A stretch of DNA of 64,000 bases from a virus. The DNA lies in IMG/VR virus record IMGVR_UViG_3300025087_000001, positions 1-64,000 of that record. One strand, written 5' to 3'. Below, one piece after another: positions 1 to 64,000 of this stretch. Under the pieces are notes generated by a model. The model had not been told where the DNA came from and searched no databases. It saw nothing but the letters and a program-made list of their open reading frames with translations. The position numbers and the translations under genes are program-made. Positions within the stretch are counted from its first letter, which is position 1. Each line of letters opens with the position of its first letter.

Positions 1-1
1 A

Positions 2-625
2 GCATTAAAGCCCCAAGCGACTGAAATACAAAGCCAGTTCAATGAGATTGAGGTGGATTTTTTAAAACAACTGGCATATAAGGGTACTAGGGGTGTATCT
101 ATTCAGGCTACTCAGCAGCCTAGTGATATTAAACCAGTACAAACTACACCCGTAGTTAATAAATTAAAATCACTGTCTAATATACCAACTAAGCCTACGA
201 TTCAACCGATTGAAGTTAAGCCAACGATTAAACCAGCGGCGAAAACTACAACTAAATTAACCAAAACGGTTAATAAAAAACCAACCAACTCTGTTAGGCA
301 AAAAATAAAAGCAGATGGGTTAGGAGAAAGACGATTAACCCCACAGGAAGCCGAGGCAATTGCTCGGGAAGACTTAAAAATAAGTCAAAATAGAAAAAAA
401 TTAAGCGAGATGACTCCTAAAGAAAAAGCTCAAGAAATATTGAGGGTCAATGAGAGACATGCTAAAATCGAACCTACCAATAAGGTTCCCTTAATGACTC
501 CAGAACAAATAGAATTTCATTATATGAAACAACAACAGACTCAATCGTCTGGCGGATCGGACTTAAATCAATTTAACTTACAATTAGCAAATAAATTAGC
601 TGCAATCAAGCAACGGGAGGGATAA
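2..625 (+). CDS. Hypothetical protein, 5' end outside the window
   Basis: The reading frame is open to the left edge with no stop before a GTG at 53, so the gene most likely starts outside the window; GTG 53 has no clear Shine-Dalgarno. What is visible (about 207 codons) has a Pro/Thr/Lys-rich low-complexity linker at about residues 40-100 with KPT and KPV repeats, then a charged, probably helical C-terminal half. Its stop overlaps the next start (TAATG at 623-627), so the two are probably co-translated. No family recognised. Confidence 0.75.
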   Translation, partial: ALKPQATEIQSQFNEIEVDFLKQLAYKGTRGVSIQATQQPSDIKPVQTTPVVNKLKSLSNIPTKPTIQPIEVKPTIKPAAKTTTKLTKTVNKKPTNSVRQKIKADGLGERRLTPQEAEAIAREDLKISQNRKKLSEMTPKEKAQEILRVNERHAKIEPTNKVPLMTPEQIEFHYMKQQQTQSSGGSDLNQFNLQLANKLAAIKQREG

Positions 626-1170
626 TGGGTAAAATTACTAAAAAATCAGAAACTAAAACAAAATCACTTAATGCAAGTCAAAAACTAATTGCATTAGAAG
701 GGCTGACTACTGGTCTCCAACAACAAATTCAAATTTTGGCTGAAGAAATTGATAAGATTGGTCAAGTTGTACAGCTTTTAGCTAGGCGATTAAATGCCAG
801 CAATCAAATCGCTAACATTTCTAGTGATTCTGTAACGCAAGTAATTGTGGACGAGAATGCTAAATCGTTGGAGTCTAAAGTGCAGATGTTGATAGATAAG
901 GGTATAGCGAAAAGGTCGTCCGATGGTCTTATAAAAGACGAACAGTGTTTTGTTGTTGGTCGAGAAATTGATAAGGACGGTAACGTAATTGCACCTAGAA
1001 TACAGTTTGCAGTTGCCTCGTTAGTGGCAGACCTTAAGCCGAAATTTATTGGACAAAAAGAAGGGTCTTTGTTTAAAAACGACGATAGTGAAAGTTCAAT
1101 AGAAATTATGGAGGTATATGATATTATTCCTCCTAAAAAAGAAATTAAATTTGACAAAGATCCTGCATAA
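625..1170 (+). CDS. Hypothetical coiled-coil protein
   Basis: 181 residues. A basic Lys/Thr/Ser-rich N-terminus is followed by a heptad-like helix (about residues 18-65, with LTTGLQQQIQILAEEIDKIG) and a mixed alpha/beta C-terminal half. Start ATG overlaps the previous stop, and GGGAGGG lies just upstream. No enzymatic motif is visible. It may be a structural or assembly protein because it precedes an apparent transcription boundary, but that is inference. Confidence 0.75.
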   Translation: MGKITKKSETKTKSLNASQKLIALEGLTTGLQQQIQILAEEIDKIGQVVQLLARRLNASNQIANISSDSVTQVIVDENAKSLESKVQMLIDKGIAKRSSDGLIKDEQCFVVGREIDKDGNVIAPRIQFAVASLVADLKPKFIGQKEGSLFKNDDSESSIEIMEVYDIIPPKKEIKFDKDPA

Positions 1171-1181
1171 TATTAGCAGTT

Positions 1182-1214
1182 AGATTACGGTGTTTTTTTA
1201 AAATATCGTAATCT
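1182..1214 (+). promoter_or_regulatory. Stem-loop between genes (AGATTACG / CGTAATCT)
   Basis: An 8-bp perfect inverted repeat, AGATTACG at 1182-1189 and CGTAATCT at 1207-1214, encloses a T-rich 17-nt loop and is followed by TTATAAAAAAAC. It could end transcription of the upstream pair or sit in the leader of the gene at 1238. The AATCTTTA at its right arm recurs in two other intergenic regions (near 24.94 and 43.67 kb). Confidence 0.4.
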
Positions 1215-1237
1215 TTATAAAAAAACAGGATGGTACG

Positions 1238-2458
1238 ATGAGAAAATGGACTGATCAAGAAATTATTTTTATTATTCAAAAAAAAGAAGAAACTGATTGG
1301 ACGTGGGCAGAAATAGGCGACGCTTTTGAAAAAAAATTTAAAGAAAATGTTCACTCTGAAGCAATTAGAAAATGTTACCAAAGAAATAAAGATTTATTTT
1401 TACAAAAAGACCACGACCTAAAACTATTAAAAGATGTTCACAGAAGCAAGAAAAACAATTCATACAGAGCCAAAGAAAATCGTACCATCCTCCAATCTTG
1501 GATTGATCGAGAAGATTTACTAGACCAGTTTAAATTACTTCTAGAACAAATTAAACTATCACCGTATAAAGTACCTAAATCATTGGTTTTTAAATCAAAA
1601 GATAATAAAACTAAAGATAAAATGACCATGGAATTGCTGTTAAGTGATATCCATTATGGTAAATTAATCAAAGATGATTGTGGAAATACTGTAGTGTCTT
1701 GTGATGTTATTAGAAAAAGAATTAAAAAAGTGTGTGACCAAGTTGTGAAAGAAATAAAGCGAAACTCTGTCTTTTATGATGTGGAACGAATGGTAATCGG
1801 AATTCTAGGAGATATTATTGAGTCTTCCCATATGCATGGAGAAGAATCTTTAATGGGGTGTGAATTTGGAACCTCAAGACAAATGAATGAAGCGATTGTT
1901 AGTATCTACCATGACCTTTTAATTCCAATATCTTTAACCGGCCTTCCTTGTATCGATATTGTTTGTGTAACTGGAAATCATGATAGATTGGGGAAACAAA
2001 GCACATATGTTAAGCCAGGAGAAAACAATTTAACCTACGTTATCTATAAGCAATTAGAATTGCTATGTCAAGTTGGCGGATTGAAAAATATTAAATTTTC
2101 TATAACCAGTAAAATGTTTACTAATACCGAAATATACGGCTCAACTATAGTTTACGAACACGGTAACGAGCTCTCAAATTTAAATCGTGATACTATGATG
2201 AAACTAATGAATAAGAGACAAGCTCAAATCGGTAAAATTGTAGATTTTTATCGGGTTGGCCACTGGCACGAAAGAGTAGAGTATGGTCAAGGAAAGGTGC
2301 AGGTAAATGGCAGTGTTCCTGGTCAAGACGACTATTCGGAAGGTAAGGGTTTCGACTCCGAAGCTCTCCAAATGCTTAATTATTATATTAAAACCAACAA
2401 AAGAAGAACTAGTTTTTTTAGAAGCTTTCCGATATATCTCGAAGAGAAATCTAACTAA
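1238..2458 (+). CDS. Calcineurin-like metallophosphoesterase with N-terminal HTH-like region
   Basis: 406 residues. The dimetal phosphoesterase motifs appear in order: LLSDIHYG (DxH), GILGDIIESS (GD), CVTGNHDR (GNHD), YEHGNE (H) and VGHWHE (GHxH). The first ~50 residues (MRKWTDQEIIFI... with TWAEIGDAF) resemble a Myb/SANT- or HTH-type DNA-binding segment, which suggests a nucleic-acid substrate, either as nuclease or phosphatase. AGGA lies 8 nt before the ATG. It is the last gene before a strong terminator. Exact substrate unknown. Confidence 0.85.
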   Translation: MRKWTDQEIIFIIQKKEETDWTWAEIGDAFEKKFKENVHSEAIRKCYQRNKDLFLQKDHDLKLLKDVHRSKKNNSYRAKENRTILQSWIDREDLLDQFKLLLEQIKLSPYKVPKSLVFKSKDNKTKDKMTMELLLSDIHYGKLIKDDCGNTVVSCDVIRKRIKKVCDQVVKEIKRNSVFYDVERMVIGILGDIIESSHMHGEESLMGCEFGTSRQMNEAIVSIYHDLLIPISLTGLPCIDIVCVTGNHDRLGKQSTYVKPGENNLTYVIYKQLELLCQVGGLKNIKFSITSKMFTNTEIYGSTIVYEHGNELSNLNRDTMMKLMNKRQAQIGKIVDFYRVGHWHERVEYGQGKVQVNGSVPGQDDYSEGKGFDSEALQMLNYYIKTNKRRTSFFRSFPIYLEEKSN

Positions 2459-2483
2459 AATAACAAAGATACTTTTCTAAACT

Positions 2484-2508
2484 AACCCTCCTAATTGGAG
2501 GGTTTTTT
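2484..2508 (+). terminator. Rho-independent terminator
   Basis: AACCCTCC, loop TAATT, GGAGGGTT, then a run of T (TTTTTTATTTTTT). The 8-bp stem and U-tract lie 26 nt after the stop of the metallophosphoesterase gene and directly before a promoter, so they separate two transcription units. Confidence 0.9.
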
Positions 2509-2514
2509 ATTTTT

Positions 2515-2525
2515 TGTGGTATATA
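2515..2525 (+). promoter_or_regulatory. Extended -10 promoter TGTGGTATATA
   Basis: Matches the recurrent TGTGGTATAAT motif of this genome: TRTG element plus -10 hexamer TATATA at 2520-2525. No good -35 box lies 17 nt upstream, where the terminator stem sits. It should start the replication operon. Confidence 0.75.
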
Positions 2526-2542
2526 GTATTAAGAGAGGATTA

Positions 2543-2596
2543 ATGGCGAATGTTATAAGTAGGTATGCGTCTGAAGAAGAAAATAAAAGAACTTAG
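2543..2596 (+). CDS. Possible 17-residue leader peptide
   Basis: ATG at 2543 follows GAGAGGATTA, a better Shine-Dalgarno than that of the next gene, and reads 17 codons to TAG, overlapping the start of the gene at 2565 in another frame. It could be a leader peptide or translational coupler, or a chance ORF. No homology can be judged at this length. Confidence 0.25.
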   Translation: MANVISRYASEEENKRT

Positions 2597-2933
2597 AGGA
2601 ATAATTGTAGGGCTGGAGATGGAAACTAATTTACTAGAGCACGACTTGAATAGAATTGAAATTGACCTGTTTTATCTGGATAGATTACAAAGAGATTTAA
2701 CCTATAATATTAACCTATTAAGGCGGGACGACATTGTAGCTGTATTGCCAGAATATAAAAAATCAATGGAGGCTCTGGAAGAGGTTAGAACTAATATTAT
2801 TAAATTCAGCAATTTAAGAAAAAAACTACAAAACTCTATTGATAGTAATTTAAAAAAATACGATTTATATTTAACTCAATTTAAAACCGAGTACGGTGGA
2901 GAAACCGTACTTCCATTTAAAAGGAAACCATGA
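2565..2933 (+). CDS. Hypothetical coiled-coil protein
   Basis: 122 residues, nearly all predicted helix with Leu/Ile heptads (KIKELRGIIVGLEMETNLLE) and no Cys. The stop overlaps the next start (ATGA at 2930-2933). As first gene of the replication operon it could be a scaffold or regulator, but no family is recognised. Confidence 0.75.
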   Translation: MRLKKKIKELRGIIVGLEMETNLLEHDLNRIEIDLFYLDRLQRDLTYNINLLRRDDIVAVLPEYKKSMEALEEVRTNIIKFSNLRKKLQNSIDSNLKKYDLYLTQFKTEYGGETVLPFKRKP

Positions 2934-3163
2934 ACCCAAAAGACAAGAAAAAAATACAAGATAAGATCGAACAAGAGAGAGATTTTATCTACTGCCCACG
3001 GCTAAACAATTCTCTAAAGATTTTTATGGATTCTTATCCTGATGGTGTTGAGGACGATAGAATAGCCAAAGTCTTATTACTAGAAAACAATGAGGTTGAT
3101 AATATATTTATGGCAGCTATTAGAAAAATTAGAAAAAAACTTAAAATAAATGTGAGGGACTAG
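2930..3163 (+). CDS. Small hypothetical protein
   Basis: 77 residues, highly charged, ending in a basic tail (IRKIRKKLKINVRD). The stretch DGVEDDRIAKVLLLENNEVDNIF looks like a small helical bundle. Translationally coupled on both sides: ATGA overlap with the preceding gene and a one-base overlap (TAGTG) with the exonuclease gene. Function unknown. Confidence 0.75.
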   Translation: MNPKDKKKIQDKIEQERDFIYCPRLNNSLKIFMDSYPDGVEDDRIAKVLLLENNEVDNIFMAAIRKIRKKLKINVRD

Positions 3164-3795
3164 TGAGAAAATTGTTTTTTGACTGTGAAACGGGAGGGCT
3201 TGACCCTACTATTCATTCTTTATTAACAGCTTATTTCGGTGTATATAACGACGATTTAGAACTGATAGATGAGTTGTATCTCCAATTGAAGCCGGAAGAT
3301 GTTAGCACGATTTGTGTTACGCCAGAAGCAATGCAAGTAACTGGTATTAATTTAGAAGACCACCTTAATGACCCCCAAACAATTACTTACAAAGAAGGAG
3401 CCGTTAAATTAGTAGCCTTACTGGAAAAACATAAGATTCCAAAAAAGAGAAGGCACTATAGGCCGTGTGGTCAGAATATTGATTTTGATATACCCTTTGT
3501 TAAAAACCAATTGTTGGATGGGGAAATCTGGTCAAAATATGTCCATCACAATTCCTTAGATACATTAAGGATATTGACTTTTTTTCAAGAGGCTGGTATA
3601 CTACCTAAAGAACTTGGTAAGTTGGAAAGTATGGTAGAGTATTTTAATATTCCAATGGGCCAAGCCCACAACGCCAAGGAAGATATTAGAATGACGGTCG
3701 ATGTCTATAAAGCTTTTTTGGCTTTGATGAAAAGTAAAAAACATGAAATGGGGATTACGTCAGGTAGTTCTTTATTAGAAATAGTGGAGGAATAA
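3163..3795 (+). CDS. DnaQ-like (DEDDh) 3'-5' exonuclease
   Basis: 210 residues. ExoI motif FFDCETGG (DxE), ExoII CGQNIDFDIPF (D), ExoIII AHNAKEDIRMTVDVY (HxAxxD) give a complete DEDDh active site. It starts at GTG 3163 overlapping the previous TAG. One small gene separates it from the C-family polymerase, so it very probably supplies proofreading in trans, as DnaQ does for DnaE. A clear paralogue lies at 20492-21061. Confidence 0.9.
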   Translation: MRKLFFDCETGGLDPTIHSLLTAYFGVYNDDLELIDELYLQLKPEDVSTICVTPEAMQVTGINLEDHLNDPQTITYKEGAVKLVALLEKHKIPKKRRHYRPCGQNIDFDIPFVKNQLLDGEIWSKYVHHNSLDTLRILTFFQEAGILPKELGKLESMVEYFNIPMGQAHNAKEDIRMTVDVYKAFLALMKSKKHEMGITSGSSLLEIVEE

Positions 3796-4052
3796 TGCCA
3801 TATATAAAACAGGACGATAGATTAAAATTCGATAAAGCTTTGTTGGAGATATTTAAAAATACTCCTAAAAATGCTGGAGAACTAAACTATTTAATCACCT
3901 CCATTTGCTATATGTTTATAGAGCGAGATGTGGCTAAATATCAGGACTTTAATGACGCTATAGGTGCTCTAGAAGGTGCTAAATTAGAAATGTACAGACG
4001 AATAATCTCCCCTTACGAAGATAAGAAAATTGAACAAAACGGAGATGTTTAG
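3795..4052 (+). CDS. Conserved small protein with C-terminal PYEDKKIEQNGDV motif
   Basis: 85 residues beginning MPYIKQDDRLKFD and ending in PYEDKKIEQNGDV. From memory this resembles a short conserved family of unknown function (DUF6899-like) found in phages and bacteria. It sits between the exonuclease and polymerase genes, with one-base overlaps to both (TAATG and TAGTG). Role unknown; position suggests replication. Confidence 0.75.
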   Translation: MPYIKQDDRLKFDKALLEIFKNTPKNAGELNYLITSICYMFIERDVAKYQDFNDAIGALEGAKLEMYRRIISPYEDKKIEQNGDV

Positions 4053-7000
4053 TGAATCATATCGGTACATGTAATCATCCAGAAAGCTATTTGACCGGCT
4101 CTACAGTTAGTTCTATGATTAAACGGTCTAAAGAACTTGGGTTACCATACTTTGCCGTTACCGATAATGGATATATGTCCTGTTCTTTGAAAGCATATTC
4201 ATACGCTAAAAAAAGCGATATTAAACCGATACTGGGTATTGAAATCTTCTTTAAAGATCCAAACTGTCCTATGGCCTTAAATACCCCATCTCAAAATGTT
4301 AAATATTTTAAATTGGTAATACACGCTTTAGACCAACCGGCTTATCAGAAATTAGTCAAAATGTGTAGTAATACCCAAAGAACTAAGATGTATATTGGCG
4401 ATCATAAATTCTATTTGTGGACATGGGCGGACCTCGAGGACCTAAGCAAATTCAACGTAACTGTTTCTAATTCCAACGTAGAAGATATTGTAACTAAACA
4501 TTTATTAGTTAACAGTGCTAGTGTAGGTATGCAATATTATCAAAGGCTATTGGAATTATTTAAAGATAATTTTTATCCGTCTATTGTTCCCTATAAACAC
4601 AATCAATATTGGTCAGAAACGGTAGAAGTCCAATTAAACGGTAAAAAATATTATATTCCGGCTAACGATAGAATAGAAACTGATTATTTTGAACAAGCTA
4701 CAGCTATTGAACTAACTAGAAGGGGAAATAAGCACAAAAAACTACTTTATATCTATATTAATAAAGTTAGATATAAGGTAGCTGAGCCATTTCAAGATAT
4801 TCATGGGGCTAAACTAATCAATACCTTTAGAGATATGCCTACCGGAGATATCCAAACTAAAGCTAATAAGTTTATTATGGCTCTAGCCCAGAAATTTGGA
4901 CAAGCCGGCAAGCTATTGATTAATAATTACGCTTATTATTCAGAAAAAGAAGATAAAATCGTCCAAAATATGCGTTTGGGTGGTGAAAAACAATTCCAAG
5001 CAAGTCAATATATTTGTTCAACCGAAGATATTAAAGAATATCTAATAACTGAATTGGGATTTACCGATAAGGCTATTGAAAAAACCGTTCAAAACAGCTA
5101 TCAATGGGCCGAAAGATTCAAAGACTTTGAGTTAAAGTATAGTTACCGACTCCCAGAGGTTGACGGTAACCCAGAACAGCTTTTAATTGATATAATTAAG
5201 AAAAAAGGTAGAATGAAATGGGATAATCCCCAATATGTACAGCAGTTTAGAGAGGAATTTGATTTATTGACTAAAAATGGTGTAATTAATTTAATACCAT
5301 ATTTCTTACCGATAGAGAAAATATTTGATTTCTACGCCAAGAGTGGGTTTTTAACCGGTCCTGCCAGGGGAAGTGCTGGTGGATTCCTCATATCTTATCT
5401 AGCCGGAATAACCCACTTAGACCCTATTAAATATGGACTATCTAGTGCTAGGTTCCTAACCTTAGATAGAATACAGCAGGGAAATTATCCCGACATAGAT
5501 GCGGACTTTGAAAGTCGTACTCCTTTGGTTGGGCAAGATGGGAATAGTGGGTACTTATATAAAACATACGGAAAAAGAGTTGCCCAAGCGTCAACCCGAA
5601 CCCTTTTAAGGATTAAATCCGCTATTTTAGACGCAAATCGATTTATAAATGGTGGTAAGGTAGATGATTTGGTAGCTGCTTTTAGTAAGTCACTCCCTAA
5701 TACCCCTCAAGGAGTGAATGATAATGAATATGTATTTGGATATGAAGATAATGAGGGTACTTGGCACCCAGGCCTATTAGAAACTAACGATGATTTACAA
5801 AAATATGCCACTGAAAGGCCAAAAGAGTGGGATATAGTTAAAAGAGCCCTATCACTATCTAGACAAAACTCTCGCCATGCTTGTTCATATTTAATTGCCG
5901 ATTGTGATATTGAAGATATTTTGCCGGTTTTTGAAATAGGTGGGGTAAATCGAGTAACCCAACCTGAAGCTAAACAATGTGAAGAGGCTAAGTTAATTAA
6001 ATATGATTTTTTAGTAGTCCAGTCGTTAAAAGATATACGGTTTGCCTTAGACTATATTAATGCTAAAAAAACGAATGAACCACAGTGTATTGGTTGGCAA
6101 CATCCAGAAAGTGGTAGTTATGGTTGTAAACAATGCGATCCTGAAATGTTTAAAGAGGATGGCTGGACTGAAGAGTCAGGGGACGGGTGTTTGGAACCAA
6201 TTTGCCTACATGACCAGGCTGCCAACCTAATATGTCCTAAATGTAATAAAACTATAAAAGATTGTGGCACAATAGAAACTGGTTATTTTTTACATAACGG
6301 AACTAAAACTTACATCTGGGATTTACCAGAAGACCAAAATGTTTTTAAAATGTTAGGTAGTGGAAAAACAGAAAGTGTTTTCCAACTAAATACACAGTCG
6401 GTCACTCCTTTTGTAAAAAGATTACAGCCAAAATCAATACTAGATTGCGCCACTATAACCTCTTTAGTGCGACCAGGACCACTTGATTTTATTGACGAAA
6501 AAACTGGTAGAAATATGGCCGAGGAGTATGTGGCGAGAAATAACGGAACAAGTAGGGGTCACTTAGAAATTCTTAATCAAATGCTACCTGAAACTCATGG
6601 TATTATTGTTTTCCAAGAACAGGTTAGTCGAATATGCCGAGAGTTAGCTGGAATGTCAGTTATAGATTCAGAAAACGTTCGTATAGCTATGGGAAAAAAG
6701 AAAAAGAAACTAATCGACTCCTTAAAACCTGTGTTTATAGAGGGCGCTACTATAAAAGTTGGTAGGGACGTTGCGACCGAAATTTGGTCTATGATGGAAA
6801 CGTTTGCTCGGTATGGTTTTAACAAAAGTCATGCTGTTGGTTACTCCGTAATTTCATACGCTTGCGCCTTTTTAAAGTACCATTACCCCCTAGAATGGTG
6901 GGCAGCAGTACTTAGTAATGCTAAAGATAAAGAGATTAAAGAAGTATTTTATCAGTACACTAGAGATATGGTTTTACCTCCTGATATTAACCTATCTACT

Positions 7001-7843
7001 GAAAAAATGAGTATTGACTATAATTTAAATAAGATTAGAAACAAGTTATCAATGATTGTTGGGGTCGGGGCTAAACTAGCGAATAAAATAATAGAAGGAA
7101 GACCCTATAAATCTATACAAGACTTTGCTAATAAAAAGGTATGTGGTAGTGCAATTGCTAGAAAACTAATCCATGTGGGTGTGCTGGATTCTTTATTTGA
7201 CCCTAAAGATAGTCTACTAGTGAAGATGAAAAAATTTGAAGACGCCGTTATCTATAGAGATTATCTAGAAAAGCTTAATTCTTACGATATTTTAGATCCC
7301 AAACAGGTTAAGCTAAAAGAAAAATACGAAAAAAAGGGCCCAGCAGCATCTAAAATAAACGATTTGTATATCGGAATGACTCCGTTAAAAGATTTTCAGA
7401 TTAAAAAATCAATATTTCCGACTATGAATTTGGATTTAACTAAGATTTTTTTAGAAAATTACGAAGGTGAGATTCACATTACTCCCCAATATCCTGTGAT
7501 TTGTAATAATTTTGGTGAAGAATTTCCCCTTTTAACTGGCGAGCAGCTTCAAAAAATAGATGAAACCAATATTACCCAATACTTTAGGTTTTGTGTTCTC
7601 GGATATATTATAAATGCTGAAGAGTTTGCCTACTCTAATGGGTCTAAAAAAGCCTTAAAGATAGTGGTGGATTCCTCTGGATATACATCTGAAAAGGTTT
7701 TATGGCCAGATTACGATACTGGAATATTGTCATATCCACCAGAACTAAAAGCCGGTGCTGTTTGTTGTTTTTTCTACTACAAAAAGCCCGACAAGCCTTA
7801 TACTAATATTATACGGATACAAATAAAAGCAGAATCTATTTGA
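4052..7843 (+). CDS. dnaE-like: DNA polymerase III alpha-like (C-family) replicative polymerase
   Basis: 1263 residues. C-family landmarks: GPARGSAGGFLISYL, RFLTLDR then YPDIDADFES (catalytic Asp pair), SVFQLNTQSV, SLVRPGPLDF, IVFQEQVSRICRELAG, RIAMGKKKKK, and FNKSHAVGYSVISYA. A helix-hairpin-helix-like segment (KLANKIIEGRPYKSIQDFA) lies near residue 1010. The N-terminal PHP domain looks degenerate: the usual TDHG is TDNG and the HxH motif is not intact, so intrinsic metal-dependent proofreading is unlikely. An insert at about residues 680-745 carries several Cys pairs (CKQC, CPKC) plus His. It starts at GTG 4052. Confidence 0.95.
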   Translation: MNHIGTCNHPESYLTGSTVSSMIKRSKELGLPYFAVTDNGYMSCSLKAYSYAKKSDIKPILGIEIFFKDPNCPMALNTPSQNVKYFKLVIHALDQPAYQKLVKMCSNTQRTKMYIGDHKFYLWTWADLEDLSKFNVTVSNSNVEDIVTKHLLVNSASVGMQYYQRLLELFKDNFYPSIVPYKHNQYWSETVEVQLNGKKYYIPANDRIETDYFEQATAIELTRRGNKHKKLLYIYINKVRYKVAEPFQDIHGAKLINTFRDMPTGDIQTKANKFIMALAQKFGQAGKLLINNYAYYSEKEDKIVQNMRLGGEKQFQASQYICSTEDIKEYLITELGFTDKAIEKTVQNSYQWAERFKDFELKYSYRLPEVDGNPEQLLIDIIKKKGRMKWDNPQYVQQFREEFDLLTKNGVINLIPYFLPIEKIFDFYAKSGFLTGPARGSAGGFLISYLAGITHLDPIKYGLSSARFLTLDRIQQGNYPDIDADFESRTPLVGQDGNSGYLYKTYGKRVAQASTRTLLRIKSAILDANRFINGGKVDDLVAAFSKSLPNTPQGVNDNEYVFGYEDNEGTWHPGLLETNDDLQKYATERPKEWDIVKRALSLSRQNSRHACSYLIADCDIEDILPVFEIGGVNRVTQPEAKQCEEAKLIKYDFLVVQSLKDIRFALDYINAKKTNEPQCIGWQHPESGSYGCKQCDPEMFKEDGWTEESGDGCLEPICLHDQAANLICPKCNKTIKDCGTIETGYFLHNGTKTYIWDLPEDQNVFKMLGSGKTESVFQLNTQSVTPFVKRLQPKSILDCATITSLVRPGPLDFIDEKTGRNMAEEYVARNNGTSRGHLEILNQMLPETHGIIVFQEQVSRICRELAGMSVIDSENVRIAMGKKKKKLIDSLKPVFIEGATIKVGRDVATEIWSMMETFARYGFNKSHAVGYSVISYACAFLKYHYPLEWWAAVLSNAKDKEIKEVFYQYTRDMVLPPDINLSTEKMSIDYNLNKIRNKLSMIVGVGAKLANKIIEGRPYKSIQDFANKKVCGSAIARKLIHVGVLDSLFDPKDSLLVKMKKFEDAVIYRDYLEKLNSYDILDPKQVKLKEKYEKKGPAASKINDLYIGMTPLKDFQIKKSIFPTMNLDLTKIFLENYEGEIHITPQYPVICNNFGEEFPLLTGEQLQKIDETNITQYFRFCVLGYIINAEEFAYSNGSKKALKIVVDSSGYTSEKVLWPDYDTGILSYPPELKAGAVCCFFYYKKPDKPYTNIIRIQIKAESI

Positions 7844-7868
7844 CATAATTGGGAGATTGTGGTAGTTT
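7840..7868 (+). promoter_or_regulatory. Promoter TTGACA-17-TAGTTT with TGTGG
   Basis: TTGACA at 7840-7845 overlaps the polymerase stop codon; TGTGG leads into TAGTTT at 7863-7868 with a 17-bp spacer. Drives the signal-peptide protease gene and probably the downstream replication genes. Confidence 0.7.
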
Positions 7869-7884
7869 AATGGTAGGAGTAGTT

Positions 7885-8592
7885 ATGAAATATATTCTTA
7901 TTGTCCTACTACTAATCAACATTGGTTGGTCAGAAGATCGTATTAAAATAGGTATTATAGATTCTGGCATTAGTATTGTCCAAGCAGAAAACCCTATCCT
8001 ATGTCGTAATGGGTTAAAATCATTCGTACCAGACAGTTCTGGATACGACTCACATGGTCATGGAACCAATATCTTTGGCCTAGTATCTTCAGGCTTAGAT
8101 AGTAAAAAATATTGTATTGTGTCCTATAAAGTTTGGAATTACGATATTACTGCCCGACAATCTTTGCAATATACCATAAAAGCATTAAAACAAGCTAATA
8201 TAGACGGGTTAAGTTATTTAAATATATCTATGAGTGGTGGTGGATACGAGCATAAAGAATTTCTGGAATTAGAGAAGATAACTCATAAGACAATGGTAAT
8301 AGTAGCATCTGGTAATGAAAATAGGGATTTAGACAATATTTGTGATATTTATCCGGCTTGTTATGGAACAATATTAAGTAAAAATTTTTACTCGGTTGGA
8401 GCGATAGACACTGAATCTTCTAATTATGGATCAATAGTTACCTGTTACACAAAAGGCTTACAGATGGGAACACCTGTATTATCAGGTACATCTCAAGCGA
8501 CAGCATATTTTACTAATTTTTTAATAAAAAATAATAAAAATATGGTATATAAGAGAAAGGAAGGTAAGAATGTACGACCCAATTGTTTCTGA
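7885..8592 (+). CDS. Secreted subtilisin-like serine protease
   Basis: 235 residues from ATG 7885, which has GGAG upstream; starting here exposes a signal peptide (MKYILIVLLLINIGWS, cleavage near residue 16). The S8 triad is complete: IIDSGI (Asp), DSHGHGTN (His), SGTSQATAYF (Ser), with oxyanion Asn in VASGNEN. The protein ends about 30 residues after the catalytic Ser, making it a minimal catalytic domain. It presumably acts outside the cytoplasm. A protease of this type inside a replication operon, with its own promoter, is unexpected. Confidence 0.88.
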   Translation: MKYILIVLLLINIGWSEDRIKIGIIDSGISIVQAENPILCRNGLKSFVPDSSGYDSHGHGTNIFGLVSSGLDSKKYCIVSYKVWNYDITARQSLQYTIKALKQANIDGLSYLNISMSGGGYEHKEFLELEKITHKTMVIVASGNENRDLDNICDIYPACYGTILSKNFYSVGAIDTESSNYGSIVTCYTKGLQMGTPVLSGTSQATAYFTNFLIKNNKNMVYKRKEGKNVRPNCF

Positions 8593-8803
8593 GCTTCAAA
8601 CGATCGACAATATAACTGATAAATTAGAGCATAGGGTTAGCCAATCAATAAAAGGGGATTATCTATATTTGCAAATTAAACTTGAAGATAAATTTGTTAT
8701 AAATAAAACATTCTTAAATAATTACGATGGTCGAATTGACTTGCAAAAGGCTAGGGATTCTTTTAATACGGAAGATAAAGTTAAAAAATATTTTGGAATA
8801 TAG
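8570..8803 (+). CDS. Small hypothetical protein
   Basis: 77 residues, acidic, starting at ATG 8570 after GGAAGGTAAGA within the end of the protease gene (23-nt overlap). Mixed alpha/beta composition, no Cys, no motif recognised. Probably co-transcribed with the next gene. Confidence 0.7.
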   Translation: MYDPIVSELQTIDNITDKLEHRVSQSIKGDYLYLQIKLEDKFVINKTFLNNYDGRIDLQKARDSFNTEDKVKKYFGI

Positions 8804-8811
8804 GAGAAAAA

Positions 8812-9582
8812 ATGAGCAAATTAGTTGAGATTATGGCTAAAATAAAGCAAAACAAAGACATTGTGAATACAAAGATAGATACTGAAAATCCCCATACTTT
8901 AAGAGGGTTAGAGTCTAAGGCTAGACGAGCAAAAGAAGATCTAAATGATTTGTTTATAAAGTACCGAGCCGCCGTACAGTGTAATTGTGCTTTTATTTTA
9001 ATTACAGGATCTTTAAGTGACGAATTTGCTAAAATATCTAAAGAAAAGTTTGATTGTTTTACCTTAGATGGGGAAGATTTTTATAAAACCCTTCTTAAAG
9101 AAGTTAGTCCAAGAATCTATATGAACAAATTGGCTGGATCGTCAATGTTTGATATTTTGAGCTCAACCTTTGAAAGTATTGCTTATACAATAGGAATAAC
9201 GGGTTATAAGTCTCTAATACCTAGCGCTAAGTTTAACAAAATTATCAAATCAGAAAAAGAAGCTTTAAATGTTGTTGTTAAATCGTTTAACGAAGGTGTT
9301 GGGGCTGAGGTAGCCGGTCTTTATTATCTAGACAAGGCAACTGTTTCGGCTATAGATAGTGATTTTGAAGGAACGATTATTCCAATTATGATCCAAACAG
9401 AAAATACCGATCTGATCAAAGATTTTGCTCAAAGATTTAGGCAAATAACTAAAAACGTATTTATAGTTACGGTTGGTTCTAAATTAGATAAAGAATTAAA
9501 AGAAGTTTCAATATATAGTAGTTCAAAAATAACCGAAGAGGGTGTTGAAAAAGCACTTACGTCGGTAAGAGAGCAAATATAA
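8812..9582 (+). CDS. Hypothetical protein of the replication operon
   Basis: 256 residues with AGGAGAAAA before the ATG. Helical N-terminus (LRGLESKARRAKEDLNDLF), then an alternating alpha/beta region. No Walker, zinc or nuclease motif is evident. Its place just before the ssDNA-binding candidate suggests a replication or recombination accessory role, by position only. Confidence 0.75.
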   Translation: MSKLVEIMAKIKQNKDIVNTKIDTENPHTLRGLESKARRAKEDLNDLFIKYRAAVQCNCAFILITGSLSDEFAKISKEKFDCFTLDGEDFYKTLLKEVSPRIYMNKLAGSSMFDILSSTFESIAYTIGITGYKSLIPSAKFNKIIKSEKEALNVVVKSFNEGVGAEVAGLYYLDKATVSAIDSDFEGTIIPIMIQTENTDLIKDFAQRFRQITKNVFIVTVGSKLDKELKEVSIYSSSKITEEGVEKALTSVREQI

Positions 9583-9598
9583 CAAAAGGAGTGTCAAA

Positions 9599-10711
9599 AT
9601 GAAAATCGGATCAGCCAGATATGGCGGCGGAAAAAAGAATTTTAAGATTAAAGATGGCGATAATATCTACGGTATTTTACCCCCTATGGGTGAATTAGCC
9701 GATAAAGGTAAGTGGTCACAATATTACCGAATTGAGTGGGGGTATAAAGACTCTACAGGTAAAAACAAGCCATTTCAAGACGTTAGGGTCACTAATCGAA
9801 AGACCAAAATGGTTGAAATTGAATCTGCTGCTCATTTATTGAGAGAAAGTTACGAAGCTCATAAGAAAAATGTAGCTGAATTGTTTAAAGCTGGCCAAGC
9901 TACCAGAGACGATGTTAAAGAAGCCGCTGAATTATGTAAAAGATATAATTTAGAATGTAAGCACTATATGAACGTTATTACCCCCCAGGGAGAAATTGGC
10001 CTATTGAAGCTTGGACATAGAGCTAAACTTGCTTTAGACGGCGCAATTAAATCTCTTAGAGATCAGGGCATTGATCCAATCGGTCTAGAAGGTATGTATT
10101 TTAATATCAATCGTTTTGTTCCACCTGGAAAGGCGCTGGACACTACATATACAGTTACCCCATATCAGGAAAATGTATCTGTACTATTGAATGGGAAGCA
10201 ACAGATTGTTCAACAAAGAAAAGCTTATGTATTGGATGAGATTATTTTGTCCAGATTAGATCAAGAGGCTTATGAGCTCAATAAACTATATCCTGTTATT
10301 ACAGCCGAACAAGTAGAAGAAATTGTTAACCAACCTACTGAAGCCGATGTTTGTCTAGCTGTAGATAGAATTCTGGGTAAGTCCGATGCTCCTGTAATAG
10401 ATGACGCTCCTGAAGAAGAAGAAACCCCAGCGGTTACTAAGCCGATAATTACAAAACCAGTATATCAGAAGCCAACTACATTAGCTAAACCGACAGTAAC
10501 GCCGACGGTAACAACTACTAAACCAGTAGTTACTAAGCCGACTGTTACTAAGCCCGTCACCACTACTAAACCGGCGGTTGTTTCGGCTCCGATAGTGGTA
10601 GAAGAAGATCTTGAGACAAATCCAGAGGAAACTACCGAGGAAAACTCGGCAGTTGCTCAAGAAACAATGTCGAATGATGATTTTTTAAGAAGTATAGGGA
10701 TAACACTGTAA
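9599..10711 (+). CDS. Probable single-stranded DNA-binding protein
   Basis: 370 residues. The first ~260 form a folded domain with KINGDN-like beta segments (GDNIYGILPPMG; MYFNINRFVPPGKALDTTYT) reminiscent of a gp32-type OB core, though the zinc ligands of T4 gp32 are not clear. A Thr/Pro/Lys linker (about residues 275-335, repeated TKPVVTKPTVTKP type) follows, then an acidic C-terminus ending FLRSIGITL. Acidic tails after a disordered linker are typical of SSB proteins that recruit replisome partners. Position between polymerase and recombinase genes fits. Not proven by motif. Confidence 0.55.
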   Translation: MKIGSARYGGGKKNFKIKDGDNIYGILPPMGELADKGKWSQYYRIEWGYKDSTGKNKPFQDVRVTNRKTKMVEIESAAHLLRESYEAHKKNVAELFKAGQATRDDVKEAAELCKRYNLECKHYMNVITPQGEIGLLKLGHRAKLALDGAIKSLRDQGIDPIGLEGMYFNINRFVPPGKALDTTYTVTPYQENVSVLLNGKQQIVQQRKAYVLDEIILSRLDQEAYELNKLYPVITAEQVEEIVNQPTEADVCLAVDRILGKSDAPVIDDAPEEEETPAVTKPIITKPVYQKPTTLAKPTVTPTVTTTKPVVTKPTVTKPVTTTKPAVVSAPIVVEEDLETNPEETTEENSAVAQETMSNDDFLRSIGITL

Positions 10712-11221
10712 ATGAGCGACTTAGTTACTAAAAAAGAATTTAAACTTACAATACCTCCTTTTAGAGATATTCCAGAGATAACTTTGGATATCTCTAAAGT
10801 GAAGGAGGGTGAGGATAGATTCTTAGAAGCTAGAGTGGTAAATGGTGGAACGTATTCCTCTTTAGAGTATGTTTTTAATGAAGGATATCGTCAAGCTAGG
10901 CAGCATTTAAGTACTATAATGTACCAAGTGGCCATGACTGACAAAGAGATTCGCAGGATTAAATCAGAATGTTTACTTGACGAGTATCCTGATTTTCTTA
11001 AGACAACTAAAACTAAGGACTCTACTGCAACAAAAGAGGCGTTTTTAGAAAGAAAAGAGGGATATACCACAGCTATGGATAGATTAGCAATGTTAAAAGC
11101 TATGGAGGCACTTTTCGAGGGTAAAATAAAGGTATTTGAAAATGTATGTCGATATATGAGAAAGGAGATCGACATACAGTTAAGAAGCGGAGTAATGAAC
11201 GACAATAAATATGTGAGGTGA
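10712..11221 (+). CDS. Hypothetical protein between SSB-like and RecA-like genes
   Basis: 169 residues, starting one base after the SSB-like stop (TAA ATG). Beta-rich N-terminus, then long helices. The location is that of a recombination mediator in other phages, but no UvsY or RecO similarity can be claimed from reading alone. Confidence 0.7.
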   Translation: MSDLVTKKEFKLTIPPFRDIPEITLDISKVKEGEDRFLEARVVNGGTYSSLEYVFNEGYRQARQHLSTIMYQVAMTDKEIRRIKSECLLDEYPDFLKTTKTKDSTATKEAFLERKEGYTTAMDRLAMLKAMEALFEGKIKVFENVCRYMRKEIDIQLRSGVMNDNKYVR

Positions 11222-11224
11222 CAA

Positions 11225-11536
11225 ATGAATTCTAAACAAGTTAAGAGATTAAGAAAAGAAATGAAGTCTATTATGAAATTTTCTTTAAGTAAGCAAGATG
11301 GCTATAAGCCAGATGGCTATAAGCCAGATTATCGAGTAGGAAAAGAAGTTAAAAAAACCGTTTACTTTAAAGACAAAAAAGAAATATCTGAAAAAGAAGC
11401 TGAGGCTATTGTATCTACCGGAGATACAGTTAGTGAATTTCCAGAAGTTAAAAGAATTACCATTGTAAATGTGGCCAAATATAAGTACCAAAAAGCTAAA
11501 GAGGAGTTAAGTAGAATGCTAAAACAAGCGAGGTAA
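11225..11536 (+). CDS. Small basic hypothetical protein with a pentapeptide duplication
   Basis: 103 residues, Lys-rich (KQVKRLRKEMKSIMKF). Residues about 25-34 are a direct DGYKP DGYKP duplication encoded by a perfect 15-nt repeat. AGGTG precedes the ATG. No known domain. Confidence 0.7.
   Translation: MNSKQVKRLRKEMKSIMKFSLSKQDGYKPDGYKPDYRVGKEVKKTVYFKDKKEISEKEAEAIVSTGDTVSEFPEVKRITIVNVAKYKYQKAKEELSRMLKQAR
11297..11326 (+). repeat. Tandem 15-bp repeat, two copies
   Basis: GATGGCTATAAGCCA occurs twice back to back (11297-11311 and 11312-11326) and stays in frame, adding one DGYKP unit to the protein. The identity of the copies points to recent replication slippage. Confidence 0.95.
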
Positions 11537-11538
11537 TT

Positions 11539-11832
11539 ATGTCTAAAGAAAACGGAACTATTAGTCTTTTAGATATTTTATTATTAGTTAAAGCTTTAGA
11601 TAAACTTAAAAAGAACTCTCCTGAGTATAATGCAGCTCACACTAAGGCCAAAGAGGGTATTGAAAATTACAATAGATCAAATGGATTAGGTAAGTTTAGT
11701 ATGAGCATTTCTAAGGCGAGGGATATTATTAAAACGAAAGAAAACGAAGAAAAGAGAACTAAATTAACTACTAGTTATAAGTCAATTCCTAAACCTAATA
11801 CTAAAGGAAAACCAAATGGACATAAAAAATAA
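11539..11832 (+). CDS. Small basic hypothetical protein
   Basis: 97 residues, Lys-rich, with a polar C-terminal tail (KPNTKGKPNGHKK). Three bases separate it from the previous stop, with GCGAGG as ribosome-binding site. The 3' end overlaps the start of a small membrane-protein gene. Function unknown. Confidence 0.7.
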   Translation: MSKENGTISLLDILLLVKALDKLKKNSPEYNAAHTKAKEGIENYNRSNGLGKFSMSISKARDIIKTKENEEKRTKLTTSYKSIPKPNTKGKPNGHKK

Positions 11833-11989
11833 TCTCAAGGTATTTTGGTGTTTGTTTTTAATGTTGGTGGGTATATTTAGAGCTATTTTTATTAAAATAA
11901 TATCTATACCGCTCTTTTTTGTAGCAATTTTTATGGCAATTATAGCAGCAATAGTAAGAATATTTTTTGAGGGAATATATGGCGAGTAA
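11816..11989 (+). CDS. Small membrane protein, 57 residues
   Basis: Found by reading the gap before the recombinase gene. ATG 11816 to TAA 11989 encodes a short cytosolic N-terminus (MDIKNNLK) and two hydrophobic stretches, WCLFLMLVGIF and an Ile/Phe/Ala-rich segment of about 25 residues, so one or two membrane passes. It overlaps both neighbours, which supports translational coupling. Function unknown. Confidence 0.6.
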   Translation: MDIKNNLKVFWCLFLMLVGIFRAIFIKIISIPLFFVAIFMAIIAAIVRIFFEGIYGE

Positions 11990-13007
11990 ATGGATGCAAC
12001 AATTAAATAAAATGGAGGGAGCTGTAGATCGTGAGTACGACCCTTTTGCTCCCGAAAATGTTTTGAGATCTCCTTCCCCATCACTAAACTGGATTTTCTG
12101 TAAGGGATCTGGATTACCATTTGGATACTCTTGTGTGTTTTATGGCCCAGCTAAGGGTGGAAAAAGTCTAGCCTCCTATCTTATGGCTGGTCAGCTACAT
12201 AAGGACGATAAAGAAGCGATTGTAATTAGATTTGATACTGAGATGAGGGCTGCGGTGCAAATGAGTGATAAGTGGGGTATAGATAGGGATAGGTTCCAAG
12301 CATTTAATGTTAACGATCCTGTCCAGATTTATGATAGGATAAGTATTGAGTTTAAGGCTATGTTAGAACAGGGTATGCCAATCAAAATGATCATTATTGA
12401 TAGTATATCAAATATGGCCGGTGTGAAAAGAATGGGGAAAGACAGTGTTGCTGACCATCTTATGGGCGACGACGCTATGACTCATCAAGTTGGGCTTAAA
12501 AATATACTACCAATTATTAGAAAATATAATATAGCATTAGTCTGTACCGCACATATTAGGGCTAATTTTGATGCTGGACAATATGGACCAAAAGAAAAAC
12601 TAGCTGGAGGATACGCCGTAAAACACTTCTTCGATTATTATGTACAAGTTACTCGGGATGGGTCTTCTGAATCTAAAATTGAGAGTGATGAGGTAAAAGA
12701 TTTTAAGGGCAAAAAAGAGTTGATAGGACATAAGATATTTGTAAAAATGGCTGAAAATAGCTTTGGAACCCACGGTAGAACGGGTCAGTTTACATTAGAA
12801 TATGATAAGGGCTTAGTTAAGGTTGAAGAAGAGATTTTTGAGCTCTGTAAAAACCTCAACCTAGTTGAAAGGCCTAATAATAGGACTTATATTTTCGACG
12901 GTAAGACATATACTAGTAAAGACCAGTTTATCACAGCTATTCGTGAAAACAATGACTTAGCTAAAAAAATAGTAGAATTGGTTTATGCCAGAGATAGGCA
13001 TAATTAA
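11979..13007 (+). CDS. uvsX-like: RecA/UvsX-like recombinase
   Basis: 342 residues from ATG 11979 (GAGGG upstream; a TTG 12 bases earlier is the alternative). Walker A YGPAKGGKSLAS, Walker B MIIIDSISN, then VCTAHIRANF in the position of the RecA switch. Substrate loops cannot be aligned by eye. In this setting it probably does strand exchange for recombination-dependent replication. A terminator follows 24 nt after the stop. Confidence 0.85.
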   Translation: MASKWMQQLNKMEGAVDREYDPFAPENVLRSPSPSLNWIFCKGSGLPFGYSCVFYGPAKGGKSLASYLMAGQLHKDDKEAIVIRFDTEMRAAVQMSDKWGIDRDRFQAFNVNDPVQIYDRISIEFKAMLEQGMPIKMIIIDSISNMAGVKRMGKDSVADHLMGDDAMTHQVGLKNILPIIRKYNIALVCTAHIRANFDAGQYGPKEKLAGGYAVKHFFDYYVQVTRDGSSESKIESDEVKDFKGKKELIGHKIFVKMAENSFGTHGRTGQFTLEYDKGLVKVEEEIFELCKNLNLVERPNNRTYIFDGKTYTSKDQFITAIRENNDLAKKIVELVYARDRHN

Positions 13008-13030
13008 TCTCCGTTTGTGACCTCCTTGAG

Positions 13031-13066
13031 AAGCCCCTCTGTTTTTCGGAGGGGCTTTGTTTTTTT
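13031..13066 (+). terminator. Rho-independent terminator
   Basis: AAGCCCCTC pairs with GAGGGGCTT across a T-rich loop, followed by TTGTTTTTTT. Strong GC stem and U-tract just after the recombinase gene, ending the 2.5-13 kb transcript. Confidence 0.92.
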
Positions 13067-13067
13067 G

Positions 13068-13097
13068 TTGACTATTGTGGTAAAAACGTGTTAGTAT
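13068..13097 (+). promoter_or_regulatory. Promoter TTGACT-18-TAGTAT
   Basis: TTGACT at 13068-13073 directly follows the terminator; TAGTAT at 13092-13097 is 18 bp on. The genome's TGTGGTA word also occurs here (from 13076) but between the two boxes rather than next to the -10, so which elements are used is uncertain. Confidence 0.55.
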
Positions 13098-13124
13098 AAG
13101 ATACCGAAGACCACCGGAGGACTT

Positions 13125-13286
13125 TTGAATAAAGACGAAAAAATTCAAAAACTGATTAATATAGCACTAGAAAGGTGGCTAGACGATAAAGAAGACGATA
13201 TTCAACTGTATCGACACTATCTTCTATCTATGACAGAAGAGAGATTAAATGATATGTTAGATAGTAGAACTAAGGAGGAATTATGA
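13125..13286 (+). CDS. Small acidic hypothetical protein, 53 residues
   Basis: TTG start at 13125 four bases after CCGGAGG; reads to TGA 13286, overlapping the next ATG as ATGA. Acidic and helical (ALERWLDDKEDDIQLY). The strong ribosome-binding site and coupling support it as a real gene. Function unknown. Confidence 0.6.
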   Translation: MNKDEKIQKLINIALERWLDDKEDDIQLYRHYLLSMTEERLNDMLDSRTKEEL

Positions 13287-13651
13287 CATTAACAGAAAAA
13301 ATCACACTGAGCTTTAATTTAGTAATACTGCTATTGCTTGATATTGGTCTTATTATCGGCGGTATTAGTATATATCACGAACCAGATCTTGACACTATCT
13401 GTGTACTTGTAGTGTCTATCGCTTTTGGGATTTATGTTGCAGTAGAATCGGCTATATTGGCGTCAAAATACTTTAAAGAAAAGAAGATTAGAGATAATTA
13501 TAGTTCGGCTTGTGATGAATGTGGCGATGACTATGACAATGACTGTGATTGGTACGAATATGACGACGAATACCATGGATTATGTGAGTGCGGAGAGTGT
13601 GACGAATGTTGTGAATATGACGACGAATGCGATTGTAAAAAAGAACAATAG
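13283..13651 (+). CDS. Membrane protein with acidic Cys-rich tail
   Basis: 122 residues. Two hydrophobic segments (about residues 10-30 and 42-62) form a probable hairpin, followed by a lysine-containing bend and a ~48-residue tail made almost only of Asp, Glu, Cys and Tyr with repeated CDEC and CGEC-type pairs. The tail could bind metal. GGAGGAA upstream of the ATG. No family recognised. Confidence 0.75.
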   Translation: MTLTEKITLSFNLVILLLLDIGLIIGGISIYHEPDLDTICVLVVSIAFGIYVAVESAILASKYFKEKKIRDNYSSACDECGDDYDNDCDWYEYDDEYHGLCECGECDECCEYDDECDCKKEQ

Positions 13652-13656
13652 GGATT

Positions 13657-13740
13657 GTGACCGCTGAAGAAATTGTAGCATTATGGGTAATAAACGTAGT
13701 AACGATTGGTGTTATTATATTACTTCGTATTATTAATTAA
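13657..13740 (+). CDS. Single-pass membrane micro-protein, 27 residues
   Basis: GTG start at 13657 then 27 codons to TAA 13740: MTAEEIVALWV followed by an uninterrupted hydrophobic run (IGVIILL) and RIIN. It fits the gap exactly between two genes. The ribosome-binding site (AGGGA) is modest, so moderate confidence. Confidence 0.45.
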   Translation: MTAEEIVALWVINVVTIGVIILLRIIN

Positions 13741-13763
13741 TTTGTTAATTACTGGGAGGTTAA

Positions 13764-14651
13764 ATGAGAAATTCATACGACAAGGATTTTGAAAAATCCT
13801 ATCTAAGGTACGACTATTTGACTAGAATAAAACAATACGACCCTAACTGGGTATCTCAACATAAAAATACTGTAGAAATAACATCTATGAAAATGTATGA
13901 AAAACTAAGGACCAACTTTAATCTGGTTGGCTTTGATGGTGAGGATTTGAAGTCAATTGGAAACATCTATATGTTAGCCTATATGGGACTCTATAGTTTA
14001 GAGACCAATGAAAAGCTTAGGAATAGGTTTGTGGTAAAATTTTTAGAAAAAAATAAAACCGAACCTACCAAACAAGAATTGGCCCAAGCCGATCGAAACA
14101 ATTTGATAAATTTTTTACGACAAAGAATTCAACACTGCTCTACAATATGTGAACGAAAGAGTCGTAATATTAAAGCAGGTCGGGCTAAAATGGGTATTTA
14201 TGCTGAAACCAAGCACTCTAAACCAGTTTGCGATGAATTGCTTTTAGAAGACCATAAGAAGTATGGATATAGGTCAGTAACCCAGAAAGAATATCGAGAA
14301 ATCAAAAGCAAGTCCGATAGTTTAATTGACCAATACGGCTATGGAGTTAGATTAATCCAAATACCTTGTGGTAATATGGAAATAGATGACTATGAGTTCA
14401 TTAGAAAAAACATATTCTGTGATACTTATTCGGACGATCCAGAAGAAATGATGTTAAACTACGAAAGTGATAAACAGTTGGAATATCACAGAAATAAATT
14501 TGATAGTTTAACTGTAAAAGAAAAAATATCCATGTTAAGGTCGTTTATAAAAGATAATTCTAATGACTCCCAGTTAAAAAACGAATTAAAAACAGCAAGA
14601 AAAACATTGGGACTACTTAAAGAGATGAAAAAGTCTGAAATTGTGGTATAA
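13764..14651 (+). CDS. Hypothetical DNA-metabolism protein, possibly sigma-like
   Basis: 295 residues with TGGGAGG before the ATG. The segment EDLKSIGNIYMLAYMGLYS followed by FLRQRIQHCSTICERKS has the rhythm of sigma-70 region 2 (helix then RQxI... core), and the C-terminal third is helical and Lys-rich. This is weak resemblance only; no region 4 HTH is clear. It is the largest gene upstream of the helicase-primase group. Confidence 0.7.
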   Translation: MRNSYDKDFEKSYLRYDYLTRIKQYDPNWVSQHKNTVEITSMKMYEKLRTNFNLVGFDGEDLKSIGNIYMLAYMGLYSLETNEKLRNRFVVKFLEKNKTEPTKQELAQADRNNLINFLRQRIQHCSTICERKSRNIKAGRAKMGIYAETKHSKPVCDELLLEDHKKYGYRSVTQKEYREIKSKSDSLIDQYGYGVRLIQIPCGNMEIDDYEFIRKNIFCDTYSDDPEEMMLNYESDKQLEYHRNKFDSLTVKEKISMLRSFIKDNSNDSQLKNELKTARKTLGLLKEMKKSEIVV

Positions 14652-14652
14652 T
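14642..14652 (+). promoter_or_regulatory. Extended -10 promoter TGTGGTATAAT
   Basis: Perfect TRTG-n-TATAAT element; hexamer TATAAT at 14647-14652. It overlaps the stop region of the preceding gene and lies 32 nt before the GTG of the next. No -35 box, as expected for extended -10 promoters. Confidence 0.75.
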
Positions 14653-14683
14653 AGGTTAAGATAGATTGTATCAGAGGGTAATT

Positions 14684-15061
14684 GTGGATTACAAGTTAAT
14701 AGTGAAATCCTTTTTTATAGAAAAAGACAATTGTAAGATTGATAATTTTTACCTTAATTTGAGTAAACTAGTTAAGGTGTTAAAAAATGAAGGTCTTGAT
14801 AGATCGAATATAAATCAAGAAATTGTTGATGAAATTACTATTGGGTTTTTAACCGACAAAGCCAGCGACCTATTTAAAATAAAATTTGGATATTATGTAA
14901 TTCACTATCTAAACACCTTAATTGACTTAGATTTTTCAGATAACGCTGTTTTAAATAAAGAACCGGCTTCGGTAGAAGAGTTGAAACCAGAAGATTTTAA
15001 GCCTAAAGAATATGACTCTAGCTTATTAAGTATAATAGGACTGGAAGAGGTTGATAAATGA
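14684..15061 (+). CDS. Hypothetical protein upstream of helicase
   Basis: 125 residues from GTG 14684, chosen because AGAGGG lies just upstream; a longer reading from 14666 lacks one. Helical N-terminal two thirds and an acidic C-terminal tail (EELKPEDFKPKEY). Overlaps the helicase start as ATGA. Size and position suit a helicase loader or helicase cofactor, but this is inference. Confidence 0.7.
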   Translation: MDYKLIVKSFFIEKDNCKIDNFYLNLSKLVKVLKNEGLDRSNINQEIVDEITIGFLTDKASDLFKIKFGYYVIHYLNTLIDLDFSDNAVLNKEPASVEELKPEDFKPKEYDSSLLSIIGLEEVDK

Positions 15062-16131
15062 CCGATATAAGTAGCCAAGCTAATCGTATTTTGGAAGAGT
15101 CTCAAGAAATCCGACAAAAAAAATACGAATTGGATAAAAACCGAATCAAAAATGACTATGAGGATATGGTCCAAAGGCAGCAAGAGGCTGAGGTTAATAA
15201 GAACATAGTTCTAGATAAGATGTCTTCTGATAGGATAGAGAGAATAAAGAAAGAAAATCGTGAGTATTTAGAACACGCTAAAAACTCTAAATGCTTTATT
15301 AACGATAGTTTTAATGGTAAAGTGCCTTTTTTCGGTAAGAATATAATTTTAGCGGCTGCGAAGACTGGTCAAGGAAAAACTACGATCGGTAAAAACATCG
15401 CTTTCCATACTTTAAGTCAGGGTGGTAAGGTTCTCTATATCTCAAATGAGGAAAACCCTAGTGATGTATATAACGGCGTAACTTGTATTTGTAAAAAATG
15501 GTCATATATCAACCACGAGTCTTTTTCTCCCGCTCAGCTAGACGAATTTGATCGTATGATTGGGGTCTTATCAAACCGTATGGTGGTTGTGGACGATAAT
15601 TATAATGGTAATTATGGCCAAACTACCACATTGGAAGGGGTTAAGTCAATTCTAATGAATTTACAAAAAAGTCAGGCTCAGTACGACGTTATAATAATTG
15701 ATTATTATCAAAATATTGGGAGATCTAGTGATAGGCCATCTATGTCCCCGTGGCAAGTTCAAGAAGAATTCGCAAAATTCTTAGATACCTTTAAAAATAA
15801 TTATTTAGCCCCCATAATTGTATTGTCCCAACTAAAAGAAGGCAAGGATTTGGAGTTTAAAGAGGCTATTGAAGGTCGAAAAATGATCTTAAATATAAGT
15901 ACATGTGCTATGAAGGTGGTAGCTGAAAGAGATTATATGAGAACGTCTTTTCATATTGAGAAAAGTCGATTTACCAGTGCTGTAGGGGATACCATTTATG
16001 TCGGCTTTGATCGTGGTCGATATGTAGAATACACAGACATATTTAAAAACAACGCCGAATTAGAAGCGGTAAGGAAAATATCAAACAACACCTTAAGTAG
16101 GGTATTTGGAGGAAACGATGGTAACAAATAA
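15058..16131 (+). CDS. DnaB-like (SF4) replicative helicase
   Basis: 357 residues. N-terminal ~75 residues are a charged coiled coil, then a RecA-fold ATPase: Walker A AAKTGQGKTTIG, ISNEEN (catalytic Glu region), Walker B VIIIDYYQNIG, and VLSQLKEG (H3-like). Shorter than bacterial DnaB (~470), because the classic N-terminal primase-binding domain is replaced by the coiled coil. It probably unwinds duplex ahead of the C-family polymerase, paired with the AEP primase two genes on. Confidence 0.88.
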   Translation: MTDISSQANRILEESQEIRQKKYELDKNRIKNDYEDMVQRQQEAEVNKNIVLDKMSSDRIERIKKENREYLEHAKNSKCFINDSFNGKVPFFGKNIILAAAKTGQGKTTIGKNIAFHTLSQGGKVLYISNEENPSDVYNGVTCICKKWSYINHESFSPAQLDEFDRMIGVLSNRMVVVDDNYNGNYGQTTTLEGVKSILMNLQKSQAQYDVIIIDYYQNIGRSSDRPSMSPWQVQEEFAKFLDTFKNNYLAPIIVLSQLKEGKDLEFKEAIEGRKMILNISTCAMKVVAERDYMRTSFHIEKSRFTSAVGDTIYVGFDRGRYVEYTDIFKNNAELEAVRKISNNTLSRVFGGNDGNK

Positions 16132-16444
16132 GGACATTGGATTTTTTAAAAAGCTGTATTTAATTTTCTTAACCTGGATGCAAGTTGGGGCTATCAAAAA
16201 CGGCCAAATAGACGCTAGTATTTCATTAGCAGAAGAGCATTTTAGGGTCTATTTTGGATTAAACCTCCGAGACAGTCTCTTAAGTGGTACTAATTCTTCT
16301 GAAGTGTATAGTGCCTTAAACCGACACGCCAATATGGTGGTAAAAGAGTGTTTTGGATTTGCAAATACGCCTTCTAAATCAAGACTACGCCAACAAGCAA
16401 TAGACTCCTTTATTTCCAATATTCAATTAGAGGTTGAACTGTAG
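16118..16444 (+). CDS. Hypothetical protein between helicase and primase
   Basis: 108 residues from ATG 16118 (GGAGGAAACG upstream, overlapping the helicase end by 14 nt). All-helical composition, no motif. Sandwiched between helicase and primase with tight coupling, so it may bridge them, by position only. Confidence 0.7.
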   Translation: MVTNKDIGFFKKLYLIFLTWMQVGAIKNGQIDASISLAEEHFRVYFGLNLRDSLLSGTNSSEVYSALNRHANMVVKECFGFANTPSKSRLRQQAIDSFISNIQLEVEL

Positions 16445-17308
16445 ATGAAAGACACTACTGAGCAGATATTAAAGCTGTTTTTTGATACAAATGAAACAAT
16501 CTGTGTTTCTTCTAATAAATACGGTTATCATAGTGTCTGCCAAAGTAGTCTTAATGGTGAAATAACATTAATATCGCCCAATGATCCTAAAAAGACAGTT
16601 TCAATTACAGAGTCGGATATTAATTTAATGGCTATTAATCCGATTAGTGGATTTAGAAAAGACGAAAATGTAACTGCTTTTCGATCTTTTTTAGTTGAAA
16701 TTGACGATGGGCCACTACCAGAACAACAGCGATATATTGACTCTATGGAAATGCCATACTCTGTATGTATCTTTTCTGGCAATAAGAGTCTCCACTATGG
16801 AATTGTTTTAAATGAAGATCTTCCAGATTATGGAACGTGGAGAATATATGCTGAATGGATATTAAATATTATGAATAGGGCCGATCAAATGACTAAAAAT
16901 CCGTCCAGAAGTATTAGATTTCCTGGAAATATTCGACACGATGGTGCTAAATTACCACAGCAATTAATTAAGTTAAGCGGTCGAATTCCCCTTAATAGGT
17001 TAAATATTTGGCTATCTAAGTACCCCCAATGTAAACCAATGCCTATAATACCTAAAATCCCGTCGTCTGTACCTTCGGTATTGGACATTCCGCCATGGAT
17101 ACTAGAAGAGTTACAAAGCGGAATAACTAACGAAAGAAACAATACTTGGTTTAGAATAGCGATGACCCTAGCTAGTAAGAATTTTTTAGAAAGCGAAATT
17201 ATATCTATTTTAGAGCCATATTTTACAGAGCAGCGTGATTTTAAATATCAAGAATGGTTGACTTCAATTCAAAGTGCGATAAAAAGATCGCAAAAAGAGA
17301 ATTTATGA
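16445..17308 (+). CDS. Archaeo-eukaryotic primase (AEP/PrimPol-like) with PriCT-like tail
   Basis: 287 residues. AEP motif I FLVEIDDG (acidic pair), motif II FSGNKSLHYGI (SxH), and NPSRSIRFPGNIR as the basic third motif. The C-terminal ~75 residues (ERNNTWFRIAMTLASKNF ... WLTSIQSAIKR) look like a PriCT-type helical domain. It should prime synthesis for the helicase and DnaE-like polymerase encoded alongside. An AEP primase in place of DnaG is notable next to a bacterial-type polymerase. Stop overlaps the next start (ATGA). Confidence 0.82.
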   Translation: MKDTTEQILKLFFDTNETICVSSNKYGYHSVCQSSLNGEITLISPNDPKKTVSITESDINLMAINPISGFRKDENVTAFRSFLVEIDDGPLPEQQRYIDSMEMPYSVCIFSGNKSLHYGIVLNEDLPDYGTWRIYAEWILNIMNRADQMTKNPSRSIRFPGNIRHDGAKLPQQLIKLSGRIPLNRLNIWLSKYPQCKPMPIIPKIPSSVPSVLDIPPWILEELQSGITNERNNTWFRIAMTLASKNFLESEIISILEPYFTEQRDFKYQEWLTSIQSAIKRSQKENL

Positions 17309-17910
17309 GACAGAGATACGATAAAAAGCCTAGAAGAAGATTGGATCGTAAATTTGTAAAACCAACTAATTTTACGACGTTTATTGATGACAATATTGAT
17401 ATTGATAATCGAGTTATTCATATGTTTGATGAGATATCTCCTGAAACAGTTAATAACGCCATTAAGGGTATTCAAATTATGTTAGCTAAGGATAAAACTA
17501 AGCCGATTGATATTTATATAAATTCAGAGGGTGGGTGTCCTTATAGTTCTTTTGGACTATACGACTTTATTAAGTGCCAGCAAGGTACTTTAGTCAGGAC
17601 ATATAATTGCGGATGTGCTATGAGTGGTGCTTCAATTATATTTTTAGCTGGCGACGAAAGATATATGTACGAACATAGTGTTTTTATGCTACATAGTGTA
17701 AGTAGTGCGGCTGAAGGTAAGGTTTATCTTAATTTACAAGCCGAGACTGAGGAGTGTAAGTTAATCCATAAAGATTTATGCCAAATTTACGCTGATAATA
17801 CTAAAATACCATATAAAGAATGGTACAGATGGTTAAAATTTGAAGATAAATATTTTAGAGCAGCTAAGGCATTGGAATTAGGCATAGTTCATAAGATTTT
17901 AAAACCTTGA
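17305..17910 (+). CDS. clpP-like: ClpP-like serine protease
   Basis: 201 residues from ATG 17305, which overlaps the primase stop; this gives the usual ClpP length. Landmarks: IDIYINSEGGCPYSSFGLYD (handle and oxyanion loop region), catalytic Ser in GCAMSGASIIFLAG, catalytic His in FMLHSVSS, and Asp in FEDKYFRAAKALELG. All three triad residues are thus present. The basic N-terminus (RQRYDKKPRRRLDRKF) differs from host ClpP and may act as a tag or contact point. No ClpX/A is encoded in the window, so it may work with a host unfoldase or alone. Confidence 0.88.
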   Translation: MRQRYDKKPRRRLDRKFVKPTNFTTFIDDNIDIDNRVIHMFDEISPETVNNAIKGIQIMLAKDKTKPIDIYINSEGGCPYSSFGLYDFIKCQQGTLVRTYNCGCAMSGASIIFLAGDERYMYEHSVFMLHSVSSAAEGKVYLNLQAETEECKLIHKDLCQIYADNTKIPYKEWYRWLKFEDKYFRAAKALELGIVHKILKP

Positions 17911-17934
17911 CTTTTGGTTATTTTGTGGTATTAT
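17907..17934 (+). promoter_or_regulatory. Promoter TTGACT-16-TATTAT with TGTGG
   Basis: TTGACT at 17907-17912 overlaps the clpP-like stop; TGTGGTATTAT at 17924-17934. Both boxes and the extended -10 are present, making this the best full promoter in the window. It starts the accessory gene run at 17.95-21.29 kb. Confidence 0.85.
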
Positions 17935-17951
17935 CTCTTAACGGAGGTTGA

Positions 17952-18134
17952 ATGGAAAATTATATTAAAACCATCAAGGACTGTGTTGAGGTTAGGGGTA
18001 AAGAAACGGTTATAAACGCCAGTAAAATCGATAGTTTAAGGTTTTCCATAGCCATAACTAAGGTTATGTTGGCCATAGAAGAAGGTGTTTTAAGTAAAAA
18101 CGATCTAATAAGGAAGCTTTTATATGATAAGTAA
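17952..18134 (+). CDS. Small helical hypothetical protein
   Basis: 60 residues, first gene after the promoter, with CGGAGG before the ATG. Helical, mixed charge, no Cys motif. Overlaps the next gene's start by 11 nt. Function unknown. Confidence 0.7.
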   Translation: MENYIKTIKDCVEVRGKETVINASKIDSLRFSIAITKVMLAIEEGVLSKNDLIRKLLYDK

Positions 18135-18630
18135 CTTAACTCAAACAATTGAAATATGGCAAGCCCTTGTGTTGTTTCCATTTTGCCTATTTGTTGCTTA
18201 CCTAATACACCGCTTAGGCTATTTCTTAGCCGTTCTTTATGTTAACTATGAAACAATGTGGAAGAACAATAAAGAATTTAAGAAACGCAGTAAAGAAGTG
18301 GAGGAAATGAAGGCAAATGGGGATCTACCAGAGTGGGTTACCCTTCCTATATATGGTAAAGACACACATGTTTGTAAGAAAACTGGCTACTGTCCAAGCT
18401 TAGAATGCTTTATAAATATCGATTATATTAAGACAGTGCTCTATATGAGAGCTAGAAAAGCCGAATTAGCTAAACTGTTTAATGAGGGAGTGGTGGACTT
18501 GGCTTCAAAACATGGTGTAGATACTGCCATGGTAATTGCGATTGCAGAAGGTATAGATCAAATTAAGGAAAATATTGGTATTAAATATGAAGAAAAACTA
18601 AAAGAATTTAAAGGAGATAGCAATGTCTAA
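18124..18630 (+). CDS. Membrane-anchored hypothetical protein
   Basis: 168 residues. One transmembrane segment near the N-terminus (about residues 13-40, ALVLFPFCLFVAYLIH) followed by a charged cytoplasmic helix and a small region with Cys residues (VCKKTGYCPSLEC), then a helical C-terminus. Good AGGAAG-type site upstream. No family recognised. Confidence 0.72.
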   Translation: MISNLTQTIEIWQALVLFPFCLFVAYLIHRLGYFLAVLYVNYETMWKNNKEFKKRSKEVEEMKANGDLPEWVTLPIYGKDTHVCKKTGYCPSLECFINIDYIKTVLYMRARKAELAKLFNEGVVDLASKHGVDTAMVIAIAEGIDQIKENIGIKYEEKLKEFKGDSNV

Positions 18631-18802
18631 AGACAATGTGGAATTAGTAGAGGAGCATCTTTTACAACTAACGGAAATGCTGGAATCTTGTGAAATTGAG
18701 TTTGAAAACTACAGTGCTGGTAGAAATACTGTTATAGAATTAAGTAACGGAACCAAATTCGTATTTGATAGTTTAGGGATGTTGGTTAATATAAAGGAGT
18801 AG
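18623..18802 (+). CDS. Small acidic hypothetical protein, 59 residues
   Basis: AAGGAGATAGCA precedes ATG 18623; the frame runs to TAG 18802, overlapping the previous gene by 8 nt and leaving 2 nt before the next. Predicted helix then a beta hairpin (NTVIELSNGTKFVFD). The strong ribosome-binding site and perfect fit between neighbours support it. Confidence 0.7.
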   Translation: MSKDNVELVEEHLLQLTEMLESCEIEFENYSAGRNTVIELSNGTKFVFDSLGMLVNIKE

Positions 18803-18804
18803 TT

Positions 18805-19278
18805 ATGGGAGTAGATATTTGTTTATTTGCTAAAAACAATAAGAAATATGTTAGTTTAGATAGGAAATATGTACTTCAGTCTTATTGGGATCTATATAAT
18901 TCTCCCGAAATGTCCAACGAGGATGTAGACGAATTACACTCTATATATGCTAAACTAGCTGACGATATAGACAGATCTGTTAACTTTAGAGAGATTGAAA
19001 AACTAACACTGGCCAATCTAAAAAGTACCAGACATCCTAGATCAGATAGTGATTTAGGACACCTACAGTACTGTGAAGGCTGGAATCGTATAATCTTAGC
19101 CTTTGTAAATAAATATCCAGACGATGAATTCTTCGTAGTGGCCGATAATGAAAGTCCAGACTGTTATGAATATATGAAGCAATATGGCGACGGAACTCAT
19201 TATGTGTCTGGCGAATTAGACCCAGCAGAGCAATTCCAATATGATGAGATTAAGGTTGAGGATTTGATAAAGGAGTAA
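18805..19278 (+). CDS. Hypothetical protein, copy A of a tandem pair
   Basis: 157 residues with AAGGAG before the ATG. Starts MGVDICLFAKNNKKYV and ends EIKVEDLIKE; the next gene has the same start and end. The shared core includes KYPDDEFFVV. Family not recognised, cytoplasmic by composition. Confidence 0.75.
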   Translation: MGVDICLFAKNNKKYVSLDRKYVLQSYWDLYNSPEMSNEDVDELHSIYAKLADDIDRSVNFREIEKLTLANLKSTRHPRSDSDLGHLQYCEGWNRIILAFVNKYPDDEFFVVADNESPDCYEYMKQYGDGTHYVSGELDPAEQFQYDEIKVEDLIKE

Positions 19279-19280
19279 TT

Positions 19281-19751
19281 GTGGGTATAAATATCTGCTT
19301 GTTTGCTAAAAACAATAAGAAATATGTACACCTAGGTAGATACCACAGTATTAAGTATTATCAGTTCGACGCTTATATATCGTTACCTGAAAACGATAGG
19401 GATGATTTAGACGCTATTTATTATAAATTAGCTACTGGGAGCGATAGGTGTACTAAATTTAGCGACATATATAGGTTAATATCAACCAATTTAACATGTA
19501 TTAAATTTGATGACCCACCGATTGATCAAGAATATTTAAATTACTATAGGGGTTTAAACAATATAGCCTTAGCGTTTATAAATAAATATCCAGACGATGA
19601 GTTTTTTATTGTTAGTGATATTGATGATCCTAGTTATTATGGGTATTTTAAAACATGCACCAACAAAATACTCTATAAGTTAGTCTATCTTGACACGACG
19701 GAACTATTTCAATATGAAGAGATCAAGGCTGAGGATTTGATAAAGGAATAA
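19281..19751 (+). CDS. Hypothetical protein, copy B of a tandem pair
   Basis: 156 residues from GTG 19281, two bases after copy A. Shared blocks with copy A: INICLFAKNNKKYV, the AFxNKYPDDEFF block, and ELFQYEEIKAEDLIKE. The middle is strongly diverged, so the duplication is old or under selection for difference. Function unknown. Confidence 0.75.
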   Translation: MGINICLFAKNNKKYVHLGRYHSIKYYQFDAYISLPENDRDDLDAIYYKLATGSDRCTKFSDIYRLISTNLTCIKFDDPPIDQEYLNYYRGLNNIALAFINKYPDDEFFIVSDIDDPSYYGYFKTCTNKILYKLVYLDTTELFQYEEIKAEDLIKE

Positions 19752-19752
19752 T

Positions 19753-20247
19753 ATGAAACTAACAGGAGCCGAAACCAGAGAAGAACTTGAAAAATTGATT
19801 GGAAGACATTGTAGGGCTATAACGTTTTTTGATAAAATTACTAACATTGAAGGCCCTAACTTAAATGGTTATTATATTTTAGATCTAGAAAATGGTCAAA
19901 GTCTATGGATTAGTGGGGTTAGTATAGAAGTTTCAGCTTGTTGTGTCGGTGACAAATTTAAAACAAAACATGGTTTTTGTGATATTATAGATATAATGCA
20001 CAATGGCGATTGTTTTGAGTATAAGATTGAGCCTACTGAAATAATAAATACTAGTGTAGTCGATCGATGGATTATGATTGTCGATGAGGAAGATATGGTG
20101 GGTATTATAAATATAAGTAACGCATTATCACAAAATACTAAATGCTCACAACATTGCCCTCACCCTAATAAAAAAGAAGTTCACTTAATAACTAGCAAAT
20201 ATTTATATTGTCCAGATTGTAAAGCAGATTTAGGCGATATAAAATAA
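19753..20247 (+). CDS. Hypothetical protein with C-terminal zinc-binding motif
   Basis: 164 residues. The C-terminal ~30 residues hold CSQHCPHP ... YLYCPDCKADLG, consistent with a zinc ribbon. The N-terminal two thirds are beta-rich. Start ATG follows AAAGGAATA. Role unknown. Confidence 0.72.
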   Translation: MKLTGAETREELEKLIGRHCRAITFFDKITNIEGPNLNGYYILDLENGQSLWISGVSIEVSACCVGDKFKTKHGFCDIIDIMHNGDCFEYKIEPTEIINTSVVDRWIMIVDEEDMVGIINISNALSQNTKCSQHCPHPNKKEVHLITSKYLYCPDCKADLGDIK

Positions 20248-20260
20248 AAAGAGGATAAAA

Positions 20261-20425
20261 ATGATTAAGTATTTGATTTTATTGTTAATATGTTCTTGTG
20301 CTACATCAACTACAATATCTTGTAATAAGTATGTTGGAATTGAATATCACAACTGTATTAATGATGTTGAACTATTACAACATAATTTGTGGAATAATTC
20401 TACTATGGGCGGTTATTATGAGTGA
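20261..20425 (+). CDS. Small lipoprotein, 54 residues
   Basis: ATG 20261 with AGAGGATAAAA upstream. Signal sequence MIKYLILLLICSCATS has a lipobox-like LLIC or ICSC, so the mature protein would be lipidated at Cys 11 or 13. The mature part has a few Cys and Asn. The stop overlaps the next micro-gene (ATGAGTGA). A lipoprotein next to a small membrane protein is a layout also used by spanins, but both products are very short here. Confidence 0.65.
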   Translation: MIKYLILLLICSCATSTTISCNKYVGIEYHNCINDVELLQHNLWNNSTMGGYYE

Positions 20426-20495
20426 TGCTACTGTAATAACCCTATTGTTGGTAGTTTTTAGTATATGTTTAATAATAGTATGGAGGGATTCGTGA
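20418..20495 (+). CDS. Single-pass membrane micro-protein, 26 residues
   Basis: ATG 20418 to TGA 20495: MSDATVITLLLVVF, then SICLIIVWRDS, essentially one transmembrane helix. It overlaps the lipoprotein stop upstream and the GTG of the exonuclease downstream. A longer in-frame reading from 20298 exists but lacks a ribosome-binding site and overlaps the lipoprotein gene heavily. Confidence 0.5.
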   Translation: MSDATVITLLLVVFSICLIIVWRDS

Positions 20496-21061
20496 ATAAA
20501 TTTTTAGCATTTGATTGTGAAACGGGTGGAACAGATCCTAAAGTACATTCCCTATTAACTGTTTATTTTGGTGTTTATACTAAAGATTTAATATTGACAG
20601 ATTCTTTGGAATTAAGTGTTAAACCAAATGATGGCAATTATATATGCAGTGGGGAAGCACTTGGTGTAAATAAGATTAATTTATTAGAACATGATAAGGT
20701 AGCTATTGGTTATAGTAAGGGCGGTTATTTATTGAGAGAATTCTTATCTAAACATAGCAATCAAGGGTGTAGTTTGTTGATTCCGATTGGGCACAATGTA
20801 AAATTTGATATAGATTTTATTACATATCAATTACTAAAGTCTTTTAATCATTATGTATCGTATAGAACTTTAGATACAGGTACGATAGGACAATTTTTAA
20901 AACTAAGTGGTTTAATTCCAGATGATAATTTAGGGGGATTAAACGCTTTGGCTAAACATATGGGAATTGAGATAAGTGAAGAGTCACTACATAATGCCAG
21001 AGTAGATACACACTTAACGGTAGATGTGCTTAGAAAGTTTAAGGGACTAGTGAGGAGTTAA
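20492..21061 (+). CDS. DnaQ-like (DEDDh) exonuclease, second copy
   Basis: 189 residues from GTG 20492 (GGAGGG upstream). ExoI AFDCETGG, ExoII GHNVKFDIDF, ExoIII LHNARVDTHLTVDVL. Strong paralogy to the exonuclease at 3163: both have DCETGGxDPxxHSLLTxYFGVY. The conserved active site argues it is functional. It lies far from the polymerase gene, among small accessory genes, so a separate job (nucleic acid degradation or a second proofreader) is possible. Confidence 0.88.
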   Translation: MNKFLAFDCETGGTDPKVHSLLTVYFGVYTKDLILTDSLELSVKPNDGNYICSGEALGVNKINLLEHDKVAIGYSKGGYLLREFLSKHSNQGCSLLIPIGHNVKFDIDFITYQLLKSFNHYVSYRTLDTGTIGQFLKLSGLIPDDNLGGLNALAKHMGIEISEESLHNARVDTHLTVDVLRKFKGLVRS

Positions 21062-21062
21062 T

Positions 21063-21290
21063 ATGAGTGAAAAAGAAATTAAAAGATACTTAAGAAGGGT
21101 GTTGTATAGCTGTAAAAACCAAGGTCAATTGGACATTTGGTTTAATTGGGCTATTAAAATTATTAATAATCACCCAGAACTAATAAGTGGATATAATTAT
21201 AGCCGATATAGTTCTAGATTAAGCTTTAAACATCTATATGATGAATTTAAAATCTATTTAGAATCTAAGGCTTCGGATACAAACTCTTAA
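21063..21290 (+). CDS. Small hypothetical protein
   Basis: 75 residues, basic N-terminus (KEIKRYLRRVLYS), aromatic-rich. One base after the exonuclease stop (TTAATATG). Its 3' end overlaps the converging minus-strand gene by 26 nt. No family recognised. Confidence 0.68.
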   Translation: MSEKEIKRYLRRVLYSCKNQGQLDIWFNWAIKIINNHPELISGYNYSRYSSRLSFKHLYDEFKIYLESKASDTNS

Positions 21291-21828
21291 CCGCTAAGCA
21301 AGCCGTATAATAATCCGCTAATTGTTGCTGGCCCTCTGCAATTAATATTTCATCCCCTGAATTAATCTTAACCATTGCATCCAAATAGGATTCGATTTCT
21401 GGATAAGCCTTTCTTCTTAAGTCTATATAGGCTGTATTGTTTTGATTCTGTACTATTTCCAAATCCTTAGCCTCTAACTGCTGCATGAAAAGTTCTGCCT
21501 CATCAGCACGGGATTTATCCTCTATTAGACTATTTACATATTTTTTCATATTAATAACGTCTGGTTTTAAAATTCTAAAACAAGACATCCCACCATCTCT
21601 AGCTTTAATGTCTTTCCATCGATTAATTAACAATTCCTTTCTCTGAATTTCATCCAGTCTGGATTGCTCCTCTAGGATAAGTTCTTGCTTATAAAATAGG
21701 AATTCAGCTTCTAATTCCTCTTGTGTTAAGCCTAGTTCTGGGTCTAGATCGTTTCTAGTACAATACCTGTCTATTAAAAGAGGTATTAGTGGTTCTATAG
21801 TTAAGAGATTGATTTGTTCAAAAGTCAT
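21265..21828 (-). CDS. Tail-fibre-associated protein, chaperone or attachment-like
   Basis: 187 residues. Helical, with C-terminal motif RRKAYPEIESYLDAM ... followed by a helix ending AVKSLYPKP; this RRxAYPxixxxLDAmxK pattern is known from small proteins encoded next to phage tail fibres. It is the last gene of the minus-strand tail cluster, directly downstream of a fibre gene, which fits an assembly factor. Converges with a plus-strand gene, ends overlapping. Confidence 0.6.
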   Translation of the reverse strand: MTFEQINLLTIEPLIPLLIDRYCTRNDLDPELGLTQEELEAEFLFYKQELILEEQSRLDEIQRKELLINRWKDIKARDGGMSCFRILKPDVINMKKYVNSLIEDKSRADEAELFMQQLEAKDLEIVQNQNNTAYIDLRRKAYPEIESYLDAMVKINSGDEILIAEGQQQLADYYTACLAVKSLYPKP

Positions 21829-21837
21829 ATAGATTCC

Positions 21838-24747
21838 TTATTTTAATTTAGTAATAGTAATGTTTGTTCCTAATCCAGCCCCATAGTTGTAGCCAAATAA
21901 GTAATCTGCCATACCAGAAGTGCCTGTATATCCCCTCAATTCAAATGTTTTTGTAGCACTAATAGTTACATATGCTGTCCCGACTGTAACGTCTCCGGTA
22001 GTTCCCGATCCGTTTGTTTTAATCCCCGAACCTTTCTTAGTAATGACCGCATCAGTTATGTTGTATAAATATGAATGTCCAGACCCCTCTCCATTAGAAG
22101 AACTTCCGTCGGAAAATGAAGTAAACCAATCTATTCTGTAGGCACCACTGGGAATAGAAAACTGATCATTAGAAATAACAGCAATTGGGCTACCTTCTAA
22201 CGTGTCAATAGGAATAGTTACACTAGCTCCCAATGTACTAGATGCTGTAACATAATCTGTACTAAATAATGTTGCCGTCAAAATGGAAGGGGTTATTATA
22301 TTTCCGGTCAAAGGTTTGTAGTCAGGGAATTGGCGTTGTAGATGAATACTAAAAGGCAAGTCAAAAAGTGAAGCTCCCCCATTTCTAGTATAAACAGTTA
22401 CACCCGTAGTTGATAATGAGGTATACATCATCATTCTATCATCTGTGGTTGAGCTTGTTAATACAACTGATGGGGCAACGGTGAACTTTCCTGTTTTAAA
22501 AGTTATAGCCACTACTCCCGTAGAAGTTCTACTAACACTTGCAATAGCATCACTATTCTGACTAGTAATTGTAGCAGTTCCGTTGTTTGCTATATTTCCA
22601 CTAAAATCATTCTCTGGCAGTTGATTGCTATGAACTACTCCGTCTACTTCGGCTTGAGCATGAAAAGTTAAATGTGCTAAAGCTGATGATGTTCCAGATA
22701 AGTGAGGTCTTAATACATCTCCAGCTACTAACCTAACACCACTAACTGAGGGTGTACTTCTATAAGAAGCACTTGTGTAGTCATATGAAAGTCTAGTTGC
22801 CGCAGAAATTCCTACTACAGACGTTGTTAATTCAGTTGAGTTTTTACTTATACCCGCATATACACCATCAAAGTCTGCTGACATAGATACTGTACAATCT
22901 CTTAACGCTGTTATACTAAACCCTAAAGTAGAACTATTACTTATAGTACATATGGCACTTCCAACACTACTTCCAACGCTGCTAAAATAAGGTATTTTAT
23001 TATTTGTAGATCCAACACCAGCATAACCGTAATAAAAAGCACTTTGCTCTTCAATCAACTTCGTATCTTTAAAAGCACTATTAGTTACCAATATATTATC
23101 CACATATAATTCTACTGTAGTGGTAGTAACCGTATTCTGCCATCCAAATTCGATCTCAGTGCAATCATCCCAAATATAAGCTGCTTCTTTAAAAGTCTTG
23201 CCAGCTCCGTTGGCATTATAAACTGCTGGCATATTAAAATATTGAATGTGTCCTGCGTTTGTACCATCTTTTTGTTTAACACATAATCTAAAAGCATTAT
23301 CAATTGTAGTAGCACTCATTCTATTTTCAAACTGAATACCTAGATAACGTCCTCTTGAGCCTTGTGGTATAGTTTTAGTGAATCCAAAGTAATCATTCTG
23401 ACCGTTAGCACCAGGGGCGTATTCAATGACTTTGGTGGAGGATTTTAGTAAATCTGCTGCATCAGTGCTTAAAGTTAAAGCACCTGCTGTGAGTGTTCCA
23501 CCGCCATCGAAATCTGCGTGTTGACCTTGGAGATCTACTTCGGAAATTAAACTTAAATTATCACTTTTAATTAGGTGGATGGTGTCGGCGTCTTCTGTAC
23601 TAAGAGTATATGTTTCGCTAGATGAACTTAATCCGCCATTTATTAATAAATGAGTTGCATCAACGGCCATTCCTAAAATAACTATTTTATAACCCAAAAC
23701 ACTTGGTTTAGTGTGTGACCATCCGCCAGCAGTTGAACTAGCATAGACCAATTGTCCACCGGTTAAACCAGTAAATCCTTTAATATTTCCACTTACAGAA
23801 ACAATTCCAACATCACTTGCATTACCACCATAAACACAAATTCCAGCATAATCATATCTATTAGCATTGGTAATATCTAATTTATAAGCATAGCTTTGTG
23901 TTCTACCAGTATCTCCATTTGCAGTACCTTTAGAAATATAAATGGCCTCACCTACAGCAATTGTTTCACCTAAAGTAATTGAATAGCCATCATTAGATAG
24001 TAATTCAAACTTAGTTTCATCAAAAGTACCTGTGGAGGTATGTTCTGTAATACAAACATAAATATTGCGATCTACTGAATACCAAACCACATCGTCAACT
24101 GTATATTTAACGGATGGTTCCCATTTATCTAAACCGCCGCCGCCAGATCCACCGCCTTCAACTTGGAAAATATCTGCAAATTCAATATTTTGGATATTTT
24201 GACTTGCGTCTGTTTCTATAATAAAATAACCTAAAAATTGAGTTTTCTTCTCAAAATCAGGGGTTCCAGCTAAAGCCGCACTGGCTCCTTCAGATCCAAA
24301 GCTTAATACTACTTCACCAACATCGTTTAACCAAACACCACATTTTACAAATGTTGATGCGGTTTGATCATAATTTACAATATCGTCACCTACTGAAACA
24401 ACTATATTACTTGCTCCATTTGCAGTACTAGGCAATGTAATTGTGGCCCCAGTAAAAGCTGGCATAGCTTTATTAATCATTGTGGTTATTCTGTTTTTAG
24501 CTGTTTCTGGATTCACAACTGTTATGGCACCGACATGGACTACCCTATCTGCGGTAGGGTCGGTTGGGTATAATCTTAAAGGATTAGTTAGCTCAGAATT
24601 AACCGAAGTTAATAGATTATCAGCTTCTGTACTATTAGCTGGTTTTCCACCGGTAATTGCAGTTGTATATAGAGCGCTAGTTGTTAGTTGGTCTAATTGT
24701 GCTCTATGGACTAACTGTCTAAGATCTGTTTTTGTCGCTGATGCCAT
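21838..24747 (-). CDS. Tail fibre / receptor-binding protein
   Basis: 969 residues. N-terminal helical and beta region, then a glycine hinge (EGGGSGGGG, about residue 200) and a chitin-binding-like module (KWEPSVKYTVDDVVW), then many Ser/Thr/Gly-rich beta repeats. The C-terminal ~140 residues (from TPSILTATLFSTDYVTASST) resemble a C1q/TNF-like jelly-roll tip. AAAGGAAA precedes the ATG. The carbohydrate-binding-like module and jelly-roll end suggest host attachment. Fold assignments are by eye. Confidence 0.78.
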   Translation of the reverse strand: MASATKTDLRQLVHRAQLDQLTTSALYTTAITGGKPANSTEADNLLTSVNSELTNPLRLYPTDPTADRVVHVGAITVVNPETAKNRITTMINKAMPAFTGATITLPSTANGASNIVVSVGDDIVNYDQTASTFVKCGVWLNDVGEVVLSFGSEGASAALAGTPDFEKKTQFLGYFIIETDASQNIQNIEFADIFQVEGGGSGGGGLDKWEPSVKYTVDDVVWYSVDRNIYVCITEHTSTGTFDETKFELLSNDGYSITLGETIAVGEAIYISKGTANGDTGRTQSYAYKLDITNANRYDYAGICVYGGNASDVGIVSVSGNIKGFTGLTGGQLVYASSTAGGWSHTKPSVLGYKIVILGMAVDATHLLINGGLSSSSETYTLSTEDADTIHLIKSDNLSLISEVDLQGQHADFDGGGTLTAGALTLSTDAADLLKSSTKVIEYAPGANGQNDYFGFTKTIPQGSRGRYLGIQFENRMSATTIDNAFRLCVKQKDGTNAGHIQYFNMPAVYNANGAGKTFKEAAYIWDDCTEIEFGWQNTVTTTTVELYVDNILVTNSAFKDTKLIEEQSAFYYGYAGVGSTNNKIPYFSSVGSSVGSAICTISNSSTLGFSITALRDCTVSMSADFDGVYAGISKNSTELTTSVVGISAATRLSYDYTSASYRSTPSVSGVRLVAGDVLRPHLSGTSSALAHLTFHAQAEVDGVVHSNQLPENDFSGNIANNGTATITSQNSDAIASVSRTSTGVVAITFKTGKFTVAPSVVLTSSTTDDRMMMYTSLSTTGVTVYTRNGGASLFDLPFSIHLQRQFPDYKPLTGNIITPSILTATLFSTDYVTASSTLGASVTIPIDTLEGSPIAVISNDQFSIPSGAYRIDWFTSFSDGSSSNGEGSGHSYLYNITDAVITKKGSGIKTNGSGTTGDVTVGTAYVTISATKTFELRGYTGTSGMADYLFGYNYGAGLGTNITITKLK

Positions 24748-24811
24748 TGTATTTCCTTTTAAAATTCTGTATTAGTTATGTATTTTGTCTTAAATACATT
24801 TGATTTAATTT

Positions 24812-24871
24812 CTATATTATAAATATACCTATATTATAAATATACCTATATTATAAATATACCTATATTAT
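24812..24871. repeat. Tandem 17-bp repeat, 3.5 copies, with TATAAATA
   Basis: CTATATTATAAATATAC occurs three times exactly (24812-24828, 24829-24845, 24846-24862) plus a 9-bp partial copy. Each copy contains TATAAATA, the -10-like box of T4 late promoters. It lies in the 230-bp gap between divergent genes. It may be a multi-site promoter, a protein-binding array or an AT-rich melting site. Confidence 0.95.
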
Positions 24872-24876
24872 GATTG

Positions 24877-24948
24877 AAGATTATCATTATTCTGGACTAT
24901 TAGGATAATCGCCATTCTAGATTATTGACTGGTGTATAGTAATCTTTA
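24877..24948. promoter_or_regulatory. Shared intergenic element AAGATTATCATTAT ... AATCTTTAA
   Basis: AAGATTATCATTAT (24877-24890) is identical to 43656-43669, and ATAGTAATCTTTAA (24935-24948) nearly matches ATAACAATCTTTAA at 43668-43681, in the same order before a plus-strand gene. TTGACT at 24924-24929 lies between. A candidate late promoter or operator; no other feature seen in this gap. Confidence 0.4.
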
Positions 24949-24977
24949 ATCTTATAAGTTGTATTAATGGAGTGTTT

Positions 24978-25313
24978 GTGGGAAAATTTCTACGTTTAGT
25001 TTCTGGATTGCCAAGAATGGTGGATGAAAGTGGAACACCTACTATTTATGATGATTATTTAATCGTAGTTGAAAGTGGCGCTTCTGGGGCAAATGAAATT
25101 AATTTAGCCGATTGTGAGTCGGGGGATGAAATTACATTACCAAATTCAGGTACTTACGACGGTGATAATCTAGAAGTATACTTTAACGGAGATAGAGTTC
25201 AAGATGTTTTCGACTACAACTGGGTCGGAACCGGAACTAGAACTAAAATAACAATGACCTTTTCTTTAAATGTGGGGGATAAACTCCGTTTTAGGGTAGA
25301 TAGAGGCGCTTAA
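24978..25313 (+). CDS. Orphan tail-fibre-domain protein
   Basis: 111 residues from GTG 24978 (GGAG five bases upstream; GTG 24972 is less likely since it overlaps that site). The C-terminal ~65 residues (DEITLPNSGTYDGDNLEVYF ... VGDKLRFRV) have the same plan as a domain inside the large tail protein at 29606-32818 (AITLPDDS ... LDVYLNG ... IGDILDIRI). It is a stand-alone, opposite-strand gene in the tail cluster; perhaps a decoration or fibre-tip protein. Confidence 0.72.
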   Translation: MGKFLRLVSGLPRMVDESGTPTIYDDYLIVVESGASGANEINLADCESGDEITLPNSGTYDGDNLEVYFNGDRVQDVFDYNWVGTGTRTKITMTFSLNVGDKLRFRVDRGA

Positions 25314-26932
25314 CTTATACCTAAGCAGAATTTATATAGTTGTTCTTTGATAAATTGTTCTTTATTTTTGATAGTGTATGGAATTCTGATAAGATGAACT
25401 CCTTTTTCTAAACAAAGTTTATTTTTAAGTTGGTCACGGTTTTGTTGTTTTTCAAGGGAATCGTTCTTGTTCTTAATCCTAAAATGCTTCTTAAAGTGAA
25501 ACTCTCCGTCATATTCAAAAGCTAATTTCAACTCTTCGCAATACCCATCTAACTCCAATTTTTTACCCGTCTCTGGATTAATAAGCCAATAAGGTTTTTT
25601 AGTAGGGAATGGTTTGTTAGTTATCTTTTCAAATACAGATCTACAAATTTCTTCTTGAATAAAATTTCTACAATGTGGACAGCGACCTCCGTGCTTAAAC
25701 TTATTAAAAGTAGTTCGATAAAGGTGCTTTTTTTCACATAAAATAGATATCTTTTTGTTAGATCCATTGTATTCAGAAACCAGTTGGTTATTATAATTTT
25801 TTATATAATCACTTACGAAGTTCCAAGAATATTTTACAACATTGGCACATACCGGACACCTTCCTTTATTACTACCAATCCAACTACCCAAGGAACTTGT
25901 ATATTGATGACCACTTGGGCATTTAATATTTAATTTAGTATTGTGATTCCTATATTCGTTAGATAATAACTCATAACCTTCTGCTCTATACAATTCTTTT
26001 ACTTGATCTATTGTTCTAGGTACATTATTGGCACAATATGGGCAACGAGTATTGCCATGTTTAAAAGCTGAAAAACTTGCCCAATATTCGTGGCCATAAT
26101 TACATTTAATTTTTAACTTTTTTATTCCATTTATGTATTCTGTAGAAAGCAATTCGTAATTTCTTTCTACAATATATTTCTTAACATACTCTATGGGATG
26201 TTTTTGTTTACCAAAGCAAGTTCCGCATCTGTGGCCAGCCAAAAAACTTCCAATGCTTATTTTAATATTATGGCCAGAGGGGCACACAACGGACAGTAGT
26301 GTGCGGTTATTGGTATATTGAGTACTTAATAATAAATAATTATATTTTAACAACACTTCTCTGGCGTATTCTATTGTGTGTTTTTTACATCTCCTGCATA
26401 TTGGACATCTAGTTCCTAACTTAAAATGATTAAAATCAACAAAATAATCGTGTCCTTTGGGGCATAATGTATGTAATTTATTGTGAGCATTGGTGTACGA
26501 ATGAGATTTTAATAGATATCCAGTTAATTCAATATAGTTCTTAACGTATTCATAATCAATTTTTTGGCGATCTTCACATATTATACACCTACATCCTCTA
26601 CTGAAAGCATTGTAACTCATATTTATTATGTGGTTATTTGGACACTTTATTTCTAAATCTGTGTGTGAATTAGTATACCCTACAGATAGTAGGGTATAGC
26701 TGCAAGATTCTAACTTAGCCCGCACTTGTTCAAGGGTAAATTTAATTCCACCACAACAGTGTGGACATCTTTTACCAGAAATAAAATTATTAAATCTAAC
26801 AGAATAAATATGTTGTTTATTACATTGAACCAATATATTGGTATGGTTATTAATGTATTCAGTAGATATTAATCTATATCCAAAATTTTCAATATATTGT
26901 CTTACTTTTTCTAAAGTCAATTTTTTAGACAT
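25310..26932 (-). CDS. Vsr-like endonuclease with seven zinc-binding repeats (likely homing type)
   Basis: 540 residues. Seven ~62-residue repeats, each with YxLLSxxYxN, then C-x4-H and C-x2-C (for example KCPSGH ... RCPVC), cover residues 1-420 and suit zinc-binding DNA contacts. The C-terminal ~110 residues form a Vsr/EDxHD-type nuclease: LELDGYCEELKLAFEYDGE, then HF and a basic helix with HLIRIPYT. It is free-standing between tail genes, with its own promoter and a terminator behind, typical of a mobile nuclease inserted in a phage. Converges with the orphan gene, overlapping by 4 nt. Confidence 0.85.
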   Translation of the reverse strand: MSKKLTLEKVRQYIENFGYRLISTEYINNHTNILVQCNKQHIYSVRFNNFISGKRCPHCCGGIKFTLEQVRAKLESCSYTLLSVGYTNSHTDLEIKCPNNHIINMSYNAFSRGCRCIICEDRQKIDYEYVKNYIELTGYLLKSHSYTNAHNKLHTLCPKGHDYFVDFNHFKLGTRCPICRRCKKHTIEYAREVLLKYNYLLLSTQYTNNRTLLSVVCPSGHNIKISIGSFLAGHRCGTCFGKQKHPIEYVKKYIVERNYELLSTEYINGIKKLKIKCNYGHEYWASFSAFKHGNTRCPYCANNVPRTIDQVKELYRAEGYELLSNEYRNHNTKLNIKCPSGHQYTSSLGSWIGSNKGRCPVCANVVKYSWNFVSDYIKNYNNQLVSEYNGSNKKISILCEKKHLYRTTFNKFKHGGRCPHCRNFIQEEICRSVFEKITNKPFPTKKPYWLINPETGKKLELDGYCEELKLAFEYDGEFHFKKHFRIKNKNDSLEKQQNRDQLKNKLCLEKGVHLIRIPYTIKNKEQFIKEQLYKFCLGIS

Positions 26933-26951
26933 ATTTTTAATACCTTACTAT

Positions 26952-26962
26952 ATTATACCATA
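26952..26962 (-). promoter_or_regulatory. Extended -10 promoter TATGGTATAAT
   Basis: On the minus strand TATGGTATAAT ends 20 nt before the nuclease start. It is the same TRTG-n-TATAAT plan used for other early-type genes here and lies just behind the tail-gene terminator. Confidence 0.75.
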
Positions 26963-26970
26963 AAAAAACA

Positions 26971-26996
26971 AAAGGAGCGGCAGAAATCGCTCCTTT
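26971..26996 (-). terminator. Rho-independent terminator after tail gene
   Basis: AAAGGAGCG, 8-nt loop, CGCTCCTTT: a 9-bp stem with a U-tract on either strand. On the minus strand it ends the transcript of the gene at 27027-28922 and insulates the nuclease gene from tail transcription. Confidence 0.9.
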
Positions 26997-27026
26997 TTTA
27001 AAAATAAATTAATAGTTAAATAAAAA

Positions 27027-28922
27027 CTAGTTAATTCCTAGGATTTGAGATTGTTTTATTTCAATAATTCCAACTGTTTTAACTTGAGCGCACCAAACCG
27101 ATGCATCGTTAGAACTAAATGTTAACTGAGTGGCAACATCAAATGCACCTGAATCACCCAAAAATATAGGTAAGCCAACTTCACTAGATTCAAAAGAACT
27201 GTCTGAGGATTGGAGAGTTGCTTCCCCTAAAATAATAACAGGAACATTTGATCCTATTTCTATAGCTGAAGCCGTTCGGTTTTGAGCTAGTCCAATAACG
27301 TAAATTGTATTGGTTTCAGATCCAGCGGCTCCGGCTGGTTTGGATGCTAAATATACCCTACCGGCTGTTTCCGATGACAACGCATACCTAACAAGTCTGG
27401 AGGAATTGGCTGGAACTTGAAATCCTGCCACGCATGTTTTTTCTATCTTATTAGAAGATGCAGATGCTCCTTCTACTGCGGTTTCGAGGCTCTGTAATGC
27501 TGATTTAATTGTAGAAGAATCAGCAATTGTTGATCCTGTAAATGTACCTAAATGTTCTGCATTAACGGCAACACCAGAAAGAGTTACTAAATCATCAACA
27601 TCGGCTTGAGCGTCACTAGCAGCACTAGCAGCAGCATTAGCATTAGCGTCAATTTTCTGAATAGCACTTAATAAACTATCATCAGCAGTTACTGTTCCCA
27701 CTCCACTAGTAAAACCAGTCAATACTTTGCCAATTACAGCAGCGTTACTTAAAGTAACCGCACCAGCGTCACTAATAGTTGCTTCACTAGACATTGCGAC
27801 AGCAGATGCAATTCCAGAAGCATTGTAAACTATAATATTAGCAGCAGTACTTGTAGCAAATTTTACATCAAAAACGTCTTTAGTTAAAAGACCAGAAGCG
27901 GTAGTTGATTCAAAATATTTAGATGACCAGGAAGATCCTCCCCAAACGTAAAGCTTATTCGCTTCGTCATCAACAGCAATAAAAGTACCGACACTTGGAG
28001 TAACGGCAATCCAAGATGTTCCGTTAAATTCGACAATATCACCAGCAGAAGCACCATCATAATCAGCATGGGGAGCGCCGCCATCATGAGATAAAATATA
28101 TCTATCACCAGTTACTTCGGTAGCTGGAGCCGCTGTGTTATCGGCCACATAACTTAAAGCAGATTCTTGCCATTCAAAGTTATTTATAACACCTTGGGTA
28201 TTTGACAAGGATGTTTCTAAATCTTGTAATGCTTGTTTAATAGTTCTACTATCTTCAATAATAGCACCGGTAAACGTACCTAAATGTGTACTTGCAGCAG
28301 CTACACCAGACAGTGTAGTTAAATTAGCAATATGTCCTAAATCTACGTTTGCATCTGGCATTGTAATTGTTCTAACGGTAGATTCGGAAATTCCACTAGC
28401 TTCAAATGCAATTTTCTTAGAAGCGGTAGTGTTGTCAGAAATTCTAAAAACAGCATCGCTAAAATCAGAACCTAAAGCCGTTCCAATTGCACTATCAATT
28501 GCAGCTAAGTGAGAAGCAACAATAGCAGGAGAAGCTGGGGTGTAATTAGTTGGGGTAGCGGCTAAAGCACCAATCGCTGTGTCTAAATCTTGAATTGCAG
28601 CTTCAACAGTATCGGAAGCGGCTTGAATATTCTTTTTAGAACCATCGGCATATTCAAAATCAATTTCAGTAGCATCGTGTTTTGAAGCTTCACCATTTAA
28701 GTGAGTTGAAATAGCACTAGCATTAGTAGCAATTCCACCCAAATCTACGTTGGCATTTGGCATTGTAATAGTTCTAGCTGCATCTAAAGCTGAAACATCA
28801 AATGTAGCATAATTGGTTTCTCCACCAATCTTTACGTTACCTAAAATTAAAGTGTTTGTTGATAAATCAACATTACGGTTTAACCCGTTGATAAGACGTG
28901 ATAAAATTTTAAAATCGGCCAT
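27027..28922 (-). CDS. Tail fibre-like structural protein with internal repeats
   Basis: 631 residues, Ala/Ser/Thr-rich. Internal duplications: ARTITMPNANVDLG and VRTITMPDANVDLG; and LTTLSGVAAASTHLGTFTG and LVTLSGVAVNAEHLGTFTG followed by a shared helix (IKxALQxLETxxxx). N-terminal MADFKILSRLINGLNR looks like a docking segment. Repeated rod-like units fit a trimeric fibre. AGGAGG precedes the ATG. Confidence 0.78.
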   Translation of the reverse strand: MADFKILSRLINGLNRNVDLSTNTLILGNVKIGGETNYATFDVSALDAARTITMPNANVDLGGIATNASAISTHLNGEASKHDATEIDFEYADGSKKNIQAASDTVEAAIQDLDTAIGALAATPTNYTPASPAIVASHLAAIDSAIGTALGSDFSDAVFRISDNTTASKKIAFEASGISESTVRTITMPDANVDLGHIANLTTLSGVAAASTHLGTFTGAIIEDSRTIKQALQDLETSLSNTQGVINNFEWQESALSYVADNTAAPATEVTGDRYILSHDGGAPHADYDGASAGDIVEFNGTSWIAVTPSVGTFIAVDDEANKLYVWGGSSWSSKYFESTTASGLLTKDVFDVKFATSTAANIIVYNASGIASAVAMSSEATISDAGAVTLSNAAVIGKVLTGFTSGVGTVTADDSLLSAIQKIDANANAAASAASDAQADVDDLVTLSGVAVNAEHLGTFTGSTIADSSTIKSALQSLETAVEGASASSNKIEKTCVAGFQVPANSSRLVRYALSSETAGRVYLASKPAGAAGSETNTIYVIGLAQNRTASAIEIGSNVPVIILGEATLQSSDSSFESSEVGLPIFLGDSGAFDVATQLTFSSNDASVWCAQVKTVGIIEIKQSQILGIN

Positions 28923-28933
28923 ATAACCTCCTG

Positions 28934-28953
28934 TAATTACGTCATTGTAATTA
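28934..28953 (-). promoter_or_regulatory. Leader stem-loop just upstream of the ribosome-binding site
   Basis: TAATTAC and GTAATTA (7-bp perfect inverted repeat, 6-nt loop) precede CAGGAGG on the minus strand of the 27027-28922 gene. It may stabilise the mRNA 5' end or gate translation; an operator is also possible. Confidence 0.4.
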
Positions 28954-28961
28954 TGTTATTT

Positions 28962-29150
28962 TTATTTTTCTTCTATGAGAAACTGCATCCTTACTTTTAA
29001 TCCATAAATGTCTAATAATTTATTTGCTTCTGTAACGGTAGAGTCTATCAATTCTCTAATTCTTCCACCTAATTTTTCTTCAATCAGTTGAAGCTGCTCT
29101 TCGCTCATTTTAGATAATTGTTCTTCACTTACTTTCCTTACTCTTTCCAT
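28962..29150 (-). CDS. Small helical tail-cluster protein
   Basis: 62 residues, repeated SEEQLxKMSEEQLQLIEEKL heptad-like sequence, so a short coiled coil. Lies between two structural genes with close spacing. Possibly a chaperone or minor structural component. Confidence 0.68.
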   Translation of the reverse strand: MERVRKVSEEQLSKMSEEQLQLIEEKLGGRIRELIDSTVTEANKLLDIYGLKVRMQFLIEEK

Positions 29151-29152
29151 AT

Positions 29153-29596
29153 TTACTCCAATTGACCTTCAACTTCCATATCTATTACTAAATCCTTTTT
29201 TAATGGGTCACTTAAATTTTTAGCTATTATTCCTACCCTAACAATAAAATCACCAGACACAAAACCACCAACACCAACGGAAGGTGCAATATTTGTTAAC
29301 GAGCCCAATTTAGAAACATAGATAACATCGCTATAATCAAAAGAAAGGGAAACGTCTTTTAATCTTCCATTGGAAATATATTCTACTGGTTGTCCATCTG
29401 CCGAATCTTCTCTAACTACAGCGAAGGAAGCTCTGGCACTTGCTTCATTTGAAACGTCAATTATATCGACCTCACCAGAAGTATGATTAATAGATACGGG
29501 AGTAGCTTTGTTTAAGGAACTACCTGTAGAGTTCAAACCTTCGTCACCTTGTGGTGCTGTACTGATTGATCCCGCTAAACTTCTTGAATATGTCAT
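29153..29596 (-). CDS. Tail-cluster structural protein
   Basis: 147 residues, beta-rich with Gly/Ser, no Cys. Starts MTYSRSLAGSISTAPQG; ends in an alternating hydrophobic pattern (LKKDLVIDMEVEGQLE). Between fibre genes in the same transcript, two bases from the next gene. Minor tail or fibre-connector protein by position. Confidence 0.68.
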   Translation of the reverse strand: MTYSRSLAGSISTAPQGDEGLNSTGSSLNKATPVSINHTSGEVDIIDVSNEASARASFAVVREDSADGQPVEYISNGRLKDVSLSFDYSDVIYVSKLGSLTNIAPSVGVGGFVSGDFIVRVGIIAKNLSDPLKKDLVIDMEVEGQLE

Positions 29597-29605
29597 AATT
29601 AATTC

Positions 29606-32600
29606 CTATATAATAAACCAATTAAATCCATCGCATACGTATGTGAAGGATGACCACTGTGCCTGAATTTCGTTTACGGCCGAGTTGTATGTGGCGCCTA
29701 CCATGTCGTCTATCGCCTCAGCACCCTCAGCTCTTATCCTTACATAGCCAATTCCAGCATCGATTTTTTTGACCACTATGGTACGACCATTATTTGCACT
29801 AGCGGTAGGTAGCGTCATCAACCTATCACTTGCCCCAGTCGTTACCAATAATACATCGTAACCATCAATATCTGTAATTACATAATCGGCGCTATTAATA
29901 TGTTGTACATTTTTAGAAGTACTGCCACTTGCCGCAATAACTATCTCATTGGTATTTTCAGTAATGATTATATTTGCACCCGACACTAACGTTCTAAATA
30001 ATAAATTCACACCAGACTTGGTTTGGTAAACCTCTGCCCCAGTACCAACATTTACACCAGCATTGCTCTCACCACTCGATAGAGTTCCAACACCGGTATA
30101 GCCACCATTAACTTTAATTCTAATATCTAATATGTCTCCGATTACTAAATCAATGTCTATTTGGAATTGATTATTAGCAGAACCTACAGGACCTAATTCT
30201 ATAAAGTCAACCCCATTTAATAATGGTATTCCATTTAAGTAAACATCTAAAACGCCCTTTCCAACTACATAACCTTGTGGGCTTCCACTATCTCTGGAGT
30301 CATCTGGTAAGGTAATAGCTGTACCGGCACTTATAGGCCCGGTCAATTCATTATCGGTAGAGGGAGCTCCCGCTATAATATATATAGGTTCTTGGTAAGC
30401 ATTAGAAGCCAAAACTTCAGAAAATGCGCTTAAACTTGGATTATCACCATCTATTAATTCCTGACCATCCCACAACCAAACTGTAGTATCTGCAAGTCTA
30501 TAGGCAAATATAAAAACATTTTCATTTAATGGGCAAGATCCAATACTAACAATTGTTAAATTTGATAAATCGATAGATGACGATGCGTTTCTATCTATCG
30601 TAAAATAAGCAACTTGATTTACGGCTAACGACACTGGACCGTTAGTTAATTCAATTGTCATATTGTTGGATGAACTTGGAATGGAAATATAAAGATATGG
30701 AGTAGTTACGTTACCATCTTCATCTGTATTAGCAAAACCGATTTCTTGATTTGCTCCATTCGTTGCCTTAGCGCAAGACTTATAATCTGGAGTAAAGCCA
30801 ATAGTTTTATCTTGGGCTTTATCGGCCATCATAGCCGTCAATCTTGCCGCCCTTCGTGTTAGATTCTCACCTTCGATGGTGTTATAATTTTGTTGATTAA
30901 ATTTAGTACTTACATCTCCTTCCGTAGGAATTGTAATGTAAAATGCCCCGCCCATATTTCCATTACTTGCATCGGCAGGTGTTCCATTATTTGCATCTTC
31001 TATTGTAACTACGTTATTACTTACAGTTGCAGTAAAATCAGCTAGGGCTTCTATTACTAATTGAGTCTTAGTAGCAACTTGATTTTCAGTATCTCCACTT
31101 GCAGATAAATCAACTTGAACACCTGTTCTACCTACTATTGCTGGATCCACACCAACACTATTAAAGGTATACCAAACATAATACTGAGTTCCACCAGCAG
31201 ATTCAATCAACCAATATTGACCAGCAGCTATTTTAGATTGTGCATCAAATTCTACTTCGGTAACTTCTTTAATATTAACCGAACCAGAATAATTTGGGTC
31301 ACTATCGCTTTCACTTCTAGAACCAATATAGTCCAATAAAGCTTGTGGAACTTCATCACTAATTTGAACGCTTTCACCTTGCTCTAATTCTCCAGAGCCC
31401 CCACCCATTCTAATATAAATCTTAGCAATACTGGCCCCATTATCGTCTCTAAAAAATAACCAATAAACATTGCCATCAAAAGGAACATCTTCTCTATCGG
31501 CTATTTTAATATGTCTTTTTGTTGAGGGAGAAGCACTTGTTTCGTACCAACCCCAAGTATAAACAGCATTATCACCAGCAGATCCGGTTGATAATTCTTG
31601 ATAATTAACAGTTAGTGTAACTTGAGAAACAGAATCTACCGTCAATATTTGGTAGTATTTTGATTTATTTGCCGAACCTAACTTAATAAAATCACCAGCA
31701 GTTACGTTATTGGTCCAAGAAACGGCGCCCACAGAAGAAACTACAGCACTTCCATTAGTAAATATTAAATTAGGTGTTATCTCAACATCTCTTTCTAACT
31801 CTAAATAAGCAACTTCGCCGTCGGCTAATGTTATGTGGTTAGAGGTTAAATTAGCTAAAACTCTAAAGCTTAATCTACTTCCAATTAATCTTAAATAAAA
31901 ATCTCTATCCCAGTTGATCTGGCCAGCAACAGATTCGCTATGAAAAAAAGAACCCCTACCGGTCATTTTTAAATTTGCCAAATCAGCATATAAATCATCT
32001 ATACTGATATTACTTGTTAGGGTGTTCCATCTTGGAGTTCCCTTAATTAATTTAAACTCTGTCATTATAGCGTCCATCCACTCTTTTAATGACATAATTT
32101 GCTTATCGCCGCCCCTAAATGGAGAGGTTGAAGAGGATGATTGCCAATGATTTTCCGTTCTACCTTCTGTATGGTTGGTCCAAGGATATTCATAATCAGG
32201 ATTTGGAGTATTAACCCCAGCAGTGCCTAATCTAAATAACATAGGTCTTTGATCAATAACACTTAAGACATTATTTGCACTATCTGTCTCAACAATAGCT
32301 ATTGGTAGTACGTTACTAGCATATATAGAGGATGTGATAACTATTGTGTAGTTTAAAATCTGAGCTAAGGGAAGGGTTTTAGTAGTTTCAGTTTGTGAAG
32401 TTGGGTTCCATAAATATACTTGAGACAGGGTTGTGTCGTCTACAGCTCGACTATATTCTAAACCAATATAGTTTAGAGAACTGGGGGTAAAACTACCATC
32501 TACCTTTTCATTTACTGTAGAATTAAGAATTTCATTAGCTGTTCCGTCTGGAACCATCAAAAAAGTACCCGATACTGTTGACTTACCATGTAATACAGAA

Positions 32601-32818
32601 CTATTTTCTACAATTAACTGTAGTCCATTAGCAGATGCTCCCACCGCACCTACCATATTGATTTCAAAACCTCTGGCAATATAGGATTGGCTTTCACCTA
32701 AAACTAACGAACTAAGTAACTCATCGAAATCATTAGAAACTGCTGATTCTATAGATCTCATATGAGGAACGTCCCAACGCATCTGATTAATTACATTAAA
32801 TCTTCGTCTAACAGCCAT
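29606..32818 (-). CDS. Large tail fibre / baseplate-attached adhesin
   Basis: 1070 residues. N-terminal helix (NVINQMRWDVPHMRSIESA) then long beta-repeat regions, including twice a VAYLELERD / VAYFTIDRN unit. A domain around residue 830-880 (AITLPDDS ... DVYLNG ... LVIGDILDIRI) matches the orphan protein at 24978. The C-terminus (QWSSFTYVCDGFNWFII) is typical of a fibre tip. Downstream of the baseplate genes, so it probably docks on the baseplate. Confidence 0.75.
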   Translation of the reverse strand: MAVRRRFNVINQMRWDVPHMRSIESAVSNDFDELLSSLVLGESQSYIARGFEINMVGAVGASANGLQLIVENSSVLHGKSTVSGTFLMVPDGTANEILNSTVNEKVDGSFTPSSLNYIGLEYSRAVDDTTLSQVYLWNPTSQTETTKTLPLAQILNYTIVITSSIYASNVLPIAIVETDSANNVLSVIDQRPMLFRLGTAGVNTPNPDYEYPWTNHTEGRTENHWQSSSSTSPFRGGDKQIMSLKEWMDAIMTEFKLIKGTPRWNTLTSNISIDDLYADLANLKMTGRGSFFHSESVAGQINWDRDFYLRLIGSRLSFRVLANLTSNHITLADGEVAYLELERDVEITPNLIFTNGSAVVSSVGAVSWTNNVTAGDFIKLGSANKSKYYQILTVDSVSQVTLTVNYQELSTGSAGDNAVYTWGWYETSASPSTKRHIKIADREDVPFDGNVYWLFFRDDNGASIAKIYIRMGGGSGELEQGESVQISDEVPQALLDYIGSRSESDSDPNYSGSVNIKEVTEVEFDAQSKIAAGQYWLIESAGGTQYYVWYTFNSVGVDPAIVGRTGVQVDLSASGDTENQVATKTQLVIEALADFTATVSNNVVTIEDANNGTPADASNGNMGGAFYITIPTEGDVSTKFNQQNYNTIEGENLTRRAARLTAMMADKAQDKTIGFTPDYKSCAKATNGANQEIGFANTDEDGNVTTPYLYISIPSSSNNMTIELTNGPVSLAVNQVAYFTIDRNASSSIDLSNLTIVSIGSCPLNENVFIFAYRLADTTVWLWDGQELIDGDNPSLSAFSEVLASNAYQEPIYIIAGAPSTDNELTGPISAGTAITLPDDSRDSGSPQGYVVGKGVLDVYLNGIPLLNGVDFIELGPVGSANNQFQIDIDLVIGDILDIRIKVNGGYTGVGTLSSGESNAGVNVGTGAEVYQTKSGVNLLFRTLVSGANIIITENTNEIVIAASGSTSKNVQHINSADYVITDIDGYDVLLVTTGASDRLMTLPTASANNGRTIVVKKIDAGIGYVRIRAEGAEAIDDMVGATYNSAVNEIQAQWSSFTYVCDGFNWFII

Positions 32819-32847
32819 CTTATCCTCTTAATTATTTAGGTAGATAT

Positions 32848-32859
32848 ATCTTTAAAGAT
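32848..32859. promoter_or_regulatory. 12-bp palindrome ATCTTTAAAGAT
   Basis: Perfect palindrome 29 bp before the adhesin start; on the minus strand it is part of ATAACAATCTTTAA, a 14-nt exact match to plus-strand 43668-43681. Candidate regulatory site. Function unproven. Confidence 0.35.
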
Positions 32860-32880
32860 TGTTATTATTTTAATTATAAA

Positions 32881-33306
32881 TTAGTGTAAATCTAACTCAT
32901 TATATGGTATTATACCCTTGAAATTAAAGCTTAATTTTACAACGCCCTTGGCAACAACTTGAAGTTGTTCACTTGTTACTTTCATTTGAGGTATCCATAA
33001 AATATCCGAATCAGTGTGTCTATCTTTGATCCTCAAAGAAACATAGGGCGCATGTAAAATATCTTGAATTTTAGTTCTAAGATCATACCCTTGTAGTCCA
33101 CCAACAGACTTTAATTTAACACCAGAAATAGTACCTTGAATGCTTACTTTAGTAGTCACAATTTCCATCGGAAAAGCACTGTCAATACCATAAATTTCAC
33201 TTTCACCGTAATCTATCGTATATCTGATCTCTTGGGCGCATGGATAAACTTTACCACCTATATAAAGCTTAATATCAACCCCTTTCATGGTCACTGATTG
33301 AGTCAT
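32881..33306 (-). CDS. Tail-tube-like or baseplate protein
   Basis: 141 residues. Beta-rich with MKGVDIKLYIGGKVYPCAQ and YGIDSAFPMEIVTTKVSIQG, a layout like tail-tube (gp19/XkdM-type) fold proteins, some of which are baseplate hub or tube-end components. Encoded next to baseplate genes. By-eye fold call only. Confidence 0.55.
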   Translation of the reverse strand: MTQSVTMKGVDIKLYIGGKVYPCAQEIRYTIDYGESEIYGIDSAFPMEIVTTKVSIQGTISGVKLKSVGGLQGYDLRTKIQDILHAPYVSLRIKDRHTDSDILWIPQMKVTSEQLQVVAKGVVKLSFNFKGIIPYNELDLH

Positions 33307-33316
33307 TAAATTCTCC

Positions 33317-34936
33317 TTATTCTAAATCTTCGCCCCAAACCCAGTATTTTTCTGAATTCTCTGTATTCCACTTACCTAACCCGATGTCGTTCGGGTACAA
33401 AATCGTAATTACAACATTGATACCGGTAGCCGCTACTGTATTTATTAAATCCTCAGCATATAACCTGCCAGACACCACATCGGTTAAATAAAATGGATAA
33501 TCCTCACCATTTTTAGTAACAGTATATGAGTAATCTTGTGAAACTAAAGATATATTTGTTCCAATTGGATGTACATTTTGAAATCTATAGGATGGGTTGA
33601 TCATTAAGCTGTTATTTGAAGGTCTAGAAATATAAGGAACTGGGCCCTCTTCTTTACTAGTACCAAATCCAAATATCAAATGACCCTGATCGTCAGGAAA
33701 CTGAGACGAGTCGTCAACCGTAACGATTAATTCTGTATTGGAGTCAACCAATATAGTTGAATTACACTCTTCCCCGCCTATTAAATATGGCTTACTTTCG
33801 TCATATAAATATGGCCCAAAGGTATCGTCTAAATTTGAAGAACCAGACTCATGAAGATGTGCGGCTCCTTTTCTATTTCGACGAATTACCTTAGTAGTTG
33901 CCGGCATAAATATCTCTAACAGTCTAGATTCTGTTTGGTAAGCAGCCGCATAAGTAAAGTTTGACGCTAACGTTGCTCTTTGTGGTTGATAAAACAAAAT
34001 AGCAGTATCGTTTCCTTGCAATATTGTTTCAGCTATTCCATTTGGATTTTCAAACTCTACATAAGCTTCGGTAACTAATCCACCATTAACAGCAGATATT
34101 GTAAATGTCCCTCTATTTAAGAGATTAAAAGAAGTCCCGTATATATTAACATAGTCATCTTTTTTAACTTTACCAATAAAAGGATTAGGACCGCCTGACC
34201 AAGTAGCCCTTATTTTACCCCCAGATACTAAAGATAATGTCCATTGTGTTAATGCAACTCCAGCCGTCGGTCTTATTGCTGGAAACTTCAATGAATTCTG
34301 GGCCTTACCTCCGAATACTCTTATGGTTGAAGACGGGCCTATGGTTTCTGACATTAAAACAACATATGCTCCAGAACCATCATTTCTAGATATTGCGGAA
34401 CCGGTACGTCCTAATTTTCTCAAGCTTTTAGTTATAGCGTCTGCGACTTCCTGGGCTGTAGCTGCCGAAATATTGGTAAACTGAGAAGCGTCAAAAATCA
34501 CCTCTACTACTTCGCCGTCGTCAAATTGAATTTTTAAAGTATCTCCGTCTTCTAAAGCGTAAGGTTCAAATTCATTAGAAAACAAAGTAGCCTTGGTAAA
34601 TTCATCCCCATACATAATATTTAAAATATTTCCTATCAGGTCTCTTACTTGTTTCCTATTTGAAACTTCAATACCTAACTCTCTAAATACCTCATCGGAT
34701 AGTCCTACATTGTCTGGCCTAGTAAGATCTCTATCTGCCATTCTGGCATCCAAATACTTATCCACAGCAGTAACAATATATAACATATCATTAACAGCTT
34801 CTATATTAGAGATTAAATGAGAAGCACCTATAGATAGCGCCTCTAACACACTATCTGTTCGTGGACCTCGAATTGCAGGGTTAAGATAACTTCTCAGTCT
34901 TTTCTTTTGTTCTGAATTACTTTGATGATTGCTCAT
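33317..34936 (-). CDS. Baseplate structural protein
   Basis: 539 residues. Helical N-terminal ~100 residues, then beta domains including an NRGTFTISAVNGG unit that recurs in the neighbouring J-like protein. Start overlaps the J-like stop (TAATG), so translation is coupled. In contractile phages the gene after the J-like wedge protein encodes another wedge component (I or gp7/gp53 type); which one cannot be told. Confidence 0.7.
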   Translation of the reverse strand: MSNHQSNSEQKKRLRSYLNPAIRGPRTDSVLEALSIGASHLISNIEAVNDMLYIVTAVDKYLDARMADRDLTRPDNVGLSDEVFRELGIEVSNRKQVRDLIGNILNIMYGDEFTKATLFSNEFEPYALEDGDTLKIQFDDGEVVEVIFDASQFTNISAATAQEVADAITKSLRKLGRTGSAISRNDGSGAYVVLMSETIGPSSTIRVFGGKAQNSLKFPAIRPTAGVALTQWTLSLVSGGKIRATWSGGPNPFIGKVKKDDYVNIYGTSFNLLNRGTFTISAVNGGLVTEAYVEFENPNGIAETILQGNDTAILFYQPQRATLASNFTYAAAYQTESRLLEIFMPATTKVIRRNRKGAAHLHESGSSNLDDTFGPYLYDESKPYLIGGEECNSTILVDSNTELIVTVDDSSQFPDDQGHLIFGFGTSKEEGPVPYISRPSNNSLMINPSYRFQNVHPIGTNISLVSQDYSYTVTKNGEDYPFYLTDVVSGRLYAEDLINTVAATGINVVITILYPNDIGLGKWNTENSEKYWVWGEDLE

Positions 34937-37900
34937 TAAGCGCCAACCTTTGCTACTGTAATATCATTAACAATGTCTAAAATAAATGGTTTTTCAGCAG
35001 CATTAATTACAATCACATCGTTTGCAGGACTATAGGATGGGGATGTAATAGATACGGCTTTAGTTCCAGGTATACTATTTACTGTAGATATAATGTCAGA
35101 AATAGCTATAGACTGGCCAATTGGAGATCCATTAATTAATGCGGCAATATTATTTCTAACTTGCTCCACAATCCTATTAAATGGGATACCAGTTTGAACT
35201 CGAACGTTGATAGAAACTTCAATCCTTCTCTTAAGAGGTGGTTTAATAAAGATTTCAGCCCCAGCAGCAGCAACGCCAGGATATGTAATGCTATCTCTAG
35301 GCTCGCCATATACAATCTTATTAGCTTCTGATATTAATCCAGTGTGGTATCTGTATGAATCTAATCCTTTAACAATACTTTCAGAAAAATTAAGTTTTCC
35401 CATTGCTTCAAAAATAACAGCGCCGGAATCTTTATTAATCTTACTTACTTGTTCGTTAGAATCAAAAACTAACACATATCGATTAGAATTTGACGGATCA
35501 ACAGCCATAGTATAAATCTTTTTATATCCCACATATGGTTCTAACTCTTCCACATACACTTGGGTATGTTTAGAAGCTAATGGAACGCTTGATTGACTAG
35601 TTAAAATATTTCCAACTATTATAGAATTTTTATCCAATATTTTTACAATTGAATATGTTCCTCGATTAGCTTCGGTTAACACAGTTCCTGAAATGACTAA
35701 TTTATCCCCTTCTACTGTGTTTTCATAAGGATGGAATTTTAATGCAGGTTGGTGAATCCTTAAGATATCTGCACCAACTCCAGATACGGTAATTCCTGTT
35801 TCAGATACAGCTAATGCATTGCAGCATTCTATCCAGTTGTCTCCGATTTTAGTAACCATAAATTTACCCTGATTATCGACATCGAAAGTAGTTCCAACCT
35901 CAACGATATCCCCGAGATTTACCACAGAAAAATCAGGTTCAACCCCATTTCCATTCCACTCAATTCTCATATCATTAGTAGTTACAATATCAAACTCGGT
36001 GGATGAATCTATTGTAATTGGGTGGAAATTAGACGAAACTACAACTCTTTCTTCACCAGCAGAGGGATTATCAATGTAAATACTATTTTCGTATTTTCTA
36101 ATAACCCTAAAAATACCTTGATTTACCGCAGCAAAAGGAGATCCGATTTCAACATTATCACCTTCTTTTATAGCGGTACTTATAGTAATATTAGCTGAAT
36201 TAACAATAGCCGAAGCTGCATCTACGCCATATGCGTTATCGGTAACGATAGTGTTGCCGTCGTCAGAAACTCCAACTACTTTAAATGTGCCATTATTAGT
36301 AGTATCGGCCATATTTTGAATTACAATTGTATCTTCTGACATGGCTTCTAGGAAATTTCTACTACCGCTTTCTACTGTATAGCTAGTATATCCAGTTTCA
36401 TTATCGTAATTAACTGAAATACCACCATTATCGGCGTTTATTTCTACAGATTTTGTAAATACAGGTGCGCTACCCGTTATTCCATCCCAAGAGATACAAA
36501 CCAAAGATCCATGTTTTTCAACATGAAATGCCCTTCCCTCATCTCGAATATGGTTTCTAGGTTGGCCAAAATATAAATCATAATTTTCTCTATTTCCAAA
36601 TTCAACTTTTGATTGACCAGCGGTTGGAACATTGGGAGTAATAGTAACATTAGTAGTCGTACTAATTCCCAAATCTTTCTTCTGAGAATAGGTAGCTATT
36701 AATTTTATCCACTGACCGGCATGGAGACCCGATGCTGCCGACCTACTTATACTTGATCTGATATAATTAGTATTAGGAATTGAAGTACTTGAACTTAGAA
36801 AAGACCCCTCAGCCTTATTAGCGCTTCCACCAGTTATTTGTAAAGAACCGTTAGAGCCTAATATTAACGAAGCTAGTTGTAATTTAGTTTCCATATCAGT
36901 AGTTGATATTTTACCTAAAGTTGAAAACCCAGAAACAACTAGTGTTGATATTAAATCAACTACTTGTTTAGATGTGGTAGGTACTAACCTAAGATCTTCA
37001 CCATCGTTAAAAACATAGGCATTAGCTGTGTTAGTATTATAATTTGGTAAAGAAAGAGAGTTTTTAAATGTAAAATTAGCAGCAGGGGCCACAGCGTCCA
37101 CATCACTTTCTAATATCCAATTTATACCGTCCAGTAACGATATTCCGTCTGTATTAACTACAAACGAATTATCTTCGTATGTACTTAAATCTATAACACC
37201 AGCTCCCGTAGTTCCATTATCTCCAATTACAGAAGCGATTATAAAATCACTCAAATTAGCCGTAACGTAATCTACCAATTCTTGTGCTGTCGTATCGGAA
37301 TCTTCAAATAAAGATATGGTGTTATTTTCTAAAGTTGCAATATTATTTTCCGCCACAGCAGAACCACTAGGTCGTCTGACCGTAAAAGAACTTGAAGTAG
37401 CAGAACTTATTCTAAATGTACCTGTATTTTCAACACTAAAATCACCATTAGTATTGATTGTAACGTAATTACCAGCCACTAGTGAATTCATACTAGGATT
37501 TGTCCCGACACTATTATAAGTGTATGTGACCTCTTCTACACCGGCTACTGGGGTATTTGCGGTTATCGTAATATCCCATTGTGTAGTTCCATCAATAGTA
37601 TTCGGAACCGCCGAACCAGATTTTAATGACAATCTAATCCTAACCAAATCGGAAATAACTATCGTATGGCTAATTCCTAAATTATTTGCCGTTGGATAGG
37701 TATATCCTATATTGTATTTTTCTCCACCTCGTCCCCAAATAGCAGCCCTGTACAGAATAGCGTCTTCGTCGGTAGAAGAATTTGGATCAATTACATTCTT
37801 AGCTTTCATAAATACTTTATAGTTATTAAAACTATAGGACGATCCAAAATAAGTATCAAACGTTTCTGTTAATCCAGAATCTATATCGTAAGCCCTAAAG

Positions 37901-40896
37901 CTATCGGCATTAACTGACATACTATTGTTGGTTAATGCTTTTCTATATAAACTAATCGGGAATGTTTTGGTTGATGGATCATTATCCAATATAGTAATTA
38001 GAGAATCGTTATAACTAAAATCCAAAGGATTTGCTAAAAAATAACGATCATTTACCCTTAATCTTCTCATAATATTATTTTGATTAATATCAACAACGGC
38101 TCCGGTTAGGTCTTTAATTTGAACACATTCGTTATAAGACGAATTGTCTTTAATTTCAGATCCGCTAAAAAGATATGGATGTAACATACAAACTATCTCA
38201 TTAGGATCAACACCTAAGGTAGAAAGATTGGTAGTAGATGTAAAATCAGATAAAAAACTATTAGGGACATCTGCTGATTCATCTGCTGACACACTAGAAT
38301 GAATAAATATTGGAAATTCATTATTATAACCCTCACTATCGTTAAAAGCAAAATGGGACGTTATTGATTGGCTAGAATCGCTTAATGTGAAATTTAAGCC
38401 CTTAGCGGCTTCGTTAATGGCAACAATGGTTATTGATCCGTCTAACCCCATGTTTTTACTGGTAATTATTAAATATTCATCATTTTCAACAGAGAAATAA
38501 CCACCTTCTAAAGTTGACGATAATGTAGAAGCTATTGTATTAATATCATAACTACCAGCGCTCATTTTAATTTTTTGAGGTGCGTATTGTGATCGAACAA
38601 TTACTAAACCTTCACTAAAAACGATGGTACTTTGGTCTGATGTGGCTGCATATTCAGAAGCGGTTAGTCTAAGTTCAATATAGTCGTTCGATACAATCTG
38701 TGTACCAACACTACAAACTCGACCTTCAATTCTGTTTTCAGGATTAAATTCGTCTGACCATAGAACTATATAATCACCTTCTAGCACTCCAGAAAAAGCA
38801 TCGGTAACCTGCGATCTGATTCTTATTGTGTTGTTGACTTCTTTAGTAAGGTGAACAATACTATCAGCCACAACACCATGATTTATGATAGTATTTGGCT
38901 TATCTATTAATAACCAAAGGTATGCGTCATTACTTAATGTGACATTTCCTCCAAGTATTTTTGAACTTGATACTGAAGCTTGGGTAAATTCTGTTCCAGC
39001 AGTTAAACTATCTCCTACACTTAAGGCATGAGTTAATTTAAACTGAGCGGTGTTTCTAGAAAAAATAAAATCAGCCTCTCTGCCTTGAGCGGTTAATCCG
39101 TTTGACTGAGAAAACATTCCTTTTACAACTAAGGTAGATGAGGAATCTATTTCTAAAGACGCTCTACTTTTATTTCCCAAGTTAGATGCTAATATTATTC
39201 TAGTTCCATTTATAGTAGCGGTTACTCCAATTAATTTGGAATTAAAAACATTAATCCAAGATTGAAGATTATTGGTTTTTGCTAAACTAGCGTGAGTTCC
39301 TTCTGCGATAAAATCCGCATCGGTAATTATATAAGTTATAAATTGAGTTCCATCAACTTTTAATATTAAAGATTCTCCTGAAACTAACGTATTTGACCAA
39401 TCCGTTTGGTTTTCAGACTCTACAGAAGCCGATCTTCCACTTCTACTCAAAGCTTCTTTATTTTTATAAAGTCTAAGTGTTTGAACCTCATCCCTCTGGA
39501 AACCTAGGGCTATTGCTGAGTCTGTTCCAGTAGTAGGGTCTGTTATTTGCAAATATTCATTATCTTCATTTTTAGAAGTAATAACGACTTTAGTCCCATT
39601 ATTTGATGTCTGAGCTACAAATGTTAATTCTGGATCCGCATTAATAGAAGCTACAATTTCATAGGCCGTCGCATATCCATTATTTTTAAAATCACCAATG
39701 TTAAAAACGTGTTCTGAGAGCGCCCCTCCAATTAAAACAGCCAATCGATCTGTTTCTGAAACAGAGAATGGTGATATTTCGGTAGATTCTAAAAATGCTT
39801 TTCTAACTGAGGTTTGTGATCCACCAGTAGCCAATTGAAAATGGGTTTCCCCACCTAAAGCCGAATCTACAATATATTCAACACCAACACCAGCGTCTTT
39901 TTCCTCATACCCCTCTCCATTATCAATATATAGAGTTGTATTTTCTCCATCTGAAAACATTTCATTAGATGTAACAATAGAATTATCATCGTCTGATTGT
40001 GCTCCAAGCACAGAGTTTTTTACTGCAATTGTCGTACCTAACCCCTTAGAACTACGAGATTTTTTAATTCTATTTCGGATCTCCTCGTCTGTTTCTTCAT
40101 TTTTTCCAGTCGTAAAAGGATTTGGATTAGTAACGCTAGCACCCTCAAAAGGAACTGATGCAAATTCAACTATTGCTCCTCTAGGTATATTACTGTCTGT
40201 TCCAGGCTCTTGAGCTGCTACAGACACGTTTGCTATTTCAACTTCTCCATCTAATATAATTGCGGCTTGGGTCGTTGTAAAAGAAACTACAGGGGATGAC
40301 CCTAAAGTTCTAGTCTTAACAGTAGTTCCGATTGGAATATTCCTAGTACCGCCTTGGGCCAATATAACGCTTTCTGATATATTGTGATATTTAGTTGTTG
40401 CAGATGAAAGATTGATTTCATAAAAACTACCTACAGCAACAATAGATGTGTAAGAAATTGGCCCCTCTATATTTGGAGTTCCACGACCAATATAAATTGC
40501 ACCCGTTGGTGTAAATAAAGAAGCATCTGAAACTTTAATTACAATACTTCCAACCGTAGGAGGATTTGAACCAGCATAAATCTTAGTCGCTATTTTGGTG
40601 TATCGGGTGTCTGATACGGTTACCTTGCCTGTAGCCACTTGAGCTGGGATAGGAAGTACCCTTTCTTCTTTAGCCAATCTTTTTAATGCTTCGGCTCTAG
40701 CCCTATCAACAGAAAAATCTCTTAATATAGCGAACGTATCTCCAGAAGAGCGATATATCGCCTGTGCCATACATTCAAAAAAGGACACCATCGCCCCGCC
40801 AACATTAACATCATTAACACCTATTTTTCCCATATAGGACGCTAACATTTCGCCTAGTATTTGATTATAACTTTTTGGTAAAGGCACGTTTGCCAT
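34936..40896 (-). CDS. Giant baseplate J-like (gp6-type) wedge protein
   Basis: 1986 residues, against ~300-660 for usual J/gp6 proteins. The J signature lies in the first 300 residues: IPIGTTVKTRTLG, then GTDSNIPRGAIVEFASV, NPFTTGKNEETDEEIRNRIK and a GLGTTIAVKNSVLG helix. The C-terminal ~150 residues (RRIEVSINVRVQTGIPFNR ... AINDIISTVN-like) form the closing J domain. Between them lie ~1400 residues of inserted beta domains, with four or five NxGxFxV repeats near residues 1140-1800. Central component of the tail baseplate. Confidence 0.85.
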   Translation of the reverse strand: MANVPLPKSYNQILGEMLASYMGKIGVNDVNVGGAMVSFFECMAQAIYRSSGDTFAILRDFSVDRARAEALKRLAKEERVLPIPAQVATGKVTVSDTRYTKIATKIYAGSNPPTVGSIVIKVSDASLFTPTGAIYIGRGTPNIEGPISYTSIVAVGSFYEINLSSATTKYHNISESVILAQGGTRNIPIGTTVKTRTLGSSPVVSFTTTQAAIILDGEVEIANVSVAAQEPGTDSNIPRGAIVEFASVPFEGASVTNPNPFTTGKNEETDEEIRNRIKKSRSSKGLGTTIAVKNSVLGAQSDDDNSIVTSNEMFSDGENTTLYIDNGEGYEEKDAGVGVEYIVDSALGGETHFQLATGGSQTSVRKAFLESTEISPFSVSETDRLAVLIGGALSEHVFNIGDFKNNGYATAYEIVASINADPELTFVAQTSNNGTKVVITSKNEDNEYLQITDPTTGTDSAIALGFQRDEVQTLRLYKNKEALSRSGRSASVESENQTDWSNTLVSGESLILKVDGTQFITYIITDADFIAEGTHASLAKTNNLQSWINVFNSKLIGVTATINGTRIILASNLGNKSRASLEIDSSSTLVVKGMFSQSNGLTAQGREADFIFSRNTAQFKLTHALSVGDSLTAGTEFTQASVSSSKILGGNVTLSNDAYLWLLIDKPNTIINHGVVADSIVHLTKEVNNTIRIRSQVTDAFSGVLEGDYIVLWSDEFNPENRIEGRVCSVGTQIVSNDYIELRLTASEYAATSDQSTIVFSEGLVIVRSQYAPQKIKMSAGSYDINTIASTLSSTLEGGYFSVENDEYLIITSKNMGLDGSITIVAINEAAKGLNFTLSDSSQSITSHFAFNDSEGYNNEFPIFIHSSVSADESADVPNSFLSDFTSTTNLSTLGVDPNEIVCMLHPYLFSGSEIKDNSSYNECVQIKDLTGAVVDINQNNIMRRLRVNDRYFLANPLDFSYNDSLITILDNDPSTKTFPISLYRKALTNNSMSVNADSFRAYDIDSGLTETFDTYFGSSYSFNNYKVFMKAKNVIDPNSSTDEDAILYRAAIWGRGGEKYNIGYTYPTANNLGISHTIVISDLVRIRLSLKSGSAVPNTIDGTTQWDITITANTPVAGVEEVTYTYNSVGTNPSMNSLVAGNYVTINTNGDFSVENTGTFRISSATSSSFTVRRPSGSAVAENNIATLENNTISLFEDSDTTAQELVDYVTANLSDFIIASVIGDNGTTGAGVIDLSTYEDNSFVVNTDGISLLDGINWILESDVDAVAPAANFTFKNSLSLPNYNTNTANAYVFNDGEDLRLVPTTSKQVVDLISTLVVSGFSTLGKISTTDMETKLQLASLILGSNGSLQITGGSANKAEGSFLSSSTSIPNTNYIRSSISRSAASGLHAGQWIKLIATYSQKKDLGISTTTNVTITPNVPTAGQSKVEFGNRENYDLYFGQPRNHIRDEGRAFHVEKHGSLVCISWDGITGSAPVFTKSVEINADNGGISVNYDNETGYTSYTVESGSRNFLEAMSEDTIVIQNMADTTNNGTFKVVGVSDDGNTIVTDNAYGVDAASAIVNSANITISTAIKEGDNVEIGSPFAAVNQGIFRVIRKYENSIYIDNPSAGEERVVVSSNFHPITIDSSTEFDIVTTNDMRIEWNGNGVEPDFSVVNLGDIVEVGTTFDVDNQGKFMVTKIGDNWIECCNALAVSETGITVSGVGADILRIHQPALKFHPYENTVEGDKLVISGTVLTEANRGTYSIVKILDKNSIIVGNILTSQSSVPLASKHTQVYVEELEPYVGYKKIYTMAVDPSNSNRYVLVFDSNEQVSKINKDSGAVIFEAMGKLNFSESIVKGLDSYRYHTGLISEANKIVYGEPRDSITYPGVAAAGAEIFIKPPLKRRIEVSINVRVQTGIPFNRIVEQVRNNIAALINGSPIGQSIAISDIISTVNSIPGTKAVSITSPSYSPANDVIVINAAEKPFILDIVNDITVAKVGA

Positions 40897-40907
40897 ACTC
40901 TATCTCC

Positions 40908-43589
40908 TTATAAATTCACATCAAAATTAATTGGAAGAATTCCCGATTGATTTGCTAGTTTTACAGCCATATCTATTGCTAAGGTTGGTCCAACTAGTTT
41001 TATAGTTATTCTTTCTATAGAATCAAATCGTGGATCGTCTTCTATCATTTTATTTAAAGCCTTAATTATTTCGCCATTTTCTATATCCGCTACTGACATT
41101 CCATGTTCTAATCCCAATCCATAATCTAAATGTCTAAGTAGTGTTCCTTTTTTAATTTTAATTTTCAACTTTAAAGCCTGTATTAAATTAGTTAAACCAT
41201 TGGATAATCTTAAATCTCCTACTGAATTAATGGCCAAATCACCCTGATCAGTTAATAACCAATCTACTTTGGACAATTTGGTTAAATGTTTTTCGTCCAA
41301 ATATGGTATTTCAAAAGTTCTATCATCTTCCTCAGCAGGTGTATTAATAGGTATATAGATTTGGTTTTGGCTATTTGCTGTTCCTGGTAAATAACCTTGT
41401 AATTTAGCGGCTCCGGCAGTAGTTAAATTATCTAAATTATCTAAACCATCTACTGTTATCAGGTAGTTAGTGTCGCTAATTTTCTCTACATTAATTATCT
41501 TTCTTATAAATGCGGGTACAGTGTTGGACGACAATACAATATTTTGCCCAATATATAATTGATTTAAACTATCGTCAACTGTTATTTGTCTACCTTCTCC
41601 ATTACTTAATAAATTATAGTAAAAGCCCTCCTCATCTATATAAGGGGATCTTAAATTATTTAACGTTACGATCTCAATCCATCTATCGGGGTTCCCTAAA
41701 TATCTTGCCGCAATTTCCTCAATAGTTAAGCCAAAAGGAACGGGGGCTAAGTATTTGGAAGTATATTGTTCAAAATTAATTCCAGCTTCGTTGGCCAATC
41801 CACCAACATATTCTAATGGACTCTCTATCTTATTGTCGTCCCATTCTTTAGTAGCAATCAGAAGGTCGTAGGATTGAATAGCTTCCATTAAGGATTCTAA
41901 TATTTCATTTTCTTCCAAGGTCATGGGAATGATTCTTTCTTTTGGGTCGGGTAGCCCATAAACATCTGAATATGTTTGATTACCGGCACCAAAATAATTA
42001 GATAGATCATTCATTAATTTTTCTAACTCATTTCTCGATTCTCTATGGTCATTAACGGTTGTTAGTCTAATTATCTCTAACTCATTATCAACCAAGGCTT
42101 GTTGTTGTGGGGTTAAAATTAAATCGTCTAAACTAACTGAATTAAATAACTCAAAATTTTCTTCTGGGTTTTCAAATACAGAGTCTAAAGCGCTAGTTTG
42201 TAATGATTGCGAAGCTTCTAGTCCCAACGCCCCATCTGCAACGGCTTGAGTGCTTAAGCCCTCGAAACGATTAGATTCCGATACTATAGCGTTAACCGCC
42301 GCTCCTGCCCCAGCAGTAAGACTTTGTGTTTTTATATTAATACCAATAGAAGAAATACTATTACCGGTCGAAACTCTATTACCACCATTATCTACACCAC
42401 GTTTAAAGGCATTTTTTGTTATAGATAAGGATTCCTTAATAGAACTTTTATAATCACCAATTATAGAACTTGGAAGGTCTACTACCGCAAATGCTAAGCC
42501 ACCCAAATCTTTCACTGCTAAGGCGGTTTGTCTTAAAATATCTAACGGTTTTCTAAAGTCACTCCTTACCGCTCTAAGCAAATTCATAGAAGCTGCCAAA
42601 GTAGCCCTAGCTCCGTTTATTCCCGTAATTATTCTTTGTAATGCGTTAGGAGATAAATCTGGTAATTCAGCCTTTACCCCAGTTTCGTTAGTGGAAATAT
42701 CAACCCGTTTCCACGCTTTAAGTTGAAAACTAAATATTACCTCATTAGGTCTTTGTTGGTTTTGATTCCAATTAAATGTTAGCGGGGTAACTATAAATGA
42801 TTGATTTTGCTTAGGAATATTAAATACTAAGCGCCAATGTTTGTTAACCGCTTTCTTTTTTTCCTGAGCATATCTTTCAAAAAACTGTGCCATCAGATGG
42901 GCTTTGTAATATCCTGTTTCTGTTAAGCTACCTGTAGATTGTGGAGAAGCGGCGTCGGCCAATCGATTAGGGTGTTGTCCAGTAAAAGCACTTTGGACCT
43001 GTTTAATTCCTTGTACAACACCGGTTAATGCTTCAAATGTGCCGCCAAACAAAGATCCTAAAATTGTGGGTGATTTTAATTTAGCACCTTGTGTTGGTCT
43101 ATTTGGCCAAATACCTGTAGTTCCTTGAACTGAAATTAATTTAAATTTAACCCCATTATGCTCTTCTACCACACCACGCATTGTAGCCGAAGTGTTAATG
43201 GCAAACTGGTCAGTAATACTCAATTGTTGGGGGGTTATTGGCAAATCAACAATCCAACCAAGCGATTGGGTCATGGTCTGTGTTAATGAAAAGTCAGTAC
43301 CGTGTTGGAAATATGAGGTATCTACATCCATAGGACGCATAGTGCCCCCTTCGGACGTAATTACTCTTTTTGTACGAATATCTATAACCATTAGTCGGTA
43401 TGGGTAAACCCTATCCCACCTTTTACCATCTATAAAATTGGCTGGAAAAAAAGACTCTTCTTTTTTGGACTTATTAATGTCCCAAGGCTCTACCTGGGCA
43501 CTAATTCCGGTTGATTTTTCTTTAGAGGACGAATCATTAAAACCTAATTGATTATTGACCCAATCCTGCGCTTTATCAAACAAACCCAT
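40908..43589 (-). CDS. Baseplate fusion: gp53/LysM-like region plus gp25-like domain
   Basis: 893 residues. N-terminal region (residues ~55-300) is a baseplate-type beta domain; a LysM-like segment (FGLTIEEIAARYLGNPDRW, near residue 655) resembles that of gp53-type wedge proteins; the last ~120 residues (from LTDQGDLAINSVGDLRLSNG, with GTLLRHLDYGLGLEHGMS) match the gp25/W lysozyme-like wedge domain. A fusion of two wedge proteins normally encoded separately. First gene of the main tail transcript. Confidence 0.8.
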   Translation of the reverse strand: MGLFDKAQDWVNNQLGFNDSSSKEKSTGISAQVEPWDINKSKKEESFFPANFIDGKRWDRVYPYRLMVIDIRTKRVITSEGGTMRPMDVDTSYFQHGTDFSLTQTMTQSLGWIVDLPITPQQLSITDQFAINTSATMRGVVEEHNGVKFKLISVQGTTGIWPNRPTQGAKLKSPTILGSLFGGTFEALTGVVQGIKQVQSAFTGQHPNRLADAASPQSTGSLTETGYYKAHLMAQFFERYAQEKKKAVNKHWRLVFNIPKQNQSFIVTPLTFNWNQNQQRPNEVIFSFQLKAWKRVDISTNETGVKAELPDLSPNALQRIITGINGARATLAASMNLLRAVRSDFRKPLDILRQTALAVKDLGGLAFAVVDLPSSIIGDYKSSIKESLSITKNAFKRGVDNGGNRVSTGNSISSIGINIKTQSLTAGAGAAVNAIVSESNRFEGLSTQAVADGALGLEASQSLQTSALDSVFENPEENFELFNSVSLDDLILTPQQQALVDNELEIIRLTTVNDHRESRNELEKLMNDLSNYFGAGNQTYSDVYGLPDPKERIIPMTLEENEILESLMEAIQSYDLLIATKEWDDNKIESPLEYVGGLANEAGINFEQYTSKYLAPVPFGLTIEEIAARYLGNPDRWIEIVTLNNLRSPYIDEEGFYYNLLSNGEGRQITVDDSLNQLYIGQNIVLSSNTVPAFIRKIINVEKISDTNYLITVDGLDNLDNLTTAGAAKLQGYLPGTANSQNQIYIPINTPAEEDDRTFEIPYLDEKHLTKLSKVDWLLTDQGDLAINSVGDLRLSNGLTNLIQALKLKIKIKKGTLLRHLDYGLGLEHGMSVADIENGEIIKALNKMIEDDPRFDSIERITIKLVGPTLAIDMAVKLANQSGILPINFDVNL

Positions 43590-43655
43590 TAAATAAATCC
43601 TTTTTATAGTAAAATGAATGTTAATATTGGAGGGTTTTTATGGCATTATAATTAT

Positions 43656-43681
43656 AAGATTATCATTATAACAATCTTTAA
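43656..43681. promoter_or_regulatory. Shared intergenic element AAGATTATCATTATAACAATCTTTAA
   Basis: Contains inverted repeat AAGATT / AATCTT and both words also found before the 24978 gene. Sits in the 138-bp gap between divergent genes, so it may regulate the tail genes leftward, the lipoprotein gene rightward, or both. TATAAT at 43647-43652 is adjacent. Confidence 0.4.
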
Positions 43682-43691
43682 GTTAGAACAC

Positions 43692-43727
43692 AAAAGGAGT
43701 GGGTAAGTCCAGTAACCCAATAAAACC
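43692..43727 (+). promoter_or_regulatory. Shine-Dalgarno separated from its start by a hairpin
   Basis: AAAAGGAG (43692-43699) is 28 nt from ATG 43728, too far for normal use. The intervening TGGGT (43700-43704) and ACCCA (43715-43719) form a 5-bp stem with a 10-nt loop; folding leaves 8 nt between GGAG and ATG. A similar arrangement is known for T4 gene 38. Confidence 0.5.
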
Positions 43728-44246
43728 ATGAGATATTTAGTAATTTTATTGTTTTTAATATTTAGCTGTTCGGGCGTTACTCCAACCCAACCAAAAAATG
43801 AAGAATTTAATCCATATTTGGAAAGGTTTATTTTTGAGGCTAGAATATCTAAAGAAGAAATTGACAATAAAATTCATTTAGAATTTCATAAATATCCCGA
43901 CAAGTCAACCGTAATTGGAACATGTAATTTAGGCGTGTACAAAAATGTAGTTTGGATTAATATTGACTGGTGGAACAGAAGAGATGTTTCTGACTATAAA
44001 AGAGAGGCTATGGTTTTTCACGAACTCGGTCATTGTTATTTATTTAGAGACCATACTTTTGAAATAAAGAACGAAAGTTCAATATCGTCTTGGTTTAACG
44101 AATTATTAGTAGAATTAGGGCTCAAGTCTGATAAAAAATATCTTTATGATGGTTGTCCAATATCTTTGATGCACCCCTATGTTTTGTCTAACAGATGTTA
44201 TATTGATCATTACGATTATTATATGAAAGAATTGTTTAGGAGATAA
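43728..44246 (+). CDS. Metzincin-like lipoprotein protease
   Basis: 172 residues. Signal and lipobox MRYLVILLFLIFSCSG (lipidated Cys 14). Zinc-binding motif FHELGHCYLFRDH (HExxH with a further His) and, ~60 residues later, DGCPISLMHP, which suits a Met-turn. A paralogue (47984-48442) conserves both plus the C-terminal YYMxELF. Lipid anchoring puts the enzyme in the cell envelope, so it may remodel the surface of the infected host or act at release. Translation may depend on a hairpin-bridged ribosome-binding site. Confidence 0.75.
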   Translation: MRYLVILLFLIFSCSGVTPTQPKNEEFNPYLERFIFEARISKEEIDNKIHLEFHKYPDKSTVIGTCNLGVYKNVVWINIDWWNRRDVSDYKREAMVFHELGHCYLFRDHTFEIKNESSISSWFNELLVELGLKSDKKYLYDGCPISLMHPYVLSNRCYIDHYDYYMKELFRR

Positions 44247-44248
44247 TA

Positions 44249-44551
44249 GTGGATATAAAGAAATACATAGATCTAGCCCTATCTTCTTTGGAAAAGGCTA
44301 ATTATTACAGCGAGATACCTAAAGAACAATTGGAAAACACGCTAACTAACCATATTGAATATATGTACTTAAAAGAAATGGAAATAGTGTCTCTTCAAAT
44401 AGACGCCGATAGGGTTGGGGGTAAGGCTTGGACATCCAAACAATATGATGAGGCGATAGATAATGTGACTAATACGGTTTTAAACGAAGTTTATGAAATA
44501 GCCCTAACTAATCCTAATTTTAGCCTTAAAAAACTAAAGAAGCCTGTATAA
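44249..44551 (+). CDS. Small hypothetical protein
   Basis: 100 residues from GTG 44249 (AGGAGATAATA upstream). Helical, charged, no Cys. Second gene of a two-gene plus-strand unit; its end overlaps the converging gene by 18 nt. Function unknown. Confidence 0.7.
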   Translation: MDIKKYIDLALSSLEKANYYSEIPKEQLENTLTNHIEYMYLKEMEIVSLQIDADRVGGKAWTSKQYDEAIDNVTNTVLNEVYEIALTNPNFSLKKLKKPV

Positions 44552-45850
44552 TCTAGCATTAATTAATCTTGTATATTTTTTCGATATATTTTGATCCAAA
44601 AAAACCGTACTATTTTCTTTATTGATAATATTAGCAGATATTTCTTCTTGATTGTCAGCTACCACATAAATAGCGTTTCCAATACTAAAATTAGTAGCAT
44701 CCATTAGGTGTATCACATTAGTTCCTGCTGCTGGAGCCCTAAAAAGAGACGCCTTCATTATTCCATCATATGTATTGGCGGCAATATTATTGGCATCTTG
44801 CATTTGTTGTTGAGCAGCCTGTCCCTGCTCTAAGCCCTTCAATTCAGTTAAAGATCCCATTAAAATATGTAATCTTAAGGTAATAAAGCCAAATCTAGTT
44901 CCGTAAAATCCAGACGAACTAGTGATTGACCCATCTGTTAAATTTTGCACAATAGTTCCAAGATAAGAATTTAGCTGGGCCATTCTGATAGTTAAAAAAG
45001 CCTGTCGAGCAGTTAATTCGTCTTTTAATGGTTGTAATTCAGCAGCCCTAAACTTAGTAGGATTTAAAAGATTTACATCGTAAGAATTAAAACCCGCTGC
45101 TGTAGTTTGACCATGGTTAGTATCAAAATCAGCTAGTGCTTGCCAAACATCTATTATTGATATAGCGCTAGTGATATCGGCTTTAGATGCTATATTTTGT
45201 GCTGACCTAGTTATGTCCGTATCGGTAGTTACTATTTGGGAAAACAAAGTGTTTATAAAATCTTCCCAATCTTGAACGGCATTTTTGCAGCTAGTAGCGG
45301 CGGCTTGCATAGGGGCGTAATCCTCAATAATATCGGGATCGGGAAATACCCCAGCAATCGCATGTTGCCCTGTACTTCTAGTTATATCCGTAAATGTTTC
45401 AATAGTAGTAATATACGATAAGATAGAATCGATCTTATCTTGTTCCTTAGTAATTACAGCGTAGGACTCGTCAAACTTCCTTCCTAGGGCGCTGGTATAG
45501 GCATATGGTAAAAACTGAGTCCAAACTCCGTTTGGTAAATTGGGAGTTGGAGTAAGTGGGTCGTTCGGAAAAAATGGGTTATTTTTAATTCTATTAACCG
45601 AATCTGTAAAGTCCTGCTCTGTTAATTCTGTCCTCTGATTCCCATCGTATTTCCCTAATTCTACCTGATAACCATTAATCAATAAAACATCGGAATCAAC
45701 AAATTTCTTATGAGCATTGTCTTTGGATTGTACTGCGATCTTAATAGTCCCAAGACTATCCTTAATTCCTTCAAATTGAGCGTTTTCGCCAGGAATTTTA
45801 ACTACTTTTTCGGAAATTCTAATTCGTTCGTCTTGTGTTAGTGCTACCAT
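44534..45850 (-). CDS. Baseplate- or tail-associated structural protein
   Basis: 438 residues, largely helical (coiled segments with AQ and Asn-rich composition), with a C-terminal ~55-residue beta part (VIHLMDATNFSIGNAIYVVA). Placed between dNMP kinase and the baseplate cluster on the same strand. The ATG has no clear Shine-Dalgarno and directly follows AATCTTTAATCT. Structural role inferred from composition and position. Confidence 0.62.
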   Translation of the reverse strand: MVALTQDERIRISEKVVKIPGENAQFEGIKDSLGTIKIAVQSKDNAHKKFVDSDVLLINGYQVELGKYDGNQRTELTEQDFTDSVNRIKNNPFFPNDPLTPTPNLPNGVWTQFLPYAYTSALGRKFDESYAVITKEQDKIDSILSYITTIETFTDITRSTGQHAIAGVFPDPDIIEDYAPMQAAATSCKNAVQDWEDFINTLFSQIVTTDTDITRSAQNIASKADITSAISIIDVWQALADFDTNHGQTTAAGFNSYDVNLLNPTKFRAAELQPLKDELTARQAFLTIRMAQLNSYLGTIVQNLTDGSITSSSGFYGTRFGFITLRLHILMGSLTELKGLEQGQAAQQQMQDANNIAANTYDGIMKASLFRAPAAGTNVIHLMDATNFSIGNAIYVVADNQEEISANIINKENSTVFLDQNISKKYTRLINARLYRLL

Positions 45851-45853
45851 AGA

Positions 45854-46531
45854 TTAAAGATTGCAATTCACTTTATCCAAAATATTAAATAATTCTTGTT
45901 TTGTCTGCTCTCTGGTCCCATTATTATCTACTTTAATACACTTGTCTTTAAAAAGAAAAACCGATGTTTCTGAAACGTGGGAATCTTTAGTAACTTGAGA
46001 TTCTGCTTTTTCTCTAGCTAGATACAGAGGTATGAACTTATAGCCTTCTTTATTAGAGAAGTAGTTGTATTCATTGGGAAAACGAGCGTCAGATATTAAC
46101 GTCACATCCTCACCGAGTTCTAAATTTTTGCAGTGAATATCTTCATCTCCCATAGCCCTAAGTACCTGTGTGCCTACTATTTGTGCAATATGTCTAGCCG
46201 ATTCTAATTCCATGCCAACAATATTTTTAAACTTTTCGGCAATTTCGGGTAGACTAATGTCGTACCCAAAAGAACTAATTACCCTTCTGATATCAGAACT
46301 ATACAATTCTTGTTTAAAATTAAATATCCTAAACGGTATTTCCTTATATCTTTGATCGTCAAAAGTATTGCGTGGGATACCAAACGCCATAGAACAAACA
46401 TCTTTTAATTTATCGGCTAAGGCAGCTTCAACAACCTGTCTACCCTTATTTTCGTAATATTCTTTTATATATTGAGTTGCTGTAGACTTACCAGACGTTT
46501 TTACTCCTGCAATACACACGATTGTTTTCAT
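45854..46531 (-). CDS. Deoxynucleoside monophosphate kinase
   Basis: 225 residues. P-loop GVKTSGKSTAT, then ALADKLKDVCSMAFGIP, ARHIAQIVGTQVLR and ISDARFPNEY as in T4 gp1-type dNMP kinases. It phosphorylates dNMPs to dNDPs, which the NDP kinase at 51.1-51.7 kb could complete to dNTPs for phage replication. Ends 3 bases before the gene at 45850. Confidence 0.85.
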   Translation of the reverse strand: MKTIVCIAGVKTSGKSTATQYIKEYYENKGRQVVEAALADKLKDVCSMAFGIPRNTFDDQRYKEIPFRIFNFKQELYSSDIRRVISSFGYDISLPEIAEKFKNIVGMELESARHIAQIVGTQVLRAMGDEDIHCKNLELGEDVTLISDARFPNEYNYFSNKEGYKFIPLYLAREKAESQVTKDSHVSETSVFLFKDKCIKVDNNGTREQTKQELFNILDKVNCNL

Positions 46532-46555
46532 GCTTCCCCTTGGTTTGAATTGTTA

Positions 46556-47245
46556 TTATTTATTTACTTTCTTTAATTCTTTCAGACAATCCATTAGGTC
46601 GTTTGCTCTTTTGATTATCTCTTCATCTACCTCACAACTTCTATTGTGGGCTTTGGTGATTAAAAAAACGTTTTTAACCCTACAGTTTTCCGCCACATCT
46701 TGAACAGTACTAGCCTTGTCATCCGCAAACATTACTATTTGATATTTCTTAGCAAGATCTTTGATAGTTTTTACCTTATCGTTAGAAAAATACAATTCAT
46801 CACAATAAATATCTTGATCGGCTAAGTTATATTCGGTGGCTACTCTAAATTTCTCATTCCTAGCCGTAACAATAATGACTTTATATCCAATCTCATGAGC
46901 GGTATCTAAAGTGTATTTAGCATAATCTAATGGTTTTAATGCGGCATACATACCGTTCTCTTCATATAGTTTAAACGTAGCTCTTAGGTCGGCTCCCGTT
47001 ACTCTATTCCCCCTAGCATCTGTTATGTCTAAGTCATCAAAATTCCAAGTTTTTATATCATTATGGCTAACACATGTTCCATACTTTTTATTGTGGGCCT
47101 TACATAATGCCTGTAAAAAGCCTACAACTGTATCGTCATAGTCAACAACAATTGCCTTATCTTTTTTAGGTGATTTTTTCTTATCCGCCGATCTATCCAC
47201 GATTCTTTCATTTGTCTTTTCTGTAGGTTGAACTAAATCTATCAT
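46556..47245 (-). CDS. HAD-superfamily phosphatase / 5'-nucleotidase-like
   Basis: 229 residues. Basic N-terminal ~30 residues, then motif I VVDYDDTVVG (DxDxT), motif II VIIVTARNE, and motif IV VMFADDKAST. Cap insertion between I and II is ~60 residues. Substrate unknown; nucleotide dephosphorylation is plausible next to dNMP kinase. Promoter TATGGTATATT lies 16 nt upstream. Confidence 0.82.
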   Translation of the reverse strand: MIDLVQPTEKTNERIVDRSADKKKSPKKDKAIVVDYDDTVVGFLQALCKAHNKKYGTCVSHNDIKTWNFDDLDITDARGNRVTGADLRATFKLYEENGMYAALKPLDYAKYTLDTAHEIGYKVIIVTARNEKFRVATEYNLADQDIYCDELYFSNDKVKTIKDLAKKYQIVMFADDKASTVQDVAENCRVKNVFLITKAHNRSCEVDEEIIKRANDLMDCLKELKKVNK

Positions 47246-47260
47246 TTTATCTCCTACCTT

Positions 47261-47271
47261 AATATACCATA
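47261..47271 (-). promoter_or_regulatory. Extended -10 promoter TATGGTATATT
   Basis: Minus-strand TATGGTATATT, 16 nt before the HAD gene start; the AAGGTAGGAG Shine-Dalgarno follows. It lies in the 28-bp gap after the phosphatase gene. Confidence 0.65.
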
Positions 47272-47273
47272 AA

Positions 47274-47984
47274 TTACTTATGATCTATATTTTCTTGTTG
47301 ATAAATAATCATTTCTGGAAACTGTAATGCGGTTAAGTGCCCTAAGGATTTTTCCTTAGAGAACACGCATCCTGTATCTATATTAGCATATGTTTTCTTA
47401 ATCTTTGGTTGACTATTTGGAGTATGTCCAATAACACTAAAAATATCTCCAACATATCTAAGGTTGTAAGGCCTATCCCACAATATTACGTTTTTATATT
47501 TAGTTCCTACCTCTCCATTGTTAGCTTGTATCCCATGCCAACAGTTAATAATATGGCTATGGCTAACTACCAAATGCCTACCTTCTCCAACCACACTTTT
47601 AAACTCTAAATAAGTAGGTAATCTCTCCATCCATTTTATATCTGACGAAACAGCGTCACTATCTACACTATCATTAGTCTGATACGACCTTAACGTTTCC
47701 ACTCCGCCATTTAATAACCATACATTGCCATATAAGGACAGTGCGATTTTATGGCTGTGATTGTTCAATACTTTATATTCATCTATCATCATTTGTTCAT
47801 GATTACCCATAACACATTGGTAACCACTTAATCTAACAAACTCCACAACCCCTCTAGAATTTGGACCTCGATCTATTAAATCTCCAACAAAACAAACACC
47901 TTTGTCTTTTTCTGATTGAGGGATTTTGTCCAATAAAGACTTTAAAGTTTCTAGACAACCGTGAACATCTCCTATTATTATCAT
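47274..47984 (-). CDS. Lambda-type protein/nucleotide phosphatase (PPP family)
   Basis: 236 residues. GDVHGCLE, GDLIDRGPNSRG, MGNHEQMM, VVSHSHI and IGHTPN make a full PPP metal centre like lambda phosphatase, which hydrolyses phospho-proteins and nucleotide esters. The start shares the single base 47984 with the stop of the upstream gene. Cytoplasmic. Target unknown. Confidence 0.87.
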   Translation of the reverse strand: MIIIGDVHGCLETLKSLLDKIPQSEKDKGVCFVGDLIDRGPNSRGVVEFVRLSGYQCVMGNHEQMMIDEYKVLNNHSHKIALSLYGNVWLLNGGVETLRSYQTNDSVDSDAVSSDIKWMERLPTYLEFKSVVGEGRHLVVSHSHIINCWHGIQANNGEVGTKYKNVILWDRPYNLRYVGDIFSVIGHTPNSQPKIKKTYANIDTGCVFSKEKSLGHLTALQFPEMIIYQQENIDHK

Positions 47985-48442
47985 TAATTACTCCACATAA
48001 AAAGTTCATCCATATAATATTTAAAGTGTTTTTTATAACACAGACTAGGGAATGATTTATAATACATTATAGACCTTGGACAGCCGTCAGTCAGAATTGG
48101 ATTTTCAGAAAAATCATGGTTTCTCTTTAAAATATGGTGGCCCAATTCGTGAGATATTAAAATAAACCTACCCATATTGTCAAGAGTTATCCAATGATTG
48201 ATACTTATCGTAGTTTGATCGGTATCTCTGCGATAGACTCCCGAAGCGGATTTACTATCTGGTATTTCTCCTAATTCCACAACAATAGTTGGTTGGATAG
48301 AACTGTGTCTATATACCTTATAGTAAGTATTAAATTGCTCTATATATGGTTTTAATTCAGTCGATACGTTAGGATATTTAATCGGCTTAGGAACAACGCT
48401 AGCACATCCTACTAATAATAACAAAATCAACAACTGTTTCAT
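47984..48442 (-). CDS. Metzincin-like lipoprotein protease, second copy
   Basis: 152 residues. Signal and lipobox MKQLLILLLLVGCASV (Cys 13), ISHELGHHILKRNHD (HExxH with a further His), then DGCPRSIMYY (Met-turn-like). Paralogous to 43728-44246 with matching C-terminus (YYMDELF versus YYMKELF). The two copies lie on opposite strands ~4 kb apart. Likely envelope-localised metalloprotease. Confidence 0.75.
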   Translation of the reverse strand: MKQLLILLLLVGCASVVPKPIKYPNVSTELKPYIEQFNTYYKVYRHSSIQPTIVVELGEIPDSKSASGVYRRDTDQTTISINHWITLDNMGRFILISHELGHHILKRNHDFSENPILTDGCPRSIMYYKSFPSLCYKKHFKYYMDELFMWSN

Positions 48443-48444
48443 AA

Positions 48445-49077
48445 CTAATCCTTATAAAAATTCCAAATATATTTTTCTAATAATGATTTTGGTAGAGGGT
48501 CATGATAGGAATAACTAAATTTAGTATCCATCTTAGTCATAATTCTTTTGTTTTTAATTACTGACCTGCCCCTAAGCGTCCATCGCCTAAAAACCCTCAT
48601 AGCTTGGTATGATAGTAAGTAAGCATTGGCTTGTTTAATATACTGATCAATATTAATTGGGAGCTCTAGTTCTTTTATTAATTCGACAGTATCAATTTCG
48701 CATTCTAGTTCAACGCTAATGGTGGTGTTGATATATTTTTCCAACTGTTCTTTGGTTAATTCGATTTCATTACTTAACCATAAGTCCAATATTGAGACGC
48801 AGCAAATTGTATTTCCAACTACTGTACAGTAAAGATTTCTCCACGCCCTGGTATTTTCTTTATATTGTCTAAAATGACAAAACTCATGTGCTAAGATCGG
48901 TAACCACTCTGATTCTGGTCGATTAATGGCGACCGACAATATCTTAGCCCTATCATCGAAAGAACCAGTACAAGAAGTTCCGTTTACGTCAATAGACTTG
49001 CCATCCACCAAATCAACTTTGATATCGCTTTCGGCGCACTGTTCTTTAACGTATTTTAAAAATTCTTTAGCGTTCAA
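48445..49077 (-). CDS. Putative zinc metallopeptidase (HEFCH)
   Basis: 210 residues without a signal peptide. ILAHEFCHFRQY gives an HExxH site; Cys residues around residue 85-95 and Glu-rich helices may supply the third ligand (ELECEID is a candidate, about 60 residues on). Adjacent to the lipoprotein protease and DNA ligase. Perhaps a third, cytoplasmic, peptidase; substrate unknown. Confidence 0.65.
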   Translation of the reverse strand: MNAKEFLKYVKEQCAESDIKVDLVDGKSIDVNGTSCTGSFDDRAKILSVAINRPESEWLPILAHEFCHFRQYKENTRAWRNLYCTVVGNTICCVSILDLWLSNEIELTKEQLEKYINTTISVELECEIDTVELIKELELPINIDQYIKQANAYLLSYQAMRVFRRWTLRGRSVIKNKRIMTKMDTKFSYSYHDPLPKSLLEKYIWNFYKD

Positions 49078-50361
49078 TTAAATCTCTCTTTTATCCCCAT
49101 GAATGGCTTTAAATGTTGGAAACCTTAAGCTAATTCCACCATCTTGGTTTTGTGTTTCTTCAAAATATTGTATTGTTACTGTCTTACCAAGAATATCCGA
49201 TGGATTATTTTTAAATTGCCTTCTTTGCGCAATAGACCAACCTGACCCAACGCCCACATCAAATCCCTTATGTTTTATTACAGCCTTAGTCATAACCTCT
49301 TCTTCTATTTCTGAATTACCAAGTGCAAATCTCATTTTTCCTATCTCTATATCTGTAACAACATACTCATCGTCAAAAAACTTCTTTAATTTTAATAAGT
49401 TATTAGTTCTCTTACCTTCGTAAGGAACATCGTGCCTAATTATTAAACCTTCCCAACCTTGCTTTGTAGCAGCCGACACGCCTTCCATTAGGGTTTCTAA
49501 GTTGGGAACAAAAGATTGTTTTAAAACCTGCAAACAAGTTCCTTTATAATTTTCCATTAGTTTATTTAAATTATTTAACCTTTCAGTTAAATTGGTATTT
49601 CCCTTTTCCTCTACAAACTCACCAATAGTTAACATATCAAATATCTTATAGGCTGGGTTTTTAATTGTGTGATCTTTTCTTCTAATTTCAGACATTACGC
49701 TTTGAAAATCTTCTTGGCCATTCTCATCAACCAAGCACATTTCTCCATCTAACACACAATTATCTATATTAAGTTGACTAACTTCTTCTTTTATTACATC
49801 TAGGGTTTCAAATTCCTTACCTGTTCTGGAAAAGCACTTGACATCTTCACCCATCTTTACAACTAGGAGTCTGCAACCATCCAGCTTTCTCGAACAGTAC
49901 CAACTTTCCTTATCGAAATTGGGTTTCTTGGTAATTTTGTTATAATCCTTCGCTAAAACTACGTTAAATGTTGGAACGCAATTTGGAAATACGGCATTAA
50001 TCACATCAGCCTCAATACGGCACTTAAGGTTTTTATCGATTGCTGATAATATCAGATCTTCAAACTCTAAGTTATGGTCTATGAATTTTTGTACCGAAGC
50101 AATAGCAATGTGTCCTGTAATTTCCCTATCAGAAAGCATAGTTAGCAAGTGAATCAGATCATTTGAAAATACTGGTTCCACATCTTGAAGCTGACGATTA
50201 AGTTTAATTACGTTTTTAGAAGTTACACCAAACTGCTTAAAGGGGCTATAAATTAGTCTTAAATACTCTTTATTATTAGGGTATTTAGCAAGTATCTCTT
50301 TCTTATAATTGACGCTATTAGACTCTTGCAGTTCGTTAACCATTTTTTGAAGTTGTTTCAT
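49078..50361 (-). CDS. ATP-dependent DNA ligase
   Basis: 427 residues. Adenylation motif SRKLDGCRLL (Lys-Leu-Asp-Gly), CVLDGEMCLVD, YKIFDML, EGLIIRHDVPYEG and NLLKLKKF are the nucleotidyltransferase motifs I-V; the C-terminal part (from ~residue 330) is the OB domain. It seals nicks for phage replication and repair. The N-terminal ~150 residues are a helical extension of unknown role. One base separates it from the peptidase gene. Confidence 0.93.
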   Translation of the reverse strand: MKQLQKMVNELQESNSVNYKKEILAKYPNNKEYLRLIYSPFKQFGVTSKNVIKLNRQLQDVEPVFSNDLIHLLTMLSDREITGHIAIASVQKFIDHNLEFEDLILSAIDKNLKCRIEADVINAVFPNCVPTFNVVLAKDYNKITKKPNFDKESWYCSRKLDGCRLLVVKMGEDVKCFSRTGKEFETLDVIKEEVSQLNIDNCVLDGEMCLVDENGQEDFQSVMSEIRRKDHTIKNPAYKIFDMLTIGEFVEEKGNTNLTERLNNLNKLMENYKGTCLQVLKQSFVPNLETLMEGVSAATKQGWEGLIIRHDVPYEGKRTNNLLKLKKFFDDEYVVTDIEIGKMRFALGNSEIEEEVMTKAVIKHKGFDVGVGSGWSIAQRRQFKNNPSDILGKTVTIQYFEETQNQDGGISLRFPTFKAIHGDKREI

Positions 50362-50562
50362 CTAAACTCCTAATATTCTTGTCAATTCATTCAGTTTGTA
50401 TTTAGTTAATAATGACTTTCCATTATTTAAAAAAATAGTAGTAATGTCACTACCTCCGTTTGAATATAAACAAGCAATATCTTCAGTATAAATCTCACTT
50501 ATGTTTTCAGAACTTTCACCGGTTAAGCTATCCTTCTTCAGTAATTTTAGAACTATCTTCAT
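50362..50562 (-). CDS. Small protein with FlbD-like domain
   Basis: 66 residues. Contains IACLYSNGGSDITTIFLNNG and KLNELTRIL, a short beta-hairpin plus helix plan like the FlbD family and like the C-terminal tail of the NDP kinase at 51105. Starts inside the upstream gene (35-nt overlap) and sits directly before the DNA ligase gene in the same direction. Function unknown. Confidence 0.65.
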   Translation of the reverse strand: MKIVLKLLKKDSLTGESSENISEIYTEDIACLYSNGGSDITTIFLNNGKSLLTKYKLNELTRILGV

Positions 50563-50818
50563 TAACTAACCCTCCAATTAAGGAATAATACTCGTTTACT
50601 ATCGCTTCCAGATTAGGAATACTTTCCGCTAATCTTTTAAGTGGATAGCTTGTTACTATCTGAATCGCTAGTGCCATTCGACCAGACACCTCTATAATTT
50701 TCAATAATTTATCATTCTCATCTTTAAGTTTCTCACACTGAATATCTAGAGATTTTGCTATTTCTAACAAAGACTCACTATCTCCATTAATAAACATTGG
50801 TTTATATCTTTCTCTCAT
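50528..50818 (-). CDS. Small hypothetical protein
   Basis: 96 residues. Helical, acidic, one Cys (DIQCEKLKDENDKLLKIIE), so a coiled coil is likely. Coupled by overlaps (ATGA with the upstream gene). No family recognised. Confidence 0.68.
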   Translation of the reverse strand: MRERYKPMFINGDSESLLEIAKSLDIQCEKLKDENDKLLKIIEVSGRMALAIQIVTSYPLKRLAESIPNLEAIVNEYYSLIGGLVNEDSSKITEEG

Positions 50819-51108
50819 TTATCTTCCTTGTATTTTTCAACCAAATCCTTAATATGCATTAGTATATTGTCAGGTGTATTTATATTAGATAATACCATTA
50901 TTTGGTCTATATTTCTGATTAACTCAGCTTCTTTAGATTGGGTAGATAGATAGGCAACGTCCAAATCAAGGTTTTTATCTAAATTATTAATAAACTCTTT
51001 GGTAAAATTTGAGATCGACTCTTTTGAGGAAGCGCTAAAGTTGGTTTTATAATCTCTAAAGGTTTTTTCTAAAATGCCGTGAATGTGTTTTTCAACATGT
51101 TTCATCAT
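50815..51108 (-). CDS. Small hypothetical protein
   Basis: 97 residues, helical, charged (MMKHVEKHIHGILEKTFRD). Overlaps its neighbours by 4 nt on both sides, part of the ndk operon. Function unknown. Confidence 0.7.
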   Translation of the reverse strand: MMKHVEKHIHGILEKTFRDYKTNFSASSKESISNFTKEFINNLDKNLDLDVAYLSTQSKEAELIRNIDQIMVLSNINTPDNILMHIKDLVEKYKEDK

Positions 51109-51698
51109 ACTTTTATTGGTTTTAATTGTTTTAATATCTCCAACATATGTACCATATCATATGTCAAGCTTTCTCCTGTCTGAAGAATAACAGATCCACC
51201 ACAGCCTGGGGTGAGATTTACCCCAATAATACTGCTTTTTCTTATTTTACAAAAGCTCCCGTCTGTAGAGGTTAGATTTACAAATTCATCGGTATTGTTT
51301 ATTTCTGGAGCATACCCAAACACCAACTTTCTCTCTCTAAAGTAGGACTGTAGGGAATCCGATCCATGAAGGCCATTGTCGTGCTTTTCGGTTCCGCTAT
51401 AGTACGGTCTCAATTTAAGAACGGCTAATCTCCACAAATCAATAGAGTTTAAATTATCTTCCTGACTGTGAATATCCAAAACCAGCCAAGGCCTATTTGC
51501 CATTCCATTAACTAGCCTATCGTAAAAATCTTTATTCTTATGCTCATGGTAAAAATCAGAAACAAACTCTAAGGAGGGCGATTTTATATATTTAATATCG
51601 TCAATGGCAAATTTAGCGCTTCTAATATCCCAAAATACTTCGCAAAGCTTATTTGCTTCGATTATGTTAGGTTTAATTATAGCTAATGTGTTTTGCAT
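51105..51698 (-). CDS. ndk: Nucleoside diphosphate kinase with C-terminal extension
   Basis: 197 residues, against ~140 for typical Ndk. TLAIIKPNIIEANK (KPDxV region; Asp is Asn here), FYHEHKNKDFYDRLV, and the phospho-histidine signature NGLHGSDSLQSYF. It converts NDPs/dNDPs to triphosphates. The last ~50 residues (CKIRKSSIIGVNLTPGCG ... ILQTGESL) form a FlbD-like tail shared with the 66-residue protein at 50362. AGGAGAG precedes the ATG, and TGTGGTATAAT is upstream. Confidence 0.85.
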   Translation of the reverse strand: MQNTLAIIKPNIIEANKLCEVFWDIRSAKFAIDDIKYIKSPSLEFVSDFYHEHKNKDFYDRLVNGMANRPWLVLDIHSQEDNLNSIDLWRLAVLKLRPYYSGTEKHDNGLHGSDSLQSYFRERKLVFGYAPEINNTDEFVNLTSTDGSFCKIRKSSIIGVNLTPGCGGSVILQTGESLTYDMVHMLEILKQLKPIKV

Positions 51699-51713
51699 TT
51701 ACTCTCCTACAGT

Positions 51714-51724
51714 ATTATACCACA
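51714..51724 (-). promoter_or_regulatory. Extended -10 promoter TGTGGTATAAT
   Basis: Perfect minus-strand TGTGGTATAAT, 15 nt before the ndk start, in the gap after the 51730 gene. Same motif as plus-strand 14642-14652. Confidence 0.82.
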
Positions 51725-51729
51725 AATTA

Positions 51730-51933
51730 CTATTGATTTTCCTGAATATGCTTATAAACTTTTTGCATCCACAGTTTAATATCGTTAATACATTGGGTGC
51801 CCATAAGTGCCCATTCCTTATAATCTTCTGGGGTTATTTCCGTATCGTTTTGAACGATACTGGCTAAACTAGTTGTTTTAGCGGCTAAATGATAGATATC
51901 ATTAAACAACTCTTCGTTGGATTTAATCTTCAC
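51730..51933 (-). CDS. Small hypothetical protein
   Basis: 67 residues from GTG 51933 (AAAGGAGCAACG upstream), overlapping the ParB-like frame's end. Helical, ends LWMQKVYKHIQENQ. No motif. Function unknown. Confidence 0.65.
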   Translation of the reverse strand: MKIKSNEELFNDIYHLAAKTTSLASIVQNDTEITPEDYKEWALMGTQCINDIKLWMQKVYKHIQENQ

Positions 51934-52201
51934 CGTTGCTCCTTTTTTGTCTTTTTGTAGCCCCCATTATCTTATAGGATTTAACCTTTAGAGGAAGATT
52001 AGCCATTCTTGCCGCTCGAACACGATGGCGACCGTCATTATAATCCCACCTATTATTATCTTTGTCGAAATATATCTGCACCGGTGGAAATTCCACACCC
52101 TCAAGCATCTTTGTGGCAAAAAGAAAAGCTTTATGTAAATTTCCCCCATTATCGGGTAACGACCTTACCTGTTCTTGAGAAATATAATATTATTGTTTCA
52201 T
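51923..52201 (-). pseudogene. ParB/Srx-like domain gene with in-frame stop at codon 4
   Basis: ATG 52201 sits behind TAGGAGGCGC but the fourth codon is TAA (52190-52192). The same frame then stays open for 88 codons and encodes FPPVQIYFDKDNNRW followed by DGRHRVRAARMANLP, the ParB/sulfiredoxin-fold signature with its DGRHR core. An internal ATG at 52108 would give only 61 residues, cutting off the first ~30, and has no good ribosome-binding site. It is either a nonsense-mutated gene, a re-initiating pair or a sequencing error. Confidence 0.6.
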
Positions 52202-52216
52202 GCGCCTCCTACTAGG

Positions 52217-52402
52217 TTAATACTCTTGATCACGACCCATATTTCTATAATAAAACTCGTTTTCGTATTCTTCCATTTCTCTCAATATCTCATTAACACA
52301 ACTATCACAAATATTTTCGTCTTCACCTTGATACAACTCACCACACCTTTGGCACTTTTTCTTCTGACTATTTATAAATGCATAATACTTAACTTCGCAC
52401 AT
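52217..52402 (-). CDS. Small zinc-binding protein
   Basis: 61 residues. KKCQRCGELYQGEDENICDSC carries two CxxC knuckles 14 residues apart, a zinc ribbon, then an acidic helix. Overlaps the CPBP gene by one base upstream. Adaptor or regulatory role possible; not determined. Confidence 0.72.
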   Translation of the reverse strand: MCEVKYYAFINSQKKKCQRCGELYQGEDENICDSCVNEILREMEEYENEFYYRNMGRDQEY

Positions 52403-52920
52403 TATTTACCTACCTGATAATTAGACAATACAGTCGTATAATAGGTTATAAAATCATACAAAACATGACACATCATAACCGTTCCAAAACCAAACCTTAG
52501 TGAGTACTTGCACGAAATAAGGTATGGATATAAAATTGTTACTAATGCCCAAGAATATCCTAAGTAAACATGTTGACTAGCAAAAAATAATGAAAATCCG
52601 ATAGCAATAGGTATCCAAAACCACTTGTTTTTACTTATATACTGCTTAAATAGATAAATTGGCGCTGCAAAGGCCAAGTCTTCTAACCATACCAACATAA
52701 ACACCCACGGCTCTGTTTTACTTAGTATTTTTTCATCTACAATTGGTCCGGCACCAACGCTTAACATAAAAGAATTCAGACCTAATCGAGCGCAAATCAC
52801 CAGAGCCATGAAAGCTAAAAATTTAGATATAGCTGAAAAATCCACCCTCAACATGTCTTTTTCTTTAAATGAAAGAAAAACTAAGCTAAATATTGCCATG
52901 GAAAGTAAGAATATATCCAT
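52402..52920 (-). CDS. CPBP-like (CAAX-type) membrane protein
   Basis: 172 residues with five or six hydrophobic segments. Motifs resemble CPBP intramembrane metalloproteases: WLEDLAFAAP where EExxxR is usual (second Glu is Asp, Arg missing), FASQHVYLG (FxxxH) and CHVLYDF (HxxxD). The weakened first motif leaves activity open. In bacteria, CPBP proteins act on membrane peptides and bacteriocin immunity; a phage copy could interfere with envelope signalling. One-base overlap with both neighbours. Confidence 0.6.
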   Translation of the reverse strand: MDIFLLSMAIFSLVFLSFKEKDMLRVDFSAISKFLAFMALVICARLGLNSFMLSVGAGPIVDEKILSKTEPWVFMLVWLEDLAFAAPIYLFKQYISKNKWFWIPIAIGFSLFFASQHVYLGYSWALVTILYPYLISCKYSLRFGFGTVMMCHVLYDFITYYTTVLSNYQVGK

Positions 52921-53159
52921 TACATTTCCTCTCCAAATGGATTGGTGTGGTCAGTATCTTCTTCTATTATGCCGTAAACAGTTGACTCTCCGTTACTATC
53001 AAAAACCATAAATCGATTGTCTGGAACAGATTCTCTGACATAGATTGTAACACCAAATTGAGCATAACTATTTAATAATATCGCATTATTACTAGTATTA
53101 TTCGTATTTCCATCCACAATATCTTGTAAGTTAGGGGAAATTAGTACACAATTTTTCAT
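52920..53159 (-). CDS. Small hypothetical protein
   Basis: 79 residues, Asn-rich start (NTNNTSNNAILLNSYAQFG) then beta-rich acidic C-terminus. AAAGAGGTATAA precedes the ATG, and a TGTGGTATATT promoter lies upstream, so it heads an operon. Function unknown. Confidence 0.7.
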   Translation of the reverse strand: MKNCVLISPNLQDIVDGNTNNTSNNAILLNSYAQFGVTIYVRESVPDNRFMVFDSNGESTVYGIIEEDTDHTNPFGEEM

Positions 53160-53175
53160 TTATACCTCTTTATTT

Positions 53176-53186
53176 AATATACCACA
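53176..53186 (-). promoter_or_regulatory. Extended -10 promoter TGTGGTATATT
   Basis: Minus-strand TTTTGTGGTATATT, 17 nt before the gene start at 53159. It should drive the 52.2-53.2 kb operon with the CPBP-like gene. Confidence 0.78.
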
Positions 53187-53204
53187 AAATGATTAATCCT
53201 TGTA

Positions 53205-53408
53205 TCAATCAAAATGTCTTACTGCTTGGTCAATCCTTTTGGCGACTTCCATGGATATTTTGCTGGGCTTGGTCCAATAGTAAAGCTTGAACGTAAATAA
53301 TCTTTCTTTACCTAATATATTTATGAGAATCGTGAAGTAAAGCTCCGACCACACCCACCGATAGTTTTTACTCAGTGTTTTAATATTATATGTTTTAACT
53401 TTAATCAT
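53205..53408 (-). CDS. Small basic hypothetical protein
   Basis: 67 residues, Lys/Trp/Tyr-rich (KNYRWVWSELYFTILINIL), with a basic N-terminus. Overlaps the C39-like gene upstream (ATGA). No family recognised; one amphipathic or membrane-surface helix is possible. Confidence 0.65.
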   Translation of the reverse strand: MIKVKTYNIKTLSKNYRWVWSELYFTILINILGKERLFTFKLYYWTKPSKISMEVAKRIDQAVRHFD

Positions 53409-53866
53409 TTTCTCTCCCTTAGATAGAATATTTCAGTTCCTTCCTGGTAAAACCATTTAATACACCTTTCATTGGTTTTACTAGACCTGGCCCATTTATT
53501 ATTTTTAATCCAGAAATTAACACCTTCATAGCCATCTTTAAATCTGTAGAAGATATTGCTATAGTGTAGCTCGTACTTGCCTTCGTATGGGTATAGAATA
53601 ATCGCTTGGTTACCTCTATCTAACCAATTGTCCATTTTCTTCTTAGAGAACTTTTTACTCATAGTTGCGTAAAAATGCTTTCTAAGACATTTTAACATCA
53701 GATCTGTTCTAAGCGTTCCGTATTCTTTATCTGTTTTTAATATTTTTTCCCACCTTGGAATGTCCTCCAATGTTAACTGTCTCTTACTAACTTTGTTTAT
53801 GGCGTTCATTATGGCGAATACACCACAGCCATAGTCGTTATTTTGTAGGAGAGGTTTGTTTTTCAT
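53405..53866 (-). CDS. C39-like cysteine-peptidase fold protein, copy 1
   Basis: 153 residues from ATG 53866; a TTG start 21 nt earlier is possible. Oxyanion Gln and catalytic Cys in LLQNNDYGCGVFAIMNAINK; a His in KYELHYSNIFYRF and Asn/Asp-containing NFWIKNNKW fit the rest of the active site. Shares the CGxxAIxNAI core with the protein at 54182. No ABC transporter is encoded nearby, so a bacteriocin-type role is unlikely; it may cleave or bind a host protein. Confidence 0.65.
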   Translation of the reverse strand: MKNKPLLQNNDYGCGVFAIMNAINKVSKRQLTLEDIPRWEKILKTDKEYGTLRTDLMLKCLRKHFYATMSKKFSKKKMDNWLDRGNQAIILYPYEGKYELHYSNIFYRFKDGYEGVNFWIKNNKWARSSKTNERCIKWFYQEGTEIFYLRERK

Positions 53867-54185
53867 ACAGTTTCGCCATATATTCAATATTGTTTATTTC
53901 ACCAATTATCTTGTCTAGTTTAAATCTTAAATCACTTTGTTTAGTGAGTAATTCCGATAGGTTCTTTTGTTTTTCCATCCTAGCGTTCAATTCTCTTTCT
54001 TTTTTGACCATTTTATCAATATTGACCATTTTATCACCTGTCGTCATCGTATTAAATTCTCGATATAAATTACCCAGTTCCGACACTGGATCGTCGTTAG
54101 CTATCTTGGATATTTCTTCGTATTCTTTTTGAATCTTTTCTCTTAACATCTCTAGGGCTTCTAAATGTATATCACGCTGTCTCAT
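53838..54185 (-). CDS. Coiled-coil hypothetical protein
   Basis: 115 residues, almost entirely helical and charged, with two heptad stretches (EALEMLREKIQKEYEEISK and KQSDLRFKLDKIIGEI). It lies between the two C39-like genes with ATGA overlap upstream. Possible partner of one of them. Confidence 0.7.
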   Translation of the reverse strand: MRQRDIHLEALEMLREKIQKEYEEISKIANDDPVSELGNLYREFNTMTTGDKMVNIDKMVKKERELNARMEKQKNLSELLTKQSDLRFKLDKIIGEINNIEYMAKLYEKQTSPTK

Positions 54186-54634
54186 CCTAAAATCTCCACC
54201 ATTATAGAGGGAAATCCCTTCCTTCTACTGGTATTTAAAAACTTAGTTAATATTTTTTTAGGTAATATTGTAAATCCACATGGAATTGTATTGCTGGCAT
54301 CTAACCAAGATCTGTGGTTTTTATAAACAAAGGTAGCGTGATCACAGTTTTTATTAGGTAAAAACCACCTAAACATTAGGATTGCTGCGTTTCCTTTAGA
54401 TAATGAGTTCTCTATAAATCTTGTAGATGGATTAAAAATAACGTGATATTCAACGCCAAAAGTGTCTAGAATAAGCATCATTTGTTTAGTATCCATTCCT
54501 TTTTTAGTCCAGCCAAAAGCTTCAAACATATCTAAATATTTGTAAGACAGTTTGCCACCTAACCACTTAATAGCATTTATAACGGCTATTGGACCACATG
54601 ATGATTTATGTTTTTGGATATTAATATATCTCAT
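54182..54634 (-). CDS. C39-like cysteine-peptidase fold protein, copy 2
   Basis: 150 residues from ATG 54634, whose AATGA overlaps the stop of the zinc protein gene; a start 15 nt earlier is less likely. NIQKHKSSCGPIAVINAIKW gives Gln and Cys, CDHATFVYKNHRSWLDASN gives His and Asp, so all C39-fold catalytic residues are present. No signal peptide. Substrate unknown. Confidence 0.7.
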   Translation of the reverse strand: MRYINIQKHKSSCGPIAVINAIKWLGGKLSYKYLDMFEAFGWTKKGMDTKQMMLILDTFGVEYHVIFNPSTRFIENSLSKGNAAILMFRWFLPNKNCDHATFVYKNHRSWLDASNTIPCGFTILPKKILTKFLNTSRRKGFPSIMVEILG

Positions 54635-54840
54635 TTTTCCGCCAAACAATCGCCGTTAGTGCTGTAGAGATCAAAGGCAAATTGACAGGTGTCCTTTATA
54701 GAGCATTCGTTACAGGTGTAATGTTCTTCTCTATGCTCTCCAGTGCCCCCACAGTAGTAACAGACTTGGGTTTCATAATCTCCGTAGGCTTCAGCCCCAG
54801 ATCCTCCACAAAACTGACATTTATCTATTTTCTTACTCAT
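54631..54840 (-). CDS. DnaJ-type cysteine-rich zinc protein
   Basis: 69 residues. CQFCGGSGAEAYG, CYYCGGTGEH and CNECSIKDTC are CxxCxGxG-type knuckles as in the DnaJ zinc domain, but no J domain is present. Overlaps its upstream neighbour by 8 nt and the C39-like gene by 4. Likely binds two zinc ions. Role unknown. Confidence 0.75.
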   Translation of the reverse strand: MSKKIDKCQFCGGSGAEAYGDYETQVCYYCGGTGEHREEHYTCNECSIKDTCQFAFDLYSTNGDCLAEK

Positions 54841-55045
54841 TTAAACTCCATTCTTTCATTAGAAAATCGTTGATAGTTATATGACACGGTTCCCACATAT
54901 TCTTAGGGCTATGTCTCATTAAAAGAGTTGGGAAGTAATTATCTGTATACTTATTGCCAATTTTATACTCTTTTTCCCGGTCTTTTAAAAAGATGGTTGA
55001 GTTCTTATTTTCTAGTAAATATTTTAAAGCTTCTAATCCAGTCAT
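54833..55045 (-). CDS. Small hypothetical protein
   Basis: 70 residues, with LKDREKEYKIGNKYTDNYFP in the centre and an aromatic, polar C-terminal half. No Cys motif. Two bases from the upstream gene; AGAATTAAAC before the ATG is a weak site. Confidence 0.65.
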   Translation of the reverse strand: MTGLEALKYLLENKNSTIFLKDREKEYKIGNKYTDNYFPTLLMRHSPKNMWEPCHITINDFLMKEWSLNE

Positions 55046-55047
55046 GT

Positions 55048-55425
55048 TTAATTCTCCACATATGTAGTGTCTATGTATTTAATTTGAACTACCAAGTCAC
55101 AAGCGTCGCAACTTAAAAAGTGGTCATTACAGGATAGTGATTCGTCAAAAATATGGATATTTCTTTTGCACATAAATTTCTTCCATAATTTATGTAACCA
55201 TAATGGACAACAGTGGGTGATTCCGCAATATTCTTTAGTGTATTTAGTCCTATTTTTTACTTCCACTTTATAAATCGGGCGAGCGTCACGCTCTTTACAT
55301 TTTAGTCTTAATAAATAATCTTCAAAAGTCCCCGCTATTTTAGAAAGCAATCTAGATATATTACCTAGTATATATTGAAAGTTATCACACAAGAATAAAA
55401 GAAAGTTTATTAGCCTAATCTTCAT
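55048..55425 (-). CDS. Hypothetical zinc-binding protein
   Basis: 125 residues. Basic helix at the N-terminus (RLINFLLFLCDNFQYILG), then CGITHCCPLWLHKLW and, near the end, CNDHFLSCDACDLVVQ, a CxxC/His-rich region for one or two metal ions. No family recognised. Confidence 0.68.
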   Translation of the reverse strand: MKIRLINFLLFLCDNFQYILGNISRLLSKIAGTFEDYLLRLKCKERDARPIYKVEVKNRTKYTKEYCGITHCCPLWLHKLWKKFMCKRNIHIFDESLSCNDHFLSCDACDLVVQIKYIDTTYVEN

Positions 55426-55987
55426 CTTCTATCATTCCTTCTCCGCTACATCTTTCGCATTTAACCTCGGTATGGCCACTTGGATATAGTTTACCTATAA
55501 ATCCAGACCCTTCACATTCTGGGCACGCTTTAAATACGGTTTTAGTATTATCGGTAATAGCTGTTTGACATGAGACTATAAGTGGCCATCGAACCCTATA
55601 CCCATAGGCATTACATTTAGGGTTTGTACAATCACCTTCGGTGTCAACTATTTTATCACATAAGGGACAGTTTTGATTGTTAATACTTTCTTCTTTCAAG
55701 ACTTGCTTTATAGTTTTTGGATGTTCGTCTATTTCTTCGCAAAAAGACTCTTGCCAATCTTCATCACTCTCGTCTTCCCAACCAACTAAATCTTTTAATC
55801 TAGTTTGATTTCCACACCCATCCTCTTCAACTACTGGATTAATACTAAACGGTACATTAGAAGGTGACAACATCCCCAACTTCTCAGCCTTATAAATCAA
55901 CATATCACAGATGTGATAGGCGCTAGCTCCTTTGGGGATTGATTCGTATAAATCGGCTAATTGCGTTATTAGATATGATCTTTTCAT
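55415..55987 (-). CDS. Zinc-binding protein with DnaJ-like C-terminus
   Basis: 190 residues. N-terminal ~90 residues helical and acidic; then NCPLCDKIVDTEGDCTNPKC and a C-terminal CPECEGSGFIG ... CERCSGEGM pair of CxxCxGxG knuckles. Overlaps the upstream gene by 4 nt. Related in plan to the 69-residue protein at 54631. Probably a protein-interaction scaffold. Confidence 0.72.
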   Translation of the reverse strand: MKRSYLITQLADLYESIPKGASAYHICDMLIYKAEKLGMLSPSNVPFSINPVVEEDGCGNQTRLKDLVGWEDESDEDWQESFCEEIDEHPKTIKQVLKEESINNQNCPLCDKIVDTEGDCTNPKCNAYGYRVRWPLIVSCQTAITDNTKTVFKACPECEGSGFIGKLYPSGHTEVKCERCSGEGMIEDED

Positions 55988-56505
55988 ATCAAACCCTGTT
56001 GAAAAGCGTCTTCTATAAATTGCTGTGTATATTTATCAACCTTAGCCCTGAATTCTTTTAGTAGACGTTCTTTTTCTTCCCCTAACTGTTTAAGTTGGTT
56101 ACGATAACTGTTATATTGTATATCCGACTCTTCCCGATCCTTTTTAGCTTGCTGTATGTAATTACTATGACTTGCAATATCTTGCACAATATTTGATCTC
56201 CCCATAAGTAAACCAAGGATAGGTATATTGTGATACCATCTAAGTATCGCACTAGGATTAATATCAATGAGAGTCCTATTATATTCGCTTAGTGATGTGT
56301 ATCTACCCATATTACCCATATGATGTCTAACATAGATTATTTCGTCATCTATTCGTCTAAAATCCAACTCTTCTAATACATGTTGTTCTCGGTCTATTTC
56401 TAGTATAATTTTATTATCTTTAATAAAAACCTTACAACTCCTAAATCCTTTTAATCCGTTATGATTAACAATTAGTTTTCCATCAATAATGTCGTAAATT
56501 CTCAT
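55984..56505 (-). CDS. Hypothetical protein, beta N-terminus and coiled-coil tail
   Basis: 173 residues. Beta-rich first half, then heptad-like helix (SYRNQLKQLGEEKERLLKEF). AGGAGATAGT precedes the ATG, and a TGTGGTAATAT promoter lies 17 nt upstream. First gene of its operon. Function unknown. Confidence 0.72.
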   Translation of the reverse strand: MRIYDIIDGKLIVNHNGLKGFRSCKVFIKDNKIILEIDREQHVLEELDFRRIDDEIIYVRHHMGNMGRYTSLSEYNRTLIDINPSAILRWYHNIPILGLLMGRSNIVQDIASHSNYIQQAKKDREESDIQYNSYRNQLKQLGEEKERLLKEFRAKVDKYTQQFIEDAFQQGLI

Positions 56506-56521
56506 ACTATCTCCTTACTCT

Positions 56522-56532
56522 ATATTACCACA
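56522..56532 (-). promoter_or_regulatory. Extended -10 promoter TGTGGTAATAT
   Basis: Minus-strand ATTTGTGGTAATATAG, 17 nt before the gene at 56505. Hexamer TAATAT is one base off TATAAT-like sequence, with the usual TGTGG. Confidence 0.7.
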
Positions 56533-56548
56533 AATTATATTGTTATGT

Positions 56549-57460
56549 CTATTTTATTTTCCAACTATTTATTATAGTCTCGCTCAATAAAATATCTTTA
56601 GCTGTTTGATATCTACAGTCTCGATCTTTAATAAATTCTTTAGAAGAGTTAGAGAATAGTTGGCCAAACTGCTGTGAGTTGAGTAAGGTGAAGTCAAATT
56701 TAGCATATCTCAAACGATCGTGTAATTCGTCATAATAAATACAGCCATTTTGAGATATTGAAATGGCCCGCTCTAAAATAGATCTTTTAGCCTCGAACCG
56801 ACCCTTTTCTGTAAGAGATATTTTCATAGGAGTATCTTGGGTTATATTGAAATAATCTTGGTAGTCTCTATATAGTACTCCCTTAGATATTCCTATTCTA
56901 GCCCCAGTCAAAGAACTATAATGATATTTATCGTCATCTAAAAGGTCTTTAACGGTTATTTGTCCTAGACTTAGCAACTTAACCATTATTTCTTGCATTG
57001 TATTTTGAAAAGAACTAACTCTATCGCTAGAACTACCTGCCGTTCCTAACTTGTTAATGTCGGATAGGAATACTTTTCTTTTTGTCTTAACTCTTTTAAA
57101 TTTAGCGGGCTCATATTCTTTGGCATAGCCATCTATTAAAATTATTCCAATCCCCCTACTTTTAAGAATTTCCTTATAAAATTCATTATTTGCACAAGGG
57201 ATTGCGATAGAAAAATAATTAAAATAAGGGAATTGATTACGGGCTTGTCTCATCACATCTAAACTAAACGACAATTTACCCTCAATCCCCCAAGTTATTT
57301 CGATATTTTTAATCTTTTGTTTAGCTACAATGTCAATTATACCCATCGGGGTATTGACTTCCTGAAATATTTCCCAACCGTCTTTTTGTAACAATCTAAT
57401 AACATGTTTTAACATGTCTGATTCAGACGTTTTTTCTTTATTTATTCTTTTTTTGACCAT
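56549..57460 (-). CDS. PD-(D/E)XK-like nuclease with C-terminal winged helix
   Basis: 303 residues. EIFQEVNTPMGIIDIVAKQ then ITWGIEGKLS has the layout of a PD-(D/E)XK site (Asp in GIIDI, Glu-x-Lys in IEGK), followed by QARNQFPYFNYFSIAIP as in related nuclease-like proteins. The C-terminal ~130 residues look like a winged-helix DNA-binding part (KDLLDDDKYHYSSLTGARIG; ISLTEKGRFEAKRSI). No strong ribosome-binding site precedes the ATG. Possible host-DNA or anti-defence nuclease. Confidence 0.7.
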   Translation of the reverse strand: MVKKRINKEKTSESDMLKHVIRLLQKDGWEIFQEVNTPMGIIDIVAKQKIKNIEITWGIEGKLSFSLDVMRQARNQFPYFNYFSIAIPCANNEFYKEILKSRGIGIILIDGYAKEYEPAKFKRVKTKRKVFLSDINKLGTAGSSSDRVSSFQNTMQEIMVKLLSLGQITVKDLLDDDKYHYSSLTGARIGISKGVLYRDYQDYFNITQDTPMKISLTEKGRFEAKRSILERAISISQNGCIYYDELHDRLRYAKFDFTLLNSQQFGQLFSNSSKEFIKDRDCRYQTAKDILLSETIINSWKIK

Positions 57461-57477
57461 AATTAATATTAGGTGAA

Positions 57478-58125
57478 CTATTTTTCTTTATGTTCTTTAA
57501 TTACCTCTTGTTCTTGATTTTTAATATCAATCAACAGTTTATCAAGTTCCTCTTGACTACTAACCAATTGTGCCCTTCTAGTATACATACTTTGTTCTTC
57601 GTCTATGTACTCTACCATTTCATTCCAAGCATACATTCTAGGGAATTCTAATTTTTCTGTCATAATTATCTCTCTTGTGTATAAATATACCACATTCTTA
57701 TACTTTCTTAAGAATTCTAGCCCATCTTTAATTACTTTTTCCCATATTTGGTACTTATTGGCCAATCCAGCCCCTATTTGGGAAATCAAATAAATATTGT
57801 TGGGAGTGGCTTCTATTAACTCTTTCAAACTCTGCAACTCAGCTTCAAAAATATGCCTGTAGGTTTCTGGTCTATAGAAACTTGCGTCATTATTATCTGG
57901 GTAGATCTTTGTAATAAACCCATAAGTATTCGGCTCGTCACGCAAAGCCGCCGCACCACCATATCCTCGCCTAAGAGTATTATCGCCAAATACAAAGATG
58001 TGGTTGGGAAATGCCCTTAGATATTCTTTTGTAATAACCGGTGATTGTGTTGCTGTAACTGTATTTATAATATCTCCGCCAGGAGGAAACGTGTTTTCAA
58101 ACTTCATATTTAATTTAGTTTTCAT
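57478..58125 (-). CDS. Macro-like / nucleotide-binding-like domain fused to a helical tail
   Basis: 215 residues. Residues ~40-150 hold HIFVFGDNTLRRGYGGAAAL and ISQIGAGLANKYQIWEKVI, a Gly-rich plan like small macrodomain-type proteins found in phages. The last 61 residues, from Met 155 (57663), are a charged helix without similarity to the first part, and a promoter and possible start lie exactly at the join. So the long frame may be a fusion of two former genes, or the tail may be made separately. Start overlaps the upstream micro-gene (ATGA). Confidence 0.7.
   Translation of the reverse strand: MKTKLNMKFENTFPPGGDIINTVTATQSPVITKEYLRAFPNHIFVFGDNTLRRGYGGAAALRDEPNTYGFITKIYPDNNDASFYRPETYRHIFEAELQSLKELIEATPNNIYLISQIGAGLANKYQIWEKVIKDGLEFLRKYKNVVYLYTREIIMTEKLEFPRMYAWNEMVEYIDEEQSMYTRRAQLVSSQEELDKLLIDIKNQEQEVIKEHKEK
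57684..57694 (-). promoter_or_regulatory. Internal promoter TGTGGTATATT with start at 57663
   Basis: Minus-strand AATGTGGTATATT lies within the macro-like frame, 20 nt before ATG 57663. From there a 61-residue product (MTEKLEFPRMYAWNEM ...) ends at the same stop (57478). AAGAGAGATAATT upstream is a moderate ribosome-binding site. Confidence 0.5.
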
Positions 58126-58211
58126 GTATTACCCATCAATGTCATTGCAATCATTATTGCTGCAAAACAAATTGCCGCTACAGAAAAAAAGATACATTCT
58201 TGTGTACTCAT
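58122..58211 (-). CDS. Single-pass membrane micro-protein, 29 residues
   Basis: ATG 58211 to TGA 58122, overlapping the macro-like start as ATGA. MSTQECIFFSVAAI then CFAAIMIAMTLMGNT is one transmembrane helix. It exactly fills the gap between two genes, in the same direction. Weak ribosome-binding site (GTTTAATTAAA). Confidence 0.5.
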   Translation of the reverse strand: MSTQECIFFSVAAICFAAIMIAMTLMGNT

Positions 58212-58216
58212 TTTAA

Positions 58217-58630
58217 TTAAACCTCTCTCCTTCTTATCGATATACTATATCGAATTGCATCTATCATATGATCTTCTGTATCATTAAGAAACTCTAAACT
58301 ACCATACATTGTATTTAGAACTCTCTTATTAAATACTCCGTACTCATCTTCGTCGTCTTCTAATGGAACTTCCAAATCCAAGTCTAATCCTTGGTATTGC
58401 TTAGGACTTTGGCCAATGTTTGGTGCAACATAAGCCCAGGATCTTTGTAGGTTTTCTATCTGCTCATCTCTAGTTGGTCTTTCTAGAGGTTTCTCAGCTA
58501 CTTCAACCTTACAATTGCGACAATATTTGAACCATTCCTTTTTACCAGATCCATTTAAAACATATTGATCAACTATTTCATGTCCAAAGTGGTTTTTAAT
58601 GTTGTCAACTAAATCTTTTTTATCGCCCAT
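58217..58630 (-). CDS. Hypothetical protein with a CxxC knuckle
   Basis: 137 residues. KYCRNCKVEV is one Cys pair, with flanking His and basic residues (LVDNIKNHFGHEIVDQYV). The second half is acidic (EVPLEDDEDEYGVFNKRVL). No family recognised. Between a membrane micro-gene and the RNA ligase gene. Confidence 0.7.
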   Translation of the reverse strand: MGDKKDLVDNIKNHFGHEIVDQYVLNGSGKKEWFKYCRNCKVEVAEKPLERPTRDEQIENLQRSWAYVAPNIGQSPKQYQGLDLDLEVPLEDDEDEYGVFNKRVLNTMYGSLEFLNDTEDHMIDAIRYSISIRRREV

Positions 58631-58633
58631 ATA

Positions 58634-59719
58634 TTACTCGTCGTGTTTTAGTAAAAAATCTGGGTTAATTACTTTAATAGAGTTTTTATATTCCAAAACA
58701 TCTTCTCTTATCACAATACCTTCTCGTATAACTTTGTCATTTAACTTACTAAAGCCCTTAGATCGCTCTACCATTTTATTAATGAAATTTTCTTCATTTA
58801 AATCACTTAAATCCACTTCAACTTTAGGTACTACTTCACAACCTAACCAATTTGCTAGTGAGACTAACTCATCATAATTAAGATATTCTTGTGATTTTAT
58901 GAGGAATGCATTAAATAAATAAAATTTGTGTCCAGTTAATTTATATTTATTTTTTTGTATTCCCTCGCCAACTATCTCACCTTGAATATAAATATCTCCA
59001 TTCAATTTCTTTAGCTTATCTTCAAATCCATATTTCTCGGCAATATTCCACCAATTACATGGGTGCTTTGTTTTTAAATGCAAATTTCTACTACATACAC
59101 CAAATTCTTTTTTAAACCAAGATTTTCTAAGAAAGAATGTACCGCTCTGACCGTCTAGTTTTTCACTAGCACTAACTTTAGAATCTCTTATTGTGTAATA
59201 AAATCTTGATTTATTCTGAATTCTGTCTTCGTCTGTCTTTTTAATAAACGATGGAAATGCCTCTTTTTTAGCTTTGAATGTTAATAACTTAGCAAGTGAT
59301 CTAGTTAACTTGTATTTATATAACACATTTAACCAGCTAAATTTTCTACTATCTACGGAGTCTTTTATTTCTTCGTCATCTTTATAATTAGTAATTCCAA
59401 GTAGTTCCGTTACATCCTCTTCTATATTGTATCCATTTACTTTAGTCGGCAATATAGTTAGTGGGAATACTATCCCCTGTGATACTTGGCCCTTCAATTT
59501 AATTGTCTTAACTTTGAAATTTCTAGATCGCATAAAGTCAAAATAAATCTTATCAGGTAGTTTGGAATCAATTTCAACATAAATTACCTTGTCACCAACA
59601 TTAAACTCATCTTTCTTAGCTACAACTTCCCAGCCTTTAACTTGCACAACTTCAATTTTATCCGCACCTGAAATTGGTTTTTTACTCAAAACCGTTTGAA
59701 TTGTTGCTAATTGTCTCAT
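58634..59719 (-). CDS. Rnl5-type RNA ligase
   Basis: 361 residues. An N-terminal OB-like domain (GWEVVAKKDEFNVGDKVIYV and SQGIVFPLTILP) precedes the nucleotidyltransferase core, the order seen in Deinococcus-type Rnl5 ligases. Motif I SEKLDGQSGTF (Lys adenylation), motif IIIa-like YIQGEIVGEG, motif IV REGIVIRED, motif V SIKVINPDFLLKHD. It seals 3'-OH/5'-phosphate ends of RNA, probably to mend tRNA or mRNA cut by host nucleases. AAGGAGTAGAT precedes the ATG. Confidence 0.87.
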   Translation of the reverse strand: MRQLATIQTVLSKKPISGADKIEVVQVKGWEVVAKKDEFNVGDKVIYVEIDSKLPDKIYFDFMRSRNFKVKTIKLKGQVSQGIVFPLTILPTKVNGYNIEEDVTELLGITNYKDDEEIKDSVDSRKFSWLNVLYKYKLTRSLAKLLTFKAKKEAFPSFIKKTDEDRIQNKSRFYYTIRDSKVSASEKLDGQSGTFFLRKSWFKKEFGVCSRNLHLKTKHPCNWWNIAEKYGFEDKLKKLNGDIYIQGEIVGEGIQKNKYKLTGHKFYLFNAFLIKSQEYLNYDELVSLANWLGCEVVPKVEVDLSDLNEENFINKMVERSKGFSKLNDKVIREGIVIREDVLEYKNSIKVINPDFLLKHDE

Positions 59720-59721
59720 AT

Positions 59722-59997
59722 CTACTCCTTACCTTCTAGTTCATTAGAATACCCCAACGCTTCTTGTAATTCTTCCTCTGTAGGATCGTAACCATCATTT
59801 AAAGCATTGACATGCTCTTCGGCATCTTGTTTGTCAATATATCTAGCTAAATATACATCTTTTCCTGCTACTACAAACCAACTACCCCTATTGTCTCCCA
59901 GAAAATATTGTTTCGTTTCAAATACAGATTTTGAGTCTATTTCTCCTATATATACCATCTTAGCATTATGGGTTTTGTCTAATTTTTTAACTGTCAT
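59722..59997 (-). CDS. Small hypothetical protein
   Basis: 91 residues, beta-rich (SWFVVAGKDVYLARYIDKQD) with an acidic C-terminal helix. Overlaps its upstream neighbour by 4 nt (ATGA) and precedes the RNA ligase by 2 nt. No motif; perhaps a partner of the ligase by position. Confidence 0.68.
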   Translation of the reverse strand: MTVKKLDKTHNAKMVYIGEIDSKSVFETKQYFLGDNRGSWFVVAGKDVYLARYIDKQDAEEHVNALNDGYDPTEEELQEALGYSNELEGKE

Positions 59998-60212
59998 TTG
60001 TTTATCTCCAAAGATTCTTCGATTGCCCTATCTAATTCTGGATAATCAATGCTCCATATAGATATATTACCACAATCACGGCATTTATGTCCATAAAAAT
60101 CAACTTTTAACTCGACTTTTTGATGTTCTTTATAAGAAAAAGACTCGCCCCTAAGGTTTGTCCATTCAAGAGAATATTTACCGCAGTTTCCACACAACAT
60201 CTTGCCCTTCAT
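59994..60212 (-). CDS. Small zinc protein, MqsA-N-like plan
   Basis: 72 residues from ATG 60212, overlapping the previous stop (TAATG). CGNCGKYSLEW and HKCRDCGNISI give CxxC pairs ~35 residues apart with beta strands between, as in the zinc domain of MqsA/YgiT antitoxins; a further HTH domain is absent. Function unknown. Confidence 0.65.
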   Translation of the reverse strand: MKGKMLCGNCGKYSLEWTNLRGESFSYKEHQKVELKVDFYGHKCRDCGNISIWSIDYPELDRAIEESLEINK

Positions 60213-60532
60213 TAGCACACCTTACCGCCATGTTTATAGCTTCTAGTCTTATTATAATCCATCTTAACCCTCAAAGCCCTTTCTAAGTCCCAACCGTTTT
60301 CACCAAAACAATCCATAATACGGATTACACAGTCAGCTAATTCAATTTCAATGCCTTCTGGTTTTCCACCCTTGATATAAAAAGAAGGTGTTTTGTTCCT
60401 ATATTCTTCCATAGCCTCAGCCAGTTCCGTAACCATTTTCATTAAAAGTTCTGGTAATGGGTTAATATTTTCATGCCAGCCTTTTTCTTTAGCTGTCTCA
60501 AAAGCTTCCCTAACCGTTTCGTTTATTTTCAT
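60212..60532 (-). CDS. MazG-like nucleotide pyrophosphohydrolase
   Basis: 106 residues. ELAEAMEEYR and EIELADCVIRIMD are the paired acidic metal-binding motifs of the all-alpha NTP-PPase (MazG) fold, with C-terminal ALRVKMDYNKTRSYKHGGK for dNTP contact. It hydrolyses (d)NTPs or possibly (p)ppGpp-like nucleotides. A small lipoprotein gene lies directly upstream. Confidence 0.82.
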   Translation of the reverse strand: MKINETVREAFETAKEKGWHENINPLPELLMKMVTELAEAMEEYRNKTPSFYIKGGKPEGIEIELADCVIRIMDCFGENGWDLERALRVKMDYNKTRSYKHGGKVC

Positions 60533-60694
60533 TTATTTCTCCTCAAACCACATTTTACATATTTTCGGTTGTTTCTTGCTGATACTAGCATCGTTGCAGA
60601 TCATATCAATCGAACACGATCCGACCACCAACAATACAAGAGATGTCCAAGCTAAACTAAATATGAAATTACCCAATTCTTTTAAAAATCTCAT
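60533..60694 (-). CDS. Small lipoprotein, 53 residues
   Basis: ATG 60694 to TAA 60533, overlapping the upstream membrane-protein stop (TAATG) and abutting the MazG-like start. Signal segment FIFSLAWTSLVLLVVGSCSI has lipobox VGSC (lipidated Cys 27); the short mature part (SIDMICND...) carries two more Cys. The adjacent gene encodes a small membrane protein, an arrangement spanin pairs also use, though both products are short. Confidence 0.62.
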   Translation of the reverse strand: MRFLKELGNFIFSLAWTSLVLLVVGSCSIDMICNDASISKKQPKICKMWFEEK

Positions 60695-60888
60695 TATTTA
60701 TTACCCCACCTATATATAAATCTAATTAAAGCAACTATTGTTCTGACTTGTACCGATTCAAGTAAATCGTATATATTTGAAAATACAACACTTATCCAAT
60801 AAAAAGATCTTACTGTTAAGTAGATTGGCCAAACTATGGGAACTAATAATAGTAGGGCTAGTATAGCGATCCACTGTCTAAAGATCAT
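60694..60888 (-). CDS. Small membrane protein
   Basis: 64 residues. Hydrophobic N-terminus (WIAILALLLLVPIVWPIYL) spans the membrane once or twice, then a basic tail (IRFIYRWGNK). Overlaps its neighbours by 4 nt upstream and 1 base downstream with the lipoprotein gene. Function unknown. Confidence 0.65.
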   Translation of the reverse strand: MIFRQWIAILALLLLVPIVWPIYLTVRSFYWISVVFSNIYDLLESVQVRTIVALIRFIYRWGNK

Positions 60889-61094
60889 AAAACCCCCAAT
60901 ACTATATTAAATTCGCTTAATATCTCTTCAAGCAATGGTGTTAATGTATACCTTGGTGTGTTTTCATCTAGCCAAACAATTCCATGGACAGTTTGAACAA
61001 TTTTAATATCATCATTTATAACGTCATAGATAACAACTTCTTCGCCTAGAACAAGCACTTCCAAAGATAATTTATCGCCTTTTTTAATTTCCAT
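60885..61094 (-). CDS. Small hypothetical protein
   Basis: 69 residues from ATG 61094 (11-nt overlap with the upstream gene). Beta-rich (GDKLSLEVLVLGEEVVIYDV) with a hydrophobic helix at the end. A longer start 33 nt earlier would overlap more. No motif. Confidence 0.62.
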   Translation of the reverse strand: MEIKKGDKLSLEVLVLGEEVVIYDVINDDIKIVQTVHGIVWLDENTPRYTLTPLLEEILSEFNIVLGVL

Positions 61095-61332
61095 TAATAA
61101 AGTCCTCTGTGAATTCTTCCAATTCATTATTAATATTTACCCAATAGTCCATGCCTTCAGGGGACTTATACCATAAAAAACCTGCGTCTACGATAGTTAG
61201 CGGCGTACACATCCCACATGTACACTTTGCACTTCTAAACTCAACTTCATTAAAGTTTGCTTCAAATGAATCTAGTGCATCGTTTTCTGCTAAAAACAAT
61301 AGTTCTAAAATTTCTAATTCTTGTTTATTCAT
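61084..61332 (-). CDS. Small LLFLAEN-family protein, copy 1
   Basis: 82 residues. [18 protein letters not shown] and GFLWYKSPEGMDYWVNIN are shared, respectively, with the genes at 61345 and 62550, so this is one of three paralogues. It also has CTCGMC in the middle, absent from the second. TTGGAGATACT precedes the ATG. Function unknown. Confidence 0.72.
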   Translation of the reverse strand: MNKQELEILELLFLAENDALDSFEANFNEVEFRSAKCTCGMCTPLTIVDAGFLWYKSPEGMDYWVNINNELEEFTEDFINGN

Positions 61333-61344
61333 AGTATCTCCAAG

Positions 61345-61581
61345 TTAACTCAAATTAGCTAAAGTTATATTCTCCATTTCTGAAAGCCAATCGGCATTTA
61401 TATCAAACCAAAAGCCATACCCTTCTGGTGAATGTTCCCAGTAAAAACCATTAAATAACCACGACTCAAAGAACGATTCTAGTACAAGATCTATCCGATC
61501 ACCGTGATTAATCAAATACTTATCTAATGCATCATGGCTTTCTAAAAACAATAAAAAGAATATTTCCATCTTGCTTCTCAT
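61345..61581 (-). CDS. Small LLFLAEN-family protein, copy 2
   Basis: 78 residues. FFLLFLESHDALDKYL and GFYWEHSPEGYGFWFDIN match the family pattern; no Cys pair. AAGGAAATAG lies upstream, and TGGTATATT (61616-61626, minus strand) could be its promoter though it lies in the 3' end of the next gene. Confidence 0.7.
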   Translation of the reverse strand: MRSKMEIFFLLFLESHDALDKYLINHGDRIDLVLESFFESWLFNGFYWEHSPEGYGFWFDINADWLSEMENITLANLS

Positions 61582-61586
61582 TATGT

Positions 61587-62087
61587 CTATTTCCTTTTAA
61601 TGCGATTCCATACCTTAATATACCACGGAGTTGTAACTTTTTCAACATAAAGCAACAATTCTTTCAAAACATTTGCTTGAACTTCCATATCTCTATTTAG
61701 ATTTCTATTGTTTTCTGCTATGCGATTAAGTTCATTTTGCATTGATTTTAGGTCATATCTCATTGAATTACAATCACTTTTAACAGTATCGCAAGCTGTA
61801 ATCGCTGCGTTAATTCGACCATACTGTTCTAGAAAACCTTGTTTTAGCTTTAAAAACATTACTCTCGGATCTACCTCTTCAAGTTCTTTTCTTTGATTCT
61901 CTTTAAGTTTGGCCTTAGCTCTTTCTAATTGAACTTCGTTTAATTTAACAATAGTATCCTGATCTGGCATAATTGTTGGTCCAACCTTTTCAGTTACAAG
62001 ATGTTCGGCAATGGTTCTAAAATCCAATTCATCACTTAATCCAATGGTTTCTGCCGCTTGTACTAATTTTCCGATTTCTTCTTTCAT
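61587..62087 (-). CDS. Coiled-coil hypothetical protein
   Basis: 166 residues. Helical with a long heptad stretch ([20 protein letters not shown]) and a basic, aromatic C-terminal end ([14 protein letters not shown]) that could rest on a membrane. Start overlaps the release-factor-like stop (ATGA). No family recognised. Confidence 0.7.
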
Positions 62088-62557
62088 TTCTTATCCTTTG
62101 TTTGTTGTGATAGTTTTACAAGTTGTTTATATGTGTCTGGTGATATAATTGCACAAATTTGTTTACTGTTCGAGAGCTCTTCAAAAGTTATTGTGGGGAT
62201 TTCTATCTTTTCTTCCGACCACTTACCATCTTGCTTAATTTCTATTTTAACTTGTTTCATTTCCTTATCTACTTTCTTTTCAATCTCGGCTAATTGCCCC
62301 GTAACTCTAGCCGTCTCAATCCTCATCCAATCCTGGAAGGTTTTGGTCTCAAACATTCTACGAAATGCCTCTTGTTTGTTTTGGTGTTGGCTACGATGGT
62401 TTTCACATTGTCCCACTGCACCGCTAGCAATATGTACTATTCTAATTGCCGAATCAGTTTTGTTTCTGTGTTGGCCACCCGCTCCTGAGCCACGATATGG
62501 TTGTACTTCACAATCATCTAAGGTTACAGAAAATAGTTTTTCTTTTGGTTTATTCAT
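62084..62557 (-). CDS. Stand-alone release-factor (GGQ) domain protein
   Basis: 157 residues from ATG 62557, whose ATGAATAA overlaps the previous stop; an upstream extension to 62686 lies in the neighbouring gene and is doubtful. [20 protein letters not shown] is the peptidyl-tRNA hydrolase motif of class I release factors; [20 protein letters not shown] matches their following segment. There are no codon-recognition domains, so it resembles ribosome-rescue factors such as ArfB more than RF1/RF2. The C-terminal ~60 residues are a Lys/Glu-rich helix that could enter the mRNA channel. Acts on stalled ribosomes. Confidence 0.82.
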
Positions 62558-62813
62558 GAATTTTTCCGCAATACATACAGTAAGAGTCTGTATCCCATTT
62601 AGGAAATATATTTTGTGCGCTAAATAGTCTATCGAGGTGTTCCCAATAGTGCCAACCTTGAGAGGTTTTTTGCCAATCGAACCCATTACTAATTAATCCT
62701 ACCCAAAGACCTTCCACACAAAATTCAGGATCGTAATTTTCCTCAAATTCTTCTAATGCATTGTTTTCTGCTAAAAACAACAACTCGAAAATTATCGCTT
62801 CATTGGTTATCAT
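62550..62813 (-). CDS. Small LLFLAEN-family protein, copy 3
   Basis: 87 residues. [19 protein letters not shown] and [17 protein letters not shown] match copies 1 and 2; the C-terminus ends CMYCGKIHE, a single CxxC. Overlaps the Thg1-like gene by 4 nt and the release-factor-like gene by 8 nt, so it is co-translated with both. Confidence 0.72.
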
Positions 62814-63541
62814 ATGTTATCCTCTATAGTTACATTCATTAAATTACCAATAAAATCCCGATCTTGGGTAAATGTTGGTGGGTCAGATATTGTCCAATAT
62901 CCAGACGAATCTTTCACAACACACCTACCTCTTTTTTGTCCAATTGGATAATCATTCCAATTCTGTCCCTTATTAAAAATCATGTCTTGTAATTGTGAAC
63001 AATTTTTACCTTGTAGTTCTTTGTGAGAATATAAACTCTGAGCTACCATTTGAACGCTATTTCTTACGGCATCTTTTTGTCTCCATATAAAATAATTTAT
63101 TACCTCTTCTTTATCTGCAATTGTAAAAGCTCTTGAGTCAAACATTGCTCTTTGGGATTTTTCAGTAATTCTATCATCTTCATTTAACATTTCATTAAAT
63201 ATCATAGTGGCCATGGATGCTGTTATGCTAGTGATTTTCTGAATATTACCATCAAAGAAAGCTTCTGAGGTAATTTTATCGTAATCGGTTAATAATAATG
63301 ATATTTCATCTGATTGAACATATGCGAACTTACATCCTTGAATATTCTCACAAAGATACTCAGCCGTTTCGTTCATTAAGTAAATAAATCTTACATCAAA
63401 GGGTCTATTGAAGTCTTTAGTAAAGGTATGGAACGCTTTTCCATCTAATCTAATTATGGTATTTGTTCGTCTAGGTAACTTAATCCTCGTCCTATTTTCA
63501 TACTGTTCTTTCATTCTAGTACCAAGATCGTCATTTTTCAT
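62810..63541 (-). CDS. Thg1-like 3'-5' nucleotidyltransferase
   Basis: 243 residues. RLDGKAFHTFTKDF (first metal-binding Asp region), YVQSDEISLLL (second acidic pair, SDE) and VRNSVQMVAQSLYSHKELQG (typical bacterial/archaeal Thg1-like helix) identify the tRNA-His guanylyltransferase family. The bacterial-type members (TLPs) add nucleotides in the reverse 3'-5' direction to repair 5'-truncated tRNAs rather than add G-1. With the RNA ligase it could mend tRNA damaged by host nucleases. Overlaps both neighbours. Confidence 0.87.
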   Translation of the reverse strand: MKNDDLGTRMKEQYENRTRIKLPRRTNTIIRLDGKAFHTFTKDFNRPFDVRFIYLMNETAEYLCENIQGCKFAYVQSDEISLLLTDYDKITSEAFFDGNIQKITSITASMATMIFNEMLNEDDRITEKSQRAMFDSRAFTIADKEEVINYFIWRQKDAVRNSVQMVAQSLYSHKELQGKNCSQLQDMIFNKGQNWNDYPIGQKRGRCVVKDSSGYWTISDPPTFTQDRDFIGNLMNVTIEDNI

Positions 63542-63959
63542 TGAATTGCTCCTGATTTACCCTTACCTCAATCAGCTTAACTTTTTTAATATTATTGAAC
63601 TTCTCTAAGGTCTTTTTGGCTTCCTCATCTGACTCGTCAGATTTATACGCATTCTTAAAATTAGATCTCCATTCTTCTAAGCACCTTAGCTTTAATTGGT
63701 CTAATAAATCCTTCTGAGTTCCCTTAAGACCATCAACATTAATAGATATGGTCTTTAAAGTGAGTGGTATTGGTTTACAAATACGAACTACAAACTTTAT
63801 ACTCATATCGACTATTGGACATCTTAGGTATACAACCTCAAGATAATTAACGTCAAAGAACTTCAATACTGGAGCGTAAAGCCTAGTTACCTCGCAACCG
63901 TCTTCTGCTAAGCCAAGCGCTTCGCTTACCATATCTACAGCTAAATTGTCGTATTTCAT
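63531..63959 (-). CDS. Hypothetical protein upstream of Thg1-like
   Basis: 142 residues. N-terminal alpha/beta region with Cys (YLEVVYLRCPIVDMSIKFVV), then charged helices and a basic end (KKVKLIEVRVNQEQFNEK). GGAGAAATAG before the ATG. Overlaps the Thg1-like start by 11 nt. Family not recognised. Confidence 0.7.
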   Translation of the reverse strand: MKYDNLAVDMVSEALGLAEDGCEVTRLYAPVLKFFDVNYLEVVYLRCPIVDMSIKFVVRICKPIPLTLKTISINVDGLKGTQKDLLDQLKLRCLEEWRSNFKNAYKSDESDEEAKKTLEKFNNIKKVKLIEVRVNQEQFNEK

Positions 63960-64000
63960 CTATTTCTCCAATATATGACCTTATCACATGGGCATAATGA
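63956..64000 (-). CDS. Partial 3' end of an upstream gene
   Basis: The minus frame entering from the right edge reads SLCPCDKVIYWRNR and stops at TGA overlapping the next ATG (ATGA). This coupling pattern fits the rest of the operon, but only 14 codons are visible, so it is tentative. A Cys pair is present. Confidence 0.35.
   Translation of the reverse strand, partial: SLCPCDKVIYWRNR

Follow-up and report, generated by a model that had tools for sequence, protein, structure and literature searches.

P1 and P2, two related predicted lipoproteins encoded by a large uncultured tailed phage, are rather likely to be zinc endopeptidases that are anchored in a membrane and cleave envelope proteins of the infected host. 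The genes themselves reveal homology, synteny, export signals, the pairing of cysteines and the conservation of a putative zinc site; from these we infer activity, the membrane reached, timing, substrate and benefit. The window (the whole 64,000-nucleotide stretch of DNA that was analyzed) comprises bases 1-64000 of the 155,481-base virus record IMGVR_UViG_3300025087_000001, and its relevant features are collected in Table 1. P1 and the gene for a 100-aa protein form a plus-strand pair within a long minus-strand block of tail and nucleotide-metabolism genes, which encodes a Baseplate_J protein, the 893-aa sheath-initiator-like protein, the 438-aa protein, a deoxynucleotide kinase, HAD and calcineurin-like phosphatases and a DNA ligase. 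P2 lies within this block, in an operon with the DNA ligase, the deoxynucleotide monophosphate kinase and the phosphatases, and P3 is positioned 2 bp upstream of it on the same strand. Searches for promoters, terminators, Rfam families and RNA folding at the start of P1 returned nothing above expectation.

Table 1. Predicted peptidase genes and their neighbors; positions refer to the window except where the record is named.
Feature	Position	Strand	Remarks
P1, lipoprotein zinc metallopeptidase (predicted)	43728-44246	+	172 aa; lipobox LIFSC; H98 E99 H102 H109; Met148
P2, second, divergent lipoprotein metallopeptidase of P1's family (predicted)	47984-48442	-	152 aa; lipobox LVGC; H98 E99 H102 H109; Met126
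P3, HExxH...E protein	48445-49077	-	TTG start; 210 aa; HEFCH; no signal peptide
100-aa protein immediately 3' of P1	44249-44551	+	GTG start; no signal peptide
438-aa protein, function unassigned, tail/baseplate block	44534-45850	-	convergent with P1; flanks P1 across the clade
893-aa baseplate protein	40908-43589	-	sheath-initiator-like C-terminus (weak Pfam match); divergent from P1
Exported subtilase	7849-8592	+	gene begins 5 bp after that for DNA polymerase; DSG/HGT/GTS triad; signal peptide
Rce1/CPBP-like multi-pass membrane protein	52402-52920	-	window copy below Pfam cut-off; L007 homologue above cut-off
ClpP-like protein	record 150343-151329		signal peptide; 48 bits against a cut-off of 20.2

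The preliminary description of this DNA had proposed two related lipoproteins on opposite strands, and open reading frames answering to both were found there, aligning over their full length with 29% identity (BLASTP E 3e-15). The motifs that it had listed, HELGH-x6-H, DGCPxSxM and a C-terminal YYMxELF (YYM[KD]ELF), were likewise all present in P1 and P2. Each N-terminus consists of a short hydrophobic signal followed by the lipobox, as predicted for lipoproteins with a signal peptide and a lipobox cysteine. P1 and P2 fell on different, weakly supported branches of a tree of viral proteins, so that a recent duplication is not shown.

We based all statements on conservation on a motif-blind sample, namely 50 distinct P1 orthologues from loci fetched solely by the 893-aa baseplate gene, because the sample fetched by sequence pattern was biased for the His motif. 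H98, E99, H102 and H109 (P2 numbering) were present in 50/50 motif-blind orthologues, whereas the conservation of the median column was 0.37. C121 was likewise found in all 50, D119 and C135 in 49/50 each, and M126 and E146 in 47/50 each. This invariance of His-Glu-His-His among otherwise mostly variable columns argues against P1 and P2 being catalytically dead remnants or purely structural lipoproteins, to which we assign the smallest chance of any reading. The bacterial relatives described below gave a similar picture: the pattern used to find them did not require the third His, the Met or the C-terminal Glu, and these were nonetheless present in 83/83, 81/83 and 82/83 proteins, respectively.

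Paired cysteines provided a further indication of export. Cys70 and Cys103 were concordant in 50/50 clade members, with both present in 43, neither in 7, and never one singly. Such joint gain and loss is what one would expect of a disulfide, and hence of a protein that folds outside the cytoplasm. P1 probably contains disulfides of both the C70-C103 and the C121-C135 type; P2 lacks the former pair and keeps the latter. A simple scan recognized a lipobox in ~42/50 clade members, the remainder having an N-terminal hydrophobic segment, and the lipobox Cys was aligned in 43/50. Asp at position +2, the inner-membrane retention residue in E. coli, occurred in 0 of the 42 lipobox-bearing members, a rule that may not apply in the host of this phage.

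AlphaFold models of both proteins were confident (pLDDT 87 for P2 and 88 for P1), and the closest solved folds were mostly zinc peptidases (selecase, jannalysin, abylysin, adamalysin, BlaR1 and Spartan), none at E<0.001. The structural check that had been proposed earlier was thus answered in part: it yielded confident models with zincin neighbors, but no solved structure below that threshold. Among predicted viral proteins, the fold comparison returned a single full-length match, to an unnamed phage protein. Together with the lipoboxes and the conserved zinc-site residues, these models support the initial suggestion of envelope-anchored, zinc-protease-like proteins.

Whether the family is metzincin-like, as had also been suggested, must be answered in two parts. 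It resembles metzincins such as adamalysin/ADAM and archaemetzincin in possessing the HExxH helix, a third His, a subsequent Ser-x-Met that may form a Met-turn, and then a C-terminal helix, and weak fold matches to adamalysin, ADAM-8 and archaemetzincin were obtained (for adamalysin/ADAM-8 by Foldseek, E 0.08 or worse, TM ~0.35-0.40). Strict membership is not supported. In the metzincin motif HExxHxxGxxH the last two His are spaced by five residues, whereas the P1/P2 family has six, and the motif Gly was absent in all members examined; in the wider family, the residue two positions ahead of the third His is almost always Arg. We therefore do not class the family with the metzincins on account of the spacing and the missing Gly, and suggest that it may work like one. 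The minigluzincins (selecase, projannalysin and proabylysin) share the small single-domain zincin fold and were the best solved neighbors of P2 (E 0.008-0.04). In minigluzincins the third zinc ligand is a Glu. In the P1/P2 family an invariant His, a putative ligand, follows six residues past HExxH, and E146 is conserved as well; the family differs further in being predicted to be exported and probably disulfide-bonded.

The third HExxH protein, P3, had been noted as an open reading frame with HEFCH and no signal peptide beside one of the lipoprotein genes, and was found adjoining P2. Kinship with the two lipoproteins was rejected: no similarity of P3 to P1 or P2 was detected. Residues H64, E65, H68 and E123/E127 are invariant in four phage homologues, and the relatives of P3, from the jumbo phages XacN1 and RAS14 and an uncultured 642-kb phage, keep HExxH and the downstream Glu and likewise lack a signal peptide. 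P3 therefore groups with these cytosolic-looking proteins, and reads as a separate, cytosolic gluzincin-like protein.

We compared the P1 locus across 80 loci fetched with the 893-aa baseplate gene (28-58% identity). Both flanking genes were held in 45 of these, and in 39/45 the peptidase gene lay between them on the opposite strand. After loci above 90% identity were merged, 58 distinct loci had enough sequence: P1 was antisense beside the baseplate gene in 47, absent in 11, and in the other orientation in 0/58. Among merged loci with both flanks, it was antisense in 32/36. P1 is thus a near-constant syntenic gene in a clade of phages with genomes of 120-177 kb, where it is read in the direction opposite to that of the tail operon, and its single fixed place across the clade led us to reject a passenger gene (moron) as the main picture. 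Its sequence is more variable than its position, with ~22-38% identity to orthologues, as compared to 41-54% for the baseplate neighbor in the phages compared. Several phages carry second copies of the family elsewhere in the same genome. Homologues of the 100-aa protein lie 3' of P1 in some relatives and are present also where P1 is absent. An Rce1-like gene (at least 32/80 loci) at first appeared to replace P1 where P1 is absent, but many phages carry both, so replacement was rejected.

A scan of the whole record, followed by 20 clade contigs of 121-177 kb, revealed other exported or membrane peptidases. The lipoprotein protease family was found in 18/20 contigs and the subtilase, whose window copy exceeds the Pfam cut-off, in 17/20. 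The subtilase gene directly follows the DNA polymerase gene in 15/16 relatives, and both triad and signal peptide were present in all 15 copies readable by the scan, that of the window included. The ClpP-like protein has a signal or anchor segment in 10/10 close homologues, unlike the shorter ClpP-like copies. That relatives keep an antisense P1 between tail genes, together with other exported proteases, suggests the cutting of envelope proteins in the infected bacterium.

Based on these findings, we propose that P1 and P2 would be exported by Sec and lipid-anchored, as members of a zincin family with HExxH-x6-H, a catalytic Glu, a Ser-x-Met turn and a disulfide-stabilized domain. They would be seated in the host envelope, perhaps in its outer membrane, on either the periplasmic or the surface side. 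On the simplest view of these genes together, the exported peptidases would be made during infection and not at lysis alone, so that zinc-dependent cleavage of envelope proteins would proceed during ongoing replication; this timing is suggested because P2 and the subtilase gene lie among genes for replication and nucleotide metabolism, and because P1 is transcribed separately from the tail operon. Most probably the phage would gain from the removal or inactivation of surface and periplasmic proteins (receptors, envelope defenses or protein tethers), the loss of which would keep out superinfecting phages and weaken the envelope ahead of release. Phages attack the cell wall; a conserved phage attack on envelope proteins, if true, would represent a different route to takeover of the cell surface, and would make superinfection exclusion and release accessible to experiment in phages that have not been cultured. 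More tentatively, the whole clade of large tailed phages could conceivably run a dedicated envelope-proteolysis program during infection, consisting of several unrelated peptidases (the lipoprotein zinc peptidase, the subtilase and the ClpP/SppA-like and Rce1-like proteins), two of them at fixed genome places, which would clear proteins from the surface, exclude competing phages and breach one envelope or two in hosts that are probably predatory or other deltaproteobacteria-like bacteria. We regard this extended proposal as doubtful at present.

The main rival of host-protein cutting during infection is a pure role in lysis and release, in which the lipoprotein peptidases would cut tethers between outer membrane and cell wall or degrade outer layers, replacing or helping a spanin. 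We consider this somewhat unlikely. The predicted envelope location of P1 and P2 would suit it, as would the position of P1 within the tail region, and a precedent exists in the mtz-tim pair of Listeria, where a phage-derived secreted metzincin and its TIMP-like lipoprotein partner sensitize cells to phage lysins and increase virion release (PMC8235301). Mtz is, like P1 and P2, an exported metallopeptidase of phage origin, but it has the canonical HEXXHXXGXXH and a Sec/SPI signal (PMC8235301), and in that pair it is the partner that is the lipoprotein, whereas in P1 and P2 it is the protease itself. The immediate neighbors of P1 and P2 are the 100-aa protein, which has no signal peptide, the 438-aa protein and a phosphatase. 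Speaking against a lysis role, P1 and the tail genes occupy opposite strands, and P2 belongs to a nucleotide-metabolism operon; the gene for the conserved subtilase is linked to that for DNA polymerase; and a separate lysis-like cassette, named solely by size and hydrophobicity, is located ~38 kb away. Moreover, no lysis family was among the commonest families of 137 scanned immediate-neighbor proteins, for which a hydrophobicity scan was uninformative. Nor did we find a partner family common to the neighbors of P1-family genes across phages at large, and no substrate was indicated.

The identity of the host bears on a second alternative, that of a predatory host in which exported peptidases help to digest envelope protein of prey or host for nutrition, or let the virion escape through a second envelope, that of the prey. 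The nearest isolate relative is Myxococcus phage Mx1 (31% identity for the baseplate protein and 36% for the polymerase), and a binned 42-kb contig with the same gene order, P1 included, turned up in one genome among the 241 from the phylum of Halobacteriovorax. Chromosomal relatives of the family occur in Bdellovibrionota, and Shine-Dalgarno-type sites precede 28/40 genes, unlike in Bacteroidota. Our best guess, weakly supported, is a Bdellovibrionota-like host. This host call amounts to that one binned contig together with weak similarity, however, and none of the exported peptidases was found in Mx1, whose 'capsid decoration protein' in the P1 position is not a relative of P1. We accordingly view a predation-related function as improbable. 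Still less credit can be given to the idea that the peptidases process exported or tail proteins of the phage itself, for instance by maturing a lipoprotein or the 438-aa protein encoded convergently: the close and conserved linkage of P1 to the baseplate gene and the gene for the 438-aa protein would fit, but P1 has an export signal while its neighbors resemble virion components made in the cytoplasm, second copies are found at other sites, and P1 is absent in some phages that keep both neighbors.

Proteolysis of host envelope proteins remains our preferred reading for P1 and P2, and it points to a zinc-peptidase family, found in many phages and bacteria, that is undescribed in the libraries searched. 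No Pfam, PHROG or NCBIfam model claims either protein. PF18894 (PhageMetallopep) scored 13.8 bits with P1, below the gathering cut-off of 23.7, and did not match P2; its likeness to 42/50 family members was local, mainly around the HExxH helix, with matches in other members extending over ~33-70 residues and at best barely at the cut-off. The metallo-protease family phrog_87 gave E 0.056 with P1 and E 6.5e-4 across 62 residues only with P2, and no significant full-length match. The string HELGHC matched no paper in the literature searched, which says little, as papers seldom print sequences. When P1, P2 or the 438-aa protein served as the query, no relatives emerged from viral contigs or phage records, and viral relatives were reached only via the baseplate-gene search and via a DNA pattern for HELGHCxLxRxH. 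The latter identified 68 stretches in viral contigs, corresponding to ~65 viral relatives of the same build, mostly 140-280 aa. A family profile recovered 170 relatives among the fetched loci, which, together with the invariant zinc site in the motif-blind sample, indicates that the likeness of P1 and P2 goes beyond chance.

The family, unnamed in those libraries, is yet widespread in bacteria as well as phages. A scan of bacterial and archaeal genomes found 207 relative-encoding stretches, of which the 80 retained came from Bacteroidota (chiefly Saprospiraceae and Cytophagales), from Bdellovibrionota and, in one case, from Myxococcota, and matches were present in 14/78 genomes of the phylum of Halobacteriovorax. 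The chromosomal lipoproteins of Saprospiraceae belong to the same family, sharing HExxH-x6-H, the Cys pair and a C-terminal YxxELF, but they lie in a bacterial operon rather than in phage: at ~10 loci the gene stands between sigma-factor-like and anti-sigma/FecR-like genes, with a receptor-like gene next, these neighbors being named by eye.

The subtilase-like gene, whose product is putatively secreted, starts 5 bp 3' of the DNA polymerase gene, and this position after DNA polymerase is kept among relatives. Many related phages encode homologues of the Rce1/CPBP-like membrane protein close to the 438-aa gene that flanks P1, the putative lipoprotein zinc metallopeptidase. The ClpP/SppA-like protein with a signal peptide is kept across the clade, alongside a separate shorter ClpP-like gene at another place.

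Coordinates of accompanying genes (G000, whole virus record; L-numbers, fetched stretches of DNA)
Feature	Location	Further coordinates
Subtilase-like gene	window 7849-8592	
Rce1/CPBP-like membrane protein	window 52402-52920	
Collagen-like (Gly-x-y) phage lipoproteins	G000 81698-82063	L058:4979-5527; L065:3022-4158
Possible lysis cassette	G000 85924-87430	
1080-aa protein	G000 106946-110188	
ClpP/SppA-like protein	G000 150343-151329	L283:14844-15830

The possible lysis cassette, so labelled on size and hydrophobicity only, brings together small membrane proteins with one coiled protein that bears a signal anchor. The 1080-aa protein carries the zinc-type motif HEWGHFLDN and lacks an export signal.

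In L058 and L065 the collagen-like lipoprotein gene immediately adjoins a member of the metallopeptidase family. Near the P1 position, on the same antisense strand, some relatives carry a PhoH gene with a PIN domain (L198, L199, L201, L208, L215, L250 and L272). On some Saprospiraceae chromosomes a relative is part of an operon-like row of sigma-factor-like gene, metallopeptidase lipoprotein, FecR-like gene and receptor-like gene (L118, L124, L128, L129, L130, L133 and others).
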